Below, one piece after another: positions 1 to 64,000 of a stretch of 64,000 nucleotides of DNA. The DNA comes from Persephonella sp. IF05-L8. Its GTDB lineage: Bacteria > Aquificota > Aquificia > Aquificales > Hydrogenothermaceae. The stretch is from the NCBI RefSeq assembly GCF_000703045.1, contig NZ_JNLJ01000005.1:101023-165022 (forward strand), in the 5' to 3' direction. A model generated the notes under the pieces. The model worked only from the letters and a program-made list of their open reading frames with translations. It made no database searches and was not told the DNA's origin. The translations under genes and the position numbers were made by a program. Within the stretch, counting starts at the first letter, position 1, and every line of letters starts with the position of its first letter.

Positions 1-1
1 A

Positions 2-610
2 GTAAGAATAACAAAAATTATATCTTCGTCAGGCAAATTAACAGCCCAGATTATAAGAGGTGCTCCCTATGACCTACTTTTATCGGCAGATATGAAATAT
101 CCTGAATTTTTATATAAAAAAGGTTTTGCTATTTCAAAGCCTGTTGTGTATGCAAAAGGAACCCTTGTTTTGTGGAGTATGAAAGATATTCCTCTTGAAA
201 ATGAAATAAAATCCCTATTAAATCCCTCAATCAAAAAAATAGCCATTCCTGACCCAAAAACTGCTCCATACGGCAGAGAAGCTAAAAAAGCCCTTGAAAA
301 ATCAGGAATATACCAGAAAGTGAGATATAAACTTGTATATGGCGAAAGTGTTGGACAGGCTACCCAGTATATATATAAGGGTCTTGTGGATGTTGGCTTT
401 ACAGCAAAATCAGTGGTTTTATCTCCCCAGATGAAAAATAAAGGCAGATGGATAGAAATTGATAACTCATTATACTCTCCTATAAAACAGGGAGTTATTA
501 TTCTGAAACATGGAAAAAATAATCTTTATGCACAGAAATTTATTGAGTTTTTACTCTCAGACACAGGTAAAAAAATCTTGAAAAGGTATGGATATCAGAT
601 AGATGAATAA
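2..610 (+). CDS. modA: Molybdate ABC transporter substrate-binding protein ModA (5' end outside window)
   Basis: Periplasmic molybdate/tungstate-binding protein, first component of the ModABC importer. The reading frame is open from the window edge. Translated from base 2 it gives the family motif SSGKLTAQI and then LLLSADMKYPEF, the region that forms the oxyanion site. The internal ATG at 92 is therefore not the true start, and the gene begins upstream of the window. About 202 residues are visible, of roughly 240-260 expected. The stop at 608-610 overlaps the next start by 8 bases, which marks an operon with the TOBE protein, modB and modC. Family assignment is secure; molybdate versus tungstate preference cannot be read. 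Confidence 0.92.
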   Translation, partial: VRITKIISSSGKLTAQIIRGAPYDLLLSADMKYPEFLYKKGFAISKPVVYAKGTLVLWSMKDIPLENEIKSLLNPSIKKIAIPDPKTAPYGREAKKALEKSGIYQKVRYKLVYGESVGQATQYIYKGLVDVGFTAKSVVLSPQMKNKGRWIEIDNSLYSPIKQGVIILKHGKNNLYAQKFIEFLLSDTGKKILKRYGYQIDE

Positions 611-1013
611 AATCTTAGGCAAAATAGTTGAGATAAGCAGCAGTGAGAATATATCGCTGATTGCAGTTGATACAGGAAGCAGAGTTTTATATTCTCTTGT
701 TGTTGAAACACCTGAGACTGCAAAGTATTTAAAAATCGGGGAAAAAATATATCTTCTAATTAAAGAAACTGAAGTGGCTTTAGCAAGAGAGATACAAAAC
801 TGCCAGACATCTTTTTTAAACCAGATAAACTGTATTGTAGAAAAAATCATATCAGGAAAGGTTCTATCAAAAATAGTTCTAAATTGTGAAACCTGCCAGC
901 TAAAAGCCATATTGCCTACAGAGGCAATAAAACAGATGAAGCTTAAAGAAAACGAAAATGTGGTAGCCTTAATAAAGGCAAACGAAATCACAATAATGGA
1001 AGCAGATGGATAG
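603..1013 (+). CDS. Molybdenum-pterin/molybdate-binding TOBE-domain protein
   Basis: A 136-residue protein built of two TOBE (Mop-like) repeats, about residues 3-65 and 72-134. The second carries the sequence VALIKANEITIMEADG, typical of the end of a TOBE fold. Such domains bind molybdate at subunit interfaces and serve in storage or as the regulatory tail of ModC and ModE. It overlaps modA by 8 bases and modB by 8 bases, so it is translationally coupled within the transporter operon. No DNA-binding domain is present, so it is more likely a molybdate store or an accessory than a ModE repressor. The family is well supported; the exact role is inferred. Confidence 0.75.
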   Translation: MNKILGKIVEISSSENISLIAVDTGSRVLYSLVVETPETAKYLKIGEKIYLLIKETEVALAREIQNCQTSFLNQINCIVEKIISGKVLSKIVLNCETCQLKAILPTEAIKQMKLKENENVVALIKANEITIMEADG

Positions 1014-1686
1014 GGAATTTATTGAAACAATTATACTGACCTTTAAACTGGCAACATTAACAACAGTTATTCTTTTTTTTGTTGGTCTGCCTGTGGCATA
1101 TTTTCTTGCCTACTCAAAATTCAGATTTAAGCCTGTTATAGAAACTATTGTTAGCCTTCCTCTTGTTTTGCCTCCTACAGTGCTGGGATTTTATTTCCTT
1201 ATCCTGTTTAACCCTACTGGTTTTTTAGGGAAAATAATTGAACAATTATTTGATTTAAGACTTGTTTTTACGTTCGAGGGTCTTGTTATCGGTTCAGTTA
1301 TTTATAGCTTTCCTTTTATGGTTCACCCTTTGCAGTCAGGTTTTCAATCAATTCCGTCTAATATAATAGAAGCAGCTTACACACTTGGTAAATCAAGGCT
1401 TGAAACACTTTTTAAAGTAATTCTTCCAAATATGAAACCAGCTATTTTGACAGGAATTGTTCTATCTTTTGCCCATACTATTGGGGAATTTGGGGTTGTT
1501 CTTATGATAGGTGGTTCAATTCCCGGTGAAACAAAGGTGGCTTCAATAGCAATTTATGAAGAAGTAGAAGCTTTAAATTACGATAAAGCAAATCTGTATG
1601 CATTAATCTTGTTTGTTATCACTTTTTCGGTGCTTATACTTGTTTACACACTTAATAGAAAATTTACCAGGGCAGATAAGCTATGA
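1006..1686 (+). CDS. modB: Molybdate ABC transporter permease ModB
   Basis: Inner-membrane permease of the molybdate importer, 226 residues, with five to six hydrophobic segments. The coupling EAA loop is visible as IEAAYTLGKS at residues 121-130, followed by a pattern that contacts the ATPase. Length matches ModB of other bacteria. The gene lies between the TOBE protein (8-base overlap) and modC (4-base overlap ATGA at 1683). Assignment rests on membrane topology, the EAA loop and the neighbours. Confidence 0.93.
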   Translation: MDREFIETIILTFKLATLTTVILFFVGLPVAYFLAYSKFRFKPVIETIVSLPLVLPPTVLGFYFLILFNPTGFLGKIIEQLFDLRLVFTFEGLVIGSVIYSFPFMVHPLQSGFQSIPSNIIEAAYTLGKSRLETLFKVILPNMKPAILTGIVLSFAHTIGEFGVVLMIGGSIPGETKVASIAIYEEVEALNYDKANLYALILFVITFSVLILVYTLNRKFTRADKL

Positions 1687-2546
1687 AAATTCAACTTAAA
1701 AAAGAACTTTCAGGGACAGAAGGAAAGTTTTTACTGGATATTGATATATCCATAAAAGAAGGCAGTTTTATCACTATTTTTGGAAAATCTGGAGCAGGAA
1801 AAACAACAATTTTAAGGGCAATTGCTGGACTTACAGAGGTGGAAGGTTTTATACAGGTTAAAAATACCGTCTGGCTTGATAGTAGTAAAGGTATAAATCT
1901 TCCGCCCCAGAAGAGAAAAGTTGGTTTTGTTTTTCAGGATTATGCTTTGTTTCCAAATATGACTGTTGAAGAAAATATTAAGTTTGCTATGGATAAAGAA
2001 GATAAAGCTTTTCTTGAGCATTTACTTGAACTAACAGAGCTTTCAGGAATAAAAAATAGAAAACCAGAAAGTCTTTCAGGTGGACAAAAACAACGGGTAG
2101 CCCTTGTTAGAGCAGTTGCAAGAAAACCTGATGTTCTACTTCTGGACGAGCCATTATCAGCACTTGATATGGATATGAGAAGAAAACTTCAAGAAGAACT
2201 TATAAAAATTCATAATGAGTTTAATCTCACAACAATTATGGTCAGTCATGATTTTTCAGAGATATTCCGTTTATCAGAAAAGGTTTTTGTTCTTGAAAAT
2301 GGCAAAATAATTAAATCCGGTGCTCCTGATGAGATATTTATTCAGGAACGGATAAGTGGAAAATTTAGATTTTCAGGGGAAATTATCCAAATCAAACAAG
2401 ATGAAACTGTCTATATAGTATCTGTTTTAGTTGGAAATAATGTGGTCAGGGTCATTGCAGACCCTGAAGAGATAGAAGGTTTAAAAATAGGCGATAAAGT
2501 AGTTGTTGTATCCAAAGCATTTAATCCATTTATCCTAAAGGTATAA
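1683..2546 (+). CDS. modC: Molybdate ABC transporter ATP-binding protein ModC
   Basis: Cytoplasmic ATPase of the molybdate importer, 287 residues. Walker A is at 34-42 (GKSGAGKTT), the ABC signature LSGGQ at 131-135, Walker B VLLLDEP at 151-157, and the switch histidine at 189. Residues from about 228 to the end form a single TOBE domain. Canonical ModC usually has two TOBE units, so this tail is short; the free TOBE protein at 603 may compensate. The start overlaps modB by 4 bases. The 3' end overlaps the convergent ccdA-like gene by 17 bases. Confidence 0.93.
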   Translation: MKIQLKKELSGTEGKFLLDIDISIKEGSFITIFGKSGAGKTTILRAIAGLTEVEGFIQVKNTVWLDSSKGINLPPQKRKVGFVFQDYALFPNMTVEENIKFAMDKEDKAFLEHLLELTELSGIKNRKPESLSGGQKQRVALVRAVARKPDVLLLDEPLSALDMDMRRKLQEELIKIHNEFNLTTIMVSHDFSEIFRLSEKVFVLENGKIIKSGAPDEIFIQERISGKFRFSGEIIQIKQDETVYIVSVLVGNNVVRVIADPEEIEGLKIGDKVVVVSKAFNPFILKV

Positions 2547-3393
2547 GAGAACTTATTGCCTCAAGGGAGTTAGTTAGTAGAAGTATTCCAACGAATATAA
2601 GGAGTAGTCCACCAACTATCTCAATAACAAGGAAATACTTCCTCATAAAATTGAAAAATCTGAAAAACTGATTAATAGCCATTGCCGTCAGTATAAAAGG
2701 AATTCCCAGTCCCATTGAAAATGCAAAAAGTAAAACAACTCCTTGCATAACAGTTTCCTGCTGTGAAGCATATAGGAGAATTGCCCCTAAAACAGGTCCA
2801 ATACACGGTGTCCAGCCAAAAGCAAAAGCAACACCTACAATAAATGCTCCTATAATACCTGCAGGTTTTCTTTTAACCTCTGTGGTTTTCTGCTGATATA
2901 AGACCTGGTATGCACCGGTAAAATAAAAAAGCAGTAAAGCTATTGCTATTACAGGCAAAAGCCAGAAATCATTCAGAAAATCCTTTGTTCTGAAATACCC
3001 ATATCCATACAAAACAATGGAAATTCCAAATATTGCAAATAACCACTCTTTTGCCCTTTTTGACTGGAATACTCCTGTAAAATGAACACCAAGAAGTATC
3101 ACCAGGACAGCTGCAATTTTTGAGATAATCAGTTTATATTCCTGCAAAAGCTGACCGATAAACGTAGAAGCAGCCCCCAGAGCAGTAAACACTATAGAGA
3201 ACCCAATAACAAATGCTATAGCAGAGTAAACAACATTCCAGTCTATTTTTTTGTTTTCATTTGCACTTATCTGAGCTGCTGATACACCTGAGATATATGC
3301 AATATAACCGGGAATAATAGGAAGAACACAGGGAGATAAAAATGCAATTATCCCTGCCAGAAAAGCAGCTCCTATGGAAACACTTTCAACCAT
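2530..3393 (-). CDS. ccdA: CcdA/DsbD-type thiol-disulfide transmembrane protein
   Basis: Polytopic inner-membrane protein of 287 residues that carries electrons from cytoplasmic thioredoxin to periplasmic thiol proteins, for example in cytochrome c maturation. The paired cysteines of the family are visible: C22 in FLSPCVLP and C197 in GWTPCIGP. Between them, residues about 115-165 add two extra hydrophobic segments, which makes it longer than the usual 220-240-residue CcdA. It overlaps the upstream TlpA-like gene by 8 bases, and the pair presumably works together, with TlpA as the periplasmic electron acceptor. Confidence 0.88.
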   Translation of the reverse strand: MVESVSIGAAFLAGIIAFLSPCVLPIIPGYIAYISGVSAAQISANENKKIDWNVVYSAIAFVIGFSIVFTALGAASTFIGQLLQEYKLIISKIAAVLVILLGVHFTGVFQSKRAKEWLFAIFGISIVLYGYGYFRTKDFLNDFWLLPVIAIALLLFYFTGAYQVLYQQKTTEVKRKPAGIIGAFIVGVAFAFGWTPCIGPVLGAILLYASQQETVMQGVVLLFAFSMGLGIPFILTAMAINQFFRFFNFMRKYFLVIEIVGGLLLIFVGILLLTNSLEAISSLIPLG

Positions 3394-3889
3394 CTCTTTT
3401 CTCCTTAAGAAATTTTTGTATCAGGCTTTCAAGATATTTCTCATCATTAGTGCCATACAGAATTTTCCCTACACTTAAATCCTTTCGTAAAATATATGTT
3501 ACAGGTACACCATACACTCTATATTTAGACTTTACATATCTATTTCCGATTAGCACAGGAATTTGTATATTTAAATCTTCTTTAACTTTTTTTATTTCCC
3601 TTAAATCCTTAGTATCTAACACCACTGCATAAAATTTTACACCTTTATCTTTATATTTTTTGTATAACCTGTTTACTACCGGTAATTCTTCTTTACAGGA
3701 GCCACAGGTTGTAGTCCAGAATACAAGATAAACAACATTTCCTTTTAGACTTTCCAGTGTTATAACTTTACCATTTTCATCTTTTAAGGAAAAATTATAG
3801 GGTTTTACTCCTTTTGAGAATGAAATACCTGTTACAAAAACCGTTAAGAACAATCCCCAAATAAGTCTTTTATACATGATTAAACCCAT
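3386..3889 (-). CDS. TlpA/ResA-type thioredoxin-fold protein
   Basis: Secreted or membrane-anchored thiol oxidoreductase of 167 residues. An N-terminal hydrophobic stretch (about 9-24) is a signal or anchor. The redox motif is CGSC at 62-65 within FWTTTCGSCKEELP, and the cis-proline region appears as VYGVPVTYIL. It is translationally coupled to the CcdA-like protein, its probable reductant. A nearby in-frame ATG four codons downstream (MYKR) is an alternative start; neither has an obvious ribosome-binding site. Likely role: reduction of apocytochrome c or other periplasmic disulfides. Confidence 0.85.
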   Translation of the reverse strand: MGLIMYKRLIWGLFLTVFVTGISFSKGVKPYNFSLKDENGKVITLESLKGNVVYLVFWTTTCGSCKEELPVVNRLYKKYKDKGVKFYAVVLDTKDLREIKKVKEDLNIQIPVLIGNRYVKSKYRVYGVPVTYILRKDLSVGKILYGTNDEKYLESLIQKFLKEKRDG

Positions 3890-3966
3890 ACCATAATTGT
3901 GTTTATTTATTTAAAATACTTTTGTATCAAAAACCTGATTATGTTTTCAATCATAAGGGGTGGAAA

Positions 3967-4704
3967 ATGGAAAGAATAACGCTAAAAGTTCAAAGATTTG
4001 ATGGTAATAAACAATGGATAGATGAATACCAGATTGATATAGATGACAGAACCACAATTATAGAAGCCCTAATGAGAATACATGATACACAAGACCCATC
4101 TCTTTCTTTCAGAGTTCAATGCAGGGCTGCAATATGCGGAACCTGCGGAGTAAAAATAAACAATGAAAAGCATGTTCTCGCCTGCAAAACAAAAATAAAA
4201 GAACACCTACAAGATGGAGAAATATTAATCCAGCCCCTTTCCAATATGCCTGTTATAAAAGACCTTGTTGTTGAACATAAAGAGTTTTTAGGCAAGTTAA
4301 AGGATGCAAAAGCATGGTTTGAACCCCAAGAAGAATTCCAGCCTGTATATCCAGAGGACTTACAGAAATTTGATAAGGAAACTGATTGTATTCTTTGTGG
4401 TATTTGTTATTCCATTTGTCCGGTATTTGAGATGGATAAAGATTTTGGAGGTCCAATAAATTTTGTTAAGATTTTCCGTTTCTGGAAAGATAAGAATGAT
4501 GCTTTAAAAGACCAGCGTATAGTAATTGCAGACCAGAACCATATAACAAGCTGTGTCCATTGTAAATACTGCACATTCTCCTGTCCAAAACAAATTCCAG
4601 TTGAACAGGATATAATGCAGATAGAGTTTTACGGCAAGCAAAAAGGCATTATAAAGCAGCAACAGGAAGGGTTTGGTGGATTTTCTACACCTTTTGGATT
4701 TTAA
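3967..4704 (+). CDS. sdhB: Succinate dehydrogenase/fumarate reductase iron-sulfur subunit with 4-Cys third cluster site
   Basis: Iron-sulfur electron-transfer subunit, 245 residues. The ATG at 3967 is preferred over upstream in-frame starts because AAGGGG lies just before it and homology begins with MERITLKVQRF. Cysteines 52, 57, 60 and 73 bind a [2Fe-2S] cluster. Cysteines 141, 144, 147 and 151 (CILCGICYSICP) bind a [4Fe-4S] cluster. The third site has cysteines at 196, 199, 202 and 206 (CVHCKYCTFSCP), where classical SdhB has a non-cysteine residue in place of C199 and binds [3Fe-4S]. The gene is isolated: no flavoprotein or membrane subunit is adjacent. SdhB versus FrdB cannot be decided. 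Confidence 0.88.
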   Translation: MERITLKVQRFDGNKQWIDEYQIDIDDRTTIIEALMRIHDTQDPSLSFRVQCRAAICGTCGVKINNEKHVLACKTKIKEHLQDGEILIQPLSNMPVIKDLVVEHKEFLGKLKDAKAWFEPQEEFQPVYPEDLQKFDKETDCILCGICYSICPVFEMDKDFGGPINFVKIFRFWKDKNDALKDQRIVIADQNHITSCVHCKYCTFSCPKQIPVEQDIMQIEFYGKQKGIIKQQQEGFGGFSTPFGF

Positions 4705-5769
4705 TCATTTCCCTGTTATATATTTTTCCCTGAAAAGAAGAAGCATATTATCTATCATTACGACGATAATAGGGGCAAGAAATAGTCCGATAAAACCAAA
4801 TAGTTTTAGGCCTCCCAGTATGGCAAAAACCAGTATCATGGGATGAATATTTGTTTTATCACCGATAACAACAGGCTTGATTATATTATCTATGGTGCTT
4901 ATAACAAATGTTCCATATAAAGCAAATAAGAATGCTGTTATAAAGCCTTTTGAAAACAGGGTATAAATAGCCACTGGCACCCATACAAGAGAAGCACCAC
5001 CTATTGGAATAAATGCTGCCAGAAATGTGATAAAAGCCCAGAAATAACTCATTTCCAGACCAAGAGCAAAATATCCAATAAAGGACAAAATCCCTTGAGC
5101 TATAGCAGTTAAAACAGAACCTAAAACAACTCCCTGAATTGCCCTGTAGCTTTTGGATATTAAAAAATTTTTATCCTTATCAGGCAGAGGAATTATGTTG
5201 TATATACGATTATAAAGGGCATCTCCATCTTTAAACAAAAAGAATATAGAAATAATCATCATAACAATACCTATAATCAGGAGAGTTACGTTCAGAAACA
5301 ATCCTTTTCCCTGCTCAATAATAAAGGAAACAAACTGGTTGATAATATTTCTTAATGCATCGCTAAAATCAACATTAATGTTAAGCGATTTAAGAGCATC
5401 CATTACTATACGGTAGGCATGGGAAATTATGGGAATTTCTTTTACTATCTCATCAATATTTTTATATTTTGATATAAACTCTATAGCTTTAGGATAAATA
5501 GTAATAATCTGGTCAACAAAAAAGGCTATCAGAACAATTGATGGAATAATAATAAAAATTAGGATTATAATTGTCATTAAAAGGGATGCAACAGTTTCAC
5601 TTTTTAACTTATTTTTCAGTTTTATGTATGGGTTATAAAAGATAATAGTGATAAGAATAGACAGAATGATAACTTTTAAAAAAGGTTCAAAAAGAAGATA
5701 TCCTAAAAAAAGTAAAAAAGATAGGAAACCAAAAAAGAAAAAGTTTCCTATCTGCTCATACGAGTTCAA
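4705..5769 (-). CDS. AI-2E family (PerM/TqsA-like) membrane transporter
   Basis: Polytopic membrane protein of 354 residues with about eight hydrophobic segments, including three at the N-terminus and a conserved C-terminal block with IPIGGASLVWVPVAIY and VIGDKTNIHPMIL, characteristic of the AI-2E/UPF0118 family. Members export varied small molecules or act as sodium/proton antiporters, so the substrate is unknown. The stop abuts the end of sdhB on the other strand. The start lies 10 bases downstream of a 32-residue membrane peptide gene, with which it may be co-transcribed. Confidence 0.85.
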   Translation of the reverse strand: MNSYEQIGNFFFFGFLSFLLFLGYLLFEPFLKVIILSILITIIFYNPYIKLKNKLKSETVASLLMTIIILIFIIIPSIVLIAFFVDQIITIYPKAIEFISKYKNIDEIVKEIPIISHAYRIVMDALKSLNINVDFSDALRNIINQFVSFIIEQGKGLFLNVTLLIIGIVMMIISIFFLFKDGDALYNRIYNIIPLPDKDKNFLISKSYRAIQGVVLGSVLTAIAQGILSFIGYFALGLEMSYFWAFITFLAAFIPIGGASLVWVPVAIYTLFSKGFITAFLFALYGTFVISTIDNIIKPVVIGDKTNIHPMILVFAILGGLKLFGFIGLFLAPIIVVMIDNMLLLFREKYITGK

Positions 5770-5779
5770 CTATCCTTAA

Positions 5780-5878
5780 TTATTCTTCTCCTTTCTTAAG
5801 TGCACCAGCAACGAAAGCAAGAATTGCAGTTAAAATTGCAAAAGCTGTCATGATAATAAAAGCCAACCATGTTTCCAT
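5780..5878 (-). CDS. 32-residue single-span membrane peptide
   Basis: A short reading frame with an ATG at 5878, a stop at 5780-5782 and a strong ribosome-binding site (GGAGG, spaced by six bases) gives the peptide METWLAFIIMTAFAILTAIL followed by AFVAGALKKGEE. Residues 4-26 form one transmembrane helix, and the tail KKGEE is charged. It sits between the aldolase gene (upstream) and the AI-2E transporter (downstream), all on the minus strand. The good ribosome-binding site and clean topology favour a real gene. The family is not recognised; it may be a small subunit of a membrane complex. Confidence 0.6.
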   Translation of the reverse strand: METWLAFIIMTAFAILTAILAFVAGALKKGEE

Positions 5879-5962
5879 TTTAGCTCCTCCAGATATGATT
5901 TTATATCTTATATGCCCGAGTTAGTTATTTACTCTATATTATTTTTTGCATATCAGTCAAGT

Positions 5963-6781
5963 TTAACTTTCCAATATCTTTAATGCTTCATCAACAGTTG
6001 CATTTTCATGAACTATTTTGGAAAGTGCTTTTGTGATTTTCGCTACATCATCATGCTGGAATACATTTCTTCCCACAGATAATCCTGCACATCCTGCAAC
6101 AACAACGGCATCATAAATCATCTGGAGAAGTTCCCTGTCTGAGTTTACTTTTGGGCCTCCTGCAATAACAACAGGAACAGGACATCCCTCAACAACTTTT
6201 CTGAAGCTTTCTGGGTCTCCGGTATATGGAACTTTTACGATATCTGCTCCCAGCTCTGCTCCAAGTCTTGCTATATGTGCTATTGCATCTGGGTCAAATG
6301 GATTTTTAACCTCTGGTCCCCTGTAATAAAGCATTGCAACCAGAGGCATCTGCCATTCAAGGCAGGCTTTAGAAACAGCCCCAAAATCTTTTAACATCTG
6401 TTTTTCATCTTCTGCACCGATATTCACATGTATAGAAACCCCGTCTGCACCTAATTTTATAGCCTCTTCCACTGTGCAGACAAGGACTTTATCATTTTTA
6501 CGGAGGGAAAGGTCTGTTGATGCTGACATATGGATTATAAGTCCAACATCTTTTCCTTTTCCTCTGTGTCCCTGTTCAACAATACCTTTATGTAAAATTA
6601 TCGCGTTTGCTCCGCCTTCTGCTATTTTTTCAACAGTTTCTTTTATATTTATTAATCCTTTCATTGGTCCTGAACTAACTCCATGGTCCATAGGAACAAT
6701 AACAGTTTTCCCTGTGTCCCTGTTCATTATTCTTTCCAGTCTGACCCTTTTACCGATACCCAATTTTTCCCTCCTGAACAC
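5963..6781 (-). CDS. Class I (DhnA-type) fructose-bisphosphate aldolase / ADH synthase family
   Basis: TIM-barrel Schiff-base aldolase of 272 residues. Signature blocks are [12 protein letters not shown] (28-39), with the catalytic aspartate, and [11 protein letters not shown] (179-189), with Lys183 as the Schiff-base lysine. Further blocks are LYYRG at 151-155 and IAGGPK near 206-211. The family includes archaeal-type fructose-1,6-bisphosphate aldolase, LsrF and 2-amino-3,7-dideoxyheptulosonate synthase. In a bacterium with an ordinary central metabolism the aldolase role is the more likely. The gene is upstream of the small membrane peptide and downstream of another small membrane protein. 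Confidence 0.85.
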
Positions 6782-6783
6782 TT

Positions 6784-6927
6784 TTATATAATTTTACCTA
6801 AAATAAATCCTAAAATAAAAGCAATTATCACGGCAATTATCAGTTTTGTGTTATCTCCAGATGGTTTCTGGCCTGAATAACCACCAGTTTTTCTTTCTCT
6901 CATGTAATCTCTGTCATACAGTCCCAT
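6784..6927 (-). CDS. 47-residue C-tail-anchored small membrane protein
   Basis: A reading frame too short for ordinary gene calling. Its ATG (6927-6925) shares a base with the stop of the upstream LapA-like gene (TAATG), so it is translationally coupled. The protein begins [19 protein letters not shown], a soluble polar head rich in Tyr/Arg, and ends with a single membrane span [19 protein letters not shown]. The head motif YDRDYMR resembles those preceding tail anchors in other small bacterial membrane proteins. The stop lies 3 bases before the aldolase start. Function unknown; coupling and topology make it a credible gene. Confidence 0.62.
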
Positions 6928-7307
6928 TACTCAACACCTTCCTGTTTAACTGTGATATTTTCTTTATTTTTCATCACTTCAAGTTCTATTTTAAGTTCTT
7001 CTATCTTTTTATCTTTTTCTTCAAGCTGTTGTTTGCATTTTGCCAGTTCCTTTTCTGCACTTTTTAGATTTCTGCTTAACTTCATTTTGTCTATCTTGTA
7101 AGCTATCCAGTCTGTAATGGCAAAAATGATGATTAATGCTGCTCCAATTATAATACTGGCAATTATTATAAGAGCCAGAGGTATTTCAGGTGTCTGAAGG
7201 GTCGGAAGTATCTTAACAGACACATTTGGGGATGTGTTCATAGAGACGAAATAGGCTACTGCCAATAGAATGATAAGCCATAGTATTAATTTAATCTTGT
7301 TCCACAT
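6927..7307 (-). CDS. LapA-domain (DUF1049) membrane protein
   Basis: A 126-residue protein with two N-terminal transmembrane helices (about 7-24 and 43-65) separated by a short loop with the family pattern VSMNTSPNVSVKILP, followed by a cytoplasmic coiled coil (about 75-115) rich in K and E. This is the architecture of LapA/YciS, which in enterobacteria scaffolds regulation of LpxC and envelope lipopolysaccharide. The gene lies 3 bases after the HIT-family gene and is coupled to the 47-residue membrane protein downstream. lpxC is elsewhere in this window (23601), so a functional link is possible but not shown. Confidence 0.72.
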   Translation of the reverse strand: MWNKIKLILWLIILLAVAYFVSMNTSPNVSVKILPTLQTPEIPLALIIIASIIIGAALIIIFAITDWIAYKIDKMKLSRNLKSAEKELAKCKQQLEEKDKKIEELKIELEVMKNKENITVKQEGVE

Positions 7308-7310
7308 TGT

Positions 7311-7808
7311 TTATTCTCCTTTTAACTGCTCAATAGCATTTTTTAATTTGTTATAAATATCTCTTAAATCCTGTGAAATAACTTTAACTTCTCCAATAAC
7401 AGGCATAAAGTTTGTATCCCCATTCCATCTTGGAACTATATGATTATGCAAATGGTCTTCCAGTCCAGCACCGGCAACTCTACCAAGATTATATCCCAGA
7501 TTAAATCCATGGGGGTTTAAGGCTTTTTGTAAAGCTTTTATGCCAAGTTGGGTAAGCTGTGATATCTCACAAAGGGTTTCTTTGTCAAGGGCTGTGTAAT
7601 CCCCTATATGTTCATAAGGAGCAACCATTAGATGACCAGCGTTATACGGATAAAGGTTCATTATGATGAATGCTTTTTTCCCTCGATATAAAACCAGTCT
7701 TTTTTCATCTTCTTCCGGATTTTTTGCAGCGGCACATAAAAAACATTCCTCCATTTTATCGTAGGTTTCTATATATTGACTTCTCCACGGAGAATAAAGC
7801 TTTTCCAT
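7311..7808 (-). CDS. HIT-family nucleotide hydrolase/transferase
   Basis: A 165-residue histidine-triad protein. The catalytic triad HLHNHIV occupies 119-125 with the active His121, and C22/C25 near the N-terminus with later histidines may hold zinc, as in the Ap4A phosphorylase/GalT-like branch. Such enzymes cleave dinucleoside polyphosphates or nucleoside phosphoramidates. The ATG at 7808 has an AGGAGG five bases upstream. The whole ribosome-binding site and start are present twice as a 16-base tandem repeat; the upstream copy is out of frame (see separate entry). Confidence 0.87.
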   Translation of the reverse strand: MEKLYSPWRSQYIETYDKMEECFLCAAAKNPEEDEKRLVLYRGKKAFIIMNLYPYNAGHLMVAPYEHIGDYTALDKETLCEISQLTQLGIKALQKALNPHGFNLGYNLGRVAGAGLEDHLHNHIVPRWNGDTNFMPVIGEVKVISQDLRDIYNKLKNAIEQLKGE

Positions 7809-7835
7809 ATTTCCTCCTATCCATATTTCCTCCTA
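7804..7835 (-). repeat. 16-base tandem duplication of the ribosome-binding site and start codon
   Basis: Reading on the minus strand, TAGGAGGAAATATGGA occurs twice in direct succession. The inner copy provides the AGGAGG and ATG of the HIT gene (7808-7806). The outer copy provides another AGGAGG and an ATG at 7824-7822, which opens a different frame of about 22 codons that runs into the gene. The duplication could be a recent slippage event or could create an overlapping leader peptide. Confidence 0.7.
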
Positions 7836-7955
7836 AAAACCACTTTTTATTTATTATAAATCAATAAAAACTTTTGAAATTTAAAAGTCTAAAAGCTCCT
7901 GATTTATTTGGAATATCGGCTTGATATTAAACTTTTATCTCCAAAGATTTACATT

Positions 7956-7990
7956 ATTCGTTTTTGGATTATAATAATTTAAAAACGAAT
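7956..7990. terminator. Inverted repeat between priA and the HIT gene
   Basis: Perfect 10-base arms ATTCGTTTTT (7956-7965) and AAAAACGAAT (7981-7990) enclose a 15-base AT loop, directly after the priA stop. The stem is AT-rich with only two G:C pairs, so a classical intrinsic terminator is uncertain; it could equally be a protein-binding site upstream of the HIT gene. Confidence 0.35.
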
Positions 7991-7991
7991 T

Positions 7992-10073
7992 TTAGTATGT
8001 CTGTCTTGGGTCAACATCAATAATCAGTTTTATGCTTTTTTTACCGCACAGGTTATACAGCTCTTTTAATTTTTCCTTTTCTTTAAAATTTCTCAACAAG
8101 ATTTGAAATCTGTTTTTTTCTCTGACTTTTGAAAAAATAGCAAAAAAAGGTCCTTCATACTCAATTGAGCTTATTTTTTCTTTTTTAATCCATTCCTGAA
8201 AAATCTGTTTTACCTTATCCAGCTCCAGACCTTTTTTCTCAAATGTAAGCAGTATCAGCTTACTATAAGGTGGCATACCAGTTAGTTTTCTATTTTCCAG
8301 TTCGTATCTGTAAAAAATAGAAAAGTCTCTTTTATCAAGAGACTGGAAAGCTATATGCTCAGGATGATTTGTAAAAATAATATATTTAGAAGATGCTTTA
8401 AAATAAGGTAAAGCAATACTCCTGAAAAAACTCTCTTCCCCTCTGAAATCTGGAATATTCAGGAAAAAATCAGGATAAATATTAATTACCCTGTCATAAA
8501 TTCCAAAAATAAAATCCCTTGAGTTTACCGATGTTGTGATGGTTATACTGGCATTTTTCTCAGGGTCTATAGAAACATTATCTCCAAATTTTTCCCTTAA
8601 AATTTTCTCAACTTTTTCAATACCAAATCCAATCTCTTCCAGCTTATGCTCACATTCAGGACAGGTTTTTATGTAAGGATATTTTTTTTCGCATATCTCA
8701 CACTGGAGATATTTTTGCTCTGCTGTTGAATGGATTTTTAAAGGAATATCACATCTTTCACATTTAATTTCTTCCTCACATACAGGACAGTATAAAAATG
8801 AGGCATACCCTTTTCTGTTAACTATTATCAGGTTTTTTTCTTCAGGTTTAATAACTTTTGTCAGCTCTTTTTTCAGCTCTTTATATGAAAAACCCTTAAG
8901 CGTAATTTCCGGCTTTTTATTAAAATCCTTGAATATATCCTTTCTGGACAGGGATTTTGCTTTTTTTGTGTAAAGCATATATATGCTTTCTACCGACGGA
9001 ACTGTAGAGGCATAAATCAAAAAAATATCTTTTTTTACCTTAAATATCTCAAATGCCACTCTCCTTGCATCAAATCTGGGGCTTCTGTCTGCCTTATATG
9101 CCTGTGAGTATTCTTCCTCAATTATGAGTGTTTTTAGATTTTTTATAGGTATAAATAAAGCACTATAAGTGCCTAAGACTATTTTTTTAGACGTTTCTTT
9201 CAAGCTAAACCAGATTTTAATCTTTTCTTTCTCAGGAATTGCATCATGATAAACAAAAATCCTTTCGCCGAATATTTTTTTAAATTCTGGGTAAATTTTC
9301 TGTATAGTGGCAATATTAGGAAGAATTATAAGCAGACTTTCCCCATTTTTTATAGCTGATAATCCCAGTTTTATATATTGTTTTAGCCTATTTTGTGCTA
9401 TCTGGTTTTTATAAAGATATATTCCGGATTTCAGATTAATGGACTGATATTTTATTTCCGGTTGTTTAACAGATTTTTCTTCTCTGAATATAAATCTTTC
9501 TTCCTGAATAAGTCCTTTTTTAATTAATGTTTTAAGGGTATTCAGTGAAAATCCTGCTTCTTTAATTTGATTTTTATCTACTTCCCCTTTTTCCAGTATA
9601 AATTCAAGGAGTTTTCTGGCTTTTTCTGATAAACGGGGGATATCTGAAAGGGTTACAACTGCCGGACGGTATATCTTTTCTTCTGATATACCTTTTATCC
9701 AGTTTCCTGTTTTTCTGTTTAGTTTCCATCTCAAGCCTTCGGGCATTGCATAATAGGTTGTTATTCCAATGGGAGATACATAATACTCTGAGATATTTTT
9801 CAGGATTTGAATGTAATCCTCAGACCATACAGGTTTTTTGTCGGGTATTTGATATATCTCTCTGATTGATTTAAGGTCTTTGTTTTGCGCAAAGCCTGTT
9901 ATAATTCCTGTCAGCCCTAAGCTCCTAAAAGGAACAAGAACCCTTCTGCCTATTAACTCTTTGTTTTCAAGCTGGTTTATATAGGAAACAGGAATTTTGT
10001 ATGTAAATGTCATAAAAAGGGCTACAGGAAGGGCAACATCTACGTAAATATATCCTTTGTCATCGGCTTTCAC
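7992..10073 (-). CDS. priA: PriA-like primosomal protein N' lacking helicase motifs
   Basis: Replication-restart protein homologue, 693 residues (family usually 650-800), starting at GTG 10073. The N-terminal DNA-binding part begins VDVALPVALFMTFTYKIP. The zinc module is intact, with cysteines 429, 432, 438, 441, 458, 461, 471 and 474. The ATPase core is degenerate. Where Walker A (GxTGSGKTE) is expected near 215-225 the protein reads KSGIYLYKNQ. Motif II DEEH is replaced by EEEY (319-322), SATPS by ASTVPS (355-360), and the late GTQM motif is absent. It therefore probably binds DNA and loads DnaB-type helicase without unwinding. The start shares one base with the hslV stop. Confidence 0.85.
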   Translation of the reverse strand: MKADDKGYIYVDVALPVALFMTFTYKIPVSYINQLENKELIGRRVLVPFRSLGLTGIITGFAQNKDLKSIREIYQIPDKKPVWSEDYIQILKNISEYYVSPIGITTYYAMPEGLRWKLNRKTGNWIKGISEEKIYRPAVVTLSDIPRLSEKARKLLEFILEKGEVDKNQIKEAGFSLNTLKTLIKKGLIQEERFIFREEKSVKQPEIKYQSINLKSGIYLYKNQIAQNRLKQYIKLGLSAIKNGESLLIILPNIATIQKIYPEFKKIFGERIFVYHDAIPEKEKIKIWFSLKETSKKIVLGTYSALFIPIKNLKTLIIEEEYSQAYKADRSPRFDARRVAFEIFKVKKDIFLIYASTVPSVESIYMLYTKKAKSLSRKDIFKDFNKKPEITLKGFSYKELKKELTKVIKPEEKNLIIVNRKGYASFLYCPVCEEEIKCERCDIPLKIHSTAEQKYLQCEICEKKYPYIKTCPECEHKLEEIGFGIEKVEKILREKFGDNVSIDPEKNASITITTSVNSRDFIFGIYDRVINIYPDFFLNIPDFRGEESFFRSIALPYFKASSKYIIFTNHPEHIAFQSLDKRDFSIFYRYELENRKLTGMPPYSKLILLTFEKKGLELDKVKQIFQEWIKKEKISSIEYEGPFFAIFSKVREKNRFQILLRNFKEKEKLKELYNLCGKKSIKLIIDVDPRQTY

Positions 10074-10606
10074 TATAATTCTTCAATTGTAAAGTTATCA
10101 TTGGTATAAATACATATTTCTGAGGCAATTTTCATCGCCTGTTCAACAATCTCTCTGGCAGACATATCTGTATTTCTATAAAGGGCAAGTGCTGCAGACC
10201 TTGCAAAATCTCCACCTGAACCTGTAGCAAGGACAGGCTCATCAGGTTCAATAACATCTCCATTACCGGAAATCAAAAACATATTATTTTTATCTGCAGC
10301 AAGTAAAACAGCTTCCAGTCTCCTTAAAAATTTATCTGTCCTCCAGTCTTTTGCAAGTTCAACAGCAGCTTTTAAGAGGTTTCCTCTGTATTTATTCAGT
10401 TTTTCTTCCAGTCTTTCCATAAGTGCCAGTCCGTCAGCTGCAGCTCCTGCAAAACCAACAACCACTTTGCCTTCCATCAGTTTTCTAACTTTTTTGGCAG
10501 AGGCTTTCATAACACTATGACCAAGGGTGACCTGTCCATCTCCGGCCATTACAGTTTTTCCGTCTTTTCTGACCACCAGTATTGTTGTGCTTCTACTTTT
10601 TTGCAT
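10073..10606 (-). CDS. hslV: ATP-dependent protease proteolytic subunit HslV
   Basis: Proteasome-like N-terminal-threonine peptidase of 177 residues. A short propeptide MQKSRS precedes the mature start TTILVV, with Thr7 as the predicted nucleophile. Conserved blocks are [10 protein letters not shown] (21-30), KVRKL and [11 protein letters not shown]. It needs the unfoldase HslU, which is not in this window. It overlaps the NlpC/P60 gene by 14 bases and priA by one base, in an apparent NlpC-hslV-priA transcription unit. Confidence 0.95.
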
Positions 10607-11150
10607 ATTTTTCCCCTACTATCTGTTTAGGGTCATATAGGAAAATTCTTTTTGCAAATAGAAATCTTTTTTCATAGTAAGGTTTATGAATGCTGCTTAT
10701 TATAATTCTTTTTCCTTTAGATGATGCGTGTATCATCTTCCCATCCCCGACATATATTCCAACGTGGGATGGATATCTGGCATAGGTCTGGAAAAATAAA
10801 AGGTCTCCAGGTTTAAGGTCTTCTTTGTTTACAAAGACACCATATTGAGCCTGTGCTCTTGCTGTTCTTGGAAGGTTTATACCGGCCATTGCATAAACTT
10901 TCTGAACAAATGCCGAGCAGTCCATCCCCCATATAGACTGACCACCGAACCTGTATTGAATGCCAAGTAGACCTATTGCAAATTCAACAATACTTTCCTG
11001 AAATTTTGGGGCTGGAATGCCATCATCTAACATAACAGCTTTGTATCTTTCTTTTGCATAAGAATATTCAGGAATATTGCTGTTATTTAAATCCAGTGCA
11101 AATGCTGTGGCTGAAAGGAAAACACCGGCAGCAGCTAACAATCTCTTCAT
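10593..11150 (-). CDS. Secreted NlpC/P60 family cell-wall hydrolase
   Basis: Periplasmic peptidase of 185 residues with a signal peptide ([18 protein letters not shown]). The C40 catalytic set is complete: Cys78 in WGMDCSAF, His129 in PSHVGIYVG and His141 in MIHASS. Such enzymes cleave the stem peptide of peptidoglycan. No SH3 or LysM targeting domain is present, so the catalytic domain stands alone after a short N-terminal region. Upstream bases 11151-11225 are a divergent promoter region shared with rsmD. Confidence 0.9.
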
Positions 11151-11225
11151 GGCCTCTAACCCTTTTTTTTCATATTATAAGCTTTAAGATTACTTTTCGT
11201 AAAGTTTTTTGATATTATTAGGGCT

Positions 11226-11681
11226 ATGAGAGATTTAAGACCTACATCTTCAAAAGTAAGACAGGCACTTTTCAATATTCTGTATGACGTTTCTGGAGAA
11301 AGATTTTTAGACCTGTTTGCAGGGACAGGGGAGATAGGTACAACAGCTTTAAAAAAAGGTGCAGAGTTTGTTTATTTTGTTGAAAAAAACAGAAAAAGGG
11401 CAGAAGATATAAAGAAAAAGGCTTTAAAATTCTCTAAAAATTTTAAAGTGGTGCCTGTGGATGCCTTGAAATTCCTGAAAACATACAAAGACCAGCCATT
11501 TGATATTATATTTGCCGACCCACCTTATAACTACAAAGAATATGATAAATTAATAGATATGGCACTTGAAAAACTGGCTGATGGTGGGGTTTTTATTCTT
11601 GAACACAGAAGTGATAAACACTTTAGTGCAGATGAAGAGAGAAAATATGGGGATACAGTTCTGTCTTTCTGGAGAAAGTAA
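11226..11681 (+). CDS. rsmD: 16S rRNA (guanine-N2) methyltransferase RsmD, short form
   Basis: SAM-dependent methyltransferase of the RsmD family, 151 residues. It has the family start block RPTSSKVRQALFNIL (5-19), the SAM loop LDLFAGTGEIG (28-38) and the catalytic motif DPPY at 98-101. Typical RsmD is 180-200 residues and has about 35 extra N-terminal residues before the RPT block. Here in-frame stops upstream (TAA at 11178) rule out a longer form. Whether the short form is normal in this lineage or a truncation is unknown. The stop is immediately followed by the coaD start. Confidence 0.87.
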   Translation: MRDLRPTSSKVRQALFNILYDVSGERFLDLFAGTGEIGTTALKKGAEFVYFVEKNRKRAEDIKKKALKFSKNFKVVPVDALKFLKTYKDQPFDIIFADPPYNYKEYDKLIDMALEKLADGGVFILEHRSDKHFSADEERKYGDTVLSFWRK

Positions 11682-12167
11682 ATGATAACAAAGATATGTG
11701 TATATCCAGGGACTTTTGACCCTGTTCATTATGGACATCTGGATATAGTAAAAAGAGCTTTGAATATATTTGAGTATGTTGTGGTGGCTATAGCTACAAA
11801 TCCAAAGAAAAATCCCCTTTTTTCAGTTGAAGAAAGGGTGGAAATGTTCAGAAAATCTGTTGAGGACTTTGGTAAGGACAGAGTAATTATTGAGCCTTTT
11901 GATGGGTTGCTGGTCAACTTTATGAAAAAGTATGATACGAAGATAATAGTCAGGGGAGTTCGCCTGTTTACTGATTTTGAGTATGAGCTCCAGATTGCAA
12001 TGACAAACTATAATTTAGACCAGGTGGAAACTTTATTCCTTATGCCTTCTCAGGAGCTTATTCATATAAGTTCATCAATTGTAAAGGATGTGGCAGCCCA
12101 CCACGGAGATGTGTCAAAAATGGTTCATCCTTATGTAGAGAAAAAATTAGAGGAGAAATTCCTGTGA
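11682..12167 (+). CDS. coaD: Phosphopantetheine adenylyltransferase CoaD
   Basis: Fourth step of coenzyme A synthesis (4'-phosphopantetheine + ATP to dephospho-CoA), 161 residues, a normal length. The nucleotidyltransferase motif TFDPVHYGH is at 11-19, and the C-terminal signature contains ISSSIVKDVA. It directly follows rsmD, a common pairing in bacteria, and overlaps the lptE-like gene by four bases. coaBC and panC of the same pathway are elsewhere in the window. Confidence 0.96.
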   Translation: MITKICVYPGTFDPVHYGHLDIVKRALNIFEYVVVAIATNPKKNPLFSVEERVEMFRKSVEDFGKDRVIIEPFDGLLVNFMKKYDTKIIVRGVRLFTDFEYELQIAMTNYNLDQVETLFLMPSQELIHISSSIVKDVAAHHGDVSKMVHPYVEKKLEEKFL

Positions 12168-12640
12168 GGGTATTGCTTGTTTTAATTCTTGCTTTTTTTG
12201 CTTCCTGTGGATATAAACCTGTGTCCTATGATACACAAAAGAAAGAGGTTTATTGTATAAAAAGAATACATTTTCCCCGTGCAGAAGCAACAGCCCTGGA
12301 TGTTTTTACAAGGGCAGTTTCCGATGCTGTGATATCCTCAGGTAATATCCTTGAGTGTTCAGGCCGCACCACAAGATTTATTATTGTAAATGTTAAGTCT
12401 TTAAGAATAAGACCGATTGGATATTCAAGGGCACAAAGGGCAAGTATTTATAAAGTTACTGTTGACCTGGATTTTATTATTCAAAACAGAAAAAATGAGG
12501 AAACATTCAGGAAAAGTATTAAGGAGATTGCCCAGTATACAGGAGTAGGTTTAAGGGGAGATGTGGAAAGAAGATATGCAATTGAAGAGATTGGAAGACT
12601 TGTAAGTGTTAGAATTTATTCTATATTATCAAAGCTATAA
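12164..12640 (+). CDS. lptE: LptE-like LPS-assembly lipoprotein
   Basis: Outer-membrane lipoprotein candidate of 158 residues. The signal peptide ends in a lipobox with the lipidated Cys15 (FFASC), followed by GYKPVSYD, the usual start of LptE/DUF-type LPS assembly lipoproteins. The later block YKVTVDLDFII and the length fit LptE. The GTG start at 12164 overlaps the coaD stop (GTGA). Position immediately before holA, as in many Gram-negative bacteria, supports the call, although sequence identity in this family is always low. Confidence 0.75.
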   Translation: MRVLLVLILAFFASCGYKPVSYDTQKKEVYCIKRIHFPRAEATALDVFTRAVSDAVISSGNILECSGRTTRFIIVNVKSLRIRPIGYSRAQRASIYKVTVDLDFIIQNRKNEETFRKSIKEIAQYTGVGLRGDVERRYAIEEIGRLVSVRIYSILSKL

Positions 12641-13632
12641 TGGCAGAAAAAAGTATTGTCCAGCTTATTAAAAATTTTGACCTTAGAGAGCTACAGCCTG
12701 TTGTCCTTGTTTATGGGAGTGAGGATTTTTTAAAAAAACAGCTTGTTGATAAACTAAAAGAAAAAGCTGATGTCCATATTTTCTGGGGAGATGAGACTAC
12801 ATATTCACAGGTAAAAGAGGTCTTTGTCAGTTCCTCTCTGTTTTCAGATGGGAATATAGCTGTAATTTTTAATTTTGATGCATTTCTGTCTAAAATCTCA
12901 AAAGATGAGCAAAAACAGTTAATAGATTTAGTTAAAAATTTTTCTTTGCCTGATAGACTTTTTCTTATTTCAAATAAGGAAAAACTCCCTGCAAAAGAGC
13001 CTTATAAAACCATTAAATCTGTTGCAGATATAGTTGTGTCCCAGAAATTAACCCCTAAAGCTTTTGCAATTTCAATAAAAAAGAAACTGGAAAGGGAAGG
13101 CAAAGAGATAGACGACGAGACATTAAAATATCTGGTATCAAAGCTAAAAAATGACCTGTGGTATGCAAAACAGGAGATAGAGAAACTCCTGCTCTATGCT
13201 TCCGATAAAAAGCAAATCACAAAAGAGGATATTGACGCAGCTATAAATCCAAAGATAGAAGAAAATGTTTTTGTTTTTCTAGATAAATTTTTTGCAAAGG
13301 ATAAAGATGCAGTAAGAATATTCAGGCAGCTTATAGAAACAACCCACCATCCTTTTGAGATACAGTCATTACTGCTTGGACAGATAAACAGACTGCTGTT
13401 ATTCAGAACTTACATAGAAAAAGGAAAACCTGTTGAAACAGCATTTTCCCTTATGAATGTAAAACATCCAGCTATGAAAGGGAGTATTCAAAAACAGGCT
13501 TCCAAAACAACAACCAAAGAGTTAATCCAGCTAATAAAAGACCTTTACCAGCTGGAAAAAGACCAGAAAATAAACTATTTGGACATAAATAGCTCCCTTG
13601 AGGAATTTATATTAAAAAGAGTTCTGCAATGA
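12640..13632 (+). CDS. holA: DNA polymerase III delta subunit HolA
   Basis: Clamp-loader delta subunit of 330 residues. N-terminal block VLVYGSEDFLKKQLVDKL is typical of the family; there is no Walker A motif, as expected for delta. The C-terminal part (about 210-330) has the helical collar pattern with FQ-type residues HHPFEIQSLLLGQINRLL. It starts on the last base of the lptE stop and overlaps ruvB by four bases. The lptE-holA order is conserved widely. Confidence 0.9.
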   Translation: MAEKSIVQLIKNFDLRELQPVVLVYGSEDFLKKQLVDKLKEKADVHIFWGDETTYSQVKEVFVSSSLFSDGNIAVIFNFDAFLSKISKDEQKQLIDLVKNFSLPDRLFLISNKEKLPAKEPYKTIKSVADIVVSQKLTPKAFAISIKKKLEREGKEIDDETLKYLVSKLKNDLWYAKQEIEKLLLYASDKKQITKEDIDAAINPKIEENVFVFLDKFFAKDKDAVRIFRQLIETTHHPFEIQSLLLGQINRLLLFRTYIEKGKPVETAFSLMNVKHPAMKGSIQKQASKTTTKELIQLIKDLYQLEKDQKINYLDINSSLEEFILKRVLQ

Positions 13633-14585
13633 ACAATGAAACATCCTTTGAACTTAGCTTGAGACCTAAAAGGCTTAACGAGTATATAGGACAGGAAAAG
13701 ATAAAACAGCAGATAGCTGTTTTTATAGAAGCAGCAAAGAAAAAAGATGGTATTTTAGACCATGTGCTAATTTCAGGTCCAGCAGGTCTTGGTAAAACTA
13801 CACTGGCACAGGTTATAGCAAATGAGCTTGGGAAAAATATTGTTTTTACATCAGGACCTATCCTTGAGAAAAAGGGAGATTTAGCCGGAATTTTATCCTC
13901 ACTGGAAGAAGGGGATATTCTGTTTATAGATGAAATCCACAGGCTAAATCCTTCTGTTGAGGAGGCTTTATATCCGGCAATAGAGGATTTTAAGCTGGAT
14001 ATTATGATAGGGAAGGGAAACTCTTCACGGAGTATCAGAATAGACCTGAGCAGATTTACCCTTATTGGAGCTACAACACGGACAGGAATGCTAACATCTC
14101 CCTTGATTTCCAGATTTGGGATAATTCTTAATATGGAATATTACGATAACAACTCCCTTGCACAGATAATAAAACGCTCTGCAGATATTCTTTCTATAAA
14201 AATCACCGATGAAGGGGCTTTTGAAATAGCGAAACGTTCCAGAGGAACTCCAAGAATAGTAAATAGACTGCTTAAAAGGGTTCATGATTATGCTATAGTC
14301 CACGGTAAAGAGATAATTGATAAAGAAGTTGCAGATAAAGCTCTTACCTTTTTGGGAATAAATGAGTTTGGTCTGGATGAAACAGATATAAAGTATCTAT
14401 CGGCTCTGATTGAAAAGTTTGGCGGCAGACCTGTAGGCCTTACAACTATATCATCGGCAATCTCAGAAAGCAAAAACACCATAGAAGAGGTAATAGAGCC
14501 ATATCTCCTTAGGGAAGGCTATATCCAGAAAACTCCGAAAGGCAGAATTCCCACTGAAAAGGCAATCAAAATAGTAAATAAGTAA
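13629..14585 (+). CDS. ruvB: Holliday junction branch-migration helicase RuvB
   Basis: AAA+ motor of the RuvAB complex, 318 residues. Block LRPKRLNEYIGQEKIK opens the protein. Walker A GPAGLGKTT is at 50-58, Walker B ILFIDEIHRLN at 97-107, sensor 1 GATTRTGML and the arginine finger region follow, and the C-terminal winged helix contains FGGRPVGLTTIS. Complete. It ends an operon with rsmD, coaD, lptE and holA; the ubiE/menG gene is convergent 44 bases later. Confidence 0.96.
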   Translation: MNNETSFELSLRPKRLNEYIGQEKIKQQIAVFIEAAKKKDGILDHVLISGPAGLGKTTLAQVIANELGKNIVFTSGPILEKKGDLAGILSSLEEGDILFIDEIHRLNPSVEEALYPAIEDFKLDIMIGKGNSSRSIRIDLSRFTLIGATTRTGMLTSPLISRFGIILNMEYYDNNSLAQIIKRSADILSIKITDEGAFEIAKRSRGTPRIVNRLLKRVHDYAIVHGKEIIDKEVADKALTFLGINEFGLDETDIKYLSALIEKFGGRPVGLTTISSAISESKNTIEEVIEPYLLREGYIQKTPKGRIPTEKAIKIVNK

Positions 14586-14629
14586 AGCAAACATATAAAT
14601 TTATATTCCCTTATGTGAGAAGAAAATGT

Positions 14630-15313
14630 TTATTCCTTTTTTGCCACAAATATATAAACATCAGGGAAAATCTTTTCCTTTTCTACAACCTTTAGATTAT
14701 TCTGTTCCAGTTCCATTTTCATAATTTCTGGCGATACAAAGTTTTGTATTGATATTGATAGATATTTGTATGCATCAAAATTACCTGTTATAAGTCCTCC
14801 AAAGTAGGGTAAGATTTTATATATATAAAAGGCAGCAGCTTTGTTTAATAAAGTTCCATTTTCCATAGGGAAAAACTCAAGTATTGCAACAATTCCATCT
14901 TTTTTTAGAACTCTGTTAAACTCCCGAAATGCTTTCTGTCTGTTTTCAAAATTCCTTACCCCAAAAGAAACTAAAATAAGGTCAGCAAGATTATTTTTAA
15001 AAGGAAGTTCTTCTGCCATCCCTTCTACAAAAGTTACATCTAAAAATCTCTCTCTGGCTTTTAAAAGCATATTCCTGGCAGGGTCAAGACCAATTTTTGT
15101 CTTAAATTTAGAAGGACAATACTTAAAATTCTCACCTGTTCCTGTAGCTATGTCCAGTACAAGATTGTTTGTTTTAAGATGTTCAGATACTTTTTCACAC
15201 ATTTTTTTTCTCCAGCATATATCCTGACCAAAGCTTAGAATATGGTTGGCCAGAATATATCTGTCAGCTATGGCGTCAAATGTTTTACGGATTTTAATTC
15301 TTTTTACTCTCAT
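14630..15313 (-). CDS. ubiE: UbiE/MenG quinone C-methyltransferase
   Basis: SAM-dependent methyltransferase of 227 residues that methylates the ring in menaquinone or ubiquinone synthesis. The family motif FDAIADRYILANHILSFGQD is at 12-31, the SAM loop VLDIATGTGE at 52-61, and the later motif VSFGVRNFENRQKAFREF is diagnostic. Quinone type cannot be told; a naphthoquinone is usual in Aquificota. The gene stands alone with an intergenic promoter region (15314-15418) shared with the TPR gene. Confidence 0.9.
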   Translation of the reverse strand: MRVKRIKIRKTFDAIADRYILANHILSFGQDICWRKKMCEKVSEHLKTNNLVLDIATGTGENFKYCPSKFKTKIGLDPARNMLLKARERFLDVTFVEGMAEELPFKNNLADLILVSFGVRNFENRQKAFREFNRVLKKDGIVAILEFFPMENGTLLNKAAAFYIYKILPYFGGLITGNFDAYKYLSISIQNFVSPEIMKMELEQNNLKVVEKEKIFPDVYIFVAKKE

Positions 15314-15418
15314 TCTAAAACCTGCCCTTACTCAGAAGTGTTTGATGTTTTTAATCACAAAAATTTCATGATTTTTATTATAGGTTATAATTAACCAGAT
15401 TTTCAGGGGTTTGGGGAA

Positions 15419-16264
15419 ATGATTTTAAGAATTTTCGTGATTTTACTTACAATTTCAACTGTTACTTTTGGTATTACAAAGGAAGAGATAGACAAACAGC
15501 TTCAAGAAGCATGGCAGATGTATGAAAAAGGAAAATATGTTTCCATGGAGAAAATTTCTAAAAAAGTGGTTCAGAGCTCAAAAAAGATTAATTATCCCAA
15601 AGGTATTGCTGAAGGCTATTATTATATTGGAATAGCTTATTTTATGCGGGGAAAAGTTGATAAAGCTCTTGAATATGCAAATCTGGCTGTTGATTATTCC
15701 CAGAAATATAACAACTACAGATGGAAAGCTTATTCCCATACCTTAGTAGGAGAAATCCTCAGATATCTGGGGAAGTACGATAAAGCTTTGTATCACTTTA
15801 AGATATCCCTTCAGCTTGCTGAGGATAACAAAAATCAAAAAATGCTGCCGGCAGCTTATGCAAATTTAGGAAATATTTATTTTGATAAAAGGGAATATAA
15901 CAAAGCAATAGAGTATTACCTGAAAGGGCTTGAAATAGGGAAAAAGATAAATATCAGGCCATCATATATTGCCCTTAATTCTTATAATACAGGAATTGCA
16001 CATTTTAGACTTAAAAACTGGAACAAAGCAGTTAAATATTTACAGGAAGCTTACAAGATTTATATCAAGCTTGGAGATAAAAAATCTGCTGTTTCTTCGG
16101 CTTATTTTATTGCAAAGAGCTATTATCTGGCAGGGGATTATTGGAAAGCAAGACAGGTGATAGAGGAAAATACTTCCCTTGCAAAACAGGTGCTTCAATA
16201 CAGAAAATTCAAGAAACTCCTGAATAAAATCAACAGGAAATTAAAAGAAAATGAAGCTGTTTGA
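15419..16264 (+). CDS. Exported TPR-repeat protein
   Basis: A 281-residue protein with an N-terminal signal peptide (about 1-20) and five to six tetratricopeptide repeats. Examples are KALEYANLAVDYSQKYNNYR, KALYHFKISLQLAEDN, KAIEYYLKGLEIGKKI and KAVKYLQEAYKIYIKLG. TPR arrays serve as protein-protein scaffolds; the partner is unknown. It probably acts in the periplasm. It opens the long forward operon and overlaps sfsA by 14 bases. A TATAAT-like element lies about 30 bases upstream. Confidence 0.8.
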   Translation: MILRIFVILLTISTVTFGITKEEIDKQLQEAWQMYEKGKYVSMEKISKKVVQSSKKINYPKGIAEGYYYIGIAYFMRGKVDKALEYANLAVDYSQKYNNYRWKAYSHTLVGEILRYLGKYDKALYHFKISLQLAEDNKNQKMLPAAYANLGNIYFDKREYNKAIEYYLKGLEIGKKINIRPSYIALNSYNTGIAHFRLKNWNKAVKYLQEAYKIYIKLGDKKSAVSSAYFIAKSYYLAGDYWKARQVIEENTSLAKQVLQYRKFKKLLNKINRKLKENEAV

Positions 16265-16940
16265 CCTGAAAAGTCTGGGAAAGCTGGAAAAAGCAAAATT
16301 TGTAGAAAGACCTAATAGATTTGTTGGTATATGCAATATTAACGGTGATATCAAAAGATGTCATATAGCTGACACAGGTAGATTAAAGGAAATCCTTACA
16401 AAAGATAGAGAACTCCTTGTGGTTAAAAATCCTTCAGGAATGAAAACAGACTATAAGGTGGTGGCAGCAAAAATGGAAGATGGCTGGATTTTGCTGAATA
16501 CATCTTTCCATTCAAAAATCGGTAGAAAAGCCATAGAAAAAGGAGTTCTGGGATTTGTCCCTAAAAAAGTAAAATCAGAAGTAAAGTTTGGCAGTAGCCG
16601 TCTTGATTATCTGATAGATGATAAGGTGTTTGTTGAACTGAAAGGCAGTAATCTGCTTATTGATGGAAAATGTCTGTTTCCTGATGCCCCTACTTCAAGG
16701 GGAAAAAGGCATGTTGAGGGATTGATAGAGGCTGTAGAGAAAGGATATAAAGCAATTATTCTGTTTATGCTTCTTAGAAAATGTAAATGTTTTGAACCAA
16801 ATAGCAGATTAGACCCTGACTTTGCTGATGTTTTTTATAAAGCACTTGAAAAAGGTGTGGAATTCGTAGCTTTTCAGGTAGAAATAGACAATGAATTTAA
16901 TATCAATTTAAAGGAAAATATCCCCCTCTGTAAGAGGTAA
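16251..16940 (+). CDS. sfsA: SfsA family protein (sugar fermentation stimulation protein A)
   Basis: A 229-residue protein of the SfsA family. N-terminal OB-like part contains RFVGICNINGDIKRCHIADTG, and the nuclease-like core includes DYLIDDKVFVELKGS and FPDAPTSRGKRHVEGL. The cores are related to PD-(D/E)XK nucleases, and a DNA-binding role was proposed from E. coli, but the biochemical function is unsettled. Length is normal. It overlaps the TPR gene and is followed 4 bases later by the TRIC-type channel. Confidence 0.92.
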   Translation: MKLFDLKSLGKLEKAKFVERPNRFVGICNINGDIKRCHIADTGRLKEILTKDRELLVVKNPSGMKTDYKVVAAKMEDGWILLNTSFHSKIGRKAIEKGVLGFVPKKVKSEVKFGSSRLDYLIDDKVFVELKGSNLLIDGKCLFPDAPTSRGKRHVEGLIEAVEKGYKAIILFMLLRKCKCFEPNSRLDPDFADVFYKALEKGVEFVAFQVEIDNEFNINLKENIPLCKR

Positions 16941-16944
16941 AGGC

Positions 16945-17559
16945 GTGTTTTCCGAGATTTTCCAATTTATGAATATGATAGGGCTTATAGCTTTTGCAGT
17001 TATGGGCTCTTTTAAGGCTTTAAGAGAAGGTCTTGATTTATTCGGTATCACAGTTCTGGGGGTTTTAACTGCCCTTGGAGGTGGAATAACACGGGATTTA
17101 CTGGTTAATAAAATACCCAATGCTTTGACCTCCTATTCTGATTTTATTTTTGCCCTTATTGGTGTGTGGCTTGCAATAGTTTTGTATAGGATTTTTCAAA
17201 AGGATATAAGCAATCGCTATTTTATACTTATTCCAGATGCAATAGGCTTATCTGCATTTACCACAACAGGGGCAATGATAGCTTATAATGCTGACGTTTC
17301 ATTCTTTGGTATTGTTATTCTTGCCACTTTAACCGGAATAGGTGGTGGAATTATCAGTGATATCCTTCTTGGTAAAATTCCTGTTGTTTTGAAGGATGAT
17401 TTTTATGCTTCCTGTGCAATTATCGGAGCTGTTGCATTTTATATCTCTGTAAAATCCGGTCTGGATATAAATAGCTCTGCTATAATCTGTAGCCTATCAG
17501 TCCTGATGGTAAGAGTTCTTGCTATACTTTATAAATGGAAATTACCAAGATTTTCTTAA
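16945..17559 (+). CDS. TRIC-type cation channel family protein (UPF0126)
   Basis: Membrane protein of 204 residues with seven hydrophobic segments and two internally repeated glycine signatures, GGGITRDLLVNKIP (45-58) and GGGIISDILLGKIP (about 125-138). The duplicated three-helix fold with GGG kinks is that of bacterial TRIC channels, which conduct K+. The start codon is GTG. Neighbouring genes for K+/H+ exchange and a K+ channel in the same operon make a role in potassium handling plausible. Confidence 0.85.
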   Translation: MFSEIFQFMNMIGLIAFAVMGSFKALREGLDLFGITVLGVLTALGGGITRDLLVNKIPNALTSYSDFIFALIGVWLAIVLYRIFQKDISNRYFILIPDAIGLSAFTTTGAMIAYNADVSFFGIVILATLTGIGGGIISDILLGKIPVVLKDDFYASCAIIGAVAFYISVKSGLDINSSAIICSLSVLMVRVLAILYKWKLPRFS

Positions 17560-17577
17560 ATTTCAGGAGGAGTAAGT

Positions 17578-18765
17578 TTGATACTGAAAGATAAAAAAAT
17601 TCTGGTTGGTATATCAGGTTCTATAGCCGCATATAAAGGTTGTGAGCTTATTAGAGCTCTGCAAAAAAAGGGAGCAGAGGTTAGAGCCTGTTTAACTCCT
17701 TCAGCAAAAGAATTTATAGGAGAGCTTACACTAAAAGCACTTACCGGATATCAGGTTTTGTCAGACTGGAAAGATGGAGAAACAGGTCTTGAGCATATTT
17801 CCTGGGCAAGATGGGCAGACAGTTTTGTAATAGCTCCTGCAACGGCAACAACGATATCAAAACTGAGAACAGGGATAGCAGATAGCTTTTTAACCTCTGT
17901 AGCACTTGCCTACAATAAGCCTGTTGTGATAGCCCCTGCGATGAATACAAAAATGTATCACCATCCTGCTGTGCAGGAAAACCTGAAGCAGCTTAAAGAG
18001 TGGGGAAATATTGTAATAAACCCAGCAGAAGGAGAGCTTGCCTGTGGAGAAGAAGGTGAAGGTAAACTGGCAGAGATAGAGGATATAGTTGTTGGAGTTA
18101 TGTATTCAATTTTCCCTAAATATCTCAAAGGCAAAAAAGTTCTTATTACAGCAGGTGGAACCAGAGAGCATTTTGACCCGATACGGTATATATCCAATGC
18201 ATCTTCAGGGAAAATGGGTTATGAACTGGCAAAGATAGCATATACAATGGGAGCACAGGTTAAACTGATTTCTGCTCCAACATGCTTAAAGAAACCTTAT
18301 GGTGTTGATAAAATAGATGTGGTATCTGCTCAGGAAATGTTTGATACAGTTATGGAAAATTTAGACTGGGCAGATATCATCATAATGAACGCAGCTGTGG
18401 CTGATTTTCGTCCAGAAAGTTATAGCCAGCAGAAACTAAAAAAATCAAGGGAAAATCCTGTGGTTAAATTAGTTCCAAATACGGATATACTAAAAACCAT
18501 AGGAGAGAAAAAAAGAAAAGACCAGATACTTATAGGATTTGCTGCAGAAAGCGAAAATATAATTGAAAATGCAAAGGATAAACTGAAGAGGAAGAATTTA
18601 GATGTGATAATTGCAAATAAGCTGGATGTATTTAGTAAAGACACACACCAGGGCTTGATAATTTACAAAAATGGCTTTATAAAAGAAATACCACCTTTAG
18701 ACAAGGAAACTGCTGCATATTTTATTCTTGAAAATATTTTCAGGGGTGAGGAAGATGGACTTTAA
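17578..18765 (+). CDS. coaBC: Bifunctional phosphopantothenoylcysteine decarboxylase/synthetase CoaBC
   Basis: Two steps of coenzyme A synthesis in one 395-residue protein. The N-terminal flavoprotein CoaC (about 1-180) has the active His73, the motif PAMNTKMYHHP around Asn123 and the proton-donor Cys156 in LACGEEGEG. The C-terminal CoaB (about 185-395) has GGTREHFDPIRYISNASSGKMG split over its nucleotide loop and NAAVADFRPE. The TTG start at 17578 is chosen because AGGAGG lies just before it. It overlaps the khtT-like gene by 11 bases. Confidence 0.95.
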   Translation: MILKDKKILVGISGSIAAYKGCELIRALQKKGAEVRACLTPSAKEFIGELTLKALTGYQVLSDWKDGETGLEHISWARWADSFVIAPATATTISKLRTGIADSFLTSVALAYNKPVVIAPAMNTKMYHHPAVQENLKQLKEWGNIVINPAEGELACGEEGEGKLAEIEDIVVGVMYSIFPKYLKGKKVLITAGGTREHFDPIRYISNASSGKMGYELAKIAYTMGAQVKLISAPTCLKKPYGVDKIDVVSAQEMFDTVMENLDWADIIIMNAAVADFRPESYSQQKLKKSRENPVVKLVPNTDILKTIGEKKRKDQILIGFAAESENIIENAKDKLKRKNLDVIIANKLDVFSKDTHQGLIIYKNGFIKEIPPLDKETAAYFILENIFRGEEDGL

Positions 18766-19243
18766 AGAGAGTGATTTACCAGGAATTGGTAAAAAATTTT
18801 CTTTGGTTACACAGGCAGGAGATAAGCTCACTGTTATAATGCACATAACAGGTAAAAGGGAAATATTTGTATTTGAACCAGACGATTTTGATGAACCTTC
18901 CTGTGATGTTGTTCTGAATGAGGATGAAGCAAATCAGCTTGGTTCCATATTGATGGGTGCCTACTACCGTCCAGAACAGGAAAGAGAAAAAGAGGTTCTT
19001 ATTGAAAATCTGGCTATAGAATGGGTTAAAGTTCCTCCTAACTCTCCTCTTGCAGGCAAAAGTATAAAGGAAGCAGACATAAGAAGAAAAGCTGGTGTGA
19101 CTGTTATAGCTATAATTAAAAAAGATGAAACTATTGTAAATCCACGACCGGAAGAAGTTATCTCAGCTGGAGATACGATTGTTGTTGTGGGAACCAGAGA
19201 ACAGGTGGAGAATTTTATGAGGGAGTTCCAGATAAATGCATAA
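18755..19243 (+). CDS. khtT: KhtT-like regulatory subunit (TrkA-C domain) of K+/H+ antiporter
   Basis: Cytoplasmic gating subunit of 162 residues. An N-terminal domain begins DLPGIGKKFSLVTQAGDKL, as in KhtT, and is followed by an RCK_C/TrkA-C ligand-binding domain (about 83-158, including AGVTVIAIIKKDETIVNPRP). KhtT-type subunits sense cyclic di-AMP or pH and control the antiporter KhtU. The ATG at 18755 (GAGGAAG upstream, MDFKE) is preferred over one nine codons earlier. It overlaps coaBC and the antiporter gene, so expression is coupled. Confidence 0.85.
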   Translation: MDFKESDLPGIGKKFSLVTQAGDKLTVIMHITGKREIFVFEPDDFDEPSCDVVLNEDEANQLGSILMGAYYRPEQEREKEVLIENLAIEWVKVPPNSPLAGKSIKEADIRRKAGVTVIAIIKKDETIVNPRPEEVISAGDTIVVVGTREQVENFMREFQINA

Positions 19244-20435
19244 CGGGGAACTTCCTTTTTTAATGCTGTTTGGCTTTTTAAATTTAGCGTTATTCATTGC
19301 TGGAGTTTTAGGAAAATTTACAAAGTTTCCACCGGTTCTATTCTATATACTGGCAGGTATTATTTTAGGCAGATTTATCCATGCAGAACATGCTATAGAG
19401 ATATTCAGTGAAATAGGTATTGTTCTATTATTCTTCTATCTTGGTCTGGAATTCAATATAGATAGAGCCATATCCACAGCCAAAAGAATTTGGTCAGTAG
19501 GATTACTGGATTTATTCTTTAATTTCTTTATTGTATTTGGACTTATGTTATTTCTGGGATTTGACCTGTTTACAGCAATTTTAACAGGTGGAGTAGCTTA
19601 TGCTTCTTCCTCTGCAATAACAACAAAAATTATAGTTGATAACCACAGGATAGCAAACCCCGAAACAGAGCTTATTCTGGGCTTGATGGTTTTTGAAGAC
19701 ATTGTTGCTCCGGTTCTTCTTGCTGTTATTGCTGCAATGTCCTCTGGAAGTGATTTTTCGGTGGTATCACTTGGACTTATATTTGTTAAAATCGCTGCTG
19801 TTTTTGGAATTTCCATTGCAGTTGCCTATTTCTTTAAAGACAAAATTGCCCAGTTTATAGACAGATTTGTAAATGAAGATATCTTTACCCTGTTTTCCCT
19901 TGGAGGACTGATTTTCTTTGCAGGATTTACCCAGTTTTTAGGGCTTTCTGAAGCTCTTGGGGCATTTCTGATGGGAATGATAGTTTCTGAAAGTGGAAAG
20001 TCCCATGAAATAGAAAAGGTTATGTACTCAATAAGGGATTTAGCTGTTGCTATATTCTTCTTCCTGTTTGGTGCAGGTATCCAGTTTAGCGGTAGTTTCT
20101 CTCAAAAAATGATAATTGCTCTAATAATTCTGATAATAATTTCCATAATAGGAAAATTCCTTACTGGATTTTTAGGTGGTCTAATCTATGGACTTTCAAA
20201 AAGAAAGGCTCTGGAAACAGGATTTTCTATAATCAACCGTGGTGAATTCTCTGTGGTTATGTCTAAATTCTCACCAACGGTTATGATACCTTTTATAGGT
20301 ATTTATGTTTTCATAATGGCATTTGTAGGAATTCTGTTTGCCCAGTATGCACCACAGCTTGCTAATCTCATAATACCTAAGAAGAAAAAGAAGAAGAAAA
20401 AGAAAAAAATTATAGACGAGGCTTTGCTTGATTAA
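19236..20435 (+). CDS. khtU: CPA2-family K+(Na+)/H+ antiporter, KhtU-like
   Basis: Integral membrane antiporter of 399 residues with about 12 segments. Signature regions are FYILAGIILGRF, ASSSAITTKII and LSEALGAFLMGMIVSES. Unlike KefB/KefC it has no own RCK domain; the separate upstream KhtT-like subunit supplies the regulatory part. The C-terminus holds a run of ten lysines coded by AAG/AAA (20380-20409), probably a membrane-surface or regulatory tail. Ion specificity is inferred from family. Confidence 0.88.
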   Translation: MHNGELPFLMLFGFLNLALFIAGVLGKFTKFPPVLFYILAGIILGRFIHAEHAIEIFSEIGIVLLFFYLGLEFNIDRAISTAKRIWSVGLLDLFFNFFIVFGLMLFLGFDLFTAILTGGVAYASSSAITTKIIVDNHRIANPETELILGLMVFEDIVAPVLLAVIAAMSSGSDFSVVSLGLIFVKIAAVFGISIAVAYFFKDKIAQFIDRFVNEDIFTLFSLGGLIFFAGFTQFLGLSEALGAFLMGMIVSESGKSHEIEKVMYSIRDLAVAIFFFLFGAGIQFSGSFSQKMIIALIILIIISIIGKFLTGFLGGLIYGLSKRKALETGFSIINRGEFSVVMSKFSPTVMIPFIGIYVFIMAFVGILFAQYAPQLANLIIPKKKKKKKKKKIIDEALLD

Positions 20436-21369
20436 TTTAATAAAAAGCAGGGCAGCCGTTATCAAAGCTATAAGGGATTATTTTGCAAAAACAGGTTCAA
20501 CAGAAGTTGAAACACCTGTTTTAAATATTTATCCCAACCTTGACCCACATATATACCCTGTTGAACTAAAAGTAGAAAACTCAGAAGGAAAGCAGATAAC
20601 AGCCTATCTTCATACTTCTCCTGAATATAATATGAAAAAAATTCTTGCAGTTTACAAAAAAGATATACACCAGATAACCCATGTTTTCAGGAATTATGAA
20701 GGCTCTTCCAAACACACAATAGAATTTTTAATGCTTGAGTGGTATAGGGTAGGCTATGACCTTGATATGCTTATGGAAGATACTAAAAGGATTTTTATGG
20801 AAACATCAAAAACCCTTTATAACAGCTATCAAATTGAATACAAAGGGAAAAAATACAATTTGGAAAACTGGAAAAAAATAACCGTTGATGAGGCCTTTTA
20901 TAAATATACCGGTATATATCCAGACCAGAAAGAAAAACTGTATCAATTTTTAAAAAGTTCTCCTATAACACATGGCAATCTAAAGGAAGAAGATTATGAA
21001 ACAAATTTCTTTTTAGTATATTCCTTTTATGTTGAACCACATCTGGGGAAAGAAAAACCAACTTTTATATATGACTATCCTCCTGAATTTTCAGCTTTAG
21101 CAAAAATAATAAACGGAAAGGGCAAAAGATTTGAGGCTTATATTGGTGGACTTGAGCTTGTAAATGGATATTATGAACTTACAGACCCCGTAGAGCTTGG
21201 AGAAAGATTAAAAAAAGAAGCAAAAAACCACAAAATAGATACAGCTTTTATAAAAACTGCCGAAAAAATGCCAGAGTGTAGCGGAGCATCACTTGGAATT
21301 GACAGGTTACTGATGGTTTTGTTAAATAAAGAAAATATTAAGCAGGTACAGGTCTTAAATTGGATATAG
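20428..21369 (+). CDS. epmA: EF-P beta-lysylation enzyme EpmA (GenX/PoxA, lysyl-tRNA synthetase-like)
   Basis: A class II aminoacyl-tRNA synthetase core without the anticodon-binding domain, 313 residues. Blocks include TPVLNIYPNLDPHIYP, HTSPEYNMKKIL, motif 2 VFRNYEGSSKHTIEFLMLEW (20 residues) and motif 3 GASLGIDRLLMVL. EpmA adds lysine to elongation factor P. The TTG start at 20428 overlaps the antiporter by 8 bases. The partner EpmB and EF-P are not in the window. Placement between two potassium-transport genes appears incidental. Confidence 0.88.
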   Translation: MINLIKSRAAVIKAIRDYFAKTGSTEVETPVLNIYPNLDPHIYPVELKVENSEGKQITAYLHTSPEYNMKKILAVYKKDIHQITHVFRNYEGSSKHTIEFLMLEWYRVGYDLDMLMEDTKRIFMETSKTLYNSYQIEYKGKKYNLENWKKITVDEAFYKYTGIYPDQKEKLYQFLKSSPITHGNLKEEDYETNFFLVYSFYVEPHLGKEKPTFIYDYPPEFSALAKIINGKGKRFEAYIGGLELVNGYYELTDPVELGERLKKEAKNHKIDTAFIKTAEKMPECSGASLGIDRLLMVLLNKENIKQVQVLNWI

Positions 21370-22910
21370 CCCTTAAAAGAAGAAAGAAAAATATATTCCT
21401 TAAAGGAAGAAAAAGAGCATTAAAAAACTGGCTTTACAATATCTTAGAGAACGAAAACAGTGCATATAATCAGCTTTACAATATATTCGCCCTCTTTTTG
21501 ATTATTACCTCAACTATTGGGGTTATAATTGAGCTGCTGAATTTAGAAGTAAAAATTCCTCCAGACCTGAATGAATTCCTTAATGATTATGAAGAGATAG
21601 TCCTGTGGTTTTTTGTTGTTGAATATCTTCTTAGATGGTGGGTTATATCTGACTTTACAGATGATTTTAAAGCAGGATATACAAATCCAGAATGTAGAGG
21701 AAGACTAAACAGAGTTTTATGTGGACTAAAAGAGGCTTTTAGACCAAAATGGCAGTGGATGAAAACCCCCTATGCCATTATAGACTTGCTGGCAATCCTT
21801 CCGGTAATTAGACCATTAAGGGCTTTTAGAATTCTGAGAATTCTTAGATTACTGAAAATTATCCGATATGGCTCTGCATTAAGAAGTATATTTGAAGCAC
21901 TTAAAGAAGAAAGTTATCTCTTTGGAATGATTTTTATGCTCCTTATTTTGTGGGTTACCACATTTTCTATGCTTGTTTATATAGTTGAGTATCATTACGG
22001 AAATACAGAAATGTTCAGCACAATGTGGCATGCATTTTACTGGGGGATTGTTACAATCTCTACAGTTGGATATGGAGATATTCATCCGATAACACCTGCA
22101 GGTAGAACTCTTGCATCCATAATGATAGGTGGTGGATTAATCATAGTGGCCACCTTGACAGGTGCTTTATCTGCTGCACTGGTAAACAGATTACTTATAC
22201 TAAAAGAAGGAGAGCTAAAAATGAATAATTTGGAGAAACATATAGTTATATGTGGCTGGAATGAGACAGCAGAAGAAATAATAGAGCAAATAATATCCAT
22301 GAGAATTGATAAAGAAAAACCTGTAGTTATAGTAACCAATATTCCTAAAAAGGAGTTTGGGGTTGAACTGCCCCGTGATATCTTTTACAAAAGGGGAGAT
22401 TTTATATACGATACAAATCTGCTTGAAGTTGGAATAGAGAAAGCCGAGCATGTGGTTATAGTAGCAGAAAGGGAAGAAGGATTATCAGAAAGAAATATAG
22501 ATGCACGAACAGCCCTTGCAGCAATGCTGGTAAAGAACCTAAACCCGAATGCAAATATATATGTTGAAGTTCTTCTTGATGAGGATGCAGACATATTTGA
22601 AAAAAGAATACAGATTAAAGAAACTATTGTTCATGGAAAGATAATAGGAAAAATAATGTTCTCAAGTATTCTGAACCCGGGAGCAACAGAACTTATGAAA
22701 ACCCTTGTTGATAAAGAAAGGGGAATAAAAAAGGTTCAACTAAAGGAAGTAGGTAAATTTGAAACATTTGGAGACCTCCTAAAATTTGCAAGAGAGTATA
22801 ATTATTTACCTATAGCCATAGAAAGAGGTAAAGAAAATATTGTAAATCCTCCCGACGATTTTGAACTCAGGGAGGATGATTTTGTATTTTTCTTACCAGC
22901 AGGTATGTGA
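21360..22910 (+). CDS. Voltage-gated-type potassium channel with RCK (TrkA-N) domain
   Basis: A 516-residue six-transmembrane K+ channel. Segments S1-S4 lie between about 40 and 170. S4 (151-169) carries arginines in the three-residue rhythm RPLRAFRILRILRLLK. The selectivity filter TVGYGD is at 235-240, before S6. A cytoplasmic RCK domain begins near 290 (HIVICGWNETAEEII) and is followed by a TrkA-C-like tail. The start is TTG at 21360, overlapping epmA by 10 bases. The voltage-sensor arginines suggest true voltage dependence, but ligand gating by the RCK part is also expected. Confidence 0.9.
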   Translation: MDIALKRRKKNIFLKGRKRALKNWLYNILENENSAYNQLYNIFALFLIITSTIGVIIELLNLEVKIPPDLNEFLNDYEEIVLWFFVVEYLLRWWVISDFTDDFKAGYTNPECRGRLNRVLCGLKEAFRPKWQWMKTPYAIIDLLAILPVIRPLRAFRILRILRLLKIIRYGSALRSIFEALKEESYLFGMIFMLLILWVTTFSMLVYIVEYHYGNTEMFSTMWHAFYWGIVTISTVGYGDIHPITPAGRTLASIMIGGGLIIVATLTGALSAALVNRLLILKEGELKMNNLEKHIVICGWNETAEEIIEQIISMRIDKEKPVVIVTNIPKKEFGVELPRDIFYKRGDFIYDTNLLEVGIEKAEHVVIVAEREEGLSERNIDARTALAAMLVKNLNPNANIYVEVLLDEDADIFEKRIQIKETIVHGKIIGKIMFSSILNPGATELMKTLVDKERGIKKVQLKEVGKFETFGDLLKFAREYNYLPIAIERGKENIVNPPDDFELREDDFVFFLPAGM

Positions 22911-23620
22911 TGAGAGTTTTAATTACACGGGAAAAATCACAGGCAGAAAAAACAGCAAAACTTCTTGAAAAGGAAGGATTTGAACCTGTTATATTTCCTA
23001 CAATTAGATTTGAGAAAGTGGATTTTGATGAAAAGGCTGTTTTACAGGCAGATATTATTATATTTTCAAGCCAGAACGCAGTTAAATTTTTGTTTGAAAA
23101 ACTATCTCCAGAAAAAATATCCAATAAAACTGTGATAGCTACAGGGGAAAAAACAGCAAAACTCCTTGAGAAAAAAGGACTGAAACCCCTTATCCCTGAG
23201 ATATATTCTGCTGAAGGGGTGTATAAACTTTTATCTAAAATACCCGACCTGAAAAACAAAAAAATTGCAGTTATCCGACCTGTTGAAGGGGTAAATACAC
23301 TATTTGAGCTTATGCAAAATAAAACAGATATCTATCCAGTTCCAGTTTATAAAACAGTGGAAAATATTCCTGAAAATCTGAAAGAGGTTAAAAATTTGCT
23401 AAGTAGTGGAAAAATAAATCTGGTAGTCTTCACAAGCCCTTCCACCTTCAAAAATTTTATAAAAATCATTGATAAATCATTGCTAAGGAACACAAAAGTA
23501 GCTGTAATCGGAACAACAACTCAAAAAGCTCTGGAAAAGGAAGGGATTACACCTGATATAATCCCTTCAAAATTTACCATGGAAGAGCTAATCAAAAATA
23601 TTAAGCAACAGCTCTTTTAA
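22910..23620 (+). CDS. hemD: Uroporphyrinogen-III synthase HemD
   Basis: Tetrapyrrole synthesis enzyme that cyclises hydroxymethylbilane, 236 residues from the ATG at 22910, which shares a base with the channel stop (TGATG). A GTG one codon earlier is an alternative. Family features are LITREKSQAEKTAKLLEKEG at the start, IFSSQNAVKFLFE, VIATGEKTAKLL and VVFTSPSTFKNFIK. The sequence family is divergent, but the order of blocks and length are right. The 3' end overlaps lpxC on the other strand by 20 bases. Confidence 0.88.
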   Translation: MRVLITREKSQAEKTAKLLEKEGFEPVIFPTIRFEKVDFDEKAVLQADIIIFSSQNAVKFLFEKLSPEKISNKTVIATGEKTAKLLEKKGLKPLIPEIYSAEGVYKLLSKIPDLKNKKIAVIRPVEGVNTLFELMQNKTDIYPVPVYKTVENIPENLKEVKNLLSSGKINLVVFTSPSTFKNFIKIIDKSLLRNTKVAVIGTTTQKALEKEGITPDIIPSKFTMEELIKNIKQQLF

Positions 23621-24482
23621 GTCTGTTTCCTTCCAGTTCAGAGAAATATTTCCTATCAAAAGCATCTTCATCAATCAGTTTTCTAACAAACTGGGCATTA
23701 AGTCTGTGTCCACCTTTAAATGAGTAAACATCTGCAATCAGTGGAAAACCAAGAAGATAAAGGTCTCCAATCAGGTCTAAAACTTTATGTTTTACAGGCT
23801 CATCTTCAAATCTGAGGCCTTCAGGATTTAAAACATCATCCTTATCAAAAACAACAGCATTTTCAAGGGAACCACCTTTTGCCAATCCCATTTTTTGAAG
23901 CATTTCCACTTCTTCAAGGAAGCAGTAAGTTCTTGCCATAGCCACATTTTCGTAAAGCTCTTTTGATGGTGAGAAGGTATATTTTTTATTTCCAATTATG
24001 CTGTTGTTATACTGGGCATGATAGGTGGCAGAAAATTCATCAGAAGGAGTGCCCTTTATAAATTTATCCCCATCCTTAACAACAACTTCCTTTTTCAAAA
24101 CTGCAAAAAGTTTTTCTTCAGGAAGAATTTTTATACCTGCAGATTTTATATGTTTTATAAACTCAATTGCACTACCATCTAAAATTGGAATTTCTTCACC
24201 CTGTATCTCAATGTAGATATTATCTATACCTGTAAAATAAAGGGCTGCCATAAGATGTTCAACAGTTCTTACGATTTGACCATCCTTTTCCAGTGTTGTA
24301 GAAAAATCAAAACCTGAAGCATTTTCCACATGAGCAGGAATATAAACACCATTTTTTATAAATTTTATTCCTTCATAGCTTTCTGCAGGTATTAATCTCA
24401 GAGTAACAGGCTCACCAGAGTGAAGACCTATTCCTTTTATAACAACTTCATCTTTTATTGTTCTTTGCTGTATGCACTGCAT
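23601..24482 (-). CDS. lpxC: UDP-3-O-acyl-N-acetylglucosamine deacetylase LpxC
   Basis: Committed step of lipid A synthesis, zinc deacetylase, 293 residues. The ATG at 24482 is preferred over an in-frame one six codons upstream because AAAGGAG precedes it and homology starts with MQCIQQRTIKDEV. Zinc and catalytic residues are seen in TVEHLMAAL (E75, H76), KHKVLDLIGDLYLLG and GGHRLNAQF. Presence of LpxC shows a lipid A-containing outer membrane. It is complete and stands as a single transcription unit, convergent with hemD. Confidence 0.95.
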   Translation of the reverse strand: MQCIQQRTIKDEVVIKGIGLHSGEPVTLRLIPAESYEGIKFIKNGVYIPAHVENASGFDFSTTLEKDGQIVRTVEHLMAALYFTGIDNIYIEIQGEEIPILDGSAIEFIKHIKSAGIKILPEEKLFAVLKKEVVVKDGDKFIKGTPSDEFSATYHAQYNNSIIGNKKYTFSPSKELYENVAMARTYCFLEEVEMLQKMGLAKGGSLENAVVFDKDDVLNPEGLRFEDEPVKHKVLDLIGDLYLLGFPLIADVYSFKGGHRLNAQFVRKLIDEDAFDRKYFSELEGNRLKRAVA

Positions 24483-24612
24483 TTTTAACTCCTTTAACAA
24501 ATTCTTACTGAATTTTATATTGCAAAATTTGTGCCAGCTGTTAATATAGATAAATAGGAAATTTTTTAGGAATTTTTATGATTATTTGCAAAAAAACCAA
24601 AAAGGAATAAAT

Positions 24613-25866
24613 ATGGCATCCCAGGCAGAACTGAAACTGAAACTAAGCAGGATATATAAAATAAAAAGACAGTTAATAAACCAGCTTAACAGCATAAAGG
24701 AAGACTTAAATAGATACACTAAAAATATTTTTATCCATAATGAACTCCCAGAGAGTATTGAATTCGCAAACTTCTTCAGAAATACAGAGTATCAGAGACT
24801 TAACAAACTAATAACAGAAGAAATAAATTTATTGGAGAAGCCTATTTCCGGTGAAACAGATGAGATACTTAAACAGGAAGTAAAAAACATAGAGACTGTA
24901 ATAAAAGATTTGGAAAAAGCTCTTCATGAAACAATAAATAAGATTAATGAAACCATACATAGACTTACCGGTAGTCTTGAAGGATTGTCAATAGAACAGT
25001 TTATTGTAAAAGTAAGAAATAATCTGGACAAAAAATATTCCTCGGTAATACAAAAAGAAATCAAACCAGACCTTGATAAATTTAAAGAAAAATTAAAATA
25101 TATTTACAGATATAACTCTTACGATGAAATTATTACTTTTGTTAAATCTTTTGAAAGGGAAGTGAATGTCTATCTACACAGCGATGCAATGGAAAAATTA
25201 AAAGAAATATTTGAAAACTATAAAAAAGATTATCTTAAAGAAATAGAGAATTATCTTTCCGGTGTAATAAAAAGCAGAGCAGTCAGGGAGAAAATTTTAT
25301 CTGAAATAAAAAAAACTATGGAAGAAACAAAAATAGATAAATACTCAATTTACTACACTGCTCCAGATATAAAGAAACACTTTGCAGAAGCTCAGCAGGA
25401 TATAAGTAGAATTGATATTATTCTTGCCAATATGGAAAGTAAAAGATTTATTATCTTGATGGTGGTCGGTCTTGTCCTTTTTATTGCAGGTATGTTTTTA
25501 CCTTTTCCTGAAATCGTAAAGATTTTTATTGTTCTCCTTGGATTTAGTATTGGCGTGTATGCTTTTATAGATGCAGCTTATCTAAATAAACATCATATGA
25601 AAAAGTTTATTGAGCAGATAAAAGAAAATATAGAAGAGGATATGGAAAAAAGTATAAACAAGATTGTTGTGCTTCTTCAGGAAAAAATGGTTAAAAGCTC
25701 AATAAAAATAGATAATATGCTTGTTGTCATTTTCCAGAGGGAAACAAAACTTATAAAGTCTTTTGAAGACTTTCTAATAACACTTAGAACCAGTATTGAA
25801 AGACATATATTTGCAATTAACTCTATTAAAAAAGAACTGGAACTTGAACTATCTGAGGAAGAATAA
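24613..25866 (+). CDS. Coiled-coil membrane protein of unknown function
   Basis: A 417-residue protein starting at ATG 24613 (AAGGAATAAAT upstream). Residues about 1-275 are charged and helical with long coiled-coil stretches. Two adjacent membrane helices follow (about 276-325, with FIILMVVGLVLFIAGMFLPF and IVLLGFSIGVYAFIDAAYL), and then a further charged helical tail. No known domain is recognised. The stop shares a base with the next start (TAATG at 25864-25868), so it is co-translated with the HepT-like protein. Confidence 0.75.
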   Translation: MASQAELKLKLSRIYKIKRQLINQLNSIKEDLNRYTKNIFIHNELPESIEFANFFRNTEYQRLNKLITEEINLLEKPISGETDEILKQEVKNIETVIKDLEKALHETINKINETIHRLTGSLEGLSIEQFIVKVRNNLDKKYSSVIQKEIKPDLDKFKEKLKYIYRYNSYDEIITFVKSFEREVNVYLHSDAMEKLKEIFENYKKDYLKEIENYLSGVIKSRAVREKILSEIKKTMEETKIDKYSIYYTAPDIKKHFAEAQQDISRIDIILANMESKRFIILMVVGLVLFIAGMFLPFPEIVKIFIVLLGFSIGVYAFIDAAYLNKHHMKKFIEQIKENIEEDMEKSINKIVVLLQEKMVKSSIKIDNMLVVIFQRETKLIKSFEDFLITLRTSIERHIFAINSIKKELELELSEEE

Positions 25867-26732
25867 TGCTTGATATACAGCTACTTAACCAGAAAGTTAG
25901 TAAACTAATTTTATTTATGAAAAAAGCTAATAAAATTTTAAAAGTTGGCAAAGATACCTTTGTATCTACTCCTATGTATCCAGATAGAATTCAATACTAT
26001 TTAATTTCTGGTTATAACGAGCTTGAAGAGATAGCCTGCCATCTGCTTAAGGAAATAACAGGAGAAAAAACAAAAGGACACTGTGTTGAGAAACTGGCCA
26101 ATCAGCAAGTTTTTTCAGAAAAAATCAATAGGGTTTTAATAGATTATCACAATTATATCCAGAGCATTATGGAAGAAAAATTTTCCCTGTCTCCTGAAGA
26201 AGTATATGTTGTAGCAAAGGAAATTACAGATACTTTAATAAATATTTTTATCAAAGAGTTGGCTGAAGTAGTTAAGGAACTTAAAGCAAAACAGCCTCAG
26301 CTTGCCATTCCTGTAAATCTTAAAAAAATAGAGGAACAGGCAAAGGCAGTAAAATCTGCAGTCAGAAAAATATCTAACTTCCTGAATTTTCCAGAAGATG
26401 AGTTTGTTAAAACCCCACTTTTTATTGATAGGGCAAGATATTTTGCTGTTGTTTTGATAGATAGTAGCTTATGGATATGCAGACATATTATCAGAAAATT
26501 GGGAGAAAAAGCTGGAAAAGGAAAGGATTGTATTGATAAATTAAATCAGCTGGGCATAGTTTCTGAAAATACTGCAGTTAAAATGGGTGAAATCATTCAA
26601 TACAGAGATATATTTGCAGACCCGACTGCAGATTTTGACCCCCATGAACTATACAGATTACTTAAAGAAAATCTCTCTGCATTTCTTGATTTTATAACAG
26701 AAGTAGCAAAGGCAATTTTTAAGAAGAAATAA
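25866..26732 (+). CDS. Tandem HepT/DUF86-like helical protein
   Basis: A 288-residue protein made of two similar halves. Each half has a first helix with a KxNxLKVxxDxFVxTPxxxDR pattern (KVGKDTFVSTPMYPDRIQY, residues about 27-45, and FPEDEFVKTPLFIDRARYF, about 177-195). A helical bundle with a C/G-K-x-C-x-E/D-KL turn follows in each (GHCVEKL and GKDCIDKL). This is the HepT/DUF86 four-helix fold, normally one copy of about 110-140 residues paired with an MNT nucleotidyltransferase. The RNxxxH-type catalytic motif looks degenerate in both halves and no MNT partner is nearby. Function unknown. Confidence 0.6.
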   Translation: MLDIQLLNQKVSKLILFMKKANKILKVGKDTFVSTPMYPDRIQYYLISGYNELEEIACHLLKEITGEKTKGHCVEKLANQQVFSEKINRVLIDYHNYIQSIMEEKFSLSPEEVYVVAKEITDTLINIFIKELAEVVKELKAKQPQLAIPVNLKKIEEQAKAVKSAVRKISNFLNFPEDEFVKTPLFIDRARYFAVVLIDSSLWICRHIIRKLGEKAGKGKDCIDKLNQLGIVSENTAVKMGEIIQYRDIFADPTADFDPHELYRLLKENLSAFLDFITEVAKAIFKKK

Positions 26733-27558
26733 CTTTTTCTATAGAAGGACGGGAAGATAAGAGTTTTTTTGTATATTCATGTTTTGGGTTATCAAATATT
26801 GAAAATACATCCCCTTCCTCAACAATTTCCCCTTTGTAAATAACAAGAACCCTGTCTGCAATCTCTGCAACAACACCAAGGTCATGGGTGATAAGCAAAA
26901 TTCCCATATTCAGGTTTTCTTTTAATTCTTTGAAAAGTTTAAGTATCTGGGCAGCAACGGTAACATCAAGGGCTGTTGTTGGTTCATCTGCCAGCAATAC
27001 AGAAGGATTATTTGCTATGGCAATCGCAATTGCAACCCTCTGTTTTAGCCCACCTGAGAGCTCGTGGGGATACTGGTTAAATCTTCTTTCTGGTAGTGGA
27101 ATTCTGGCTTTTTCCATAGCTTTCAGAGCAAGTTTTTTGGCCTCTTCTTCAGATATTTTATTATGGGCAAGAATTGCTTCAACAATCTGGTCTCCTATTT
27201 TCAGTAAAGGATTTAAAACGGCAGAAGGTTCCTGAAAAACCATAGATATTTCATTTCCACGAATATCTCTTAATTTTTCTTTATTTAGACCAAGTAGATT
27301 TTCAGAGGTATTGCTATTTTTGTTGAACAGTATCTCTCCTGAAACTTCTGCATATTTAGGGAGAAGATTAAGTATTGAGTAGCAGGTCACACTTTTGCCT
27401 GAACCTGATTCTCCAACAAGAGCAAGAATTTCATTCCTGTATAAATCAAAAGATATACCTTTGAGAGCTTCTATAACCTGATTATCGGTATGGAATAATA
27501 CCTTTAAGTTTTTTACAGAAAGGACAGGAGTTTCCCTGTCCTTACTTTTATTCATCAT
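26719..27558 (-). CDS. Oligopeptide/dipeptide-type ABC transporter ATP-binding protein
   Basis: A 279-residue ATPase of the OppD/DppD/NikD group. Walker A GESGSGKS is at 49-56, signature LSGGLKQRVA follows, Walker B is VLLADEPTTALD, and the switch His is in LLITHDLG. Insertions before the signature and GEILFNKN are typical of the Opp group. No permease or binding protein is next to it, so it is an orphan in this window. It overlaps the DsbC-like gene by 4 bases, and its 3' end overlaps the HepT-like gene by 14 bases (convergent). Confidence 0.87.
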   Translation of the reverse strand: MMNKSKDRETPVLSVKNLKVLFHTDNQVIEALKGISFDLYRNEILALVGESGSGKSVTCYSILNLLPKYAEVSGEILFNKNSNTSENLLGLNKEKLRDIRGNEISMVFQEPSAVLNPLLKIGDQIVEAILAHNKISEEEAKKLALKAMEKARIPLPERRFNQYPHELSGGLKQRVAIAIAIANNPSVLLADEPTTALDVTVAAQILKLFKELKENLNMGILLITHDLGVVAEIADRVLVIYKGEIVEEGDVFSIFDNPKHEYTKKLLSSRPSIEKVISS

Positions 27559-28451
27559 TTTAGTGCGTCTAAGACTTTATTCATTTGTTCAGCAGACATA
27601 AGTCCAGAAATCACAATACCATGAGGGAATATTAATGTAGGGGTTCCTCTAATTCCGCTTTTTTCGGCAAACTTTTTATGCTCTTTTAGAATTTTTTTCC
27701 CTTCTTCACAAGATTTTTCAAGTGATGAGAGTTTGCCATAATTGTTGTTTTTTACATACTCAAAGCTTTTATCCAGGATTTCTCTTTTTTTCTCTAAAGA
27801 GCTTGTACACAGTATATTTTGGCTAATCTTTGAAGCATGTTTGTGGAAAGGAAGAGGGAATAAGATTATCTCAAACTTAACATCATTTCTCATTTTGAGT
27901 AATTTTTTCATCTCTTTATCAAATTTTGCACAGAATGGACATTCTGGGTCTGTTACCACATATATTGTGTACTTTGCCTTTGGATTTCCATAAGTAATAA
28001 GATTTTTCTTAGGGATATCCTTGATATCTATAATTTTTATATCGTTTAATCTTGGTCCAAGAGCCTTTTTGAGCTTTTCAAATTTTTCCTCACCGATTTT
28101 TTTCTTAAGTTCTTTAATCTTTTCTTTAGCACTTTCTTCAGCGAGTTCCATAGCTTTTTCTCTTGTTAAATCTCTTTTATTCTTAATATCAATGATGCTC
28201 CCTGTAATAAGGTATTTAAGTGAGCAATCAACATAAACAGGAATTTTCCCCCTTGGTGTGTTCAGAATTACCTCATAGATGTCTTTAATAGGCGAAGGTG
28301 AGACTTTTTCTACTTTTAAGCCTCCTATGAATGGAGAAAGAGCTTTCTGAACCTTTTCTACTGTAATATTGGCATTACTACATCCATTTTCTTCTGCATA
28401 AACAAAAGATGCAGAAATTAGCAAAATCAGCGTAAGAATTAATTTTTTCAT
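27555..28451 (-). CDS. DsbC/DsbG-like periplasmic thiol-disulfide isomerase
   Basis: Secreted protein of 298 residues with a signal peptide ending near residue 19. The thioredoxin-fold half (about 150-298) has the redox motif CPFC at 171-174, followed by a cis-Pro loop GTPTLIF. The N-terminal half (about 25-90) matches the DsbC dimerisation domain. A lysine/glutamate-rich helical linker of about 60 residues (95-135) is longer than in DsbC. Additional cysteines 24 and 76 and two near 218-243 could form structural disulfides. It partners with a DsbD/CcdA-like reductase, such as that at 2530. Confidence 0.85.
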   Translation of the reverse strand: MKKLILTLILLISASFVYAEENGCSNANITVEKVQKALSPFIGGLKVEKVSPSPIKDIYEVILNTPRGKIPVYVDCSLKYLITGSIIDIKNKRDLTREKAMELAEESAKEKIKELKKKIGEEKFEKLKKALGPRLNDIKIIDIKDIPKKNLITYGNPKAKYTIYVVTDPECPFCAKFDKEMKKLLKMRNDVKFEIILFPLPFHKHASKISQNILCTSSLEKKREILDKSFEYVKNNNYGKLSSLEKSCEEGKKILKEHKKFAEKSGIRGTPTLIFPHGIVISGLMSAEQMNKVLDALK

Positions 28452-28530
28452 TCATTTACCCCCTGAGTGTTTGATTTTTATTATAGTATAATATTTCTGT
28501 GAATTATCTGTGATAACTCAGGAGGAAATC

Positions 28531-28983
28531 TTGAAAGTAGCTATCGGAAGCGACCATGCAGGTTTTGATTACAAAGAAATAGTCAAAGAACATCTTGAAG
28601 AAAAAGGCTTTGAGGTTATAGACAAAGGAACTTATTCCAGAGAAAGCGTTGATTACCCAATTTTTGGGGAAGCTGTGGCACAGGCAGTAGCTTCAGGAGA
28701 AGCAGATAGGGGAATTGTTATCTGTGGAACAGGTATAGGAATATCAATCTCTGCAAATAAGGTAAAAGGAATAAGAGCAGCCTTATGCACAAATGAATAT
28801 ATGGCGAGGATGGCAAGAAAGCATAATGATGCCAATATACTGGCATTTGGGGCAAGGGTTTTAGGTATTGATGTTGCCCTTGGAATAGTTGATGTATTTT
28901 TTGAAACAGAGTTTGAAGGTGGAAGACACGAAAGAAGAGTAAATGAAATAAAAAGTATTGAAGAAAAAAATTTTTGCAGTTAA
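28531..28983 (+). CDS. rpiB: Ribose-5-phosphate isomerase B RpiB
   Basis: Pentose-phosphate enzyme of 150 residues. The start is TTG at 28531, since AGGAGG (28520-28525) lies at the right distance and homology starts KVAIGSDHAGFDYKE. Catalytic cysteine is in IVICGTGIGISISANK, and the phosphate-binding HNDANIL is present. Length is normal. An upstream TATAAT-like element is shared with the divergent dsbC-like gene. glyA follows 13 bases later. Confidence 0.94.
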   Translation: MKVAIGSDHAGFDYKEIVKEHLEEKGFEVIDKGTYSRESVDYPIFGEAVAQAVASGEADRGIVICGTGIGISISANKVKGIRAALCTNEYMARMARKHNDANILAFGARVLGIDVALGIVDVFFETEFEGGRHERRVNEIKSIEEKNFCS

Positions 28984-28996
28984 GGAGGTTTAATCA

Positions 28997-30259
28997 TTGC
29001 TTGAGCATGTAAAAAATCAAGACCCGGAAATATTCAAAGCCCTTTCCCTTGAATTCAAAAGACAGCAAGAACACCTTGAGATGATAGCCTCTGAAAATTA
29101 TACTTCTTATGCGGTAATGGAAGTTCAGGGCTCTGTTTTAACGAATAAATATGCAGAAGGTCTGCCCCATAAAAGATATTATGGTGGTTGTGAATATGTG
29201 GATATTGCAGAAGACCTTGCAATAGAAAGGGTTAAAAAAATATTCGGTGCTGAACATGCAAATGTCCAGCCCCACTCAGGTTCACAGGCAAATCAGGCAG
29301 TATTTTTCTCACAACTTCAGCCTGGCGATACAATAATGGGAATGAGCCTTGCCCATGGTGGACACCTTACACACGGGGCAAAGGTAAACCTGTCAGGGAT
29401 AGTTTTCAACTCTGTCCAGTATGGAGTTAATCCTGAAACAGAGCTTATAGATTATGATGAGGTTTACAGACTTGCAAAAGAGCACAAACCTAAAATGATA
29501 GTTGCAGGTGCTTCTGCATATTCAAGAATAATAGACTGGGCAAAGTTTAAAGAGATTGCAGACGAAATCGGTGCTTTATTAATGGTAGATATGGCTCATT
29601 ATGCCGGTCTTATTGCCGGTGATGCTTATCCATCTCCTGTTCCTTATGCAGACTTTGTTACCTCAACTACACATAAGACACTAAGGGGTCCCAGAGGTGG
29701 ATTTATCCTTTCTAAAGCTGAGTATGCAAAAGATATAGATAAATGGGTATTCCCAAGACTTCAAGGTGGTCCTTTAATGCATGTCATAGCAGCAAAGGCT
29801 GTTGCGTTCAAGGAAGCCATGACACCTGAATTCAGAGAATATGCACACCAGACTGTAAAAAATGCTAAGGCTTTAGCAGAAGAGTTAAAAGCAGAAGGCT
29901 TAAGAATAGTATCAGGTGGAACTGATAGCCATATTGTTCTTGTTGACTTAAGACCTTTAAATGTAAAAGGAAATCAGGCAGAAGAAGCTTTAGGAAAGGC
30001 AAATATCACAGTTAACAAAAATGCAATCCCATTTGACCCTGAGAAACCAATGGTGACATCGGGTATCAGACTTGGAACAGCGGCTCTAACAACAAGAGGC
30101 ATGAAAGAAGATGATATGAGAAGAATAGCAAAGAATATAGTAAAGGTTCTTAAAAACCTTGAGGATGAAAAAATTATTCAAGAAGTCAAAGAGGATGTTC
30201 TGTCCCTTTGCTCAACATATCCACTTTATCCAGAATGGACTAAAGATTATTTAGGATAA
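28997..30259 (+). CDS. glyA: Serine hydroxymethyltransferase GlyA
   Basis: PLP enzyme that interconverts serine and glycine with tetrahydrofolate, 420 residues, complete. Blocks include [20 protein letters not shown] (20 residues), [14 protein letters not shown], the PLP-lysine motif [13 protein letters not shown] and [12 protein letters not shown]. The start is TTG at 28997 with AGGAGG upstream. The rpiB-glyA pair is a common bacterial arrangement. A strong intrinsic terminator follows at once (30265-30286). Confidence 0.97.
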
Positions 30260-30264
30260 AAACA

Positions 30265-30286
30265 GGGGGCTTTATGCCCCTTTTTT
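30265..30286 (+). terminator. Rho-independent terminator after glyA
   Basis: GGGGGC, a five-base loop TTTAT, then GCCCC followed by six T residues, starting five bases after the glyA stop. This is the clearest intrinsic terminator in the window. Confidence 0.9.
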
Positions 30287-30293
30287 CAAAAGG

Positions 30294-30494
30294 ATGTATG
30301 ACAAAACATTCTCAACTTTTATAGATGTATTAAAAGGTATATCAATAGGCTCTTTTGTAGCTTCAATGGTAGGATATCTACTTCAAGACAAAAGTAATAG
30401 CTGGTTTCTTGCAGTTTCCGGAATTATATTTTTTATAATAGCTATGTTTGTATCTCTAATTTATGACAGGAGAAAAGGAGAAAAAGATGAGTGA
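30294..30494 (+). CDS. Small two-helix membrane protein
   Basis: A 66-residue protein with two membrane helices (about 12-28 and 36-56) and a charged tail YDRRKGEKDE. The size and topology resemble AtpZ/AtpI-like or other small accessory proteins, but no family is assigned. The ATG lies only eight bases after the glyA terminator, and the purine stretch AAAAGG abuts it with no spacer, so initiation is unusual or leaderless. The stop overlaps the next small gene by 8 bases, supporting a transcription unit with nadK. Confidence 0.6.
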   Translation: MYDKTFSTFIDVLKGISIGSFVASMVGYLLQDKSNSWFLAVSGIIFFIIAMFVSLIYDRRKGEKDE

Positions 30495-30609
30495 TTTAGT
30501 AAGTTTAATGCTTTTTATACTTATTTCAGTATTAATAATAGGTTTTCTTTTCTTGTTTCTCCCTCCCTATCTGGATAAAAAGAAAAAACAGCATCAGCGA
30601 GGAATTTAA
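30487..30609 (+). CDS. 40-residue single-span membrane peptide before nadK
   Basis: The frame starts at ATG 30487 (GGAGAAAAAG upstream), overlaps the preceding gene by 8 bases and ends TAATG, sharing a base with the nadK start. The peptide MSDLVSLMLFILISVLIIGF continues LFLFLPPYLDKKKKQHQRGI: one membrane helix and a basic tail. The overlaps on both sides make it likely to be translated. No family recognised. Confidence 0.6.
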   Translation: MSDLVSLMLFILISVLIIGFLFLFLPPYLDKKKKQHQRGI

Positions 30610-31457
30610 TGCAGACCAGAATGTACCCTTTATTTAAAAGAATTCATATTTTTACAAAAGCCAGTGATGAGGCAAAAAGTTTTGCAGTTAGATTAAAGAA
30701 CTGGCTTAACAGTTATGCTTTTGAGTCAGAAATATTTGAGAACTTAGCTGAACTGGAGCATGATGAAAATCTAAAGGATGTGGATTTACTTCTTGTTGTT
30801 GGTGGAGATGGTTCCCTTCTTATAACAGCAAGAAGGGTGGCAAAACACGGAATACCTATCCTGGGAATAAATCTTGGTAGGCTGGGATTTTTAACTGAAG
30901 TAAATGAGGAGGAAGCCTTTGATGTTCTTGCTGAAATACTATCAAAACCTCTGTGTATATCCCGTAGAATGATGCTCAGAGCCACCCTTATAAGAGATGG
31001 CAAAGAAATCTTAAAAGCTGATGTTTTAAACGATGTTGTTGTAAACAAAGCTATCTTAGCAAGAATAGTTGATGTTGCTGTTTATGTAGGAGATAGGTAT
31101 GTTACAACCTATAACGGAGATGGGATAATAATCTCAACTCCAACAGGTTCAACAGGATATGCCCTTTCAGCAGGGGGCCCCATCGTTTATCCAATGATGG
31201 AAAACTTCCTTATAGTTCCAATATGTCCCCATACACTTACAGACAGGCCATTAATGCTACCCCCGTATGAACCTATCACAATAGAACTGGTAGCAGAAGA
31301 AAAAGACGCATGGCTCACCCTTGATGGACAGGAAGGAACACAGTTGCAATACGGAGACAAAATAATTGTTAAACAATCACCATACTATACCTATCTGGTT
31401 AGAACGCCGGATAAAAACTATTTTGACATACTCCGTGAAAAACTTGACTGGAAGTAA
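30609..31457 (+). CDS. nadK: NAD kinase NadK
   Basis: ATP- or polyphosphate-dependent NAD kinase of 282 residues. The GGDG motif is at 65-68 in LLVVGGDGSLL, and the substrate block NGDGIIISTPTGSTGYALSA follows near 170-190. N-terminal residues RIHIFTKASDEA and length are as in other bacteria. Translation is coupled to the 40-residue peptide by TAATG. ispF follows 2 bases later. Confidence 0.95.
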   Translation: MQTRMYPLFKRIHIFTKASDEAKSFAVRLKNWLNSYAFESEIFENLAELEHDENLKDVDLLLVVGGDGSLLITARRVAKHGIPILGINLGRLGFLTEVNEEEAFDVLAEILSKPLCISRRMMLRATLIRDGKEILKADVLNDVVVNKAILARIVDVAVYVGDRYVTTYNGDGIIISTPTGSTGYALSAGGPIVYPMMENFLIVPICPHTLTDRPLMLPPYEPITIELVAEEKDAWLTLDGQEGTQLQYGDKIIVKQSPYYTYLVRTPDKNYFDILREKLDWK

Positions 31458-31459
31458 AA

Positions 31460-31945
31460 GTGTATAGAATAGGTATAGGTTTTGATATTCACAGACTTGA
31501 AGAGGGAAGGAAGCTAATCATCGGTGGTATAGAAATACCATCAGACATTGGCTTTAAGGCACATTCAGATGGGGATATATTTTTCCATGCTTTGACCGAT
31601 GCCCTTTTAGGAGCTATAGGGTACGGTGATATCGGGCAGTTATTCCCCGATAATCAGGAAAAATGGAAAAATGCAGATAGCAGAATATTTGTTGAGGAAG
31701 CCTGCAGAATAGTTCAGGAAAAAGGATATGAGATAGAAAATATTGATGGATATATAGTCCTGCAAAAACCTAAAATCCTGCCTTACAGGGAAAAAATCAT
31801 ACAAAATACAGCAAAAATTCTTAAAATAAATCCCGAAAGAATATTTATAAAAGGTAAAACCTATGAGAAAATAGGAGAAATTGGAGAAGGAAAAGCAGCA
31901 TTTGCAGAAGTTGTAGTCTTACTGAGAAAGGAGGAGAAGGAATGA
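31460..31945 (+). CDS. ispF: 2-C-methyl-D-erythritol 2,4-cyclodiphosphate synthase IspF
   Basis: Isoprenoid (MEP pathway) enzyme of 161 residues. Metal ligands Asp9 and His11 are in GFDIHRLEEG, and the HSDGD block (about 36-40) and DALLGAIGYGDIGQLFPD are conserved. GTG start at 31460, two bases after nadK. It overlaps the DUF1858-like gene by four bases. Confidence 0.96.
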   Translation: MYRIGIGFDIHRLEEGRKLIIGGIEIPSDIGFKAHSDGDIFFHALTDALLGAIGYGDIGQLFPDNQEKWKNADSRIFVEEACRIVQEKGYEIENIDGYIVLQKPKILPYREKIIQNTAKILKINPERIFIKGKTYEKIGEIGEGKAAFAEVVVLLRKEEKE

Positions 31946-32163
31946 AAAATATAGACCTGCAAACAACAATACAACAGGTTTTAAGAAAATATCCATTTAC
32001 ACAAAAATTTTTCAGCTCAAAAAATATGTATTGCAATATATGTTCTTGCAAAAAACATGAAACGATATATTATGCAGCTACAAATTATGGCCATGACCCT
32101 GAGCAATTTTTACAGGAGTTAAAAGAGTTCATAAAAAACAATGAAAAAGGTAAATCAAGCTAA
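31942..32163 (+). CDS. DUF1858-like small cysteine protein
   Basis: A 73-residue protein. The pattern TTIQQVLRKYPFTQKFF, then C31-x2-C34-x-C36, then HETIYYAATNYGHDPEQFLQ matches the layout of DUF1858 domains, which resemble the hybrid-cluster/ScdA N-terminal fold and carry a CxxC. Here there are three cysteines (CNICSC), so metal or Fe-S binding is possible. It overlaps ispF by 4 bases and recG by 23 bases. Confidence 0.65.
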   Translation: MKNIDLQTTIQQVLRKYPFTQKFFSSKNMYCNICSCKKHETIYYAATNYGHDPEQFLQELKEFIKNNEKGKSS

Positions 32164-34561
32164 ACAATTACTTGAGAAATTAAGCAGTTATGATGAAAAA
32201 ACTTTATCAAGGATAACAGGTCTATCAGAAACCTTAAGGGAACTGCTTGAAGACAATTTTCCTGAAGGTTTAATTGAGGATATATCCTTAATAGATAATC
32301 TTACACCCCAGAAGAAAAAAGCCTTTATACAGCATTTATTAAAGGAAGTTCAAACATATATCAGGGAAAAAGAGGTTGTCCAAAAACCCGAGAAAAAAGA
32401 AAAAAAACCTGTAAAAAAATTAGACCTGAACTCTTTTTATTCTATAAAAATTCAGGATTTAAAAATCCTTAAACCTATTGAAAAGCGGGCATTCAAAAAA
32501 GTCGGAGCAGAAAATATATATCAGGCAGTTACCCTTTTCCCTAAGAAATACGAAGACAAAAGATTAAAAAAACTTGCAAAAATAAAAGACGGAGAAACAG
32601 GTTTATTTAGGCTGACAGTTGAAGAAATAAAAAAAATAAATCGAGGGAAACTCAAAGTTCAGATTGTCTTATCACAGGATAGACATAAACTAAATGCTTA
32701 TTTTGTTCATGATAAACCCTTTTTATTCACATTTTTTAGAAAAGGTAAAGAGGTCTTACTTTACGGGAAAGTTTCTGTATTTGGTAAAGAAAAATCAATG
32801 GTTCAACCTGAGATACACAACCAGTTTGACCCTATAATCCTTGATAGAATTGTTCCTGTATATTCTCTACGGGGAGACAGCTCTGTAAAAACCTCATCCC
32901 AGACAATAAATCATCTGCGGAGGGGAATATACAAAATAATGGAAAAATACCTGCCATACTTCCCTGAGTATATGCCAGAATATATCCTTGAAAAATACAA
33001 ACTACCATCAATTGAAAATGCATTGCGGCATACACACTTCCCGGATAGAGAAGAAAATTTAGATAAACTTAATGATTTTGAAACAAGACCGCAGATTAGA
33101 CTTATATTTGATGAGCTTTTTATTCTGGAACTGGCTCAGGCTTATAGGAAAGCTACCATTAAAAGCAATCCTGCACCTGTTATAAATGTAGAGCCTGATT
33201 TTATCCAGAAGTTTGAGGATGCACTGCCCTTTAAACTAACCGATGACCAGAAAAAAGCAATAAAAGATATTATCTCAGATATTACAAAGCCCTCACCTAT
33301 GAATAGAATGGTTCAGGGGGATGTAGGTAGTGGTAAAACAATGGTGGCAGCTGCAGCATCCCTCGCCGTTGCTCTGGATGGAAAACAAGTCGCTGTAATG
33401 GCACCAACAGAAATTCTGGCAAACCAGCATTATAAAAACTTCAAAAATGTATTGGAAAAGTTTGATATTCCTGTTTATCTGCTTACAGGTAGCACTCCTG
33501 CTTCAGAAAAAAAAGAGATTTACAAAAAGATAGAAACTGGAGAGGCTAAAGTTGTAATAGGAACCCATGCACTTATACAGGATGAATTGAAGTTTAAAAA
33601 TCTGGCACTTGTTATAGTTGATGAACAGCACAGATTTGGAGTTGTCCAGAGAAAAGCCTTAATAGAAAAATCCCATGCTGTTCCCCATGTCCTTGTTATG
33701 ACAGCAACACCTATACCAAGAACACTGGCTTTAGCCCAATTTGGTGACCTTGATTTGTCAATTATCAAACAGCTACCAGCCGGTAGAAAACCTGTTTATA
33801 CATTTATTTATTATGATGATGAAAGGGAAATTTTATACCGAAATATAAGAAAAGAGCTGGATAAGGGCAGGCAGGCATTTGTAGTTTATCCATTGATTGA
33901 GGAATCGGAAAAAATAGACCTGAAATCTGCAGAAGAGGGATATCAGCAGTGGAAAAAGGCATTCCCAGATAAAAAAGTAATCCTGTTGCATGGGAAAATG
34001 ACACAGGAAGAAAAAGACAAAATAATGGAAGATTTCAGAAACAAAAAGGCTGATATCCTTGTTTCAACCACTGTTATTGAGGTTGGGGTAGATATTCCCA
34101 ATGCTTCGGTTATGGTTATAGAGGATGCTTACAGATTTGGACTTTCCCAGATACACCAGCTTCGTGGTAGAGTTGGTAGAGGAAACTATGAAGGATATTG
34201 TTATCTGGTATTACCTGAAAAATTCAAGCATAAGCAGGAAGACCCTGAAGCTGAGAAAAAAAGGCTCAAAACCCTTGAACGAATGAAAATTCTGGTGGAT
34301 ACAACAGATGGCTTTAAGATTGCTGAAGCAGACCTTGAGCTTAGGGGAAGCGGAGATTTAATGGGAACTGCCCAGTCAGGCAGATTTGGACTGGCAATAG
34401 CAGACTTTACCCGTCCAAAAGACAGAATAATTCTTGAATATGCCAAAAAAGAAGCTGAAGAACTGATAAGCAAAGACCCAAAATTAGAAAAACATCCTTT
34501 ACTTAAGGAAATTATGTTCAATAAGTATGCAGACAGGTTTAATCTGATTAATGTTGCTTAG
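32141..34561 (+). CDS. recG: ATP-dependent DNA helicase RecG
   Basis: Branch-migration helicase for replication-fork reversal, 806 residues. The first 120 residues are a charged helical extension seen in Aquificota and Thermotogae forms. A wedge OB domain follows (about 140-270). The helicase core has Walker A QGDVGSGKTMV, motif II DEQHRFGV, motif III TATPIPRTLA, and motifs V/VI STTVIEVGVDIPNASVMVIE (20) and HQLRGRVGRG. The TRG-like end has DLELRGSGDLMGTAQSG. It overlaps the upstream small gene, and the end is separated by a large inverted repeat from the convergent sensor gene. Confidence 0.96.
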   Translation: MKKVNQAKQLLEKLSSYDEKTLSRITGLSETLRELLEDNFPEGLIEDISLIDNLTPQKKKAFIQHLLKEVQTYIREKEVVQKPEKKEKKPVKKLDLNSFYSIKIQDLKILKPIEKRAFKKVGAENIYQAVTLFPKKYEDKRLKKLAKIKDGETGLFRLTVEEIKKINRGKLKVQIVLSQDRHKLNAYFVHDKPFLFTFFRKGKEVLLYGKVSVFGKEKSMVQPEIHNQFDPIILDRIVPVYSLRGDSSVKTSSQTINHLRRGIYKIMEKYLPYFPEYMPEYILEKYKLPSIENALRHTHFPDREENLDKLNDFETRPQIRLIFDELFILELAQAYRKATIKSNPAPVINVEPDFIQKFEDALPFKLTDDQKKAIKDIISDITKPSPMNRMVQGDVGSGKTMVAAAASLAVALDGKQVAVMAPTEILANQHYKNFKNVLEKFDIPVYLLTGSTPASEKKEIYKKIETGEAKVVIGTHALIQDELKFKNLALVIVDEQHRFGVVQRKALIEKSHAVPHVLVMTATPIPRTLALAQFGDLDLSIIKQLPAGRKPVYTFIYYDDEREILYRNIRKELDKGRQAFVVYPLIEESEKIDLKSAEEGYQQWKKAFPDKKVILLHGKMTQEEKDKIMEDFRNKKADILVSTTVIEVGVDIPNASVMVIEDAYRFGLSQIHQLRGRVGRGNYEGYCYLVLPEKFKHKQEDPEAEKKRLKTLERMKILVDTTDGFKIAEADLELRGSGDLMGTAQSGRFGLAIADFTRPKDRIILEYAKKEAEELISKDPKLEKHPLLKEIMFNKYADRFNLINVA

Positions 34562-34596
34562 ATTTCTAATGTGGACTGGAAATAATATTAAGATAT

Positions 34597-34623
34597 GGAG
34601 AAAAACTTTTAAAGTTTTTCTCC
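34597..34623. terminator. Long perfect inverted repeat between convergent genes
   Basis: Arms of 12 bases, GGAGAAAAACTT and AAGTTTTTCTCC, with a 3-base loop TTA, midway between the recG stop and the stop of the RHH-PAS gene. The position between two converging genes suggests a bidirectional terminator, but no T-tract follows on either strand, so the role is inferred. Confidence 0.6.
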
Positions 34624-34639
34624 CTGCATACTTTAAATT

Positions 34640-36508
34640 CTAAAATATTTTTTTCTCTTCATTAAATAACTTTCCTGTTGCATAATCAAATCCCATTTCT
34701 TTTGCAAAATCCAGTAATTTTTCTGAAGATATTCCAGAGGCTATTGTTTTTATCCCAAATTCAGATGTAACAGCTATGACGCCTTTTAAAATTCTCTTTC
34801 TTTTTGCAGAAACTATTGAATTTTTTATAAAGTTTTCACTCATTTTTATATACTGGAACATATCGTGTTCAAACATTCTTATAAGATTTTTGATAGATGC
34901 ATTTCCAGTTCCAAAACTATCTAAACAAAATTGTAGATTATAAGAGTTTTTGAGTTCATGCAAAGTTCCTATATTCTTTACAAATGTGTCCTCTGTAATT
35001 TCAAAAACTGCTTTGTCTTTTATAAAGAGTACGTCTTTGGATAGGTTTGTATCAGGCATATTTAACATGACTTCTATAGACTGTTGCCTTAACTTGACAA
35101 AAATTTTTTCACCTTCCTTTAGTTTAGGATAAACTTTTCTTTTGATTAGTTGAATTATCTTCTCGTCTAATTGACCTAAAGGAGCTTCAATGTAAATGTT
35201 ATCTACAAAATAACATAATTCCTCATCTCTTATACTGCTAAGTCCACAGCTAACCTCGTAGGATACTTTCTTACCTGTACTGAGTTCAATTATAGGTCTC
35301 AGAGATGGAGAAAGTTTTCCGGTTTCTATTTCTTCTTTTAATTTTTTCTGGGCTTCTATAGCTTTTTCATAAACTGACATATTGTTCCTGAGGATAAGAT
35401 AATTTTTCCTTCTGTTTTCTCTTACTTTTATAAGTATATCTTCCATGTATACTATGAGTTTTCCAAAATCAGTTTTATCTTTTTTGGTTATATCTTTCAC
35501 AACAAAGCTGACTTTGGGAACAAAGTAATTATCATCTGGGGCTAAAATTCTTATGTTTTTCAGGAAATTAAGGAACTTTCTTAGTAGTCTTCTGTCGGAT
35601 ACATCACTTTTTACAAGAAGACCAAATTTATAACCACTTATCCTTCCTAATACAAATTCAAAGTTGTTTTCTTTAAGTGCTTTTTTCAGAGCTTCTGCAA
35701 ATTCTTTTAAAACCTTATTACCAAAATCATAGCCGTAAACTTCATTGGCATATATAAGGTTAGAAATTTCCATTAAGATAAATTCAAATTTATCTCTGTT
35801 GCTGGCTTTATCTAAGGTTTTATATACTTCCTCAATAAATTTCTCTTTGTTTAAAAGTCCTGTGACCACATCGTATTCATAAATATTTCTCAGTTGTTGA
35901 TAAGCTTCTTCCAGTTCTTTATTTTTTCTTTCCAGTTCCTTTTGGATATTTATTATTTCTGTTATATCTCTGGAAATTCCCAGAATTGCTATAAGTTTTC
36001 CTGTTCTGTCAAAGATAGGAGTTTTTATCACATCAAATACTATTTCTTTACCGTCATCTGTGGGAACCTTCTCTATTGAATGGGAAGATTCTTTTTTCTC
36101 AAGGGCTTTCATATCCGAATAAATACATTCTTTGGCAACTTCTGGAGGTAAAACTTCCACATCTCCTTTTCCAATGATATTTTCCCTTTTTACACCAAAG
36201 GTTTTCTCAAATGCCTGGTTTACATAGATAAATTTTAAGTTTAGGTCTTTAATCCAGATAGGGTCTGGAGTTGTATCCAGAACTTTGGTAAATAAAACCT
36301 GTAGCTTATCTCTCCACTCTTCGCTGAGCCAGTCTATATTCTGGTATATATCATCTTTAAAAACATTTTCTTCCAGATAAAGAGCTTCTTCTATTAAGTT
36401 ACTTATTAATTTTGAGACAGAAGATGATTTTTCCTCTGAAAGTTTTTTTATTTTAGAAAGTAATTCTTTGTCTATAGCTATGCTTAAAATCGTTTTCTTA
36501 CTCGCCAT
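34640..36508 (-). CDS. RHH-PAS protein with degenerate GGDEF and EAL domains
   Basis: A 622-residue protein. Residues 1-48 resemble a ribbon-helix-helix DNA-binding unit (TILSIAIDKELLSKIKKLSE and VSKLISNLIEEAL). A PAS domain spans about 70-190 (DTTPDPIWIKDLNLKFIYVN), followed by a coiled helix. A GGDEF-like domain (210-370) has SGYKF at 291-295 in place of GGDEF. An EAL-like domain (395-620) has EVS at 418-420 in place of EAL and DSFGTGNAS in place of DDFGSGYSS. Neither catalytic site is intact, so it is probably a sensor or effector that binds a ligand or c-di-GMP. The N-terminal fusion suggests a direct transcriptional role. Confidence 0.75.
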   Translation of the reverse strand: MASKKTILSIAIDKELLSKIKKLSEEKSSSVSKLISNLIEEALYLEENVFKDDIYQNIDWLSEEWRDKLQVLFTKVLDTTPDPIWIKDLNLKFIYVNQAFEKTFGVKRENIIGKGDVEVLPPEVAKECIYSDMKALEKKESSHSIEKVPTDDGKEIVFDVIKTPIFDRTGKLIAILGISRDITEIINIQKELERKNKELEEAYQQLRNIYEYDVVTGLLNKEKFIEEVYKTLDKASNRDKFEFILMEISNLIYANEVYGYDFGNKVLKEFAEALKKALKENNFEFVLGRISGYKFGLLVKSDVSDRRLLRKFLNFLKNIRILAPDDNYFVPKVSFVVKDITKKDKTDFGKLIVYMEDILIKVRENRRKNYLILRNNMSVYEKAIEAQKKLKEEIETGKLSPSLRPIIELSTGKKVSYEVSCGLSSIRDEELCYFVDNIYIEAPLGQLDEKIIQLIKRKVYPKLKEGEKIFVKLRQQSIEVMLNMPDTNLSKDVLFIKDKAVFEITEDTFVKNIGTLHELKNSYNLQFCLDSFGTGNASIKNLIRMFEHDMFQYIKMSENFIKNSIVSAKRKRILKGVIAVTSEFGIKTIASGISSEKLLDFAKEMGFDYATGKLFNEEKKIF

Positions 36509-36730
36509 TTTCTCCCCCTATTTTTTTAATTAAAATTAATAATAGATTAACAAATTTCAACCTCATAGTTAATTATAATTATATAACAATTATAGAATAA
36601 GTAAAGCAATCTAAAATATAACTCTTGTGTTTTATTATAAGTTATAATATGGTGAAGTTTAAACTTTTTTAACATATTTAACATATTAGAAAAAATAAAA
36701 AATAAATTAGGGTTGATAAAGTTATAGGAA

Positions 36731-39088
36731 ATGTTAAGGGTTATTTTATCATCCATTTTAGTTATATTGATAATAGTTTTTAACATATATCATTTCGGAT
36801 TAAGAGATAATATTGATTACTCTATATTGGTTCCTAATTCCATTATCATCCTGGCTATTATAACAGCCTACTACTTTATCCAGCGGCTTAAAGATATTCC
36901 AGAAGTCTATTATAAAGTCAATCTGGGGTTTATATTAATTATTGTAGGGCAGGCTAATTTTATCTCTTATTTCTTAACCTATGAAGATTTACACTACCTA
37001 TTTTTTTCTGAAATGGTAATTAAACTTCCAGGGGTAATTTTAACAATAATTGCTTTTTATCAATGGATAAGGAATAAGGAGAAAAAGGAAGAAATACTGA
37101 AGGAAAGCGAAGAAAAATGGCAATCTATTGTTGAAGGAGTTAATGAGATTATTTTAATTTTACAGGAAAATAAAATTAAATATGCTAATGCCAAAATTAA
37201 AGATATTTTAGGGTTTACCCCAGAGGAAATTAAAGATAAAAATCCCTATCAAATCATAGGATTGAATGTTGACCAGATTATTGAAAATGAAAAAGATTTT
37301 CAAATTAAACTTAAAACCAAAACTGGTCAGGAGAGAATTTTTGAGGTTAACCCCTCTGTTATTACCTACGAAGGTAAACCTGCAATTCTGGGAATATTTA
37401 GAGATATTACAAACAGATTATACAGGGAAAGGCAGCTTAGAGAGGCTATTGAAAAACTAAAGGAAACAAAGGAAAAACTTTATGAAGCTCAAAAATTAGC
37501 AAGATTAGGTTATTGGGAATATGAACCGCAAACTTTGAGCTTTTCTCTTTCTGACGAGGCTCAAAATATTTTCTGTGGTGAAAATAAAAGATGTACTTTT
37601 AATTTTAATGAGTTTCTTGAGCTTGTAAGTCAGGAGGATAGGAAAAAGGTTTTTGAGGTTAGATTAGAAGCCATAAAGTATAAAAAATCTTATGAGATAG
37701 AATATAGGATAAATTATGGTGGAGAGAAAATTATAAAAGAAAAGGCAAAAATTATTCATAAGAATACATCTAAAGAGAAGCTTATAGGGATAGTTTATGA
37801 TATTACTGAAATTCATAGAGCATATCAAAAAATTCTTGAGAGCGAAGAAAGATATAGAAATCTTTTTGAATACTCAAACGATATTATTATCATTACAGAT
37901 ATAAAAGGAAATATAATAGATACTAATCAAAGAGCAACCTATAAGCTTGGATACAGTAAATTTGATATAAAAATTTTAAATGTACAGGAGCTTTTTAGTG
38001 ATAGTTTTAAGAAACACTTTAAATATTTACTTATCAAGTTGCTGGATACAGGACATTCCCGATTTGAGGTGAATGTCAAGAAGTCTGATAATACTCTTTT
38101 TCCTGCTGAAATCTCAGCAAGTGTATTTACTATTAAAAATAATAAATATATACAGTTTTTGATAAGAGATATTACCGAAAGGAAAATAGCAGAGAAAGAA
38201 CTTAAATTAGCATCTATGGTTTTTGAAAATGCCCTGGAGGGTATTATTATTACGGATACTACAGGAAAGGTTCTTAGAATAAATAGAGAACTGGAAGAGC
38301 TTACAGGATTTAATAAAAAAGATTTAATTGGAACAGATATAACATTCCTACCTTTATTTAGAGCAAAACATAAAGAGTTTCAACGTATATGGGAACTGGT
38401 TAAAAGAAAAGGAAAATGGCAGGGTGAACTTATAGCATTAAAAAAGAACAGTGAAGTCTTCCCTGTCTGGCTTTCCTTAATTCAGGTTAAAACAGAGGGT
38501 AAACCTACCAACTATATAGCAATGATAACGGATATTACACTAAGAAAACATAAAGAGAAAACTCTGGAAAATCTGGCATACTATGATACCCTTACAGGTA
38601 TTCCTAACAGAACTTATTTCTTTATTAAGCTTAAATCTATGGTACAGGATGCTTTAAGAAAGGGTGAAAAAATAGCATTATTGTTTATTGACCTTGATGG
38701 ATTTAAGGAAGTAAACGATACCTATGGTCATGAGATAGGAGATAAACTCTTAATTGAAGTGGCTAAAAGACTTAAAAGGTCAGTAAGAAGAGATGATTTT
38801 GTAGCAAGGCTGGCTGGGGATGAATTTGTTGTTGTCCTTAAAGATGTATATTCAAAGGAAGATATAACAAATATAGCCCATAAATTGCTGAAAAATATTG
38901 ATGAACCATTTTTAATCAATGGATACCGTATACATGTAGGGGCAAGTATTGGTATTTCTATACTTCCAGATGATGCTTTTGAATTGGAAACTCTCATTAA
39001 GCATGCAGACCGTGCTATGTATCATTCTAAGTTTACAGGAAAAAATAAATATACATTTTATTCAGATATTACGAACAATATTTTTTAA
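36731..39088 (+). CDS. Membrane-bound multi-PAS diguanylate cyclase
   Basis: A 785-residue protein. Three to four membrane helices lie in residues 1-108. Then come four PAS-type units (about 125-230, 250-360, 365-490, 495-610) and a GGDEF domain (615-785). The active-site signature reads AGDEF at 695-699 (ARLAGDEFVVV), and LFIDLDGFKEVNDTYGH supplies the metal and substrate residues. An RxxD inhibitory site (RRDD) lies five residues before AGDEF. It is predicted to make c-di-GMP under feedback control. Start at ATG 36731 with ATAGGAA upstream. Input signal unknown. Confidence 0.87.
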   Translation: MLRVILSSILVILIIVFNIYHFGLRDNIDYSILVPNSIIILAIITAYYFIQRLKDIPEVYYKVNLGFILIIVGQANFISYFLTYEDLHYLFFSEMVIKLPGVILTIIAFYQWIRNKEKKEEILKESEEKWQSIVEGVNEIILILQENKIKYANAKIKDILGFTPEEIKDKNPYQIIGLNVDQIIENEKDFQIKLKTKTGQERIFEVNPSVITYEGKPAILGIFRDITNRLYRERQLREAIEKLKETKEKLYEAQKLARLGYWEYEPQTLSFSLSDEAQNIFCGENKRCTFNFNEFLELVSQEDRKKVFEVRLEAIKYKKSYEIEYRINYGGEKIIKEKAKIIHKNTSKEKLIGIVYDITEIHRAYQKILESEERYRNLFEYSNDIIIITDIKGNIIDTNQRATYKLGYSKFDIKILNVQELFSDSFKKHFKYLLIKLLDTGHSRFEVNVKKSDNTLFPAEISASVFTIKNNKYIQFLIRDITERKIAEKELKLASMVFENALEGIIITDTTGKVLRINRELEELTGFNKKDLIGTDITFLPLFRAKHKEFQRIWELVKRKGKWQGELIALKKNSEVFPVWLSLIQVKTEGKPTNYIAMITDITLRKHKEKTLENLAYYDTLTGIPNRTYFFIKLKSMVQDALRKGEKIALLFIDLDGFKEVNDTYGHEIGDKLLIEVAKRLKRSVRRDDFVARLAGDEFVVVLKDVYSKEDITNIAHKLLKNIDEPFLINGYRIHVGASIGISILPDDAFELETLIKHADRAMYHSKFTGKNKYTFYSDITNNIF

Positions 39089-40948
39089 GTATTTTATTTC
39101 TTCCGGTGTAAATTGCTTATCTCTGTAATATTTTTTCTGGAATAAGGATACAAACTCAAAGGCCTTTTGTTTTATATCGGGGTCATCTATTCTGTTTACA
39201 AACTCTTCAAGGCCTTCATTTATTTCTTTTTTATAGCCATGTTTTTCCATTTTTTTCAAAAATGTATTGAGTAATCTTTTTTCTGGTGGTAAAAATAAAA
39301 CAGGTTTGTGTCTGATTAAATAAAAGATTAGATAAATGCCTGCAGCAAAAATAAGAAGTTTTACAATGAAATATTTGTCTATAGATATGCTTTCCTTGAA
39401 ACCTTTTGCCACGGAGCTGGTTTTTCTCAATAACTGGATTTGCTTATTGAAATCAAAGTTTATAACCATGTTGATATATGCATACTCTACAGCCTCCCAG
39501 AATGCCTTAATTTTTGTCAGTATTACGGATTTTTCTTCCTTTTCAAGAATTTCTGCTGAATAAGAGGGGGTGGGGTCAAACCTATACCAATAGCCATCTA
39601 TATAGCTTTCTATCCATGTATGTGCAAAATTTTGGGGAACATAATAAAACTTTCCTAACTCGTTGTATTTAACTCCGCGATACCCTGCAATAAGCCGTGT
39701 TGGAATACCGTTAATCCTGAGAAGAATGGCAGCTGCCGAGGCAAAATACTCGCAATTTCCTGTTTTGGAAACAAATAAGAAATCATATAATGGGTCTTCT
39801 CCTTTTTTTAGATTTTTCAAGGAATATTTATATTTTTTTAGGTAATTGATTACATTTTTAATGGTTTCTGCATCTGTTTTGCCTTTTAATTGTTTTGCCA
39901 GTTTTATAATTTCAGGGTTAATCTTTCTGGGGTATTGAATATATTCTTTTATACTAATATTTTTAACTTTTATTCTATCTGTAATAACAGATAGAGCTGT
40001 ATACTTTATCCTACTAAAAATTCTTTTGTTAGTCTCAAATGTAAAATCATTGTATTCTCTGACAGGTCTGTTAAATTTAAGAGGAACATCAATAGCAAAA
40101 ATATATTTATTCCCATAAGGCTCAAGAATAATATCCTGTTTTATCACTTGTCCTGAAACTTTTTCAGTAGATTTTAGAAATCTTCTATACCACTGATGCC
40201 CATCAAAAAAGTTCAGGACAATTCCTCTAAAATATGTATTTTCTTTATCAAGGGGCTTGTCTGTTTTAAGCCTCATTATAATAGTGTCGTCTTCCTGTAT
40301 TTGAGAAACATCCCCCAGCTGAACGGAATCAGAAAATCCTGTTCTTCCTGTTGACTGGGAATTTAAGAAATTAAAAACAGGATACTGACTTCTTGGAAGG
40401 ATTATAAATAACAGGATTGTAAATGGTATTGCAACCACAGGAATTATGGTAAGTCTGATTAAAAGCTTTTTGAAAACATTCTTCTCAATAACAAGTTCCT
40501 TATCCTGTGTGTAATAGGTGAGCAGTATTGCCCCGATAACCACAAGGAAAAACAGCAGAATAAAAAATAGCATAAAGGATATATCTATCGTAAGAAGGGC
40601 AGAGCCAGCCAATAGGAATACAGAAATCATGTATATCTGCATAAAATCTCTGAACTCTTTGTTTTCCAGAAACTTAATACCAAGTAAAACAAGAAGCGTT
40701 TCTATAGAAGGTATAACAAGATTGTCCGCACTTAATCTGGTGGCCATAAAAATCACAACAATTAGAGAGATAATATTTAAAGCTATACGGGGGACAGGAT
40801 ATTTATTTTTGTAGTCTGAATAAGCTCCTATAATAAATAAAATTAAAAAAACAATGTCATACAGATAATCAACAAACCGTGCCACAGATAAAAAACCAAT
40901 AAACCCTATTACATAAGTTATAAGAAAAACTACTTGTTTAATTTTCAT
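39062..40948 (-). CDS. TgpA-like transglutaminase-domain membrane protein
   Basis: A 628-residue protein. N-terminal membrane helices (about 8-185) form the DUF3488 module. A periplasmic transglutaminase-like domain (about 340-465) has the triad Cys399 (TGNCEYFASAA), His443 (FAHTWIES) and Asp458 (YRFDPTPSY). A further helix at about 530-548 precedes a C-terminal DUF4129-like region. It forms the standard trio with the DUF58 protein (4-base overlap) and MoxR ATPase upstream. Substrates of these systems are unknown in most bacteria. The stop overlaps the diguanylate cyclase gene by 27 bases. Confidence 0.88.
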   Translation of the reverse strand: MKIKQVVFLITYVIGFIGFLSVARFVDYLYDIVFLILFIIGAYSDYKNKYPVPRIALNIISLIVVIFMATRLSADNLVIPSIETLLVLLGIKFLENKEFRDFMQIYMISVFLLAGSALLTIDISFMLFFILLFFLVVIGAILLTYYTQDKELVIEKNVFKKLLIRLTIIPVVAIPFTILLFIILPRSQYPVFNFLNSQSTGRTGFSDSVQLGDVSQIQEDDTIIMRLKTDKPLDKENTYFRGIVLNFFDGHQWYRRFLKSTEKVSGQVIKQDIILEPYGNKYIFAIDVPLKFNRPVREYNDFTFETNKRIFSRIKYTALSVITDRIKVKNISIKEYIQYPRKINPEIIKLAKQLKGKTDAETIKNVINYLKKYKYSLKNLKKGEDPLYDFLFVSKTGNCEYFASAAAILLRINGIPTRLIAGYRGVKYNELGKFYYVPQNFAHTWIESYIDGYWYRFDPTPSYSAEILEKEEKSVILTKIKAFWEAVEYAYINMVINFDFNKQIQLLRKTSSVAKGFKESISIDKYFIVKLLIFAAGIYLIFYLIRHKPVLFLPPEKRLLNTFLKKMEKHGYKKEINEGLEEFVNRIDDPDIKQKAFEFVSLFQKKYYRDKQFTPEEIKYLKNIVRNI

Positions 40949-41814
40949 TCTGTCCCATACTCTGCCAGTGCTGTTAATATTTTTACTTTGTTGGCTGTGG
41001 AAAATTCAGGAGGAAATAAAATACTCCCGATTTTCAGTCCAAAGGGAATACCTTCCTTATACATTTGTAATATGCTGTATGTTATACAGGAAATCCTTTT
41101 TTCTACATTGGGAATATTTACATTGTCAAAATCAATCAAAACAGGACGCACAGTTTCCTCTGTTAGCTCTTTAGTTTTTAGCTGCCCAGTTTTTGCTGTT
41201 GCTTTCCAGTGAACAAGCTTTAAAGGGTCTCCAGGGGAATAGTCTTTTATGGATAAAAGTTCTCCCTGGGTACCTATGATATCTGACGGGTAATCTCCTA
41301 CTGATTTTTTGCTGGTATAAAGCACTAATAGATTACATTTTTCAGGTTTTGGAAAAATTATGAACTTTTGATTAACAGGAGTTTCTTTGCATCTGGTAAA
41401 GAAATTAAATGGAAATACGGAACATACTTCTATAAATTCAAGGGTGTGCCATCCTCTCCGGTTATATTTTAAGGTCAGATGCAGGTCAAATTCTCCAGAA
41501 GGGTCTATATAGGGAACTACAGATTTCTGGTTATTTATACTAATCTTCAGAAGAAAAGAGGGTAGAAATCTTTTCTGATTTTTTATAACAATTTTCACAG
41601 GAGTTTCAACATCAGCATAAATCTCCTCAGGGAATTTCAGTTCAATCTGGAGCTTGTCAATATTTTTTCTCCCGAAAAATCCAGAAATTCCCATAAAACT
41701 TAGCATTGCAGAAACTATCAGATAAACAAGATTATTTCCTGTATTTACAGCTGCAACACCAAGAAATATGGTAAGTCCTATATAAATCCAGCCGGCTTTC
41801 GTTATTTTAATCAT
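40945..41814 (-). CDS. DUF58 family protein
   Basis: A 289-residue protein with two membrane helices near the N-terminus (about 8-45), a beta-rich middle, and the DUF58 block GDPLKLVHWKATAKTGQLKTKE near residues 194-212 (vWA-like fold). DUF58 proteins are partners of MoxR ATPases and TgpA-type transglutaminases, as here: overlaps of 4 bases on both sides tie the three genes together. Role in the envelope is inferred; in other bacteria the trio is linked to metal cofactor insertion or envelope stress. Confidence 0.87.
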   Translation of the reverse strand: MIKITKAGWIYIGLTIFLGVAAVNTGNNLVYLIVSAMLSFMGISGFFGRKNIDKLQIELKFPEEIYADVETPVKIVIKNQKRFLPSFLLKISINNQKSVVPYIDPSGEFDLHLTLKYNRRGWHTLEFIEVCSVFPFNFFTRCKETPVNQKFIIFPKPEKCNLLVLYTSKKSVGDYPSDIIGTQGELLSIKDYSPGDPLKLVHWKATAKTGQLKTKELTEETVRPVLIDFDNVNIPNVEKRISCITYSILQMYKEGIPFGLKIGSILFPPEFSTANKVKILTALAEYGTE

Positions 41815-42746
41815 GTTGGAACGGGAATTTTTTCTACTACCGATAGTATCAGTTCCTTGCTATCTGTATTTTGATAAATCTCGTGTAATATAACTCTGTG
41901 GGGTATTGTATAGGGTAAAAGTTCCTTTATATCTTCAGGGATTACATAGTCTCTACCTTTAAAATATGCATTTGCACGTGCTGTTTTTGCTAAAGTTAAT
42001 GTTCCTCTGATTGATAAACCTGTTGCAAAATATTTTGAGTTTCTGGTTGCCTCAACGATATCCAGTATATATTCAATGATTTTGTCAGAAAGATAGACCT
42101 GCTCAATATCTTCCTGAATTTTTAATACCTCATCCTTATCCAGTATAGGATTTATTCTATAAAGCTCTTCCCTTTTGCTACCACCTTTCAGGATTTCCCT
42201 TTCTGCTTCTCTGGAAGGGTATCCTATGCTTATTTTCATCATAAACCTGTCCATCTGGGATTCAGGGAGGGGAAATGTTCCAAACTGCTCAACAGGGTTC
42301 TGGGTAGCAATCACAAAAAATGGTTTTGGAAGTTTATATGTCTCACCTTCAACTGTTACCTGCTTTTCTCCCATAGCCTCAAGTAAGGCACTCTGGGTTT
42401 TAGGGGTAGCCCTGTTAATTTCATCAACCAAAACAATATTATTGAAAATAGGTCCCGGATGGAACTCAAATTTCTGGAGTTCTTTATTGTATATAGATAC
42501 ACCGGTTATATCTGTAGGAAGTAAATCACTGGTTGCCTGTATTCTTCCAAAGGAAAGCCCCATTATTCTGGCTATTCCTATGGCAAGGGTTGTTTTACCT
42601 AGACCGGGCATATCCTCTATAAGCAGGTGTCCATTTGAGAAAAATGTAATTAAAGATAGCCTTAGTGCCTGCTCTTTTCCGTGTAAAAACTGTGATAAGG
42701 TTTCTATAATTCCCTGAATTTTTTTATTTTTTATATGCATATTCAC
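41811..42746 (-). CDS. MoxR-family AAA+ ATPase
   Basis: A 311-residue chaperone-like ATPase. Walker A is DMPGLGKTT at 45-53, Walker B IVLVDEINRATP at 103-114, sensor 1 FFVIATQNPVEQFGTFPLPE (20) and the arginine finger in ESQMDRFMMK. Length is usual. It is first in the MoxR-DUF58-transglutaminase operon. The start could be M1 or M3 (MHIKNKK), which lies next to the end of panC with a 4-base overlap at 42743-42746. Confidence 0.93.
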   Translation of the reverse strand: MNMHIKNKKIQGIIETLSQFLHGKEQALRLSLITFFSNGHLLIEDMPGLGKTTLAIGIARIMGLSFGRIQATSDLLPTDITGVSIYNKELQKFEFHPGPIFNNIVLVDEINRATPKTQSALLEAMGEKQVTVEGETYKLPKPFFVIATQNPVEQFGTFPLPESQMDRFMMKISIGYPSREAEREILKGGSKREELYRINPILDKDEVLKIQEDIEQVYLSDKIIEYILDIVEATRNSKYFATGLSIRGTLTLAKTARANAYFKGRDYVIPEDIKELLPYTIPHRVILHEIYQNTDSKELILSVVEKIPVPT

Positions 42747-43582
42747 ACCTTTATGTTATCTATTAATCTTGTATTTCCAACAAATACTGCCAGTGCAATT
42801 ATACTACCTTTTTCAAGTCTTTCTTTTGGTTTTAGTGTTTCAGCATCAATAAACTCTATATATTGGATTTCTTTAACTTCAGGATGGGAGAGGATTATTT
42901 TTTCCATTTCTTTTCTTATCTTATTTATATCAGTTTCTCCAGATTTAAACATCTCCTTTGCTTTAAATAATGCTTTACTCAGAGATAAAGCTGCTTTTCT
43001 TTCTTCAGGAGATAGATATTTATTCCTGGAAGACATTGCAAGACCATCAGGCTCTCTCACAATAGGACAGCCTATAACCTGAACATTCATATTCAGGTCT
43101 TTTACCATTTTTTGAATTACCTTTAATTGCTGATAATCCTTTTCACCAAAATAAGCCCTATCTGGCTGAACAATATTGAATAGCTTATTTACAACAGTTG
43201 TAACGCCTTTAAAATGCCCTGGTCTGTATGCACCACACAACCCTTCTGTTAATCCCTCTACTATCACATATGTTGAAAAATCCTCAGGATACATCTCTTC
43301 AACTGAGGGATGGAAAACATAATCTACTCCCTCTTTTTTACATATCTCAAGGTCTCTTTCCAAATCCCTTGGATATCTATCAAGGTCTTCATTTACACCG
43401 AACTGTATAGGGTTTACAAAAATACTGACAACAGTTATATCATTATCTTTTTTACTACATCTCATAAGTGAGATATGCCCTTCATGGAGATAACCCATTG
43501 TTGGAACAAAGCCTATAGATTTGCCTTCTTTTTTCAGGTTTTTAACTATCTGTTTCATCTTTTCTATGGATTTTACAAGCAT
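42743..43582 (-). CDS. panC: Pantothenate synthetase PanC
   Basis: Joins pantoate and beta-alanine with ATP, 279 residues. The ATG at 43582 is chosen because AAGGAG lies 8 bases upstream; GTG codons at 43591 and 43588 are alternatives. Blocks are GFVPTMGYLHEGHISL (HIGH-like motif), FVNPIQFGVNEDLDRYPRD, AYFGEKDYQQL and MSSRNKYLSPEER. It is at the head of a unit with the MoxR trio, which is unrelated in function. It complements coaBC and coaD in the coenzyme A pathway. Confidence 0.96.
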   Translation of the reverse strand: MLVKSIEKMKQIVKNLKKEGKSIGFVPTMGYLHEGHISLMRCSKKDNDITVVSIFVNPIQFGVNEDLDRYPRDLERDLEICKKEGVDYVFHPSVEEMYPEDFSTYVIVEGLTEGLCGAYRPGHFKGVTTVVNKLFNIVQPDRAYFGEKDYQQLKVIQKMVKDLNMNVQVIGCPIVREPDGLAMSSRNKYLSPEERKAALSLSKALFKAKEMFKSGETDINKIRKEMEKIILSHPEVKEIQYIEFIDAETLKPKERLEKGSIIALAVFVGNTRLIDNIKV

Positions 43583-43640
43583 TCTCACCACTCCTTGCTA
43601 AAAAGTTATAATAATTATAAAAAATTAATGGAGTAAAAAT

Positions 43641-43880
43641 ATGAGTATACTTCCAAAAATATTATGGGAAGCATTTTCAGTGGCTCTGCTTCTGTATGGT
43701 TCATACTTAATATATGTCTTTTTGTGGTTTTCAGCAGTCCGTATATGGAATGTTGATGTTTTTACAGCCAAACTAATTTCAGGATTGATTATTGGTTTAA
43801 TTCTTATATACTCATCAGTAAGGTGGTTTAAAAAGAAAAAAGCACAGCTTGAGAACAAGGAAGAACCAGAAACAGCTTGA
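43641..43880 (+). CDS. Small two-helix membrane protein
   Basis: A 79-residue protein with two membrane segments (about 7-33 and 41-60) and a polar tail ending LENKEEPETA. A ribosome-binding site GGAG lies 7 bases before the ATG. No family recognised. Upstream, 43592-43640 is a divergent promoter region with panC. It may be a stand-alone gene; the c-di-GMP gene begins 125 bases later. Confidence 0.62.
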   Translation: MSILPKILWEAFSVALLLYGSYLIYVFLWFSAVRIWNVDVFTAKLISGLIIGLILIYSSVRWFKKKKAQLENKEEPETA

Positions 43881-44005
43881 GAAGAGGAAGGGAATAGTTA
43901 TAGGACTACCAAAGAACACCTATATTCAGTAAAAAATTTTCCGATAATAAGTGAAAAATTTATAACAGATTTTAACAGAGGGGATATATAATAGGTAAGA
44001 ATATT

Positions 44006-46378
44006 ATGAAAAATGATTTATCACATAAAATCCTTGAAAGTTTACCTGATATAGTCTGTGTATTTAAACCTAATAAAGAAATTATTTATATAAATCAAAC
44101 CTTTTGTAAAGTTCTTGGATTTTCTCCCAGTGAGATAATAGGAAAATCTGTAGATAAAATTATAGACAGTTCCTTCATAGACCATATTATTAATCTTCTT
44201 GAAAAGAACCACATTCCAGAAGACCAGGAAGCCTACTTAATAACATGCTCAGGAGAAAAGGTAAGAGTTATTATAAGGGCAGGGGTAATAAAAAATGGAA
44301 AAGTTCAATATATCATTATAAATGCCCGTGACCTTACATATCTTAATATACTTAAAAAGCAGCTTGAAAAGTATGCAGAAACTCTGGAGGAAATAGTACA
44401 GGAGCGAACAAAAGAATTATCAAAAACCAAAAATTTCCTTGAAAATGTTTTGTCCAGCATTCCTGACATATTTCTGGTTCTTGATGAAAAGGGCAACATC
44501 ATTCTAAGCAATGATGTTGCCAAAAAAAAGTTAAAAGATATACCGGATATAACCAAAAACATTTTGATTAAGTCAGATGACAAAGAAGTATCTTTAAAAG
44601 AGCTTTTCTCTGAAATAATTAATAGCAAGAAGATTTATAAAAATTTTAATAGCAGATTAATTCTCAATGGAAAAGAAATCCCCATTCACTTGGTTGCTTC
44701 ACCACTTAATGCTGATACTAAGAAAGGGTTGCTTCTTATTATAAGAGATGTTTCTCAGTTAAAAGAGAAAGAAAACTTCCTTAACCTGTACAAAACCATT
44801 TATGAAAATACTATTGATGCTATTGGTATTGTAGATACAGAAGGAAGATATGTAGACCAGAACAAATCCAATGAAGAGCTCCTTGGATATACAATAGAAG
44901 AAATTAGGGGAAAGCGTTTTCCTGATTTCCTGAAAATACCCAATGCAGAAGAGGTTCTGGAACAACTTAAAGAAAAAGGAAGACGAAGATTTATATCTAC
45001 CACAATAGACCGTCATGGGAATAAAAAATACCTGGATATTGTAGCCCTTGCTGTTAAAGATAAAGAAGGGAAGGATAAGTATTATGTAGGAATTAAAAGA
45101 GATATTACCAGCATACTTCAAAGAGAAAAAGAGTTGGAAGAACTCACACAAAAACTTGAAAAAAGATTATATACCGACCCATTAACAGGTCTACCAAACC
45201 GTTTAAAACTTATAGAAGACTTAAAAAATATTGCCAGTCCAAAACTTGCAATACTTAATATTGATGATTTTAAAGAAATAAATGATTTTTATGGTTATCA
45301 AGCTGGAGATTTTATTCTAAAACAGTTGGGAATAGAAATAAAAGAGTTTCTTACCGATAGCAGTTATAAACTTTATAAACTTTCTGCAGATGAATATGCA
45401 ATTCTATCTATTAGATATATCCAATCCCATGAATTCGAAAGGGTAATAAGTCAGCTTATCTATTATATAGAAGAAACACCCATTAATTACGAAGATAACG
45501 AGATATATGTATCAATCACAGCAGGAATATCTCTGGAAAACCATAATATACTCAATAAAGCAGATATGGCATTAAAGTATGCTAAAGAGAATAAAAAGCC
45601 TATAGCCTATTATACAGATAAACTTCAGATGAAAGAGTTATACGAAAAGAATATCTTAATCACACGAAAGATAAAAGATGCTCTAAAGGCAGATAGAATA
45701 GCCGTATATTATCAACCGATATTTGAAGTAAGAACAGGAAAGATTAGTAAATTTGAGGCTCTTGTGAGGCTTGTTGATTTTGATAAAAAAGTATTAATGC
45801 CAAAAGAGTTTTTAGATATAGCTAAAAAAGCAAAACTTTACCCAGAAATAACAAAGAAAGTGCTTCGGAAAACATTTGAAAAATTCAAGTATATAAATAA
45901 AGAATTCTCCATTAATATATCCATAGAAGACATACACAACAGAGAAATAACAGGAATTATTTTTGATTATCTCTGCCAGGAAGACTTTAAAAACCGGGTT
46001 GTGTTTGAAATTCTTGAATCGGAAGGTATTAAAAGTTATACAGAAGTTTCAGAGTTTTTTAAGGAAGTAAAAAAATTAGGTGGAAAGATTGCTATAGATG
46101 ATTTTGGAAGTGGATACTCTAATTTTGAATACATACTTAAACTGGATGTGGATTTTATAAAAATAGATGGTTCTCTCATAAAGAATATTGATAAAGATTT
46201 ATATTCACAGGTTATTGTTGAAACTATAATAAATTTTGCCAAAAAGTTAGGAATAAGGACTGTTGCAGAATATGTTCATTCAGAGGAAGTCTATGAAATG
46301 GCAAAAAATCTGGGAATAGATTACTGTCAGGGGTATTATCTCTCACCACCAAAACCATTTGAGGAATTATTTAAGTAA
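44006..46378 (+). CDS. Cytoplasmic PAS-GGDEF(degenerate)-EAL c-di-GMP phosphodiesterase
   Basis: A 790-residue protein without membrane segments. Three PAS units (about 5-115, 145-250, 260-372) are joined by a coiled coil. The GGDEF domain (385-540) is degenerate, with SADEY at 460-464. The EAL domain (555-785) looks active: FEALVR with EAL at 584-586, NIS at 637-639, E668/E671, DDFGSGYSNF at 698-707 and Lys719 in FIKIDGSL. Predicted to hydrolyse c-di-GMP, perhaps with the GGDEF part as a GTP-binding regulator. No ribosome-binding site is obvious upstream. Confidence 0.87.
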   Translation: MKNDLSHKILESLPDIVCVFKPNKEIIYINQTFCKVLGFSPSEIIGKSVDKIIDSSFIDHIINLLEKNHIPEDQEAYLITCSGEKVRVIIRAGVIKNGKVQYIIINARDLTYLNILKKQLEKYAETLEEIVQERTKELSKTKNFLENVLSSIPDIFLVLDEKGNIILSNDVAKKKLKDIPDITKNILIKSDDKEVSLKELFSEIINSKKIYKNFNSRLILNGKEIPIHLVASPLNADTKKGLLLIIRDVSQLKEKENFLNLYKTIYENTIDAIGIVDTEGRYVDQNKSNEELLGYTIEEIRGKRFPDFLKIPNAEEVLEQLKEKGRRRFISTTIDRHGNKKYLDIVALAVKDKEGKDKYYVGIKRDITSILQREKELEELTQKLEKRLYTDPLTGLPNRLKLIEDLKNIASPKLAILNIDDFKEINDFYGYQAGDFILKQLGIEIKEFLTDSSYKLYKLSADEYAILSIRYIQSHEFERVISQLIYYIEETPINYEDNEIYVSITAGISLENHNILNKADMALKYAKENKKPIAYYTDKLQMKELYEKNILITRKIKDALKADRIAVYYQPIFEVRTGKISKFEALVRLVDFDKKVLMPKEFLDIAKKAKLYPEITKKVLRKTFEKFKYINKEFSINISIEDIHNREITGIIFDYLCQEDFKNRVVFEILESEGIKSYTEVSEFFKEVKKLGGKIAIDDFGSGYSNFEYILKLDVDFIKIDGSLIKNIDKDLYSQVIVETIINFAKKLGIRTVAEYVHSEEVYEMAKNLGIDYCQGYYLSPPKPFEELFK

Positions 46379-46621
46379 TCCTTGAAAAAATTTTATTAAA
46401 AACGTATTTTTTAGATAAAATCCACATGTCTAAAATATTGCTTTAACGTGGAAAACGAATATTTATAAAAGTTTTACTGAATAAAATGTAATCTTAGATT
46501 TGTTTTTATACGGATAATTTTTTTCTTCTTACTCAGCTATATTAATTCCACAAGATAAATTTATTGGGAAAGTTAAATAGATTTAAAATATTAATATTTA
46601 CATTCAATAGAGGTAGTAATA
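46379..46621. other. AT-rich intergenic stretch before the restriction gene
   Basis: No credible gene is seen in these 243 bases. The composition is clearly more AT-rich than the neighbouring genes. A GAGGT ribosome-binding site lies just before the endonuclease start. This is the left border of the restriction-modification island; no terminal repeat or attachment site was recognised. Confidence 0.5.
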
Positions 46622-47590
46622 ATGTGTATTCACGAGGAAAAATGTAACGAAATTATTAATTCTTTTGAAAAAAATAAACCTTTTCAATTTCTATCCATAA
46701 CAGAATTTAAGCAGAAATTTTCTGAACTTATATTTGGAGATGATATAAAAGAACTTATAAAAAAAATAGCAGATTCTCCAGAAAGATACATAGGTTTGTT
46801 TAGGCCTACAAAACCTAAAGCTAAGGTTCTTCAAAATCTCTTACAATCCCATGAAATTAAATTTGGTAATGCATTAGAGATTATATTTGAGTATTTATTT
46901 AGTAAAAACTCCTTTGAAATTTTCGGTAAAAATATTAAGTACAAAGGAAAAAAATTAAATATAGATTTGTTCTTTAAAAAAGATAATATACTTTATTTAG
47001 TAGAACAAAAAGTTAGAGATGACCACGATTCCAGCAAAAAAGAAGGTCAAATCAAAAATTTCCAAAAAAAGATAGATTATATTATAGATAATATGGAAAA
47101 TTACAATATAAATTCTGAAGAAAACATTGTAGCTATAATGTTTTTCGTAGACCCTGATTTAAGGAAAAACAAAAATTATTACGAAAAAGAAATAGAAAAA
47201 CTGAAAAGAATGTATGGAATAAAGATTTATTTATTTTATGGTAAAGAATTTTTTGATTTCTTTGGATTTGGCTATTTTTGGAATTTATTTGAATGTTATC
47301 TTTACCTCTGGAAAAAAGAAATCCCTGAGATACCTGAATTAAACTTTGATAAGAACTATGAAAAATCTGCACAAAAAATATTTGAACTTCCACCATCTAC
47401 TATACATAAATTACTTAGTAATAATAAACTTTGGAAAGAGAAACTTCCTCAAGTACTATTTCCAGAAGGAAAAACTTTAGAGCATTTAAAGGAACTGTAT
47501 CTATCAGACCCTTCAAAAACAAGAAAAACCATATATAAAAATATTGTAAACTTAATAACTGAAATTTTAGAAAGGTATTATAAAAAATGA
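46622..47590 (+). CDS. Putative type II restriction endonuclease (PD-(D/E)XK)
   Basis: A 322-residue protein coupled by a 4-base overlap to an adenine-specific DNA methyltransferase. A candidate PD-(D/E)XK core is Asp115 in LNIDLFF, then Glu128 and Lys130 in YLVEQKVRDDHDSSKK, which is the form used in several type II enzymes of the DpnII/HinfI/TdeIII type. Recognition sequence cannot be told. Codon use is AT-rich, consistent with lateral acquisition. Confidence 0.72.
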   Translation: MCIHEEKCNEIINSFEKNKPFQFLSITEFKQKFSELIFGDDIKELIKKIADSPERYIGLFRPTKPKAKVLQNLLQSHEIKFGNALEIIFEYLFSKNSFEIFGKNIKYKGKKLNIDLFFKKDNILYLVEQKVRDDHDSSKKEGQIKNFQKKIDYIIDNMENYNINSEENIVAIMFFVDPDLRKNKNYYEKEIEKLKRMYGIKIYLFYGKEFFDFFGFGYFWNLFECYLYLWKKEIPEIPELNFDKNYEKSAQKIFELPPSTIHKLLSNNKLWKEKLPQVLFPEGKTLEHLKELYLSDPSKTRKTIYKNIVNLITEILERYYKK

Positions 47591-48717
47591 AGCCACTAAT
47601 TAAATGGACAGGCGGTAAATATAGAGAAATAAAGTACTTTCAAGAATATATACCAAGAAACTTTGAAAGATATATAGAGCCTTTTTTTGGGGGAGGTGGA
47701 GTATTTTTTCATTTAGAACCTCAAAAGGCAGAAGTAAATGATATATCAAAAGATTTAATGCAATTTTATCTATATATACAATCAGAAAATAAGATTTTTA
47801 AAGAATTTATCTATTCAATTTCTTCCTTTTGGGATAATCTCAATGTTAAGGAACTACAACAATATATATATCCCTTCTTCAAAAACTATATAAATATTGA
47901 TATAAAAAACATAAACATAAGAGTTGAACTTCTGGAAAAATATATAATCTCTCCCATTGGACAAGAAGAAGAACTTTTAAAGTATGTAATAGATTCAATA
48001 ATAAATAAAATAATAAGATTAAAAGCTATTTATAAAAAAGAAAATAGAGTTTTTTCTTTAGAAGAGCTGGAAGACCATTTGGAAACTTCAATTAGAAGCG
48101 GTATTTATCTTTTTTTCAGAAAAGTATTAAACAGTTTAAAAGATGATTATAATGAATTAAAAATTGCTGTTTGGTGGTTTATTAGGGAACTTTGTTATGG
48201 CTCAATGTTTAGATATGATAAAAAGGGGAACTTTAATATTCCTTATGGAGGAATTAACTACAATAAGAAAAAATTATTACCTAAAGCCGACTATATTTTT
48301 TCTCCACGTACAATTTCACTTTTTAAAAAAACTAAATTTCATAATACAGATTTTGAAGAATTCCTTAATAATATTTATTTAAATGAAAACGACTTTATTT
48401 TCCTTGACCCTCCTTATGATAGCAATTTTAAAGAATATGATAAAAACTCATTTACACAAAAAGACCATAAAAGATTAGCAAACCTATTAAAAAACATAAA
48501 AAAAACAAAATGGTTATTAGTAATAAAAAATACGCCCTTTATTTTATCTCTGTATGATGAATCTGGAATATATATTGATTCTTTTAGAAAGAAATACAAC
48601 TATAATGTTAGAGGTAGAAATGTAAGAGATACAGAACATTTGATAATTACAAATTATAACCCATATAATATAACAACTATCCCTATTAAAAATGAAAGAC
48701 AATACTCGCTTTACTAA
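47587..48717 (+). CDS. D12-class adenine-specific DNA methyltransferase
   Basis: A 376-residue N6-adenine methyltransferase of the Dam/D12 (alpha) class. Motif X is KWTGGKYREI (6-15), the SAM motif FFGGGGVFFH is at 33-42, and the catalytic DPPY is at 274-277 (FLDPPYDSN). Compared with Dam (about 280 residues) there is an insertion of about 100 residues between 60 and 170, presumably part of target recognition. It protects DNA from the co-encoded endonuclease. The two genes form a compact type II system. Confidence 0.92.
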   Translation: MKPLIKWTGGKYREIKYFQEYIPRNFERYIEPFFGGGGVFFHLEPQKAEVNDISKDLMQFYLYIQSENKIFKEFIYSISSFWDNLNVKELQQYIYPFFKNYINIDIKNINIRVELLEKYIISPIGQEEELLKYVIDSIINKIIRLKAIYKKENRVFSLEELEDHLETSIRSGIYLFFRKVLNSLKDDYNELKIAVWWFIRELCYGSMFRYDKKGNFNIPYGGINYNKKKLLPKADYIFSPRTISLFKKTKFHNTDFEEFLNNIYLNENDFIFLDPPYDSNFKEYDKNSFTQKDHKRLANLLKNIKKTKWLLVIKNTPFILSLYDESGIYIDSFRKKYNYNVRGRNVRDTEHLIITNYNPYNITTIPIKNERQYSLY

Positions 48718-48936
48718 GTTTAAAGATTAAACATATCTTTTATTAAATTTTCTTATACTTTGCTTTAATGCTTCTTTTCTATCCTCTCCTACTTTATAAA
48801 TATGAGAAGTGCTTTAAGTCCTGTATCCTAATTCTTATATTTTTAAAATCTTCATTTTCTGGTTTTATCTTTATTTGAAATAGCACCAGCTAATAGGGTG
48901 GGTTTTAGAGACAGCAAAAAATTTTAGAATAAAATT
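48718..48936. other. Intergenic region after the methyltransferase with possible gene remnant
   Basis: Between the methyltransferase stop and the stop of the E2 gene. On the minus strand 48813-48727 reads as 28 open codons (HIYKVGEDRKEALKQSIRKF and a short basic tail) closed at both ends by stops, protein-like but with no start or homologue that I recognise. It may be the broken end of a gene that once flanked the restriction island. The rest is AT-rich with nothing recognisable. Confidence 0.3.
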
Positions 48937-50208
48937 TTATTTTAAAGAAGATAAAAACTTTTTATCTTTTAGCTTTTTTTCTACTCCTACGACGAATTCT
49001 GCTGCTTCGGCTCCATTTATAACCCGATGGTCAAATGTGAAAACTGCTGTTATTATTCCATCAACAGCTTTTCCAATTGCAACAATTGCTGCATGGTTAG
49101 GAGGTAGAACTGCATCAAATTCTTCTATACCGAACATTCCAAGATTTGAAATTGAAAATGTAGCCCCTTGAATGTCTTCAATCCCCAGTCTTTTTTCTTT
49201 TGCCTTTTGTTTTATTTCCTTAAGTCTGTTGTATATATCTTTAAGGGATTTTTCTTCAACATTTTTAACCGTAGGATTAAAAAGCTCTTCCCCTACAGCT
49301 ACAGCAACAGATATGTTAGATGCTGGATACTGATAAAACTGACCATCCCGGTAAATAGTTCTGAGCTTTGGAAATTCCTGTAAAAGATTTCCAAAAAGTT
49401 TTATAAGATAGGTCGTAAGTGTAAAGCCTGTTTTTTCTTCATCTTTTAGGAAATAATTAACATCATATTTGTATTTAATGTGATATGTGGGAATATTAGT
49501 GCTTTTTGAAAGATTTTTTATCAGTATGCTCTGAATATCGGATGGTTTGTATGTATAAGGAATATTCTTTTCTCTAATATATTTTTCAATATCTTTCTGT
49601 GATATCTTCTTTTTATTTATCTCATTATAAACTTCTTCTGGGTTTAAACCATATCTGTTTAATATTTCCAATGCCTGCTTTGAGAAATATTTTTCAAATG
49701 CGAATTTTTTTATATCTTTTTCATGGGCAGGAACAGGAAGTTTACCTTCTTCCTGAAGCTTTTGTATATCTATACCGTATCTGGCTGCAAGCTGACGTGC
49801 TGCAGGTGATGCTGTCCCTGCTGGAAGTTTCTGGGTTGGAATTTCTTCTGGTATTTCAATTTTAATCTCTTCTTCTTTTTCAGCTTGTTCTTCCTTTGTT
49901 TCCGGCTGTGGAGGGATTGGTTTTTCTTCAGTTTCAAGAGGTTGTTTTTCCTCTGTCTCTCCTGCTCTTGCCTCAGTTTCTATTATTGCAATAGGTGCTC
50001 CTACCGGTAGTTCTTCCCCTTCTTCAGCCAGTATCTTCTTTAAAATCCCTTCCCTCATAGATGGAACTTCTATCACAGCTTTATCGGATTCAATCTCAAC
50101 GATAGGTTCATTTTTCTTCACATAATCGCCTTCTTTTTTTAACCATCTAACAATTTTGCCTTCTTCCATAGTATCTGTAAGCTGTGGCATTGTCATTTTA
50201 TATTCCAT
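48937..50208 (-). CDS. pdhC: Pyruvate dehydrogenase E2 (dihydrolipoamide acetyltransferase)
   Basis: A 423-residue E2 subunit starting at ATG 50208 (GGGGAAAAG upstream); a longer in-frame extension overlaps the E1 beta gene and is rejected. The lipoyl domain (1-80) has Lys43 in ESDKAVIEVPS. A Glu/Pro-rich linker follows. Two peripheral subunit-binding-like domains are seen (132-168, ASPAARQLAARYGIDIQKL, and 175-213, FSKQALEILNRYGLNPEEVY). The catalytic domain (about 220-423) has His394 in FDHRVINGA, with Asn398 where Asp is usual (DHRxxDG). Works with E1 alpha/beta upstream; E3 is not in the window. Confidence 0.9.
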   Translation of the reverse strand: MEYKMTMPQLTDTMEEGKIVRWLKKEGDYVKKNEPIVEIESDKAVIEVPSMREGILKKILAEEGEELPVGAPIAIIETEARAGETEEKQPLETEEKPIPPQPETKEEQAEKEEEIKIEIPEEIPTQKLPAGTASPAARQLAARYGIDIQKLQEEGKLPVPAHEKDIKKFAFEKYFSKQALEILNRYGLNPEEVYNEINKKKISQKDIEKYIREKNIPYTYKPSDIQSILIKNLSKSTNIPTYHIKYKYDVNYFLKDEEKTGFTLTTYLIKLFGNLLQEFPKLRTIYRDGQFYQYPASNISVAVAVGEELFNPTVKNVEEKSLKDIYNRLKEIKQKAKEKRLGIEDIQGATFSISNLGMFGIEEFDAVLPPNHAAIVAIGKAVDGIITAVFTFDHRVINGAEAAEFVVGVEKKLKDKKFLSSLK

Positions 50209-51175
50209 TTTCTTTTCCCCAGTAAATAATTTGTTTTGCAATCTTATCAGGTGTTGGAATTGATAATAGTTCAAGTTTTCTGTTGTAAGGTGTGTGAGTA
50301 TCTTCTCCACAGATACGTAATGGAGGAGCATCAAGCTGGTAGAAAAATTCTTCTGTTATCCGTGATACAACTTCTGCAGCATAACTACCTGTTTTAGGCT
50401 CCTCTGTAACAATAACAAACCTTCTGGTTTTTTTGATAGATTGTCCGATTGTTTGCATATCAAGGGGATTTAGTGAATGGAGATTAATTACTTCAACAGA
50501 AACGCCAAGCTCTTTTTCTATAACAGGTACAGCCTTTAGCGTGTCATGGAGCATTTTAAGATAGGAAACAACAGTTATATCTTTTCCTTCTTTTACAACA
50601 TCTGCTTTAAATGGATTAAAATCTTTTCTTTCCTGTATCTTCATTTTCATAGGATATAAAAGTTCATGCTCAAGGAATATAACAGGGTCATTAAGTTCAA
50701 TTGCATATTTCAGACCATAATAGGCAGCTGTAGCATCAGAAGCTACCATTGTAATAAGACCTGGAACAGAGGTGAAAAATCTTTCTAAACTCTGGGAGTG
50801 CTGGGCTGCAAGCTGTTTTGATACCCCCTGTGGTGTTCTCACAACCATAGGAAGTTCTATCTTCCCACCGCTCATATATCGGAGTTTTGCCATCTGATTA
50901 ACAATCTGATCCATAGCTATCAGTATAAAATTCACAGTCATTATTTCTGCAACAGGTCTTAAACCGCCAAGTGCCATTCCGATGGCATTTCCAACTATAG
51001 AGTTTTCTGCTATGGGGGTATCTATTGCTCTTTTTTCTCCATACTTTGCGTAAAGGCCTTCTGTAACCCTGTAGTTTCCCCCATAAAAACCAACATCCTC
51101 ACCAAGAATAACTACTGTTTCATCCTTTGCCATCATCTCATCAAGTGCTTTATTTAAAGCTTCACGGTATAACAT
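50198..51175 (-). CDS. pdhB: Pyruvate dehydrogenase E1 beta subunit
   Basis: A 325-residue transketolase-type beta subunit of a 2-oxo acid dehydrogenase. Start at ATG 51175 (MLYREALNKALDEMM) with GAGGTG upstream, overlapping E1 alpha by 14 bases. Blocks are VVILGEDVGFYGGNYRVTEG (20), DTPIAENSIVGNAIGMALGG (20), HSQSLERFFTSVPGL and LHSLNPLDMQTI. It forms the E1 heterotetramer with the alpha subunit. Pyruvate is the likely substrate from context with E2; acetoin or branched-chain acids cannot be fully excluded. Confidence 0.92.
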   Translation of the reverse strand: MLYREALNKALDEMMAKDETVVILGEDVGFYGGNYRVTEGLYAKYGEKRAIDTPIAENSIVGNAIGMALGGLRPVAEIMTVNFILIAMDQIVNQMAKLRYMSGGKIELPMVVRTPQGVSKQLAAQHSQSLERFFTSVPGLITMVASDATAAYYGLKYAIELNDPVIFLEHELLYPMKMKIQERKDFNPFKADVVKEGKDITVVSYLKMLHDTLKAVPVIEKELGVSVEVINLHSLNPLDMQTIGQSIKKTRRFVIVTEEPKTGSYAAEVVSRITEEFFYQLDAPPLRICGEDTHTPYNRKLELLSIPTPDKIAKQIIYWGKENGI

Positions 51176-52133
51176 CGGTACACACCTCACAGAAGATATC
51201 TGTATAAAGCTCCTTGTCATCAGGTTCAGGGGATTTAAGTGCAAACTGAACAGCTTCTTCTATTTCCCTTTCTACCCTTTTATCTGTTTCTTCTATAAAT
51301 TTTTCTGTTAATAAACCTCTTTTAAGCCCCTCTTTTTTGAGAAATTCTATCGGGTCTTTATCATGAAAGACTTTTAGTTCTCTTGGAGACCTGTAATCTC
51401 CTGGGTCGGACATTGAATGGGGTTCATATCTATATGTAACAGCTTCTATATAATAAGGTTTTCCTTCTGTTTCTATATATTCCTTTGCTTTTGAAACAGC
51501 ATCATAAACCTCAAAAAAGTTCATTCCATCTATTCTTATGGCAGGCATATACTCTTTTGCCTTTTTATAAAGCTCTTTTATTGCAGAAGCCCTATCAACT
51601 CTTGTTCCAATAGCATAGAAATTATTTTCATTTATAAATAAAACAGGTAGCTCCCATAAAGCAGCAAGATTGAGAGACTCATAATAATTTCCTGCATTTG
51701 TAGCTCCATCTCCAAAGGCAACAAGTACCCCTTCGGTATGTCCAAGATACTTTCTGGCATAGGCTGCTCCTACTGCATGGGGAATATGAGCACCAACAAT
51801 TGCATTACCACCATAAAAGTTCATTGAAGGCTCATAAAGGTGCATTGAACCACCTTTACCTTTTGAGACACCTGTAACTTTTCCAAACAACTCAGCCATT
51901 ATAGCTTTTGGAGATATTCCTCTGGCAAGTGCCCAGACATGCTCCCTGTAATGAACAAAAATATCTCCTTTACCAAAGGCAAGGGTGGCACCAACATGAA
52001 CAGCCTCTTCACCTATTGCCAGATGAAGAAAACCTGCGATATTACCTTTCATATATTCTTCTTTGGCTCTTTCTTCAAAGACACGACCTAATTTCATCAG
52101 ATAATAGGCACGTTCAACGATGGATTTTCCCAT
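51162..52133 (-). CDS. pdhA: Pyruvate dehydrogenase E1 alpha subunit
   Basis: A 323-residue thiamine-diphosphate-binding subunit. The ThDP motif is GDGATNAGNYYESLNLAALW through NN (around residues 140-165). The regulatory loop region RYEPHSMSDPGDYR is present, as is GKGGSMHLYEPSMNFYGGN. AAAGGG precedes the ATG. First gene of the pdhA-pdhB-pdhC unit. Possession of a PDH complex implies oxidative pyruvate metabolism, next to or instead of pyruvate:ferredoxin oxidoreductase, which is the usual route in Aquificota. Confidence 0.92.
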   Translation of the reverse strand: MGKSIVERAYYLMKLGRVFEERAKEEYMKGNIAGFLHLAIGEEAVHVGATLAFGKGDIFVHYREHVWALARGISPKAIMAELFGKVTGVSKGKGGSMHLYEPSMNFYGGNAIVGAHIPHAVGAAYARKYLGHTEGVLVAFGDGATNAGNYYESLNLAALWELPVLFINENNFYAIGTRVDRASAIKELYKKAKEYMPAIRIDGMNFFEVYDAVSKAKEYIETEGKPYYIEAVTYRYEPHSMSDPGDYRSPRELKVFHDKDPIEFLKKEGLKRGLLTEKFIEETDKRVEREIEEAVQFALKSPEPDDKELYTDIFCEVCTDVIP

Positions 52134-52231
52134 GATATTACCCTTTAAGGATATTCTTATACCTTTAATTTAGAGTTTGATTTTATGAAAAGCAATTAGA
52201 TATGAAGAATTTTTAAGATTTATTTATTTTT

Positions 52232-52636
52232 TTAAATTTGGTTAAAGACAACTTTTAATTTTAAAGAAAGAGATAAACTAATTTCATCTCTTTCGTGTAT
52301 TTTTCTTTTTATATAAGGTTTTATTTTTTCTCCATTTACGTAAGTTCCATTTGTTGAGTTCAGGTCTTCTATGAACCATTCTTCATTTTCAAAGCTTATT
52401 TTTGCATGTTTTCTGGAAACAGTTGGAAAGTCTTTAAAGATTTCGGAACCGATTGCCTGTCTTCCCAGGATGTCTCCGTTTTTTGCAGCAATTTCTTTTC
52501 CGTTTATTACAAGCTTTATACTTTTTTCTTTTTCTTTAGAAGTAGGGGAAACAACGGATAAATCTTCCAGGCAGTTCGAGCATACCGGAGCATTTTCAGG
52601 ATTTTCGGTTCCGCAAGCAGGGCATATTTTAATCAT
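52232..52636 (-). CDS. Zinc-ribbon plus FHA-domain protein
   Basis: A 134-residue phosphothreonine reader. The N-terminal zinc ribbon has C5, C8, C19 and C22 (CPACGT and CSNC). The FHA domain (about 40-132) has the conserved GR at 58-59, SRKH at 74-77 and NSTNGTYVNG at 93-102, so pThr-binding residues are intact. It is the last gene of the phospho-signalling region and overlaps the preceding gene by 4 bases. A kinase and PP2C phosphatase are encoded 7-10 kb upstream on the same strand. Zinc-ribbon-FHA proteins often report kinase activity to an effector. Confidence 0.88.
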   Translation of the reverse strand: MIKICPACGTENPENAPVCSNCLEDLSVVSPTSKEKEKSIKLVINGKEIAAKNGDILGRQAIGSEIFKDFPTVSRKHAKISFENEEWFIEDLNSTNGTYVNGEKIKPYIKRKIHERDEISLSLSLKLKVVFNQI

Positions 52637-53271
52637 TCTTGCACCTCTTTCATTATTTTTTCCAGTATTGGATATTTATCAGGTTTGACATTTCTTAGTT
52701 TTTCTGCCTTTTTAGTTTGTGAAGCTCCTATTATTGTTGCGATGGCGGAAATCAGAGCCGTAACCAATAGAATAGCAGGGGATACTTTAAATTGTTGTGT
52801 GTATGTTGTAATTGACAGAACTATTGTGATTATTCCTGTTATAGTTGCAAGTAAGAATAAAGCTATTGCTGTGTTTTTTTGTTTTTCTTTTTCTTTCAGG
52901 ATTTGTTCTGTTTCTTGTTTTAGTTTTTTAAATTCTTCCAGGCTTAGCTGGGATATCTTTTCGAGATCTGGAGAAAAAAGAGGGATATATTCTTCACCTG
53001 AGTTTGAAAGGCAGTTTATGGCTTTTTCTAATTTCAGTTCATCTATGGCGTCAGTTTCGTCCATTTGATTTATTTTATTGATTTGTTCTTTTAATTTTTT
53101 GTACTCTCTTACGGTAAGTTTTTTATCTTCTGCTTTTTTGATTGATTTTAGTATTTCAGGGCTAAAAGGGAAAACATACTCTGCAAAGTATGGATCGCAG
53201 ACTTCATCCGTTTTTTGTGCTATTTCTTTTACTTTCTTTTTTATTTTTTGCAGTTCTTTTTTGGTAATCAT
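52633..53271 (-). CDS. Unrecognised two-helix membrane protein in the kinase/FHA locus
   Basis: A 212-residue protein from ATG 53271. The N-terminal 145 residues are charged and helical, with two related segments: residues about 20-40 contain YFAEYVFPFSPEILKSIKKA and residues about 95-115 contain YIPLFSPDLEKISQLSLEEF, each followed by REYKKLKEQ or KLKQETEQ. Two membrane helices follow (about 134-160 and 166-190). The start at 53271 is chosen over 53292 because an extended -10 promoter element lies between them. It overlaps the FHA gene by 4 bases. Confidence 0.7.
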   Translation of the reverse strand: MITKKELQKIKKKVKEIAQKTDEVCDPYFAEYVFPFSPEILKSIKKAEDKKLTVREYKKLKEQINKINQMDETDAIDELKLEKAINCLSNSGEEYIPLFSPDLEKISQLSLEEFKKLKQETEQILKEKEKQKNTAIALFLLATITGIITIVLSITTYTQQFKVSPAILLVTALISAIATIIGASQTKKAEKLRNVKPDKYPILEKIMKEVQE

Positions 53272-53278
53272 TGCGACT

Positions 53279-53287
53279 ATTATACCA
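53279..53287 (-). promoter_or_regulatory. Extended -10 promoter element
   Basis: On the minus strand the sequence TGGTATAAT is an exact extended -10 (TGnTATAAT). Only seven bases separate it from the ATG at 53271, which puts the expected transcription start at or next to the start codon. No ribosome-binding site is present, consistent with a leaderless mRNA. No good -35 is seen, as is usual for extended -10 promoters. Confidence 0.55.
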
Positions 53288-53427
53288 AACATATCTATAT
53301 CTTGTTATTTTTAAATTACAAATAATTTGTTATTTTACTCTCTATAAATTCTCCTACTAAGCAAGTTATTAACTTAAATCTCAGATTCGTGATTGGCTAT
53401 TTTGCTTTATATTAAGAATTACTGTTT

Positions 53428-54519
53428 TTAACATTTGATATAGACTTTTTCGATTCCTTTTTTTGCGTGGATTTTCTCTAATTCCGGATACTTTTCCTTA
53501 GCTTTCACATACTCACAAATTTCCGTGAGATTTTCTTTTTTTATATAATCAAATGGTAGTCGTTTTCCTTTGAACTTTATTTTCCACATTGGAAATGCTA
53601 TAAACGGCTTGGGAAATTTTTGATAAATTTTTTCTTTCAAAAGGCTGTATAATGTGTTTGCAGAAAAGATTGTTGAAACGGCGGTTAATACTGTGTAAAA
53701 GAAAGCTTCTCCATATAAAAATACAAATAAAAACCCAACAACAGATAAGAAAATTGCTATAGGTATGAAAAATTCATTTATATACAAGGATTTTACTAGA
53801 GCCTGATTTCCGCTTATTTCTTCCTTATACAGAGCTTTGTATTTTAAATACCCTTTGCCTGCTTTAGAAAATATTCTTTCCAATTCCCTTTTTTCTTCTT
53901 CGGAAATATCCTTTGGAAGTTCTTTTTTAAAAGGTATTTTTCCGTTTATACTTTTTAAAAATCCATGGGCTCTTGTAGTGTCTTCAAATAAAAATGCAGA
54001 GTGTTCATAAAATGGATTAAAGTATACAGGCAAGTCTTCTATATCTTTTTTAAAGCGATCGGGAGTTTCATTTATTGTTTTATACTTTCTAAGGTAATAC
54101 AGTGTTTTTATCTTTTTTGAAGGAAGTTTTTTAACAAGCCTCTTTTGAAGGATAAACTTTTTTCCGACTTCTATTTGCGAACTTAAAAAACCCAAAACAA
54201 ATGCATTTCTAAATCCGTAGGTCAGAACTTGCAAGTCTTTTTTATATGAATGGTAAGCACATATCCATGCTATACTTTTTTTAACCTTTTCTGCCGTTTT
54301 TGAAGGAATCAATGATAAAAGTTTTCTTTCGTATTTTGGGTTTTTTTCGTACGAAAAAGCTTCTGTTATCCAGGGGTTCTCCTTTATCAAATTGATTATA
54401 TGATCAAGTTTCTTTTTGCCCAGATTTTCAAAATGTTTAAGCATATAAAATTCTTCTTTTTCCTTTAGTAGCTGCTCTATTTCTTCTTTAGAAAGCTTGT
54501 ACTCTCTTAAAACACCCAT
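53428..54519 (-). CDS. Unrecognised protein with C-terminal membrane hairpin in the kinase/FHA locus
   Basis: A 363-residue protein. The N-terminal 240 residues are basic and helical, with several aromatic clusters (YHSYKKDLQVLTYGFRNAF, DLPVYFNPFYEHSAFLFED). Two membrane helices lie about 253-295 (FFIPIAIFLSVVGFLFVFLY and a second, FYTVLTAVSTIFSANTLY). The last 65 residues are basic. No domain recognised. It starts 11 bases after the stop of the acidic protein gene and is likely co-transcribed with it. Confidence 0.72.
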   Translation of the reverse strand: MGVLREYKLSKEEIEQLLKEKEEFYMLKHFENLGKKKLDHIINLIKENPWITEAFSYEKNPKYERKLLSLIPSKTAEKVKKSIAWICAYHSYKKDLQVLTYGFRNAFVLGFLSSQIEVGKKFILQKRLVKKLPSKKIKTLYYLRKYKTINETPDRFKKDIEDLPVYFNPFYEHSAFLFEDTTRAHGFLKSINGKIPFKKELPKDISEEEKRELERIFSKAGKGYLKYKALYKEEISGNQALVKSLYINEFFIPIAIFLSVVGFLFVFLYGEAFFYTVLTAVSTIFSANTLYSLLKEKIYQKFPKPFIAFPMWKIKFKGKRLPFDYIKKENLTEICEYVKAKEKYPELEKIHAKKGIEKVYIKC

Positions 54520-54530
54520 TTTCTTATCTC

Positions 54531-55016
54531 CTAAAAAGGTGGTTCATCATCAAAATCAAAATTATACCCTTCATTTTCCTCAAAATCTTCAAAATTATCA
54601 AGGCCGTTAATAGGCTGAATTTCATCCATGTCTTTTATTTCTTGTTCTATTTCTGCAATTTCTTTTTCTGTTAGCTCCATTCCTTCTTCCAGTTTATTTA
54701 AGTAGCATTCAAAGACCTCTTCTATTTCTTGCTTTTTATTAAATTCTTCTTCCATCATCTGTATTGTTGCCTGGGAAAGGGTTACGTATGGTTCCTTTTG
54801 AGCTCTTTCTACCATTCTTTTGTACTTAAGCTTTAATTGAAGATTTATTGCTTTTTCCACCAAGTCTTCCATTACTTTTCTTTTTAGTTCAAACGGCAGT
54901 TTCATATTTTCCAGCTCTACCATAGCAAGAAGCTGCACGTTAAATGTATCTGCTTTTTCTTCAGGAATTCTGTTAAGAATCTTTTTCCAAATCGTGCTTG
55001 TTATTGCTTTGTGCAT
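54531..55016 (-). CDS. Unrecognised small helical protein with acidic tail in the kinase/FHA locus
   Basis: A 161-residue protein. Residues 1-75 are helical and basic (MHKAITSTIWKKILNRIPEE, VMEDLVEKAINLQLKLKYKR). Residues 95-130 form an acidic helix with repeated glutamates. The tail (131-161) is strongly acidic and ends FDFDDEPPF. Acidic tails of this type occur in chaperones and DNA-mimic or binding adaptors. Upstream lies a tandem promoter/operator-like repeat (55031-55083). Not recognised. Confidence 0.7.
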   Translation of the reverse strand: MHKAITSTIWKKILNRIPEEKADTFNVQLLAMVELENMKLPFELKRKVMEDLVEKAINLQLKLKYKRMVERAQKEPYVTLSQATIQMMEEEFNKKQEIEEVFECYLNKLEEGMELTEKEIAEIEQEIKDMDEIQPINGLDNFEDFEENEGYNFDFDDEPPF

Positions 55017-55030
55017 GATAATTTTCTTTT

Positions 55031-55083
55031 ATTACAATAAATTGTTTATGTAAATATTACAATAAATTATAGTTTATGTAAAT
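55031..55083 (-). promoter_or_regulatory. Tandem 25-28-base repeat upstream of the acidic protein gene
   Basis: Two adjacent copies on the plus strand: ATTACAATAAATT-G-TTTATGTAAAT (55031-55055) and ATTACAATAAATT-ATAG-TTTATGTAAAT (55056-55083), with copy 2 longer by three bases. On the minus strand each begins ATTTACATAAAC; the outer copy contains TATAAT (55066-55071), and TTTACA with a 17-base spacer to TAATAT is also possible. Copy 1 contains the small palindrome ACAATAAATTGT. Likely a promoter with an overlapping operator. Confidence 0.5.
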
Positions 55084-55126
55084 TAAAGTAGAACAAATTT
55101 TTTAAATTTGATAAAATCCAGCAAAT

Positions 55127-55303
55127 TTGGAAAAAATTGAAAATAGAACGCATAATAATTCAGGCAGCAAAAGAACTAAAATTCAAATTAACCCAAAATA
55201 CACAAAATTGATAGCATTTGAACTGGAAAAATATAAAAAAGAATCCATAATAAAAGAATTTTTCACAAGTAATAAGTCTATAAAACCTGAAAAACCGATC
55301 TAA
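55127..55303 (+). CDS. Possible 58-residue small protein (TTG start)
   Basis: An open frame from TTG 55127 to TAA 55301-55303. The predicted peptide (MEKIENRTHNNSGSKRTKIQ, then a segment with YTKLIAFELEKYKKESIIKE) has a short beta-like stretch followed by a helix, which resembles the build of small antitoxin or DNA-binding proteins. No ribosome-binding site is seen and the surrounding sequence is decayed, so this may be a remnant or chance. Confidence 0.22.
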   Translation: MEKIENRTHNNSGSKRTKIQINPKYTKLIAFELEKYKKESIIKEFFTSNKSIKPEKPI

Positions 55304-55440
55304 ATATCTTAAACAATCATAGCCTTAGAAAATCATCTTGTTTAAAGTACAAAAATAAAAACTTAAAACAAGCAAAAAAACAATATACAGAAATCCTTAA
55401 AATCATTATGAAGAAACATTTGAAGAAAACTTGAAATACA

Positions 55441-55592
55441 AAGCAAAGAAATGTACTTTTTTCTGGATCTACAGAAGCTGAAGGGTTCTTATCGTCATGA
55501 AAAGGACATCTTAGTCTGAATGAACTGCCGGATTTCTTATATTTAATTCCCTTTTTTTCCAGTACTTGAAGTATAAATCCAGGAGGTAACTC
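55441..55592 (-). pseudogene. Truncated CHC2 zinc-finger primase fragment
   Basis: On the minus strand the frame reads ELPPGFILQVLEKKGIKYKK, then a Ser/Gly turn and RLRCPFHDDKNPSASVDPEK, ending STFLCF. This is the N-terminal zinc-finger signature of DnaG-type primases (CPFHxxKxPSxxVxPEK...C). After LCF the frame runs into unrelated hydrophobic sequence, to a stop at 55317, where CxxCG should follow. There is no start codon with a ribosome-binding site. The source was probably a phage- or plasmid-type primase, since the cellular dnaG would be intact elsewhere. Confidence 0.6.
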
Positions 55593-55662
55593 CTTTTTTA
55601 TTTGCCTTTCCTTTTTATTTTTTGTTTATATATTATTTGTTTAAAGTTTGCAGGAGGTATAA

Positions 55663-56046
55663 ATGGACTTTATTTTATCTGCAATAAATCCAAAGTATTT
55701 ACTTTTGGTGGTTTTGTTTTCAGTTTTGTTCCATATTATTCATGGTTTATTTTTCATTTCTTTTGTGGACATGTTTAAGAACACCCAAAATATAATAAGT
55801 CTTGCTATATTTTCCTTTTTTATGGGGAAATTTTTGGTTTTCCAGTGGTCTCAAACAGTTTTAGATTTTTCAAAATTTTTTGGATTTTATTCTGATAGGT
55901 TATTTTTGTTATTGGTTATAGATATTATAATTGTTCCACTTATTGTTTTACCGGGGTTTATTTCTTTTCGTTTTTCAAGACTTTATTCCCATATAGGCAT
56001 TTATCAGCAGCTTTTTAGAAGGAATTCCGACAATAGTTCCGCCTAA
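55663..56046 (+). CDS. Small membrane protein, opposite strand to the AAA+ operon
   Basis: A 127-residue protein with three hydrophobic segments (about 10-35, 42-60 and 76-103) and a basic tail. AGGAGG lies 5 bases before the ATG, one of the best ribosome-binding sites in the region, which supports a real gene. Its last 72 bases overlap the 3' end of the radical-SAM gene on the other strand, a long convergent overlap. No family recognised. Confidence 0.55.
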   Translation: MDFILSAINPKYLLLVVLFSVLFHIIHGLFFISFVDMFKNTQNIISLAIFSFFMGKFLVFQWSQTVLDFSKFFGFYSDRLFLLLVIDIIIVPLIVLPGFISFRFSRLYSHIGIYQQLFRRNSDNSSA

Positions 56047-56538
56047 AATCTGGAGGGGCTGCTTTTTGCTTTCTAAAAACTGCCTGTAATAATCCTTAAA
56101 TTTTTTGTTGAAAACTTTTGCCTTTTGATTTTCAGAGCCCTTCCAACCAGATTCTGTTTCGAGACCTGCTATAAAAGGTCCGGATATCAAAAGAGAGCAG
56201 AGCTTCTTTGTCCAGGGAAAATCTTCTAACACCTTTTCTTCCGTGTATCCCGTGTAAATGATTATGTCTTCAACTCCTTTTTTTTTCAGTTCTTCAAGAA
56301 ATTTTTTTAATTCTTCGGACTGGTCAAATGGCTCCCCTCCGGATATAGTAAAGGAATTTGATATTTTAGACAGTTTCTTGGCAAGCAATATAGGGTCTTC
56401 CTTTATTCCATCCTCAAAGCTCCATGTTTCAACCGACATGCAGCCTCTGCACCTTATAGAGCACCCCTGAAGCCAAACTCCCACTCTATTTCCGGGACCA
56501 AGAGTTTTAACCGGATAAAGCACTCTGGCTACTTTCAA
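55975..56538 (-). CDS. Radical-SAM 4Fe-4S activase-like protein
   Basis: A 187-residue protein with the NrdG/PflA-type cluster motif CxxxCxxC at C26, C30 and C33 (QGCSIRCRGCMSVETW) and SGGEPFDQSEEL for SAM binding (about 66-77). The start is TTG at 56538, because AAGGAG lies six bases upstream; an ATG nine codons earlier also exists. Either start overlaps the AAA+ gene. Proteins of this type make a glycyl radical or modify a peptide; no glycyl-radical enzyme is next to it, so its target here is unknown and may be another product of the locus. Confidence 0.82.
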   Translation of the reverse strand: MKVARVLYPVKTLGPGNRVGVWLQGCSIRCRGCMSVETWSFEDGIKEDPILLAKKLSKISNSFTISGGEPFDQSEELKKFLEELKKKGVEDIIIYTGYTEEKVLEDFPWTKKLCSLLISGPFIAGLETESGWKGSENQKAKVFNKKFKDYYRQFLESKKQPLQILGGTIVGIPSKKLLINAYMGIKS

Positions 56539-58237
56539 TTTTTTCTCCTTCCAGTTTTTCTCCAAATTTTATTTTTACAGTATCACCGGTTTTGACATCC
56601 AGCTCAAATAAAAGCTCTGATAATGGATTTATGAATATTTCCTCTATTGTGTTTCCAATTCCTCTACCACCCATTGATAGATCTTTTATTGAAGCTTCTA
56701 AGAGTTCATTCATATTTTTTATTTCCACTGTTATTCCTCTTTCCTTTTTCAGTTTTTGGACAATGTTATTTATCATTTTCTGTGCTATCTGTTTTCCTTC
56801 CCTTTCCCTTATAAAATCAAATGCCACAATGTTTTTTCCTATTCTGTTAAGTATTTCCGGTCTTTGTATTTCTTTAAAGTAGTTTTCTATTTCCTCTTTT
56901 ATTGTTTTTTCAACCTTATTAAAATCCATTGTAGAGTTTACTTTTGAAGCTCCGAGGTTTGAAGTGAATATTACGATACATTCGGAAAAATAAGCCTTTT
57001 CTCCCCTGCCTGATGTTAGAACACCTTCATCTAACAGCTGCAGCATTATATCCATTATTCTTGGGTGAGCTTTCTCTATCTCGTCAAATAAAACCACAGA
57101 AAAAGGATTTTCCCTTATTTTGTTTATCAGCTCCCCTCCGCTTTCGTATCCAACGTATCCCGGAGGAGCTCCAAGAAGTCTCTGGTCAGAATGGTCGTGC
57201 CTGAATTCTGACATATCAAATCTAATAAGGGCATCTTCACTTCCGAATACAATTTCTGCGATTGATTTTGCAAGCTCCGTTTTTCCTACTCCTGTAGGTC
57301 CTGCCAGGAATAAAACACCTTTAGGTCTTTGGGAATATTTTGAAAACTGTGCTCCTGATAGATTAAAAAAGGCTCTTCTTATTATCCGGGAAGCTTTTTT
57401 GATTGCTTCTTCTTGTCCCTTTACCCTTTCCTGTATGAGACTGTTTATAGATTTTACTTTTGATTTTTCAATACTTTCCCACGGACTTTCCTTTATTCCC
57501 GTCTTATATGTTCTTATTGCTTGAGATATGTTTTCAGGCTGAATGTTGTTTTGTTTTGCTATCTGGAATATTGATATTATCTCCCTTGAAAGCATTCCGT
57601 AAGTTCTGTCTGTTATTTCGCTTATCAGCTTTTCGTCGTTTTGTTTGTTGAATATTTCCAGTAGTTTTTTGATGACCTGTCTTCTTGTTTTTATGTCAGG
57701 TTTTTGTATTAGGATTGATTTTACGTTGGGCTTTTCAACGTAGTACCATGCAGGGAAATCCCCTTCTCTATCCAACAGATATATTACAAGGTTGTGTTTT
57801 ATACCCTTTTCAGTCTTTGTCTTTTTCGCTTTTACCGCATCTTTGAACATTTTATATAGAAACAGATTAAAGTCGTTTTTTGCTACCTCTCCCATTCTGG
57901 AGGCAAAATTTATGAGCAGGGCTATGTGGTATTTCTGGTTTTGTATAATTTTGCTTATTGTTTCATAAGATTTCTCAAGGCTTTCTTTTTTTTCTTTATC
58001 CAGAGAGCCGGCCATTTCTTCAAAGGGTTTTCTATCTCCTGCAACGTGAAAAAACCCTGAAAGAGGGGTGTATAAAACCACTTGGTCATATCTCTGTTTT
58101 TCCGTAAGGTGCCTTCCGAGGAAATCTATCAAGCTAAGGGGAATTCCTTCAAACAAAAAGGAGTCATATATATTTCCAGATAGTAGAAAATGAGCTGTCT
58201 GAGGCAGAAATAAATCAAGTTCTTTTACCCATTGCAT
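56507..58237 (-). CDS. ClpA/B-type AAA+ ATPase with degenerate N-terminal ATPase half
   Basis: A 576-residue protein. The C-terminal half (about 265-560) is a complete Hsp100 D2 module: KGQEEAIKKASRIIRRA, Walker A GPTGVGKT at 313-320, pore loop GYVGYE at 360-365, Walker B VVLFDEIEKAHP at 381-392, sensor 1 FTSNLGA, arginine finger R465 in EILNRI and sensor 2 GGRGIGN at 523-529. The N-terminal half (1-250) has an AAA-like outline, with a strand reading LLSGNIYD near 18-25 but no P-loop. There is no Clp N domain, no middle domain and no ClpP-binding loop evident. It is probably an unfoldase or disassembly motor with its own adaptor region. Confidence 0.85.
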   Translation of the reverse strand: MQWVKELDLFLPQTAHFLLSGNIYDSFLFEGIPLSLIDFLGRHLTEKQRYDQVVLYTPLSGFFHVAGDRKPFEEMAGSLDKEKKESLEKSYETISKIIQNQKYHIALLINFASRMGEVAKNDFNLFLYKMFKDAVKAKKTKTEKGIKHNLVIYLLDREGDFPAWYYVEKPNVKSILIQKPDIKTRRQVIKKLLEIFNKQNDEKLISEITDRTYGMLSREIISIFQIAKQNNIQPENISQAIRTYKTGIKESPWESIEKSKVKSINSLIQERVKGQEEAIKKASRIIRRAFFNLSGAQFSKYSQRPKGVLFLAGPTGVGKTELAKSIAEIVFGSEDALIRFDMSEFRHDHSDQRLLGAPPGYVGYESGGELINKIRENPFSVVLFDEIEKAHPRIMDIMLQLLDEGVLTSGRGEKAYFSECIVIFTSNLGASKVNSTMDFNKVEKTIKEEIENYFKEIQRPEILNRIGKNIVAFDFIREREGKQIAQKMINNIVQKLKKERGITVEIKNMNELLEASIKDLSMGGRGIGNTIEEIFINPLSELLFELDVKTGDTVKIKFGEKLEGEKIESSQSALSG

Positions 58238-58238
58238 C

Positions 58239-59429
58239 TTAGTCCTCTTTTGCCAGTTGTTTTTTGTGCTCTACAGTTTTTTCTTTTATTTCGTAATTTA
58301 TGTCTAACAGGTCGGGTATATTTGTTATCTGGGATACTATGATTCCATCTTTGCTAATCTGGTTTAATATATCTTCTTGGTCTTTGCACCATATTTTTAA
58401 CTCTTCTTTGTCTTTTATCCTGTCGTATTCTGAAGGTTGATGGTCTATTTCTCTGATGAATTTGCTTGTTATTTTTCCGTTATTTATCTTGATAGCGACC
58501 TTGTATCCTTCTTTTTTGGAAAAGAGCATGAATACACCATCTGATATTAAGGTGTATCCTCTTTCTTCAAGTTTTATTTTTATTTTTTCTTTTAGTTTTG
58601 TTTCAAGCTTTTGAATGGTTTGTTTTTCTTTCCAGTCTGAGTATTTTACCAGAAAGTCAGACAGATCCTGGACTGATAGAACAGGTTTTTCTATTATTTT
58701 TTCTGCTTCTGATTTAAAAGGCTGAGGTAGTTCCGCAGATAGGGCTTCAATCAGCATTTTTATAGCCAGACTTCTATTTTTAAGTTCTTTTTCCCTGTTT
58801 TCTTTTAATTTTTTTTCTTCCTCCAGAAGACTCAGGGGGTTTTTTTCTGTTTTTTCTTCAGTTTTTAGGCTTGAAATTATTTCTTCCAGTTTTTCTAACC
58901 CTTTTTCTTCCCTTAAAGCTTTTTCCAGGAAAGGTATTATTTTTTTTATTTCTCTTTCAGCTTTATCAATATCTTTTTCAATCAGGGATTTATCAAAATG
59001 GGAGATTTTTTGTAAGACATCTTTGCTAAAGATAGTTTTTCCTTCTTTTATTGTTTCTATTTTTTTTAGTATTTTTTCTATATTCTTTCTTTTTTCTTCA
59101 ACGAAGGCTTTTTCTTTTTCTATCAGGTTTAGTATCTCTTTTATATAATATTCTGCTCCGTGAAAAATTCTGATAAACGGGTCTTTTCGAAGATGAATTT
59201 TCATTTCTGTATAATAATAAGGAGTGTTTTCGCTCAGCATTGACCAGAGGTCTTCACGGGCCTTTTCTATTTCTCTGATGACATTTTTTCTTCTTTTTTC
59301 TTCTCTTATTTCTTCAGCCTTTTCCAGCAGTAGTTTGTACATGTTATCAATTACTTTTGCAGCTTCTCTTTTTTTCTGGTTATATTCTTCTTTGTTGACT
59401 TTTATTTGAAATGCAGAAACTGAGCTCAT
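58239..59429 (-). CDS. Long coiled-coil protein of unknown function
   Basis: A 396-residue protein. Residues about 10-290 are almost entirely charged alpha helix with coiled-coil pattern (KEEYNQKKREAAKVIDNMYK, EKLEEIISSLKTEEKTEKNP). Residues about 295-380 form a compact alpha/beta domain (YTLISDGVFMLFSKKEGYKV, AIKINNGKITSKFIREIDHQ). It lies between the PP2C and AAA+ genes with 1-base gaps, so it is clearly part of the operon and a candidate substrate or adaptor of the AAA+ motor. No family recognised. Confidence 0.75.
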   Translation of the reverse strand: MSSVSAFQIKVNKEEYNQKKREAAKVIDNMYKLLLEKAEEIREEKRRKNVIREIEKAREDLWSMLSENTPYYYTEMKIHLRKDPFIRIFHGAEYYIKEILNLIEKEKAFVEEKRKNIEKILKKIETIKEGKTIFSKDVLQKISHFDKSLIEKDIDKAEREIKKIIPFLEKALREEKGLEKLEEIISSLKTEEKTEKNPLSLLEEEKKLKENREKELKNRSLAIKMLIEALSAELPQPFKSEAEKIIEKPVLSVQDLSDFLVKYSDWKEKQTIQKLETKLKEKIKIKLEERGYTLISDGVFMLFSKKEGYKVAIKINNGKITSKFIREIDHQPSEYDRIKDKEELKIWCKDQEDILNQISKDGIIVSQITNIPDLLDINYEIKEKTVEHKKQLAKED

Positions 59430-59430
59430 T

Positions 59431-60081
59431 TTAAACCTCTGCTATTATAAATGTGGTATTGTCATATAGGTTTTTTGTTTTTAACTTTTGCATTATATTT
59501 GAAACTGTTTTTTCAATATTTTCCTCGAAAATATCTTCCAGCTCCTGTTCTTCAAATACACTGTAAAATCCATCTGTGGCAATCAGGAATATTCCTTTAC
59601 TTGTTTCTCGGATAAATATTTCAGGGGTTGTGTCCGTTCCTACTGCTGAGTATAGAACTCCGTTTTTAGAATGGTCAAATGAAAGTATTCTTAGAAATTT
59701 TCCTGCCTTTTTGTAAACCCTGCTATCTCCACAGTTGAAGACGGTAATTTTATCACTTTCCATTTTTATCCCAGCTACCGTTGTTGCCATTCCGTTTAGC
59801 GAAGGGTCTTTTTCTGCAAGTTTTTTTAATTTTTCTTTTGCTCTAAAAATTGCCGCCTCTATATCCAGATTTTCAAAATCTGCCAGTGTTTCCAAAACGG
59901 ATTTTGATGCCACTTCTCCTGCTGCAGCTCCACCGACTCCATCTGCAACCGCAATTATTTTTGAAGGTGCTGATTCTCTCGGCTTTTCCATATCTTCCTG
60001 AATAACTTTTTTATCTATGAGTAGAGCATCTTCGTTTTTATCCCTGTAGTTTCCTCTATTAGTGAAGTAGAACGCCTTCAT
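59431..60081 (-). CDS. PP2C-type protein serine/threonine phosphatase
   Basis: A 216-residue stand-alone PPM/PP2C domain. Metal and catalytic motifs are intact: NYRDKNEDAL (N16, E17, D18), VADGVGGAAAGE with D47, GMATTVAG, CGDSRVYK, IATDGFYSVF and the late YDNTTFI. It overlaps the kinase gene by 23 bases, so the two are translated together. It presumably reverses phosphorylation by the kinase and resets the FHA reader. Confidence 0.93.
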   Translation of the reverse strand: MKAFYFTNRGNYRDKNEDALLIDKKVIQEDMEKPRESAPSKIIAVADGVGGAAAGEVASKSVLETLADFENLDIEAAIFRAKEKLKKLAEKDPSLNGMATTVAGIKMESDKITVFNCGDSRVYKKAGKFLRILSFDHSKNGVLYSAVGTDTTPEIFIRETSKGIFLIATDGFYSVFEEQELEDIFEENIEKTVSNIMQKLKTKNLYDNTTFIIAEV

Positions 60082-62059
60082 CTTTAAGAAACTCCTCCAG
60101 TGATTCTATGTGGTTTATGAAATGGGACCACTGGTCTATTTTCACCTTGTAAGAGTTCTTTTCCTTTTTTTGTTCTATTAGCTCCAGTTCCCCCATTGGA
60201 ACTACGTAGCCCGCTTTGTCCAGTTCTTTTAGTTTATTTTTTACTCTGTTTATTCTTTCCCTTTCGAGAGCTTCCCATTTTATTCCTGTTTTTTCAACTA
60301 AAACCATAGCAGACACTGCGTCTATCAAATCTTCAATTTTGTCTGATTTCCCTTTCCATGCAGCAAGTGCTATTTCAAACGGATAAAGGTGTGTTTTAAC
60401 TTTTAGGTTTTTAATAATAGGTTGGGCATTTTCAAGGTAATTTTTATCCTTTCTTACAAGTTCGACGACTTTCTGATAGTGGAACATATCTATGTTCTCA
60501 AAATTCTCTTTTTTTAATAGCTTTCCTGTTATTCTTTCAAAGTGTTGAGAGAAAAACTCAAACTCTTCTTTTGTTAAGGGGTTTTCAAGTACTTTGATAA
60601 AGCTTTTTCTAGAGAAGTCCAATCTTCTGGTAACCGCAAAGTTTTCTGAAACCATAGAAGCAAATAGATGTAATGCTTTTGTTTTAGATTCTAAAGCTTC
60701 CTCGGCTTCAAGAAATTTATTTGCCATAAAACTAAGGAACTCTCCATCTTTTGTGTATTTAACCAGTTTTTCAAATTTTTTCAGGTCTTTTTTATTTTCT
60801 GATATCAAAAGAGCAGAAAGGGGATTAGGTTTAGAAAGCCCTTTTATTGCAGAAAGGGTGTCTTCAAAAAGCTCAGAGAGGTTTATCTTGTTTCCATAAG
60901 GCTTTATTTCCAGTGATGGGGCTATTGTATGGATTATTTCTACAAGGGCTATTTCAGGGTCTTTTTCATTTTCCAAAATTTCCCATACCCTGGTGTCCAA
61001 ATCAAGTTGTTTATTTTCTTTAAGAAGTGTATTTAGATGTCCTCTCTGGACAAAAGAAACTGCATATTTAAAGGTTTCTTCATTTGCCTGCATTGCTCCT
61101 GCGAGTTCTTCAAGTGAGCTGTATTCCTTGTTGTTAAACAGGTATCTTCCAGATGTTACTTTTTCTTCATAAAATACACTTGGGATATTTCCCGAAAGCC
61201 ACAGGTCAACTTCTTTTGCACCCCATCTTTTCCTCCTGTTTTGAGTTAATAGACCTTTTAGGAGGGTTTTGACATCTTCGTCTAATTCTTTTGGAATTGG
61301 GACTTGCTCGGATGTTATCTTAAACATCACCGTTTTTGGGTCTAAACCCTTAAAAGGATTTTTGTTTAGAATGTCTAAAATTACCATTCCAAATGACCAG
61401 TAGTCTGCTTCCTTTCCCATTATTCCTGAGAAACTTTCAGGAGCAGAGTAAACAGGAGTTCCTTTTACTGTTGTTATTTTCTTTGAAAATTCATCATCCA
61501 ATAAAGAGGATATACCAAAATCTGTTATTACCAGATTTAGAGGATTTTCCTCTTTAACCAGAATATTTGAAGGCTTAATATCCCTGTGGATTATGTTTAA
61601 AGAATGTAGAGCTTTTAGAATCTGGTTTATTTGGTCTATTATCTGTATTAAAAGATTTTTATTGGGTGTTTTACCTTTCAGGAAGTTTTTAATATTTCCG
61701 TTTTTCATGTATTCCTGTATTTCGTAAAATCTGCCTGTTTCTTTGTCTATGCCAAAATCAAGTATTTTTACCACATCGTTTGGTAATTTTTCTCCGACCT
61801 CTTTGATTTTCTGAACGACTTCTATTTTGGGGATTATGCCTTTTCTATAGAGTTTCAAAAGCGTGTTATTTTCAAGGAGAAAAAGGTCAGCTTCCCCACC
61901 TTCTGCTTCAAACTCTTTTACAATTTTCAACCCCTGGAACTGCTTTATAGATGCAGAAGATTTTTCGACCGGAGCGTTTTCAACAATTGTTACCTCAGGT
62001 GTTTCAACAACTGTTTTCTGTTCTTCAACTATGGTTTTTTCAAAAATTGTTTTTTCCAT
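60059..62059 (-). CDS. Hanks-type Ser/Thr protein kinase with N-terminal TxxE repeats
   Basis: A 666-residue protein. The N-terminal tail has four TIFE/TIVE/TVVE/TIVE units at T4, T9, T16 and T24. The kinase domain spans about 45-300: a loose glycine loop (EFEAEGGEADLF), Lys69 in LLKLYRK, catalytic HRDIKPSN (158-165), DFG (180-182), an activation loop with T196, T197, T201, and APE (206-208). The remaining 350 residues (300-666) are helical with no known domain; no membrane segment or PASTA repeats are present. ATG 62059 has AAAAGG nine bases upstream. First gene of the operon. Confidence 0.92.
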   Translation of the reverse strand: MEKTIFEKTIVEEQKTVVETPEVTIVENAPVEKSSASIKQFQGLKIVKEFEAEGGEADLFLLENNTLLKLYRKGIIPKIEVVQKIKEVGEKLPNDVVKILDFGIDKETGRFYEIQEYMKNGNIKNFLKGKTPNKNLLIQIIDQINQILKALHSLNIIHRDIKPSNILVKEENPLNLVITDFGISSLLDDEFSKKITTVKGTPVYSAPESFSGIMGKEADYWSFGMVILDILNKNPFKGLDPKTVMFKITSEQVPIPKELDEDVKTLLKGLLTQNRRKRWGAKEVDLWLSGNIPSVFYEEKVTSGRYLFNNKEYSSLEELAGAMQANEETFKYAVSFVQRGHLNTLLKENKQLDLDTRVWEILENEKDPEIALVEIIHTIAPSLEIKPYGNKINLSELFEDTLSAIKGLSKPNPLSALLISENKKDLKKFEKLVKYTKDGEFLSFMANKFLEAEEALESKTKALHLFASMVSENFAVTRRLDFSRKSFIKVLENPLTKEEFEFFSQHFERITGKLLKKENFENIDMFHYQKVVELVRKDKNYLENAQPIIKNLKVKTHLYPFEIALAAWKGKSDKIEDLIDAVSAMVLVEKTGIKWEALERERINRVKNKLKELDKAGYVVPMGELELIEQKKEKNSYKVKIDQWSHFINHIESLEEFLKDEGVLLH

Positions 62060-62078
62060 AATTTGAACCTTTTTAATT

Positions 62079-62091
62079 AATTATAGTTTAT
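62079..62091 (-). promoter_or_regulatory. Putative promoter of the kinase operon, shared motif
   Basis: On the minus strand ATAAACTATAATT carries a TATAAT (62085-62080), 21 bases before the kinase ATG. The identical 13 bases occur at 55065-55077 upstream of the acidic-protein gene, the first gene of the second unit of the locus. No match to a -35 is seen. The shared sequence suggests common control. Confidence 0.45.
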
Positions 62092-62145
62092 TAACATATC
62101 AAAGAGATCAAAAAGGTCAAGGGGTTTTAGATAGGGGTGGTTAGT

Positions 62146-62289
62146 TTATAAGTCCATAAATAAGAAATTCCAGTAAATAAAAACTGAAGCCGAAGCTCTT
62201 TTCATTGAGTCAATACTTTTCGCATAAGCTTTCATCCTTCTTCTGAACATTGCCAATCTATCTCTTGTTATTAAATTATAATCCTTCAT
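62146..62289 (-). pseudogene. Possible C-terminal remnant of a transposase
   Basis: A 47-residue frame MKDYNLITRDRLAMFRRRMK followed by AYAKSIDSMKRASASVFIYW and NFLFMDL. Its pattern (RRR-x-AYAKS...L/M-x-RA...YWNF) resembles the C-terminal end of IS1-like transposases, which read RRRTNTYAKS and then a helix and an aromatic YW/F-NF end. No ribosome-binding site, no upstream extension and no terminal inverted repeat were seen, so it is a decayed remnant at best. Confidence 0.35.
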
Positions 62290-62455
62290 TTTAATTTGTT
62301 AAACCAATTTTCTTGTTTTTTCTATTACCTCAGGTTTTCATATGGATAAAATATCTTGATGTTTTCAAGAAAAAAGAAATTCCTGATTTCTAAATAAAAA
62401 TTCAATTTTTAATATGAATAGCTAACTAAAGTTGCTCAATTTCTATTTTCAAACT

Positions 62456-63562
62456 TTATTTGCAGGAAATTCCAAGTTTATCCAGTGCTTGCAGGAATTT
62501 TTCATTCTCATCCTGTCTGCCGATGGAAACCCTCAGGTAGTTATCAAATCCAAAAGCTGGTCGGACTATAACTCCCAGTTTAAGCAGATTTTCATAAACT
62601 TCTTTTGCATTGTCCACCTTAAACATTATGAAATTTGCATAAGTGGGAATAAACTCTATACCTCTCCTTTCTAAGCCTTCATAAAGCTGTTCCTTTCCTT
62701 TTTCATTTTCTTGAACACAAAACTCAACAAACTCCTGGTCTTTTAAAGCCTCAATTGCAGCAACCTGTGCAAGATGGTTTGTGTTAAAGGGCTGTCTAAC
62801 TTTTTCCAGTATCTCAATTATCTCTTTTTTGGCAATACCGTATCCTATTCTAAGCCCTGCAAGACCATAAGCCTTTGAGAATGTTCTCAGGACAATAATA
62901 TTCTTTTCGGGAATTTCAGGATTTATTCTTCTAATATAGTTTACCGAATTAGGAACACCATGATGTCTTGCATACTCAAAATATGCCTCATCAATAATTA
63001 GAAGAACATGGTCAGGTAAATTTTTGATAAACTCATTAAATTCTTCTTTTTTATTGGCAAAACCTGTAGGATTACAGGGATTATCAATAAATATAATCCT
63101 TGTTTCTGGAGTTATAGCATCAAGGAGTTTATTTAAATCCCTTGAAAAATCACACTCAAGGGGAATTTCTCTGAACTTTCCACCATTAATCTGTGTTATT
63201 AATTTATAAACAACGAAACTTCCCTGAAAAAATAATGCCTCCTTTCCACCTGTAAGGAAAACCCTTGCTATCATATCAAGAATTTCGTTTGAGCCGTTTC
63301 CGAATATAATCTGGTCGGGGTCAATAACGAGAAATTCAGACAAAGCCTTTCTCAGATAATATGCTCCTCCATCTGGATACCTGTTTATCTGGGTTGCTTC
63401 TGCTTCTATTTTTTTCTTAACAAATAATGAACAGCCGAAAGGATTTTCATTTGAAGCCAGTTTTATTATTTCTTTAATACCAAGCTCCCTTTGAAGTTCC
63501 TCAATTGGTTTTCCCGGCTGATATACCTGCACATTTTTTAGATATTCAGGATACTCAATCAT
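62456..63562 (-). CDS. hisC: Histidinol-phosphate aminotransferase HisC
   Basis: PLP aminotransferase of histidine synthesis, 368 residues, complete. Opening block YQPGKPIEELQRELG and KLASNENPFG, the PLP lysine in RTFSKAYGLAGLRIGYG and the end block VIVRPAFGFDNYLRVSIG fit the HisC family rather than general aspartate transferases. The ATG overlaps the moeA stop by four bases (63559-63562). Confidence 0.94.
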   Translation of the reverse strand: MIEYPEYLKNVQVYQPGKPIEELQRELGIKEIIKLASNENPFGCSLFVKKKIEAEATQINRYPDGGAYYLRKALSEFLVIDPDQIIFGNGSNEILDMIARVFLTGGKEALFFQGSFVVYKLITQINGGKFREIPLECDFSRDLNKLLDAITPETRIIFIDNPCNPTGFANKKEEFNEFIKNLPDHVLLIIDEAYFEYARHHGVPNSVNYIRRINPEIPEKNIIVLRTFSKAYGLAGLRIGYGIAKKEIIEILEKVRQPFNTNHLAQVAAIEALKDQEFVEFCVQENEKGKEQLYEGLERRGIEFIPTYANFIMFKVDNAKEVYENLLKLGVIVRPAFGFDNYLRVSIGRQDENEKFLQALDKLGISCK

Positions 63563-64000
63563 ATCTTTTCACCTTCCATAAATGAGGTATCAAATACGCT
63601 TACTTTAATTTCTTCTCCATCTTTTATTTCCGTGACCCCTACATCAACAATTCCAAAACCATGGGCATAAACCATTCCTGTTAATATGTTTGAGCCCTGC
63701 TTACCAAAAGGTGTTGCTATGAAGCCTTCATCAGTAAGTTCCAGCGCTACCCTGATAAACTCCAGCCTTTCTCCTTTTTTCCTTTTGTATCCACCTTTAA
63801 GTTTTGCTTTTATTACAGGATTAAATAATTTTTCATCTCCTCTCATTTTTCTGATGGCAGGTTTAACCATATTTTCAAATACAACCATTGCAGCAACAGG
63901 GTTACCAGGAATACCGAAAAATAATTTTTCTTTTTCTGCTCCCCAAACACCAAATGCAACAGGCTTTCCAGGTTTTTGTTTTACCTTCCAGAATAGTATT
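63559..64000 (-). CDS. moeA: Molybdopterin molybdenumtransferase MoeA (5' end outside window)
   Basis: C-terminal part of MoeA, which inserts molybdenum into adenylylated molybdopterin. The frame is open to the window edge; beyond the internal ATG at 63888 it continues upstream as KQKPGKPVAFGVW and FFGIPGNPVAAMVVFE, the GNP signature of the MoeA/MogA fold. The C-terminal domain IV (about the last 75 residues) has SNILTGMVYAHGFGIV. About 147 of roughly 400 residues are visible. Together with modABC at the other end of the window this shows molybdoenzyme use. Confidence 0.93.
   Translation of the reverse strand, partial: ILFWKVKQKPGKPVAFGVWGAEKEKLFFGIPGNPVAAMVVFENMVKPAIRKMRGDEKLFNPVIKAKLKGGYKRKKGERLEFIRVALELTDEGFIATPFGKQGSNILTGMVYAHGFGIVDVGVTEIKDGEEIKVSVFDTSFMEGEKI

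Follow-up and report, generated by a model that had tools for sequence, protein, structure and literature searches.

What brings a protein kinase, a phosphatase, an FHA protein, an Hsp100-type motor and a radical SAM protein together at one place in the genome of Persephonella sp. IF05-L8? The window analysed here, 64,000 nucleotides of contig NZ_JNLJ01000005.1, encodes nine proteins on its minus strand at 52232-62059 (Table 1), and we found no description of this gene set in the literature, subscription papers being outside the scope of the search. We read the locus as a conflict (defence-type) module that is mobile, recurs elsewhere and is controlled by phosphorylation, seen here in its Hydrogenothermaceae form and equipped with swappable effectors, an interpretation that, together with the mechanism proposed below, we hold very nearly as readily as we doubt it.

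Gene content and coding integrity

ORF coordinates and profile searches found all nine genes where a first-pass annotation of this DNA had placed them, with every domain that it had named, and the catalytic motifs of the kinase, PP2C, FHA, AAA+ D2 and radical SAM domains are intact. The tight packing it had described from the kinase to the radical SAM gene is there as well: the kinase and PP2C genes overlap, as do the AAA and radical SAM genes, and 1-base gaps lie on either side of CC396, towards PP2C and towards the AAA gene. Further along, TM2a overlaps the FHA gene by 4 bases, while 11 bases separate TM2b and CC161. Because dN/dS is 0.06-0.30 for all nine genes, measured against the copy on a plasmid of the relative G006, the ORFs are real genes under purifying selection. 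ORF127, absent from the earlier list and convergent with the radical SAM gene, is also present on the relative's plasmid.

Table 1. Positions in the window of the genes and other features of the locus
Feature	Position	Strand	Evidence and remarks
Plasmid-derived island between hisC and pdhA (E1 alpha)	52204..62446		~10.25 kb; empty site in congeners and plasmid matches
Zinc-ribbon FHA protein, 134 aa	52232..52636	-	FHA 7.2e-18; Zn_Ribbon_1; dN/dS 0.28
TM2a, 2-TM protein	52633..53292	-	adjoins FHA; dN/dS 0.10
TM2b, 363 aa, C-terminal TM hairpin	53428..54519	-	no family match (Pfam, NCBIfam); dN/dS 0.23
CC161, acidic helical protein	54531..55016	-	upstream of TM2b; no family match (Pfam, NCBIfam)
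Truncated start of plasmid CHC2-zinc-finger primase-like gene	55439..~55601	-	DNA match to G006 c2 155175-155337
ORF127, small hydrophobic protein, 127 aa	55663..56046	+	dN/dS 0.17
NrdG/PFL-activase-like radical SAM protein	55975..56565	-	Fer4_12 6.7e-25; NrdG 2.2e-23, under cut-off
Hsp100-type AAA+ protein, degenerate P-loop-less D1 (1-256) and active D2	56507..58237	-	AAA_2 5.9e-51; ClpB_D2-small; ClpB 6.9e-79 over D2
CC396, coiled-coil protein with C-terminal bbbb-alpha domain	58239..59429	-	predicted structure
PP2C phosphatase	59431..60081	-	PP2C 5.8e-11; Stp1 4.2e-29; NEDA16, DGVGG47, DG170, DN207
Hanks-type Ser/Thr kinase, 666 aa	60059..62059	-	Pkinase 2e-34; HRDIKPSN158, DFG180, APE206
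Kinase N-terminal tail, four T-[IV]-x-E motifs	61937..62059	-	candidate FHA docking sites; motif count

A plasmid-derived island

In 8/8 congeners having both genes, hisC and pdhA are adjacent, about 70-170 bp apart, and the alignments with congeners end at 52197-52203 and 62446-62455, marking the edges of the island. Comparison at the DNA level with contig C2 of G006, which encodes Rep3, ParA and TraC and resembles a conjugative plasmid, showed that the island is composed of plasmid-derived segments. The flanking gene debris noticed earlier is real, as the primase-like remnant has an intact counterpart on the relative's plasmid (Zn_ribbon_DnaG/Toprim), and the mobility it was taken to suggest is borne out: the DNA matches indicate that the nine-gene block moved from a plasmid into a Persephonella-type chromosome. 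A MethyltransfD12 gene lies near the island, at 47587-48717.

The distribution of the set is patchy and often plasmid-borne. Given that copies lie on G006:C2, that Rhizobium, Moellerella and Leisingera carry others on conjugative plasmids, and that plasmid debris lies inside the island, the genes might be thought to serve conjugative plasmids such as G006:C2 themselves, in stability, entry exclusion or the control of rival plasmids. We consider such a role improbable, since purifying selection persists in the window island after the plasmid genes decayed and the set is chromosomal in the sister genus.

The AAA+ and radical SAM proteins

The second half of the AAA protein has all the features of the Hsp100 D2 clade, namely Walker A (313), Walker B (381), a pore loop (GYVGY, 360), sensor 1, an arginine finger (459) and the D2-small domain. 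For its first half the earlier description holds, there being no P-loop in residues 1-290, and the predicted structure of D1 is still an AAA+ fold. Walker motifs, pore loop and arginine finger of D2 recall ClpB, ClpC and ClpA, but the protein differs from them in its D1, lacks the ClpP-docking IG[FL] loop and falls far under all Clp cut-offs. A two-ring unfoldase of the ClpB/ClpC type was rejected, as this requires two active AAA+ domains.

NrdG-type radical SAM activases are mainly known as partners of glycyl-radical enzymes. The radical SAM protein resembles NrdG and the PFL activase in being of minimal size, with the 4Fe-4S cluster motif CxxxCxxC of the superfamily intact (C35-x3-C39-x2-C42) and invariant in its relatives. 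It was nevertheless rejected as a ribonucleotide reductase (RNR) activase: it scores 82.9 against the NrdG cut-off of 126.1, and the host genome has a separate NrdD elsewhere, followed by its own activase-like gene.

Comparison with known systems

Type VI secretion has a regulatory kit of PpkA, PppA, Fha and ClpV. Since the window set equals this kit in its parts (kinase, PP2C, FHA and Hsp100-type motor), it could represent the regulatory genes, detached or remote, of a contractile secretion system, whether type VI or another. The D2 domain of the motor does reach 218 bits to TssH/ClpV, but it reaches 266 to ClpB, and the TssH cut-off is 884.95. The sheath protein TssC/VipB (PF05943) is absent from the host genome, the E. 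coli control being positive, and the TagH, TssH and Stp1 models all score far under cut-off. Unlike the secretion kit, the set combines a dead D1, a zinc-ribbon FHA protein, a radical SAM protein and coiled-coil proteins, in an island without secretion genes. Type VI membership was rejected, and we regard a secretion origin as very improbable; the detachment from type VI secretion that the first-pass annotation had proposed is in keeping with these results. On present comparisons the locus is best read as neither a type VI set nor an RNR activase set. No vWA domain was detected in the nine proteins (Pfam), so that the set lacks the TerY vWA that stands beside kinase and PP2C in TerY-P systems.

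The GAP1-N2 GTPase-centric and vWA-MoxR/FtsH ternary conflict systems are modular and AAA/NTPase-centred, with swappable effectors; some contain kinase, PP2C and vWA, some radical SAM and some SLATT 2TM proteins (Burroughs et al. 2020, PMC7159879). The window set is likewise AAA-centred and modular, with swappable effectors, but its nine genes include neither vWA nor GAP1, and an Hsp100-type motor replaces MoxR/FtsH. TM2a itself was rejected as a SLATT 2TM effector, with 17.3 against 41 bits in NCBIfam (0.0034) and 11.2 against 26.3 for Pfam SLATT_1 (0.4), the match being to the TM region alone.

Co-occurrence and interchangeable partners

The first-pass annotation had let its claim of a system stand or fall with co-occurrence in other genomes, and the core genes do recur. 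The AAA protein is found in 6/136 Aquificota genomes; the kinase and coiled-coil protein accompany it in 6/6 and occur in only 1-2 others, and the radical SAM protein in 5/6, the contig of the sixth ending inside the AAA gene. On gene content, the constant core is kinase-PP2C-CC396-AAA-rSAM-FHA. The TM2a-FHA adjacency is kept in G000, G002 and G006. TM2b and CC161 are the least constant part: TM2b has one homologue beside the cluster in G002 (38%) and another in G006 (81%), where TM2b and CC161, still paired, are separated from the core by about 58 kb of the same plasmid. This distance might suggest that the locus is a loose grouping of accessory genes with no relation to one another, a view that we find barely credible and that is already contradicted for the core, whose genes stand together in every AAA-bearing genome and also in another phylum.

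The AAA-rSAM pair is found again on plasmids in other phyla, where its partners are interchangeable. On a plasmid of the Firmicute Aristaeella a single gene run encodes a DUF4011 SF1 helicase-nuclease, a Ser/Thr kinase (STK), and CC, FHA, rSAM, AAA and PP2C proteins, followed by a DUF6273 protein and a second STK. The pair adjoins a fused STK-DUF4011-SF1-REase polypeptide and a CC protein in Rhizobium (in Rhizobium sp. 11515TR on plasmid p11515TR-A) and Caballeronia. In five proteobacterial plasmids (Acinetobacter and others) an SF1 helicase and a PIN protein accompany it, and the order of the five genes is constant. Against PADLOC models for defence or candidate defence proteins the relatives' helicases reach 1308 bits (PDC-S37), 545 (Hhe) and 320 (MkoA), although no PADLOC model covers the whole set and neither TM2a nor TM2b can be placed with confidence in a defence family. 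In combining a Ser/Thr kinase domain, an SF1 helicase and a nuclease, the relatives recall Mokosh (MkoA/MkoC) and Hhe / PDC-S37, but they match Mokosh in part only, their nuclease being MTES_1575 or PIN. The DUF4011-SF1 and PIN partners are restricted to other phyla, and Mokosh membership (STK with the SF1 helicase MkoA and a PLD nuclease) was rejected for the window copy, which has no helicase-nuclease. AAA, rSAM, CC, FHA and PP2C proteins are not known as components of Mokosh.

The unrecognised proteins of the first-pass annotation still match no known family: TM2b, CC161 and CC396 have none, and TM2a stays under the SLATT cut-off. CC396 has no Pfam match and no PDB fold match below E 0.001; counterparts were detected in Rhizobium (hhalign 1.4e-4) and Aristaeella (2.2e-5), while homology of the Acinetobacter and Polaromonas CC proteins to CC396 is not detectable. 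The sets in L027 and L029 had raised the suspicion of a relationship to DUF1257/DUF2997, which was rejected, as neither Pfam family was matched in 7 members. Two further candidates were set aside. A large helicase-like ORF upstream of the G033 cluster (L010:321-3983) is plasmid backbone, because a similar ORF stands beside ParA on the G006 plasmid, and a Gracilibacteria copy is probably misbinned, because a single genome of the 380 sampled from the phylum has it, on a contig of 4.2 kb in a 2.7 Mb bin.

Possible role in defence or stress response

The first-pass annotation had proposed phospho-control of a membrane complex formed by the two helix-hairpin proteins. A membrane partner remains plausible, since the FHA gene immediately precedes MscS in the sister genus and overlaps TM2a here, but a complex of the hairpin proteins is unsupported given the distance of TM2b and CC161 from the core on the relative's plasmid. 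Because the wider AAA and rSAM family has candidate-defence-like helicase-nuclease partners, we favour a conflict or defence module with interchangeable effectors over the control of a membrane complex. Gene context and relatives make defence against invading DNA or phages the most likely function. A CRISPR array and Cas6 adjoin the G002 copy, and an anti-phage dCTP deaminase and toxin-antitoxin genes lie near the Geminocystis copy; a search of IMG/VR and of phage records for copies carried by phages gave no hit.

MscS is usually an osmotic valve. The sister genus keeps the order rSAM-FHA-MscS in three genomes and has PP2C-CC-kinase among housekeeping genes, and for these reasons a stress role would suit it; TM hairpins also occur in several kinases and partners. 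The system could then be a phospho-regulated membrane-stress or osmotic response rather than immunity, in which the kinase senses envelope or heat stress, FHA gates a channel (MscS or 2TM), and the AAA and rSAM proteins maintain the channel complex. We judge this unlikely, if seriously arguable, as the set is plasmid-borne and patchy in the window's own genus, its partners elsewhere are helicase-nucleases and not channels, and its neighbours include CRISPR and methyltransferase genes.

Proposed mechanism

The FHA residues GR58, SRKH74 and NGT96 are intact and conserved, and the kinase offers a candidate ligand: T-[IV]-x-E occurs 4 times in its 41-aa tail vs 0 in the 613-aa body (shuffle p <= 5e-5), the motif having been picked after viewing the sequences. 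T[IV]x[EN] tail arrays, a motif chosen in the same way, occur in the six Hydrogenothermaceae kinases and both Aristaeella kinases, and we regard the T-[IV]-x-[E/N] repeats as candidate FHA docking sites.

Under the conflict-module reading, a trigger would cause the kinase to phosphorylate the threonines of its own tail. We infer that the zinc-ribbon FHA protein would then dock there, bringing the effector encoded beside it, which would be the 2-TM protein here, the MscS channel in the sister genus and helicase-nucleases in other phyla. This effector would halt the invader or the cell by permeabilising the membrane or attacking nucleic acid, and PP2C would reset the switch. The motor, probably single-ring and not coupled to ClpP through a docking loop, may thread a subunit and so remodel or disassemble the complex, while one component, perhaps CC396, may become competent through modification by the radical SAM enzyme.

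It is conceivable, though doubtful, that the locus belongs to a novel class of phosphorylation-wired immune system, with a kinase/PP2C/CC/dead-D1 AAA+/rSAM core, a threonine array, an FHA adaptor, interchangeable effectors (membrane hairpin, MscS, DUF4011 helicase-nuclease, SF1 with PIN) and radical-based arming. If so, radical SAM proteins that recur with an unfoldase and a phospho-switch, on plasmids from several phyla, would represent radical chemistry put to a new use in mobile-element conflict. Phosthreonine docking between kinase tail array and FHA adaptor would be a testable rule of wiring, and it would account for the ability of a single core to drive different effectors. A natural comparison with and without the system is provided by the plasmid copies and by the hisC-pdhA site, which is empty in congeners.

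Gene content of the locus

All nine ORFs listed by the first-pass annotation are present where it placed them, and the domains it named were borne out by Pfam and NCBIfam. Activity motifs are intact in the kinase (HRDIKPSN, DFG, APE) and the PP2C phosphatase (NEDA, DGVGG, DG, DN), as are the GR, SRKH and NGT motifs of the FHA protein and the CxxxCxxC cluster motif of the NrdG-like radical SAM protein (rSAM). In the host genome (1.83 Mb, five contigs), this kinase is the sole match above the Pfam kinase cut-off, a second match on contig C1 being weak (21.9 bits). A small hydrophobic ORF, missing from the earlier list, is convergent and overlapping with rSAM, and is kept on a relative's plasmid (dN/dS 0.17).

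The AAA+ protein has an intact D2 (Walker A and B, GYVGY pore loop, sensor 1, arginine finger) and, as had been noticed, no P-loop in its first half. A model of that half built from five sequences (pLDDT 83, pTM 0.81) has an AAA+ fold and matches the AAA+ proteins RuvB, DnaA, TRIP13 and AFG2 (Foldseek, E about 1e-5, probability 1.0); this half is a dead D1. The protein sequence has no ClpP-binding IG[FL] loop, which makes remodelling a likelier task for this motor than feeding a protease.

Within the 41 residues of its N-terminal tail, the kinase has four T-[IV]-x-E motifs; the 613-residue body has none. Shuffling gave p values of 5e-5 to 9e-4 for this enrichment across six Hydrogenothermaceae kinases tested, the motif having been picked post hoc from sequences already seen, and both kinases of Aristaeella lactis bear T[IV]xN repeats (TVIN, TIFN, TVLN, TIIN). 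Since phosphothreonine peptides are ligands of FHA domains, the tail may be an array of docking sites for the FHA protein.

A plasmid-derived island

The genes hisC and pdhA are adjacent in 8/8 congeners where both were found; alignment with four of them bounds about 10.25 kb of extra DNA in the window. Flanking gene debris and mobility had been proposed, and both hold: most of the island matches a separate 163,841-bp contig of a relative (G006) that bears the same genes and encodes a Rep3 initiator, ParA and a TraC-family conjugation ATPase, and the plasmid genes between the system genes are debris, such as a truncated primase-like gene. This plasmid-like contig (loci L058-L066) also has a ThiF-like gene, and carries a transposase/resolvase pair in two near-identical copies. 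On it, some 58 kb separate TM2b and CC161 from the core, and the CC396 (coiled-coil, CC) gene is broken up by a frameshift and in-frame stops, which may be decay, error or recoding. Because the plasmid genes have decayed whereas all nine system genes are open, with dN/dS of 0.06-0.30 against the plasmid copy, the sequences argue that the set, TM2b and CC161 included, is selected as a unit. That it serves the maintenance of such a plasmid seems improbable. On the far side of the pdh operon, a GC-poor stretch holds a gene for a D12-class adenine methyltransferase; the ORF before it has no family match and possibly encodes a restriction enzyme.

Features of the island, the window and related loci
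Feature	Coordinates	Strand	Remarks
Island boundary	52197-52203
Island boundary	62446-62455
Segment matching G006 plasmid	55439-62149		94.1%
Segment matching G006 plasmid	53428-55019		88.7%
Segment matching G006 plasmid	52320-53271		93.4%
Segment matching G006 plasmid	near 55104-55275		small piece
Primase-like gene	55439-55601		truncated, plasmid debris
Small hydrophobic ORF	55663-56046	+	127 aa
D12-class methyltransferase gene and preceding ORF	46622-48717	+
Split CC396 gene, G006 plasmid	L009:8349-9538
Transposase/resolvase pairs, G006:C2	25.2-27.4 kb; 136.9-139.1 kb
Toxin-antitoxin-type genes, G027	L012:3781-4517
rSAM-FHA-MscS, three sister-genus genomes	L100:2674-4878; L101:6012-8221; L102:6816-8818
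rSAM/other AAA ATPase/DUF1257-DUF2997-type	L027:9676-12543; L029:4252-7989; L026:8980-12603
pTRESU01 cluster	L030:2573-14174

Recurrence and relatives

Whether the genes recur together had been left to neighbourhood analysis, and they do. Among 136 Aquificota genomes, an AAA D1-specific profile matched six; the kinase and CC profiles each matched the same six (plus one and two others, respectively), and the rSAM profile five of them plus one other, the sixth genome's contig stopping inside the AAA gene. The genomes are related, so these counts are not an independent-sample statistic. Chance grouping appears very improbable. Gene order is TM2a-FHA-kinase-PP2C-CC-AAA (contig end) in the congener G002, where a CRISPR array and Cas6 adjoin the set, and kinase-PP2C-CC-AAA-rSAM-FHA on a 147-kb contig of G033, another member of the family Hydrogenothermaceae. 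In the sister genus, G020 has PP2C-CC-kinase, and G020, G027 and G032 have rSAM-FHA-MscS on other contigs. The FHA gene, which overlaps TM2a (a two-TM hairpin protein) in the window, there immediately precedes MscS, a partner that speaks for a membrane-stress response, the main rival reading, which we consider unlikely on balance. In G027, MNT-like nucleotidyltransferase and HEPN-like genes lie between kinase and AAA.

Full-length AAA relatives outside the phylum (38-40% identity) are plasmid-borne. The set of A. lactis (Firmicutes) comprises a DUF4011-SF1-MTES_1575 helicase-nuclease, STK, CC, FHA, rSAM, AAA, PP2C, DUF6273 and STK; those of Rhizobium and Caballeronia comprise AAA, rSAM, a ~2,090-aa zinc-ribbon/STK/DUF4011/SF1/MTES_1575 protein and a CC protein. 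A constant order of SF1 helicase, PIN, hypothetical, AAA and rSAM is shared by Acinetobacter, Polaromonas, Moellerella, Leisingera and Photobacterium. In hhalign comparisons, homology to the window families was found for the Acinetobacter D1 (E 2.3e-17) and rSAM (E 1.4e-22); homology support for the CC protein is modest in Aristaeella (E 2.2e-5, probability 76%) and Rhizobium (E 1.4e-4, probability 52%), and none was detected between the window CC and that of the PIN-type sets. A copy labelled Gracilibacteria (L018; 4.2-kb contig, 2.7-Mb bin), the sole match in 380 sampled genomes of that phylum, is probably misbinned.

Putative function

The helicases of the relatives score against the PADLOC models PDC-S37, Hhe and MkoA. 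From helicase-nuclease partners, defence neighbourhoods and patchy mobility we infer a defence role, and tentatively read the set as a conflict/defence-type module under phosphorylation control whose effectors can be swapped, a reading about as probable as its alternatives together. We found no described system with the AAA(dead D1)/rSAM/CC core in the open-access literature; the AAA- and GTPase-centred conflict systems described by Burroughs et al. 2020 (PMC7159879) contain kinase plus PP2C, radical SAM or SLATT parts, but separately. That the locus is a remnant of type VI secretion is highly unlikely.

On plasmids of Paenibacillus, Rhodococcus and Arthrobacter, an NrdG-like rSAM also lies beside a different AAA ATPase and small genes of the DUF1257 and/or DUF2997 type, possibly a parallel motor-plus-rSAM system. 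On Treponema succinifaciens plasmid pTRESU01, a contractile-injection-system-like cluster that includes VgrG/Pvc8 and baseplate V also contains genes for an NrdG-like rSAM and for an AAA protein.

Follow-up and report, generated by a model that had tools for sequence, protein, structure and literature searches.

What do four repeated threonine units at the N-terminus of a bacterial kinase do, and which protein might read them? This question is raised by a locus in a 64,000-nucleotide stretch of the Persephonella sp. IF05-L8 genome, hereafter called the window. The initial annotation placed four TxxE units in the first 27 residues of the kinase and proposed that they are docking sites for the FHA protein encoded at 52232. 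We found all four units exactly where it had put them. The kinase and its units are located as follows.

60059..62059, minus strand: Hanks-type Ser/Thr kinase, 666 aa (Pfam PF00069, 2e-34)
62039..62050, minus strand: repeat unit 1, TIFE, T4-E7
62024..62035, minus strand: repeat unit 2, TIVE, T9-E12
62003..62014, minus strand: repeat unit 3, TVVE, T16-E19
61979..61990, minus strand: repeat unit 4, TIVE, T24-E27 (TIVK in the orthologue of genome G006)

The kinase N-terminus reads MEKTIFEKTIVEEQKTVVETPEVTIVENAPVEKSS (ORF 60059-62059, minus strand), and the start of this ORF is MEKTIFEKTIVEEQKTVVETPEVTIVEN. TIFE, TIVE, TVVE and TIVE all fall inside residues 1-27 (window 62059-61979, minus strand), and they are the only T-h-h-E matches across the entire 666-aa kinase. 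When residues 1-27 or 1-40 were shuffled 200,000 times with their composition preserved, no shuffle reached four units. When the +3 residue was left free in the repeat test, the p-value of the tail was 0.0002. An AGG lies upstream of the kinase ATG at 62059 at a plausible spacing. The start at 62059 is also supported by the comparison with the kinase of another Aquificota genome (G002), because conservation begins only after this Met and none is found in the residues upstream.

Residues 1-40 of the kinase form a disordered tail, and its C-terminal part is helical. In the AlphaFold2 model, residues 1-36 have a pLDDT of about 30 and the tail contains no ordered strand; the window tail is predicted to be disordered. 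The motifs of an active kinase are intact (the LLKLY lysine, HRDIKPSNIL and ITDFGIS). Repeated Thr units with a fixed +3 residue in a disordered kinase segment, as found here, are the marks of a multi-site FHA-docking segment such as the MST2 linker bound by SLMAP.

The kinase belongs to a gene cluster whose minus-strand order is kinase, PP2C, coiled-coil, AAA and radical SAM, with the genes of a protein with predicted membrane segments and of the FHA protein about 2.7 kb past the radical SAM gene. These members of the cluster are listed below.

59431..60081, minus strand: PP2C phosphatase, 216 aa (Pfam PF00481, 6e-11); its frame shares 23 bases with the end of the kinase frame
58239..59429, minus strand: coiled-coil protein, 396 aa, present in other loci of the system
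56507..58237, minus strand: AAA+ ATPase, ClpB D2-like (AAA_2, 6e-51); its N-terminal domain is the marker of the system
55975..56565, minus strand: NrdG-like radical SAM protein, 196 aa (Fer4_12, 7e-25)
52633..53292, minus strand: protein with predicted membrane segments, weakly SLATT-like; its frame shares 4 bases with the FHA gene
52232..52636, minus strand: zinc-ribbon FHA protein, 134 aa (PF00498, 7e-18), the proposed tail reader

The genome holds one FHA domain, two PP2C matches and one Hanks kinase above the Pfam cut-off; this kinase is the window kinase, the only PF00069 match above that cut-off, so the single FHA domain and the single above-cut-off kinase both lie in this cluster. The kinase/AAA/radical SAM system is accessory, and the AAA N-terminal domain occurs in 6 of 136 Aquificota genomes. 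Using PADLOC, the window proteins gave generic kinase and AAA matches only, and no complete known anti-phage system was matched. No DUF4011 helicase is found in the window cluster. A vWA domain, by which an ArnA/ArnB module would be recognized, is absent from all nine cluster proteins. The cluster includes an NrdG/activase-like radical SAM protein, and we found no glycyl-radical enzyme encoded by its genes. A radical SAM protein of this type is linked to an AAA+ ATPase across many phyla.

The SLATT_1 match of the protein at 52633-53292 has an E-value of 0.0034 and does not reach the cut-off. Its gene adjoins the FHA gene in G006 and G002 too, and in this genus the protein might serve the cluster as a membrane effector.

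The FHA protein appears able to read phosphothreonine. The residues of the pThr site are kept (R59 in GR59, S74, H77 and N96), and the residue at the position of Rad53 Arg83 is T72. The model of the FHA domain has a pLDDT of 93 and matches solved FHA domains, the closest fold being the DgcB FHA domain of Bdellovibrio. The latter has been solved with the peptide NSDNLEKpTSIVASDT, in which pThr and +3 Val point into two pockets, and the -2 and -1 residues are Glu and Lys (PMC6733907). The EK-pT-SIV segment of DgcB is like the window units in its pattern of -2 Glu, -1 Lys and +2 Ile; however, DgcB has one site, in an N-terminal phospho-tail of the FHA-bearing protein itself, and its +3 residue is Val, not Glu (PMC6733907). 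The window units EKTIFE and EKTIVE are identical to the DgcB peptide at -2 and -1.

GarA and OdhI are small FHA proteins that have a Thr motif ahead of the FHA domain and are controlled by Hanks kinases. They differ from the window FHA protein, in whose linker the [DE]-x-T-[ILV] motif is absent, and the enzymes they target and the families of their kinases are different. A single [DE]-x-T-[IV] motif, as in GarA and OdhI, was observed in the zinc ribbon-FHA linker of five other loci (L043, L046, L054, L096 and L138). Among the relatives, the GarA-like linker motif was weakly enriched (10 vs 4.9 expected; 12/500 shuffles).

We then compared the kinases of the phylum, a check that the initial annotation had proposed and that the repeats passed. 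Units were retained in five of five Aquificota orthologues, with variation in number, spacers and length, and are found again in loci of Nitrospirota and Clostridia that share the gene set. In the G006 kinase (97% identical) the fourth unit is TIVK, which indicates that one unit is dispensable. The G002 kinase (75% identical) keeps all eight T and E positions, while 7 of the 15 other positions have changed. The units of G033 are RTILE, KTIFE, RTVLE, KTIIE and KTIIE, and those of G027 and G020 are DKTVIE, DKTVVN, DKTVIN, DETVIE and similar. In G002 the FHA gene immediately precedes the kinase, and in G033 it immediately follows the radical SAM gene.

The disordered tail, the variable unit number among orthologues and the fourth Glu lost in G006 could be taken to mean that the repeats are functionless low-complexity drift. 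However, several phyla show the register again although the spacers have changed, the shuffles fail to give repeats, and G002 retains every T and E position. Drift is hardly credible on this evidence.

Two side observations were also made. In G006 (L025:6337-7535) the coiled-coil gene lies in two frames, a possible frameshift. In two Persephonella MAGs (L046:6988-9200 and L047:9899-12190) a radical SAM-FHA pair is followed by a predicted membrane protein, mechanosensitive-channel-like, and no kinase, PP2C or AAA is found close to this pair.

To explore the system beyond Aquificota, we kept 80 loci from 517 radical SAM relatives found by alignment search in reference genomes of many phyla. The same gene set (kinase, PP2C, ClpB-like AAA, NrdG-like radical SAM and zinc-ribbon FHA protein) was found in many phyla. 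A tblastn search with the AAA N-terminal domain also gave matches on plasmids of Rhizobium, Caballeronia and Aristaeella. Other searches were less productive. With the kinase as a single-protein query against genome contigs no relative was found, and in single-motif DNA searches the reversed control gave as many matches or more. Neither the triple-motif scan nor the AAA scan detected anything in viral contigs, and phage records gave no match.

The loci take two forms. In the separate form, found in Aquificota, Nitrospirota, Synergistota, Clostridia and others, the kinase, the FHA protein and usually the PP2C are distinct genes. The FHA partner is encoded with the kinase in the window, G006, G002, G033 and most separate-kinase loci, and the catalytic residues of separate-form kinases are intact. 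In the fused form, found mostly in Pseudomonadota, the kinase is joined to a DUF4011 helicase that also has an MTES_1575 nuclease domain, and FHA and PP2C are missing. Where its motifs are readable, the fused kinase has Thr for the catalytic Lys, HRDxR for HRDxK and GFG or SFG for DFG; by these motifs it is predicted to be a pseudokinase. The fused form is a single clade on the AAA tree, sister to the separate form, so the loss of repeats, FHA, PP2C and catalysis counts as one event.

Fused loci (L037-L039, L061-L062, L066-L069 and others) contain DUF4011/AAA_11/AAA_12 helicase and MTES_1575 nuclease domains with N-terminal zinc ribbons. The helicase that adjoins or is fused to the system in Clostridia and Pseudomonadota matches the PADLOC models PDC-S37 and Hhe. 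These candidate defence proteins (DUF4011 helicase, MTES_1575 nuclease) match the helicase of the relatives, but none lies beside the window cluster.

The two forms allowed a test of the repeat itself. With the +3 residue free, a T-x-h-Z repeat at p < 0.01 was found in 12 of 38 separate-kinase tails versus 0 of 39 fused ones, and the other 26 separate tails fail this threshold singly. The anchor is specific for Thr: any other residue in its place gave at most 1 of 38 separate tails, and Ser gave 0. When the offset from Thr was scanned, seven tails were found at +3 and only 0-2 at +1, +2 and +4 to +7. Similarly, in 19 tails not called by the repeat, acids at Thr+3 were in clear excess (37 vs 15.7 expected, Poisson 3e-6), whereas acids at Ser+3 were not (8 vs 14.4 expected) and other Thr offsets showed no excess. 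The anchor and offset scan and this acid count are the fair tests of the Thr anchor. A scan of all 1,161 ORFs of the loci, regardless of gene type, gave 21 with at least three units in 70 aa, and 12 of these 21 are separate-kinase tails.

Four FHA-bearing loci (L057, L064, L132 and L135) have a readable tail and no T-h-x-acid unit, so we rejected the view that repeats occur in all such loci.

The two beta-branched hydrophobics of the Aquificota and Nitrospirota units (TIVE, TVVE) might suggest a phospho-independent contact or zipper, that is, a beta-strand or amyloid-like signalling motif built on the hydrophobic pairs. However, units from elsewhere have a polar or charged residue at +1 or +2 (TSLM, TELM, TQIN, TLRE) and still keep Thr and the +3 residue, in a comparison that used tails picked by T-x-h-Z repeats and whose Thr/Ser ratio is partly circular. 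The structural model of the tail also predicts no ordered strand. We consider a zipper very unlikely. An amyloid-like motif as such was rejected, since +1 and +2 are not kept hydrophobic.

The +3 residue (Z) is constant within one protein but differs by clade, being Glu, Asn or Met. Aquificota and Nitrospirota have Glu at this place; L040 (KTIFN, ETVLN, ETIIN), L085, L133 and L136 have Asn; and L078 (TELM, TSLM, TSVM, TEIM, TSIM), L131 and L134 have Met. L131, L133, L134 and L136 were retrieved after the pattern was noticed, and all agreed with it. The FHA residue two places before the conserved Ser (Ser-2) varies too: E/D-type loci have T, S or A there, whereas N- and M-type loci have F or Y. 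This column was mapped to Rad53 Arg83 through an ungapped 79-residue profile match to 1g6g and the residue numbering of Rad53. In Rad53 FHA1, the +3 specificity is set by the loop before the conserved Ser, and Arg83 selects Asp (PMC4037201). On the AAA tree, two changes suffice to explain the E/N/M differences, and the replacement of Thr by an aromatic residue is confined to a single clade of Clostridia, so the covariation represents one or two events. In a wider sense, the tails may hold an evolvable docking code in a widespread kinase-FHA-PP2C system, where all units of a tail switch +3 together with the cognate FHA pocket and so keep pairs specific between genomes. Such a code might equally well prove right or wrong.

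The repeats could also be autophosphorylation sites acting inside the kinase, through autoinhibition, dimer contact or tuning of activity, while the FHA domain reads something else. Repeat-bearing kinases have intact active-site motifs, so the tail can be a substrate, and some loci pair repeats with a degenerate FHA. For instance, L078:9652-10011 encodes, at the FHA position, a zinc-ribbon protein without the GR and SRxH part, and the kinase tail there keeps five clean TxxM units. However, autophosphorylation alone would accept Ser, whereas the Thr-only anchor and constant +3 residue fit FHA reading, and the identity of the +3 residue shifts along with the FHA position. A purely internal role is therefore improbable.

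We propose that the kinase tail offers several pThr sites as ligands for docking of the co-encoded FHA adaptor. This is the best explanation and a rather probable one, because of the Thr-only anchor, the +3 register, the absence of repeats from the fused form, the match between +3 and Ser-2, the single FHA domain and kinase of the genome and the DgcB precedent. The docking proposed in the initial annotation is thus supported at the level of sequence: the pThr residues of the FHA protein are intact, it is the only FHA protein in the genome, and the +3 residue and the FHA position change together.

The mechanism may be as follows. The tail is likely to be phosphorylated by the kinase itself, because no other Hanks kinase of the genome exceeds the cut-off. 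The kinase would phosphorylate the threonines of its own [D/E]-K-T-[I/V]-[I/V]-E units, probably in trans within a dimer or cluster. We infer that the FHA domain would then bind pThr and read the +3 Glu, with a further contact to the acidic -2 residue. Multiple units may give avidity or a graded response, and with several units the number of FHA adaptors on the kinase is proposed to report past kinase activity. The zinc ribbon could relay the signal to another cluster member, either the AAA/radical SAM part or the membrane protein. Finally, the co-encoded PP2C may strip the phosphates and reset the switch, as suggested by gene linkage and co-loss.

FHA docking to phosphorylated kinases is already known. 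The MST2 linker has several autophosphorylated TM sites bound by the SLMAP FHA domain, which brings PP2A (PMC5663475). By analogy, SLMAP-MST1/2 (Hippo, STRIPAK) would resemble the proposed window system in having Thr units in a flexible kinase segment, an FHA adaptor and a phosphatase tied in (PMC5663475). However, it is eukaryotic, its pT-M units make their main contacts at -2 and +1, its linker is C-terminal to the kinase domain, and its phosphatase is PP2A in STRIPAK rather than PP2C; no homology of the tails is claimed. The same parallel raises the alternative that the FHA protein may dock the units as a feedback inhibitor that brings PP2C to the kinase, and not as a forward adaptor. This is a variant of the docking explanation and does not exclude it. 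In Hippo, recruitment of PP2A by SLMAP on the MST2 linker switches the kinase off (PMC5663475), and in the window the PP2C frame overlaps the kinase frame. However, there is no sign of a PP2C-FHA contact, and the zinc ribbon could bind any partner. Feedback inhibition is possible but somewhat doubtful.

Other systems resemble the docking of an FHA adaptor in part. Sulfolobus ArnA, like the window FHA protein, combines a zinc finger or ribbon with an FHA domain, and by sequence it is one of the two solved structures that match best. In the Arn circuit the Hanks kinase ArnC makes several pThr, and a phosphatase takes part, but the phosphorylated ligand there is ArnB, a vWA protein, rather than the kinase (PMC12852372). 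MupFHA and PknQ of Mycobacterium ulcerans are a plasmid-borne pair in which the FHA protein binds its own kinase and autophosphorylation is lowered, but docking is reported at the activation loop and not at a repeated tail (PMC4238996). In the literature searched, we found no description of the kinase/AAA/radical SAM cluster, and none of a kinase tail in it whose repeated units have a +3 residue that differs by clade.

FHA domains and Hanks kinases are common in bacteria, yet only a few pairs of kinase and reader are understood. In this system a candidate ligand can be read from the sequence, and with one above-cut-off kinase and one reader in the genome this signalling system is directly testable. 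The natural +3 variants, Glu, Asn and Met, are ready-made specificity swaps. The repeats also give a handle on a multi-phylum kinase/AAA/radical SAM cluster; its relatives encode a helicase-nuclease that is akin to candidate defence proteins.
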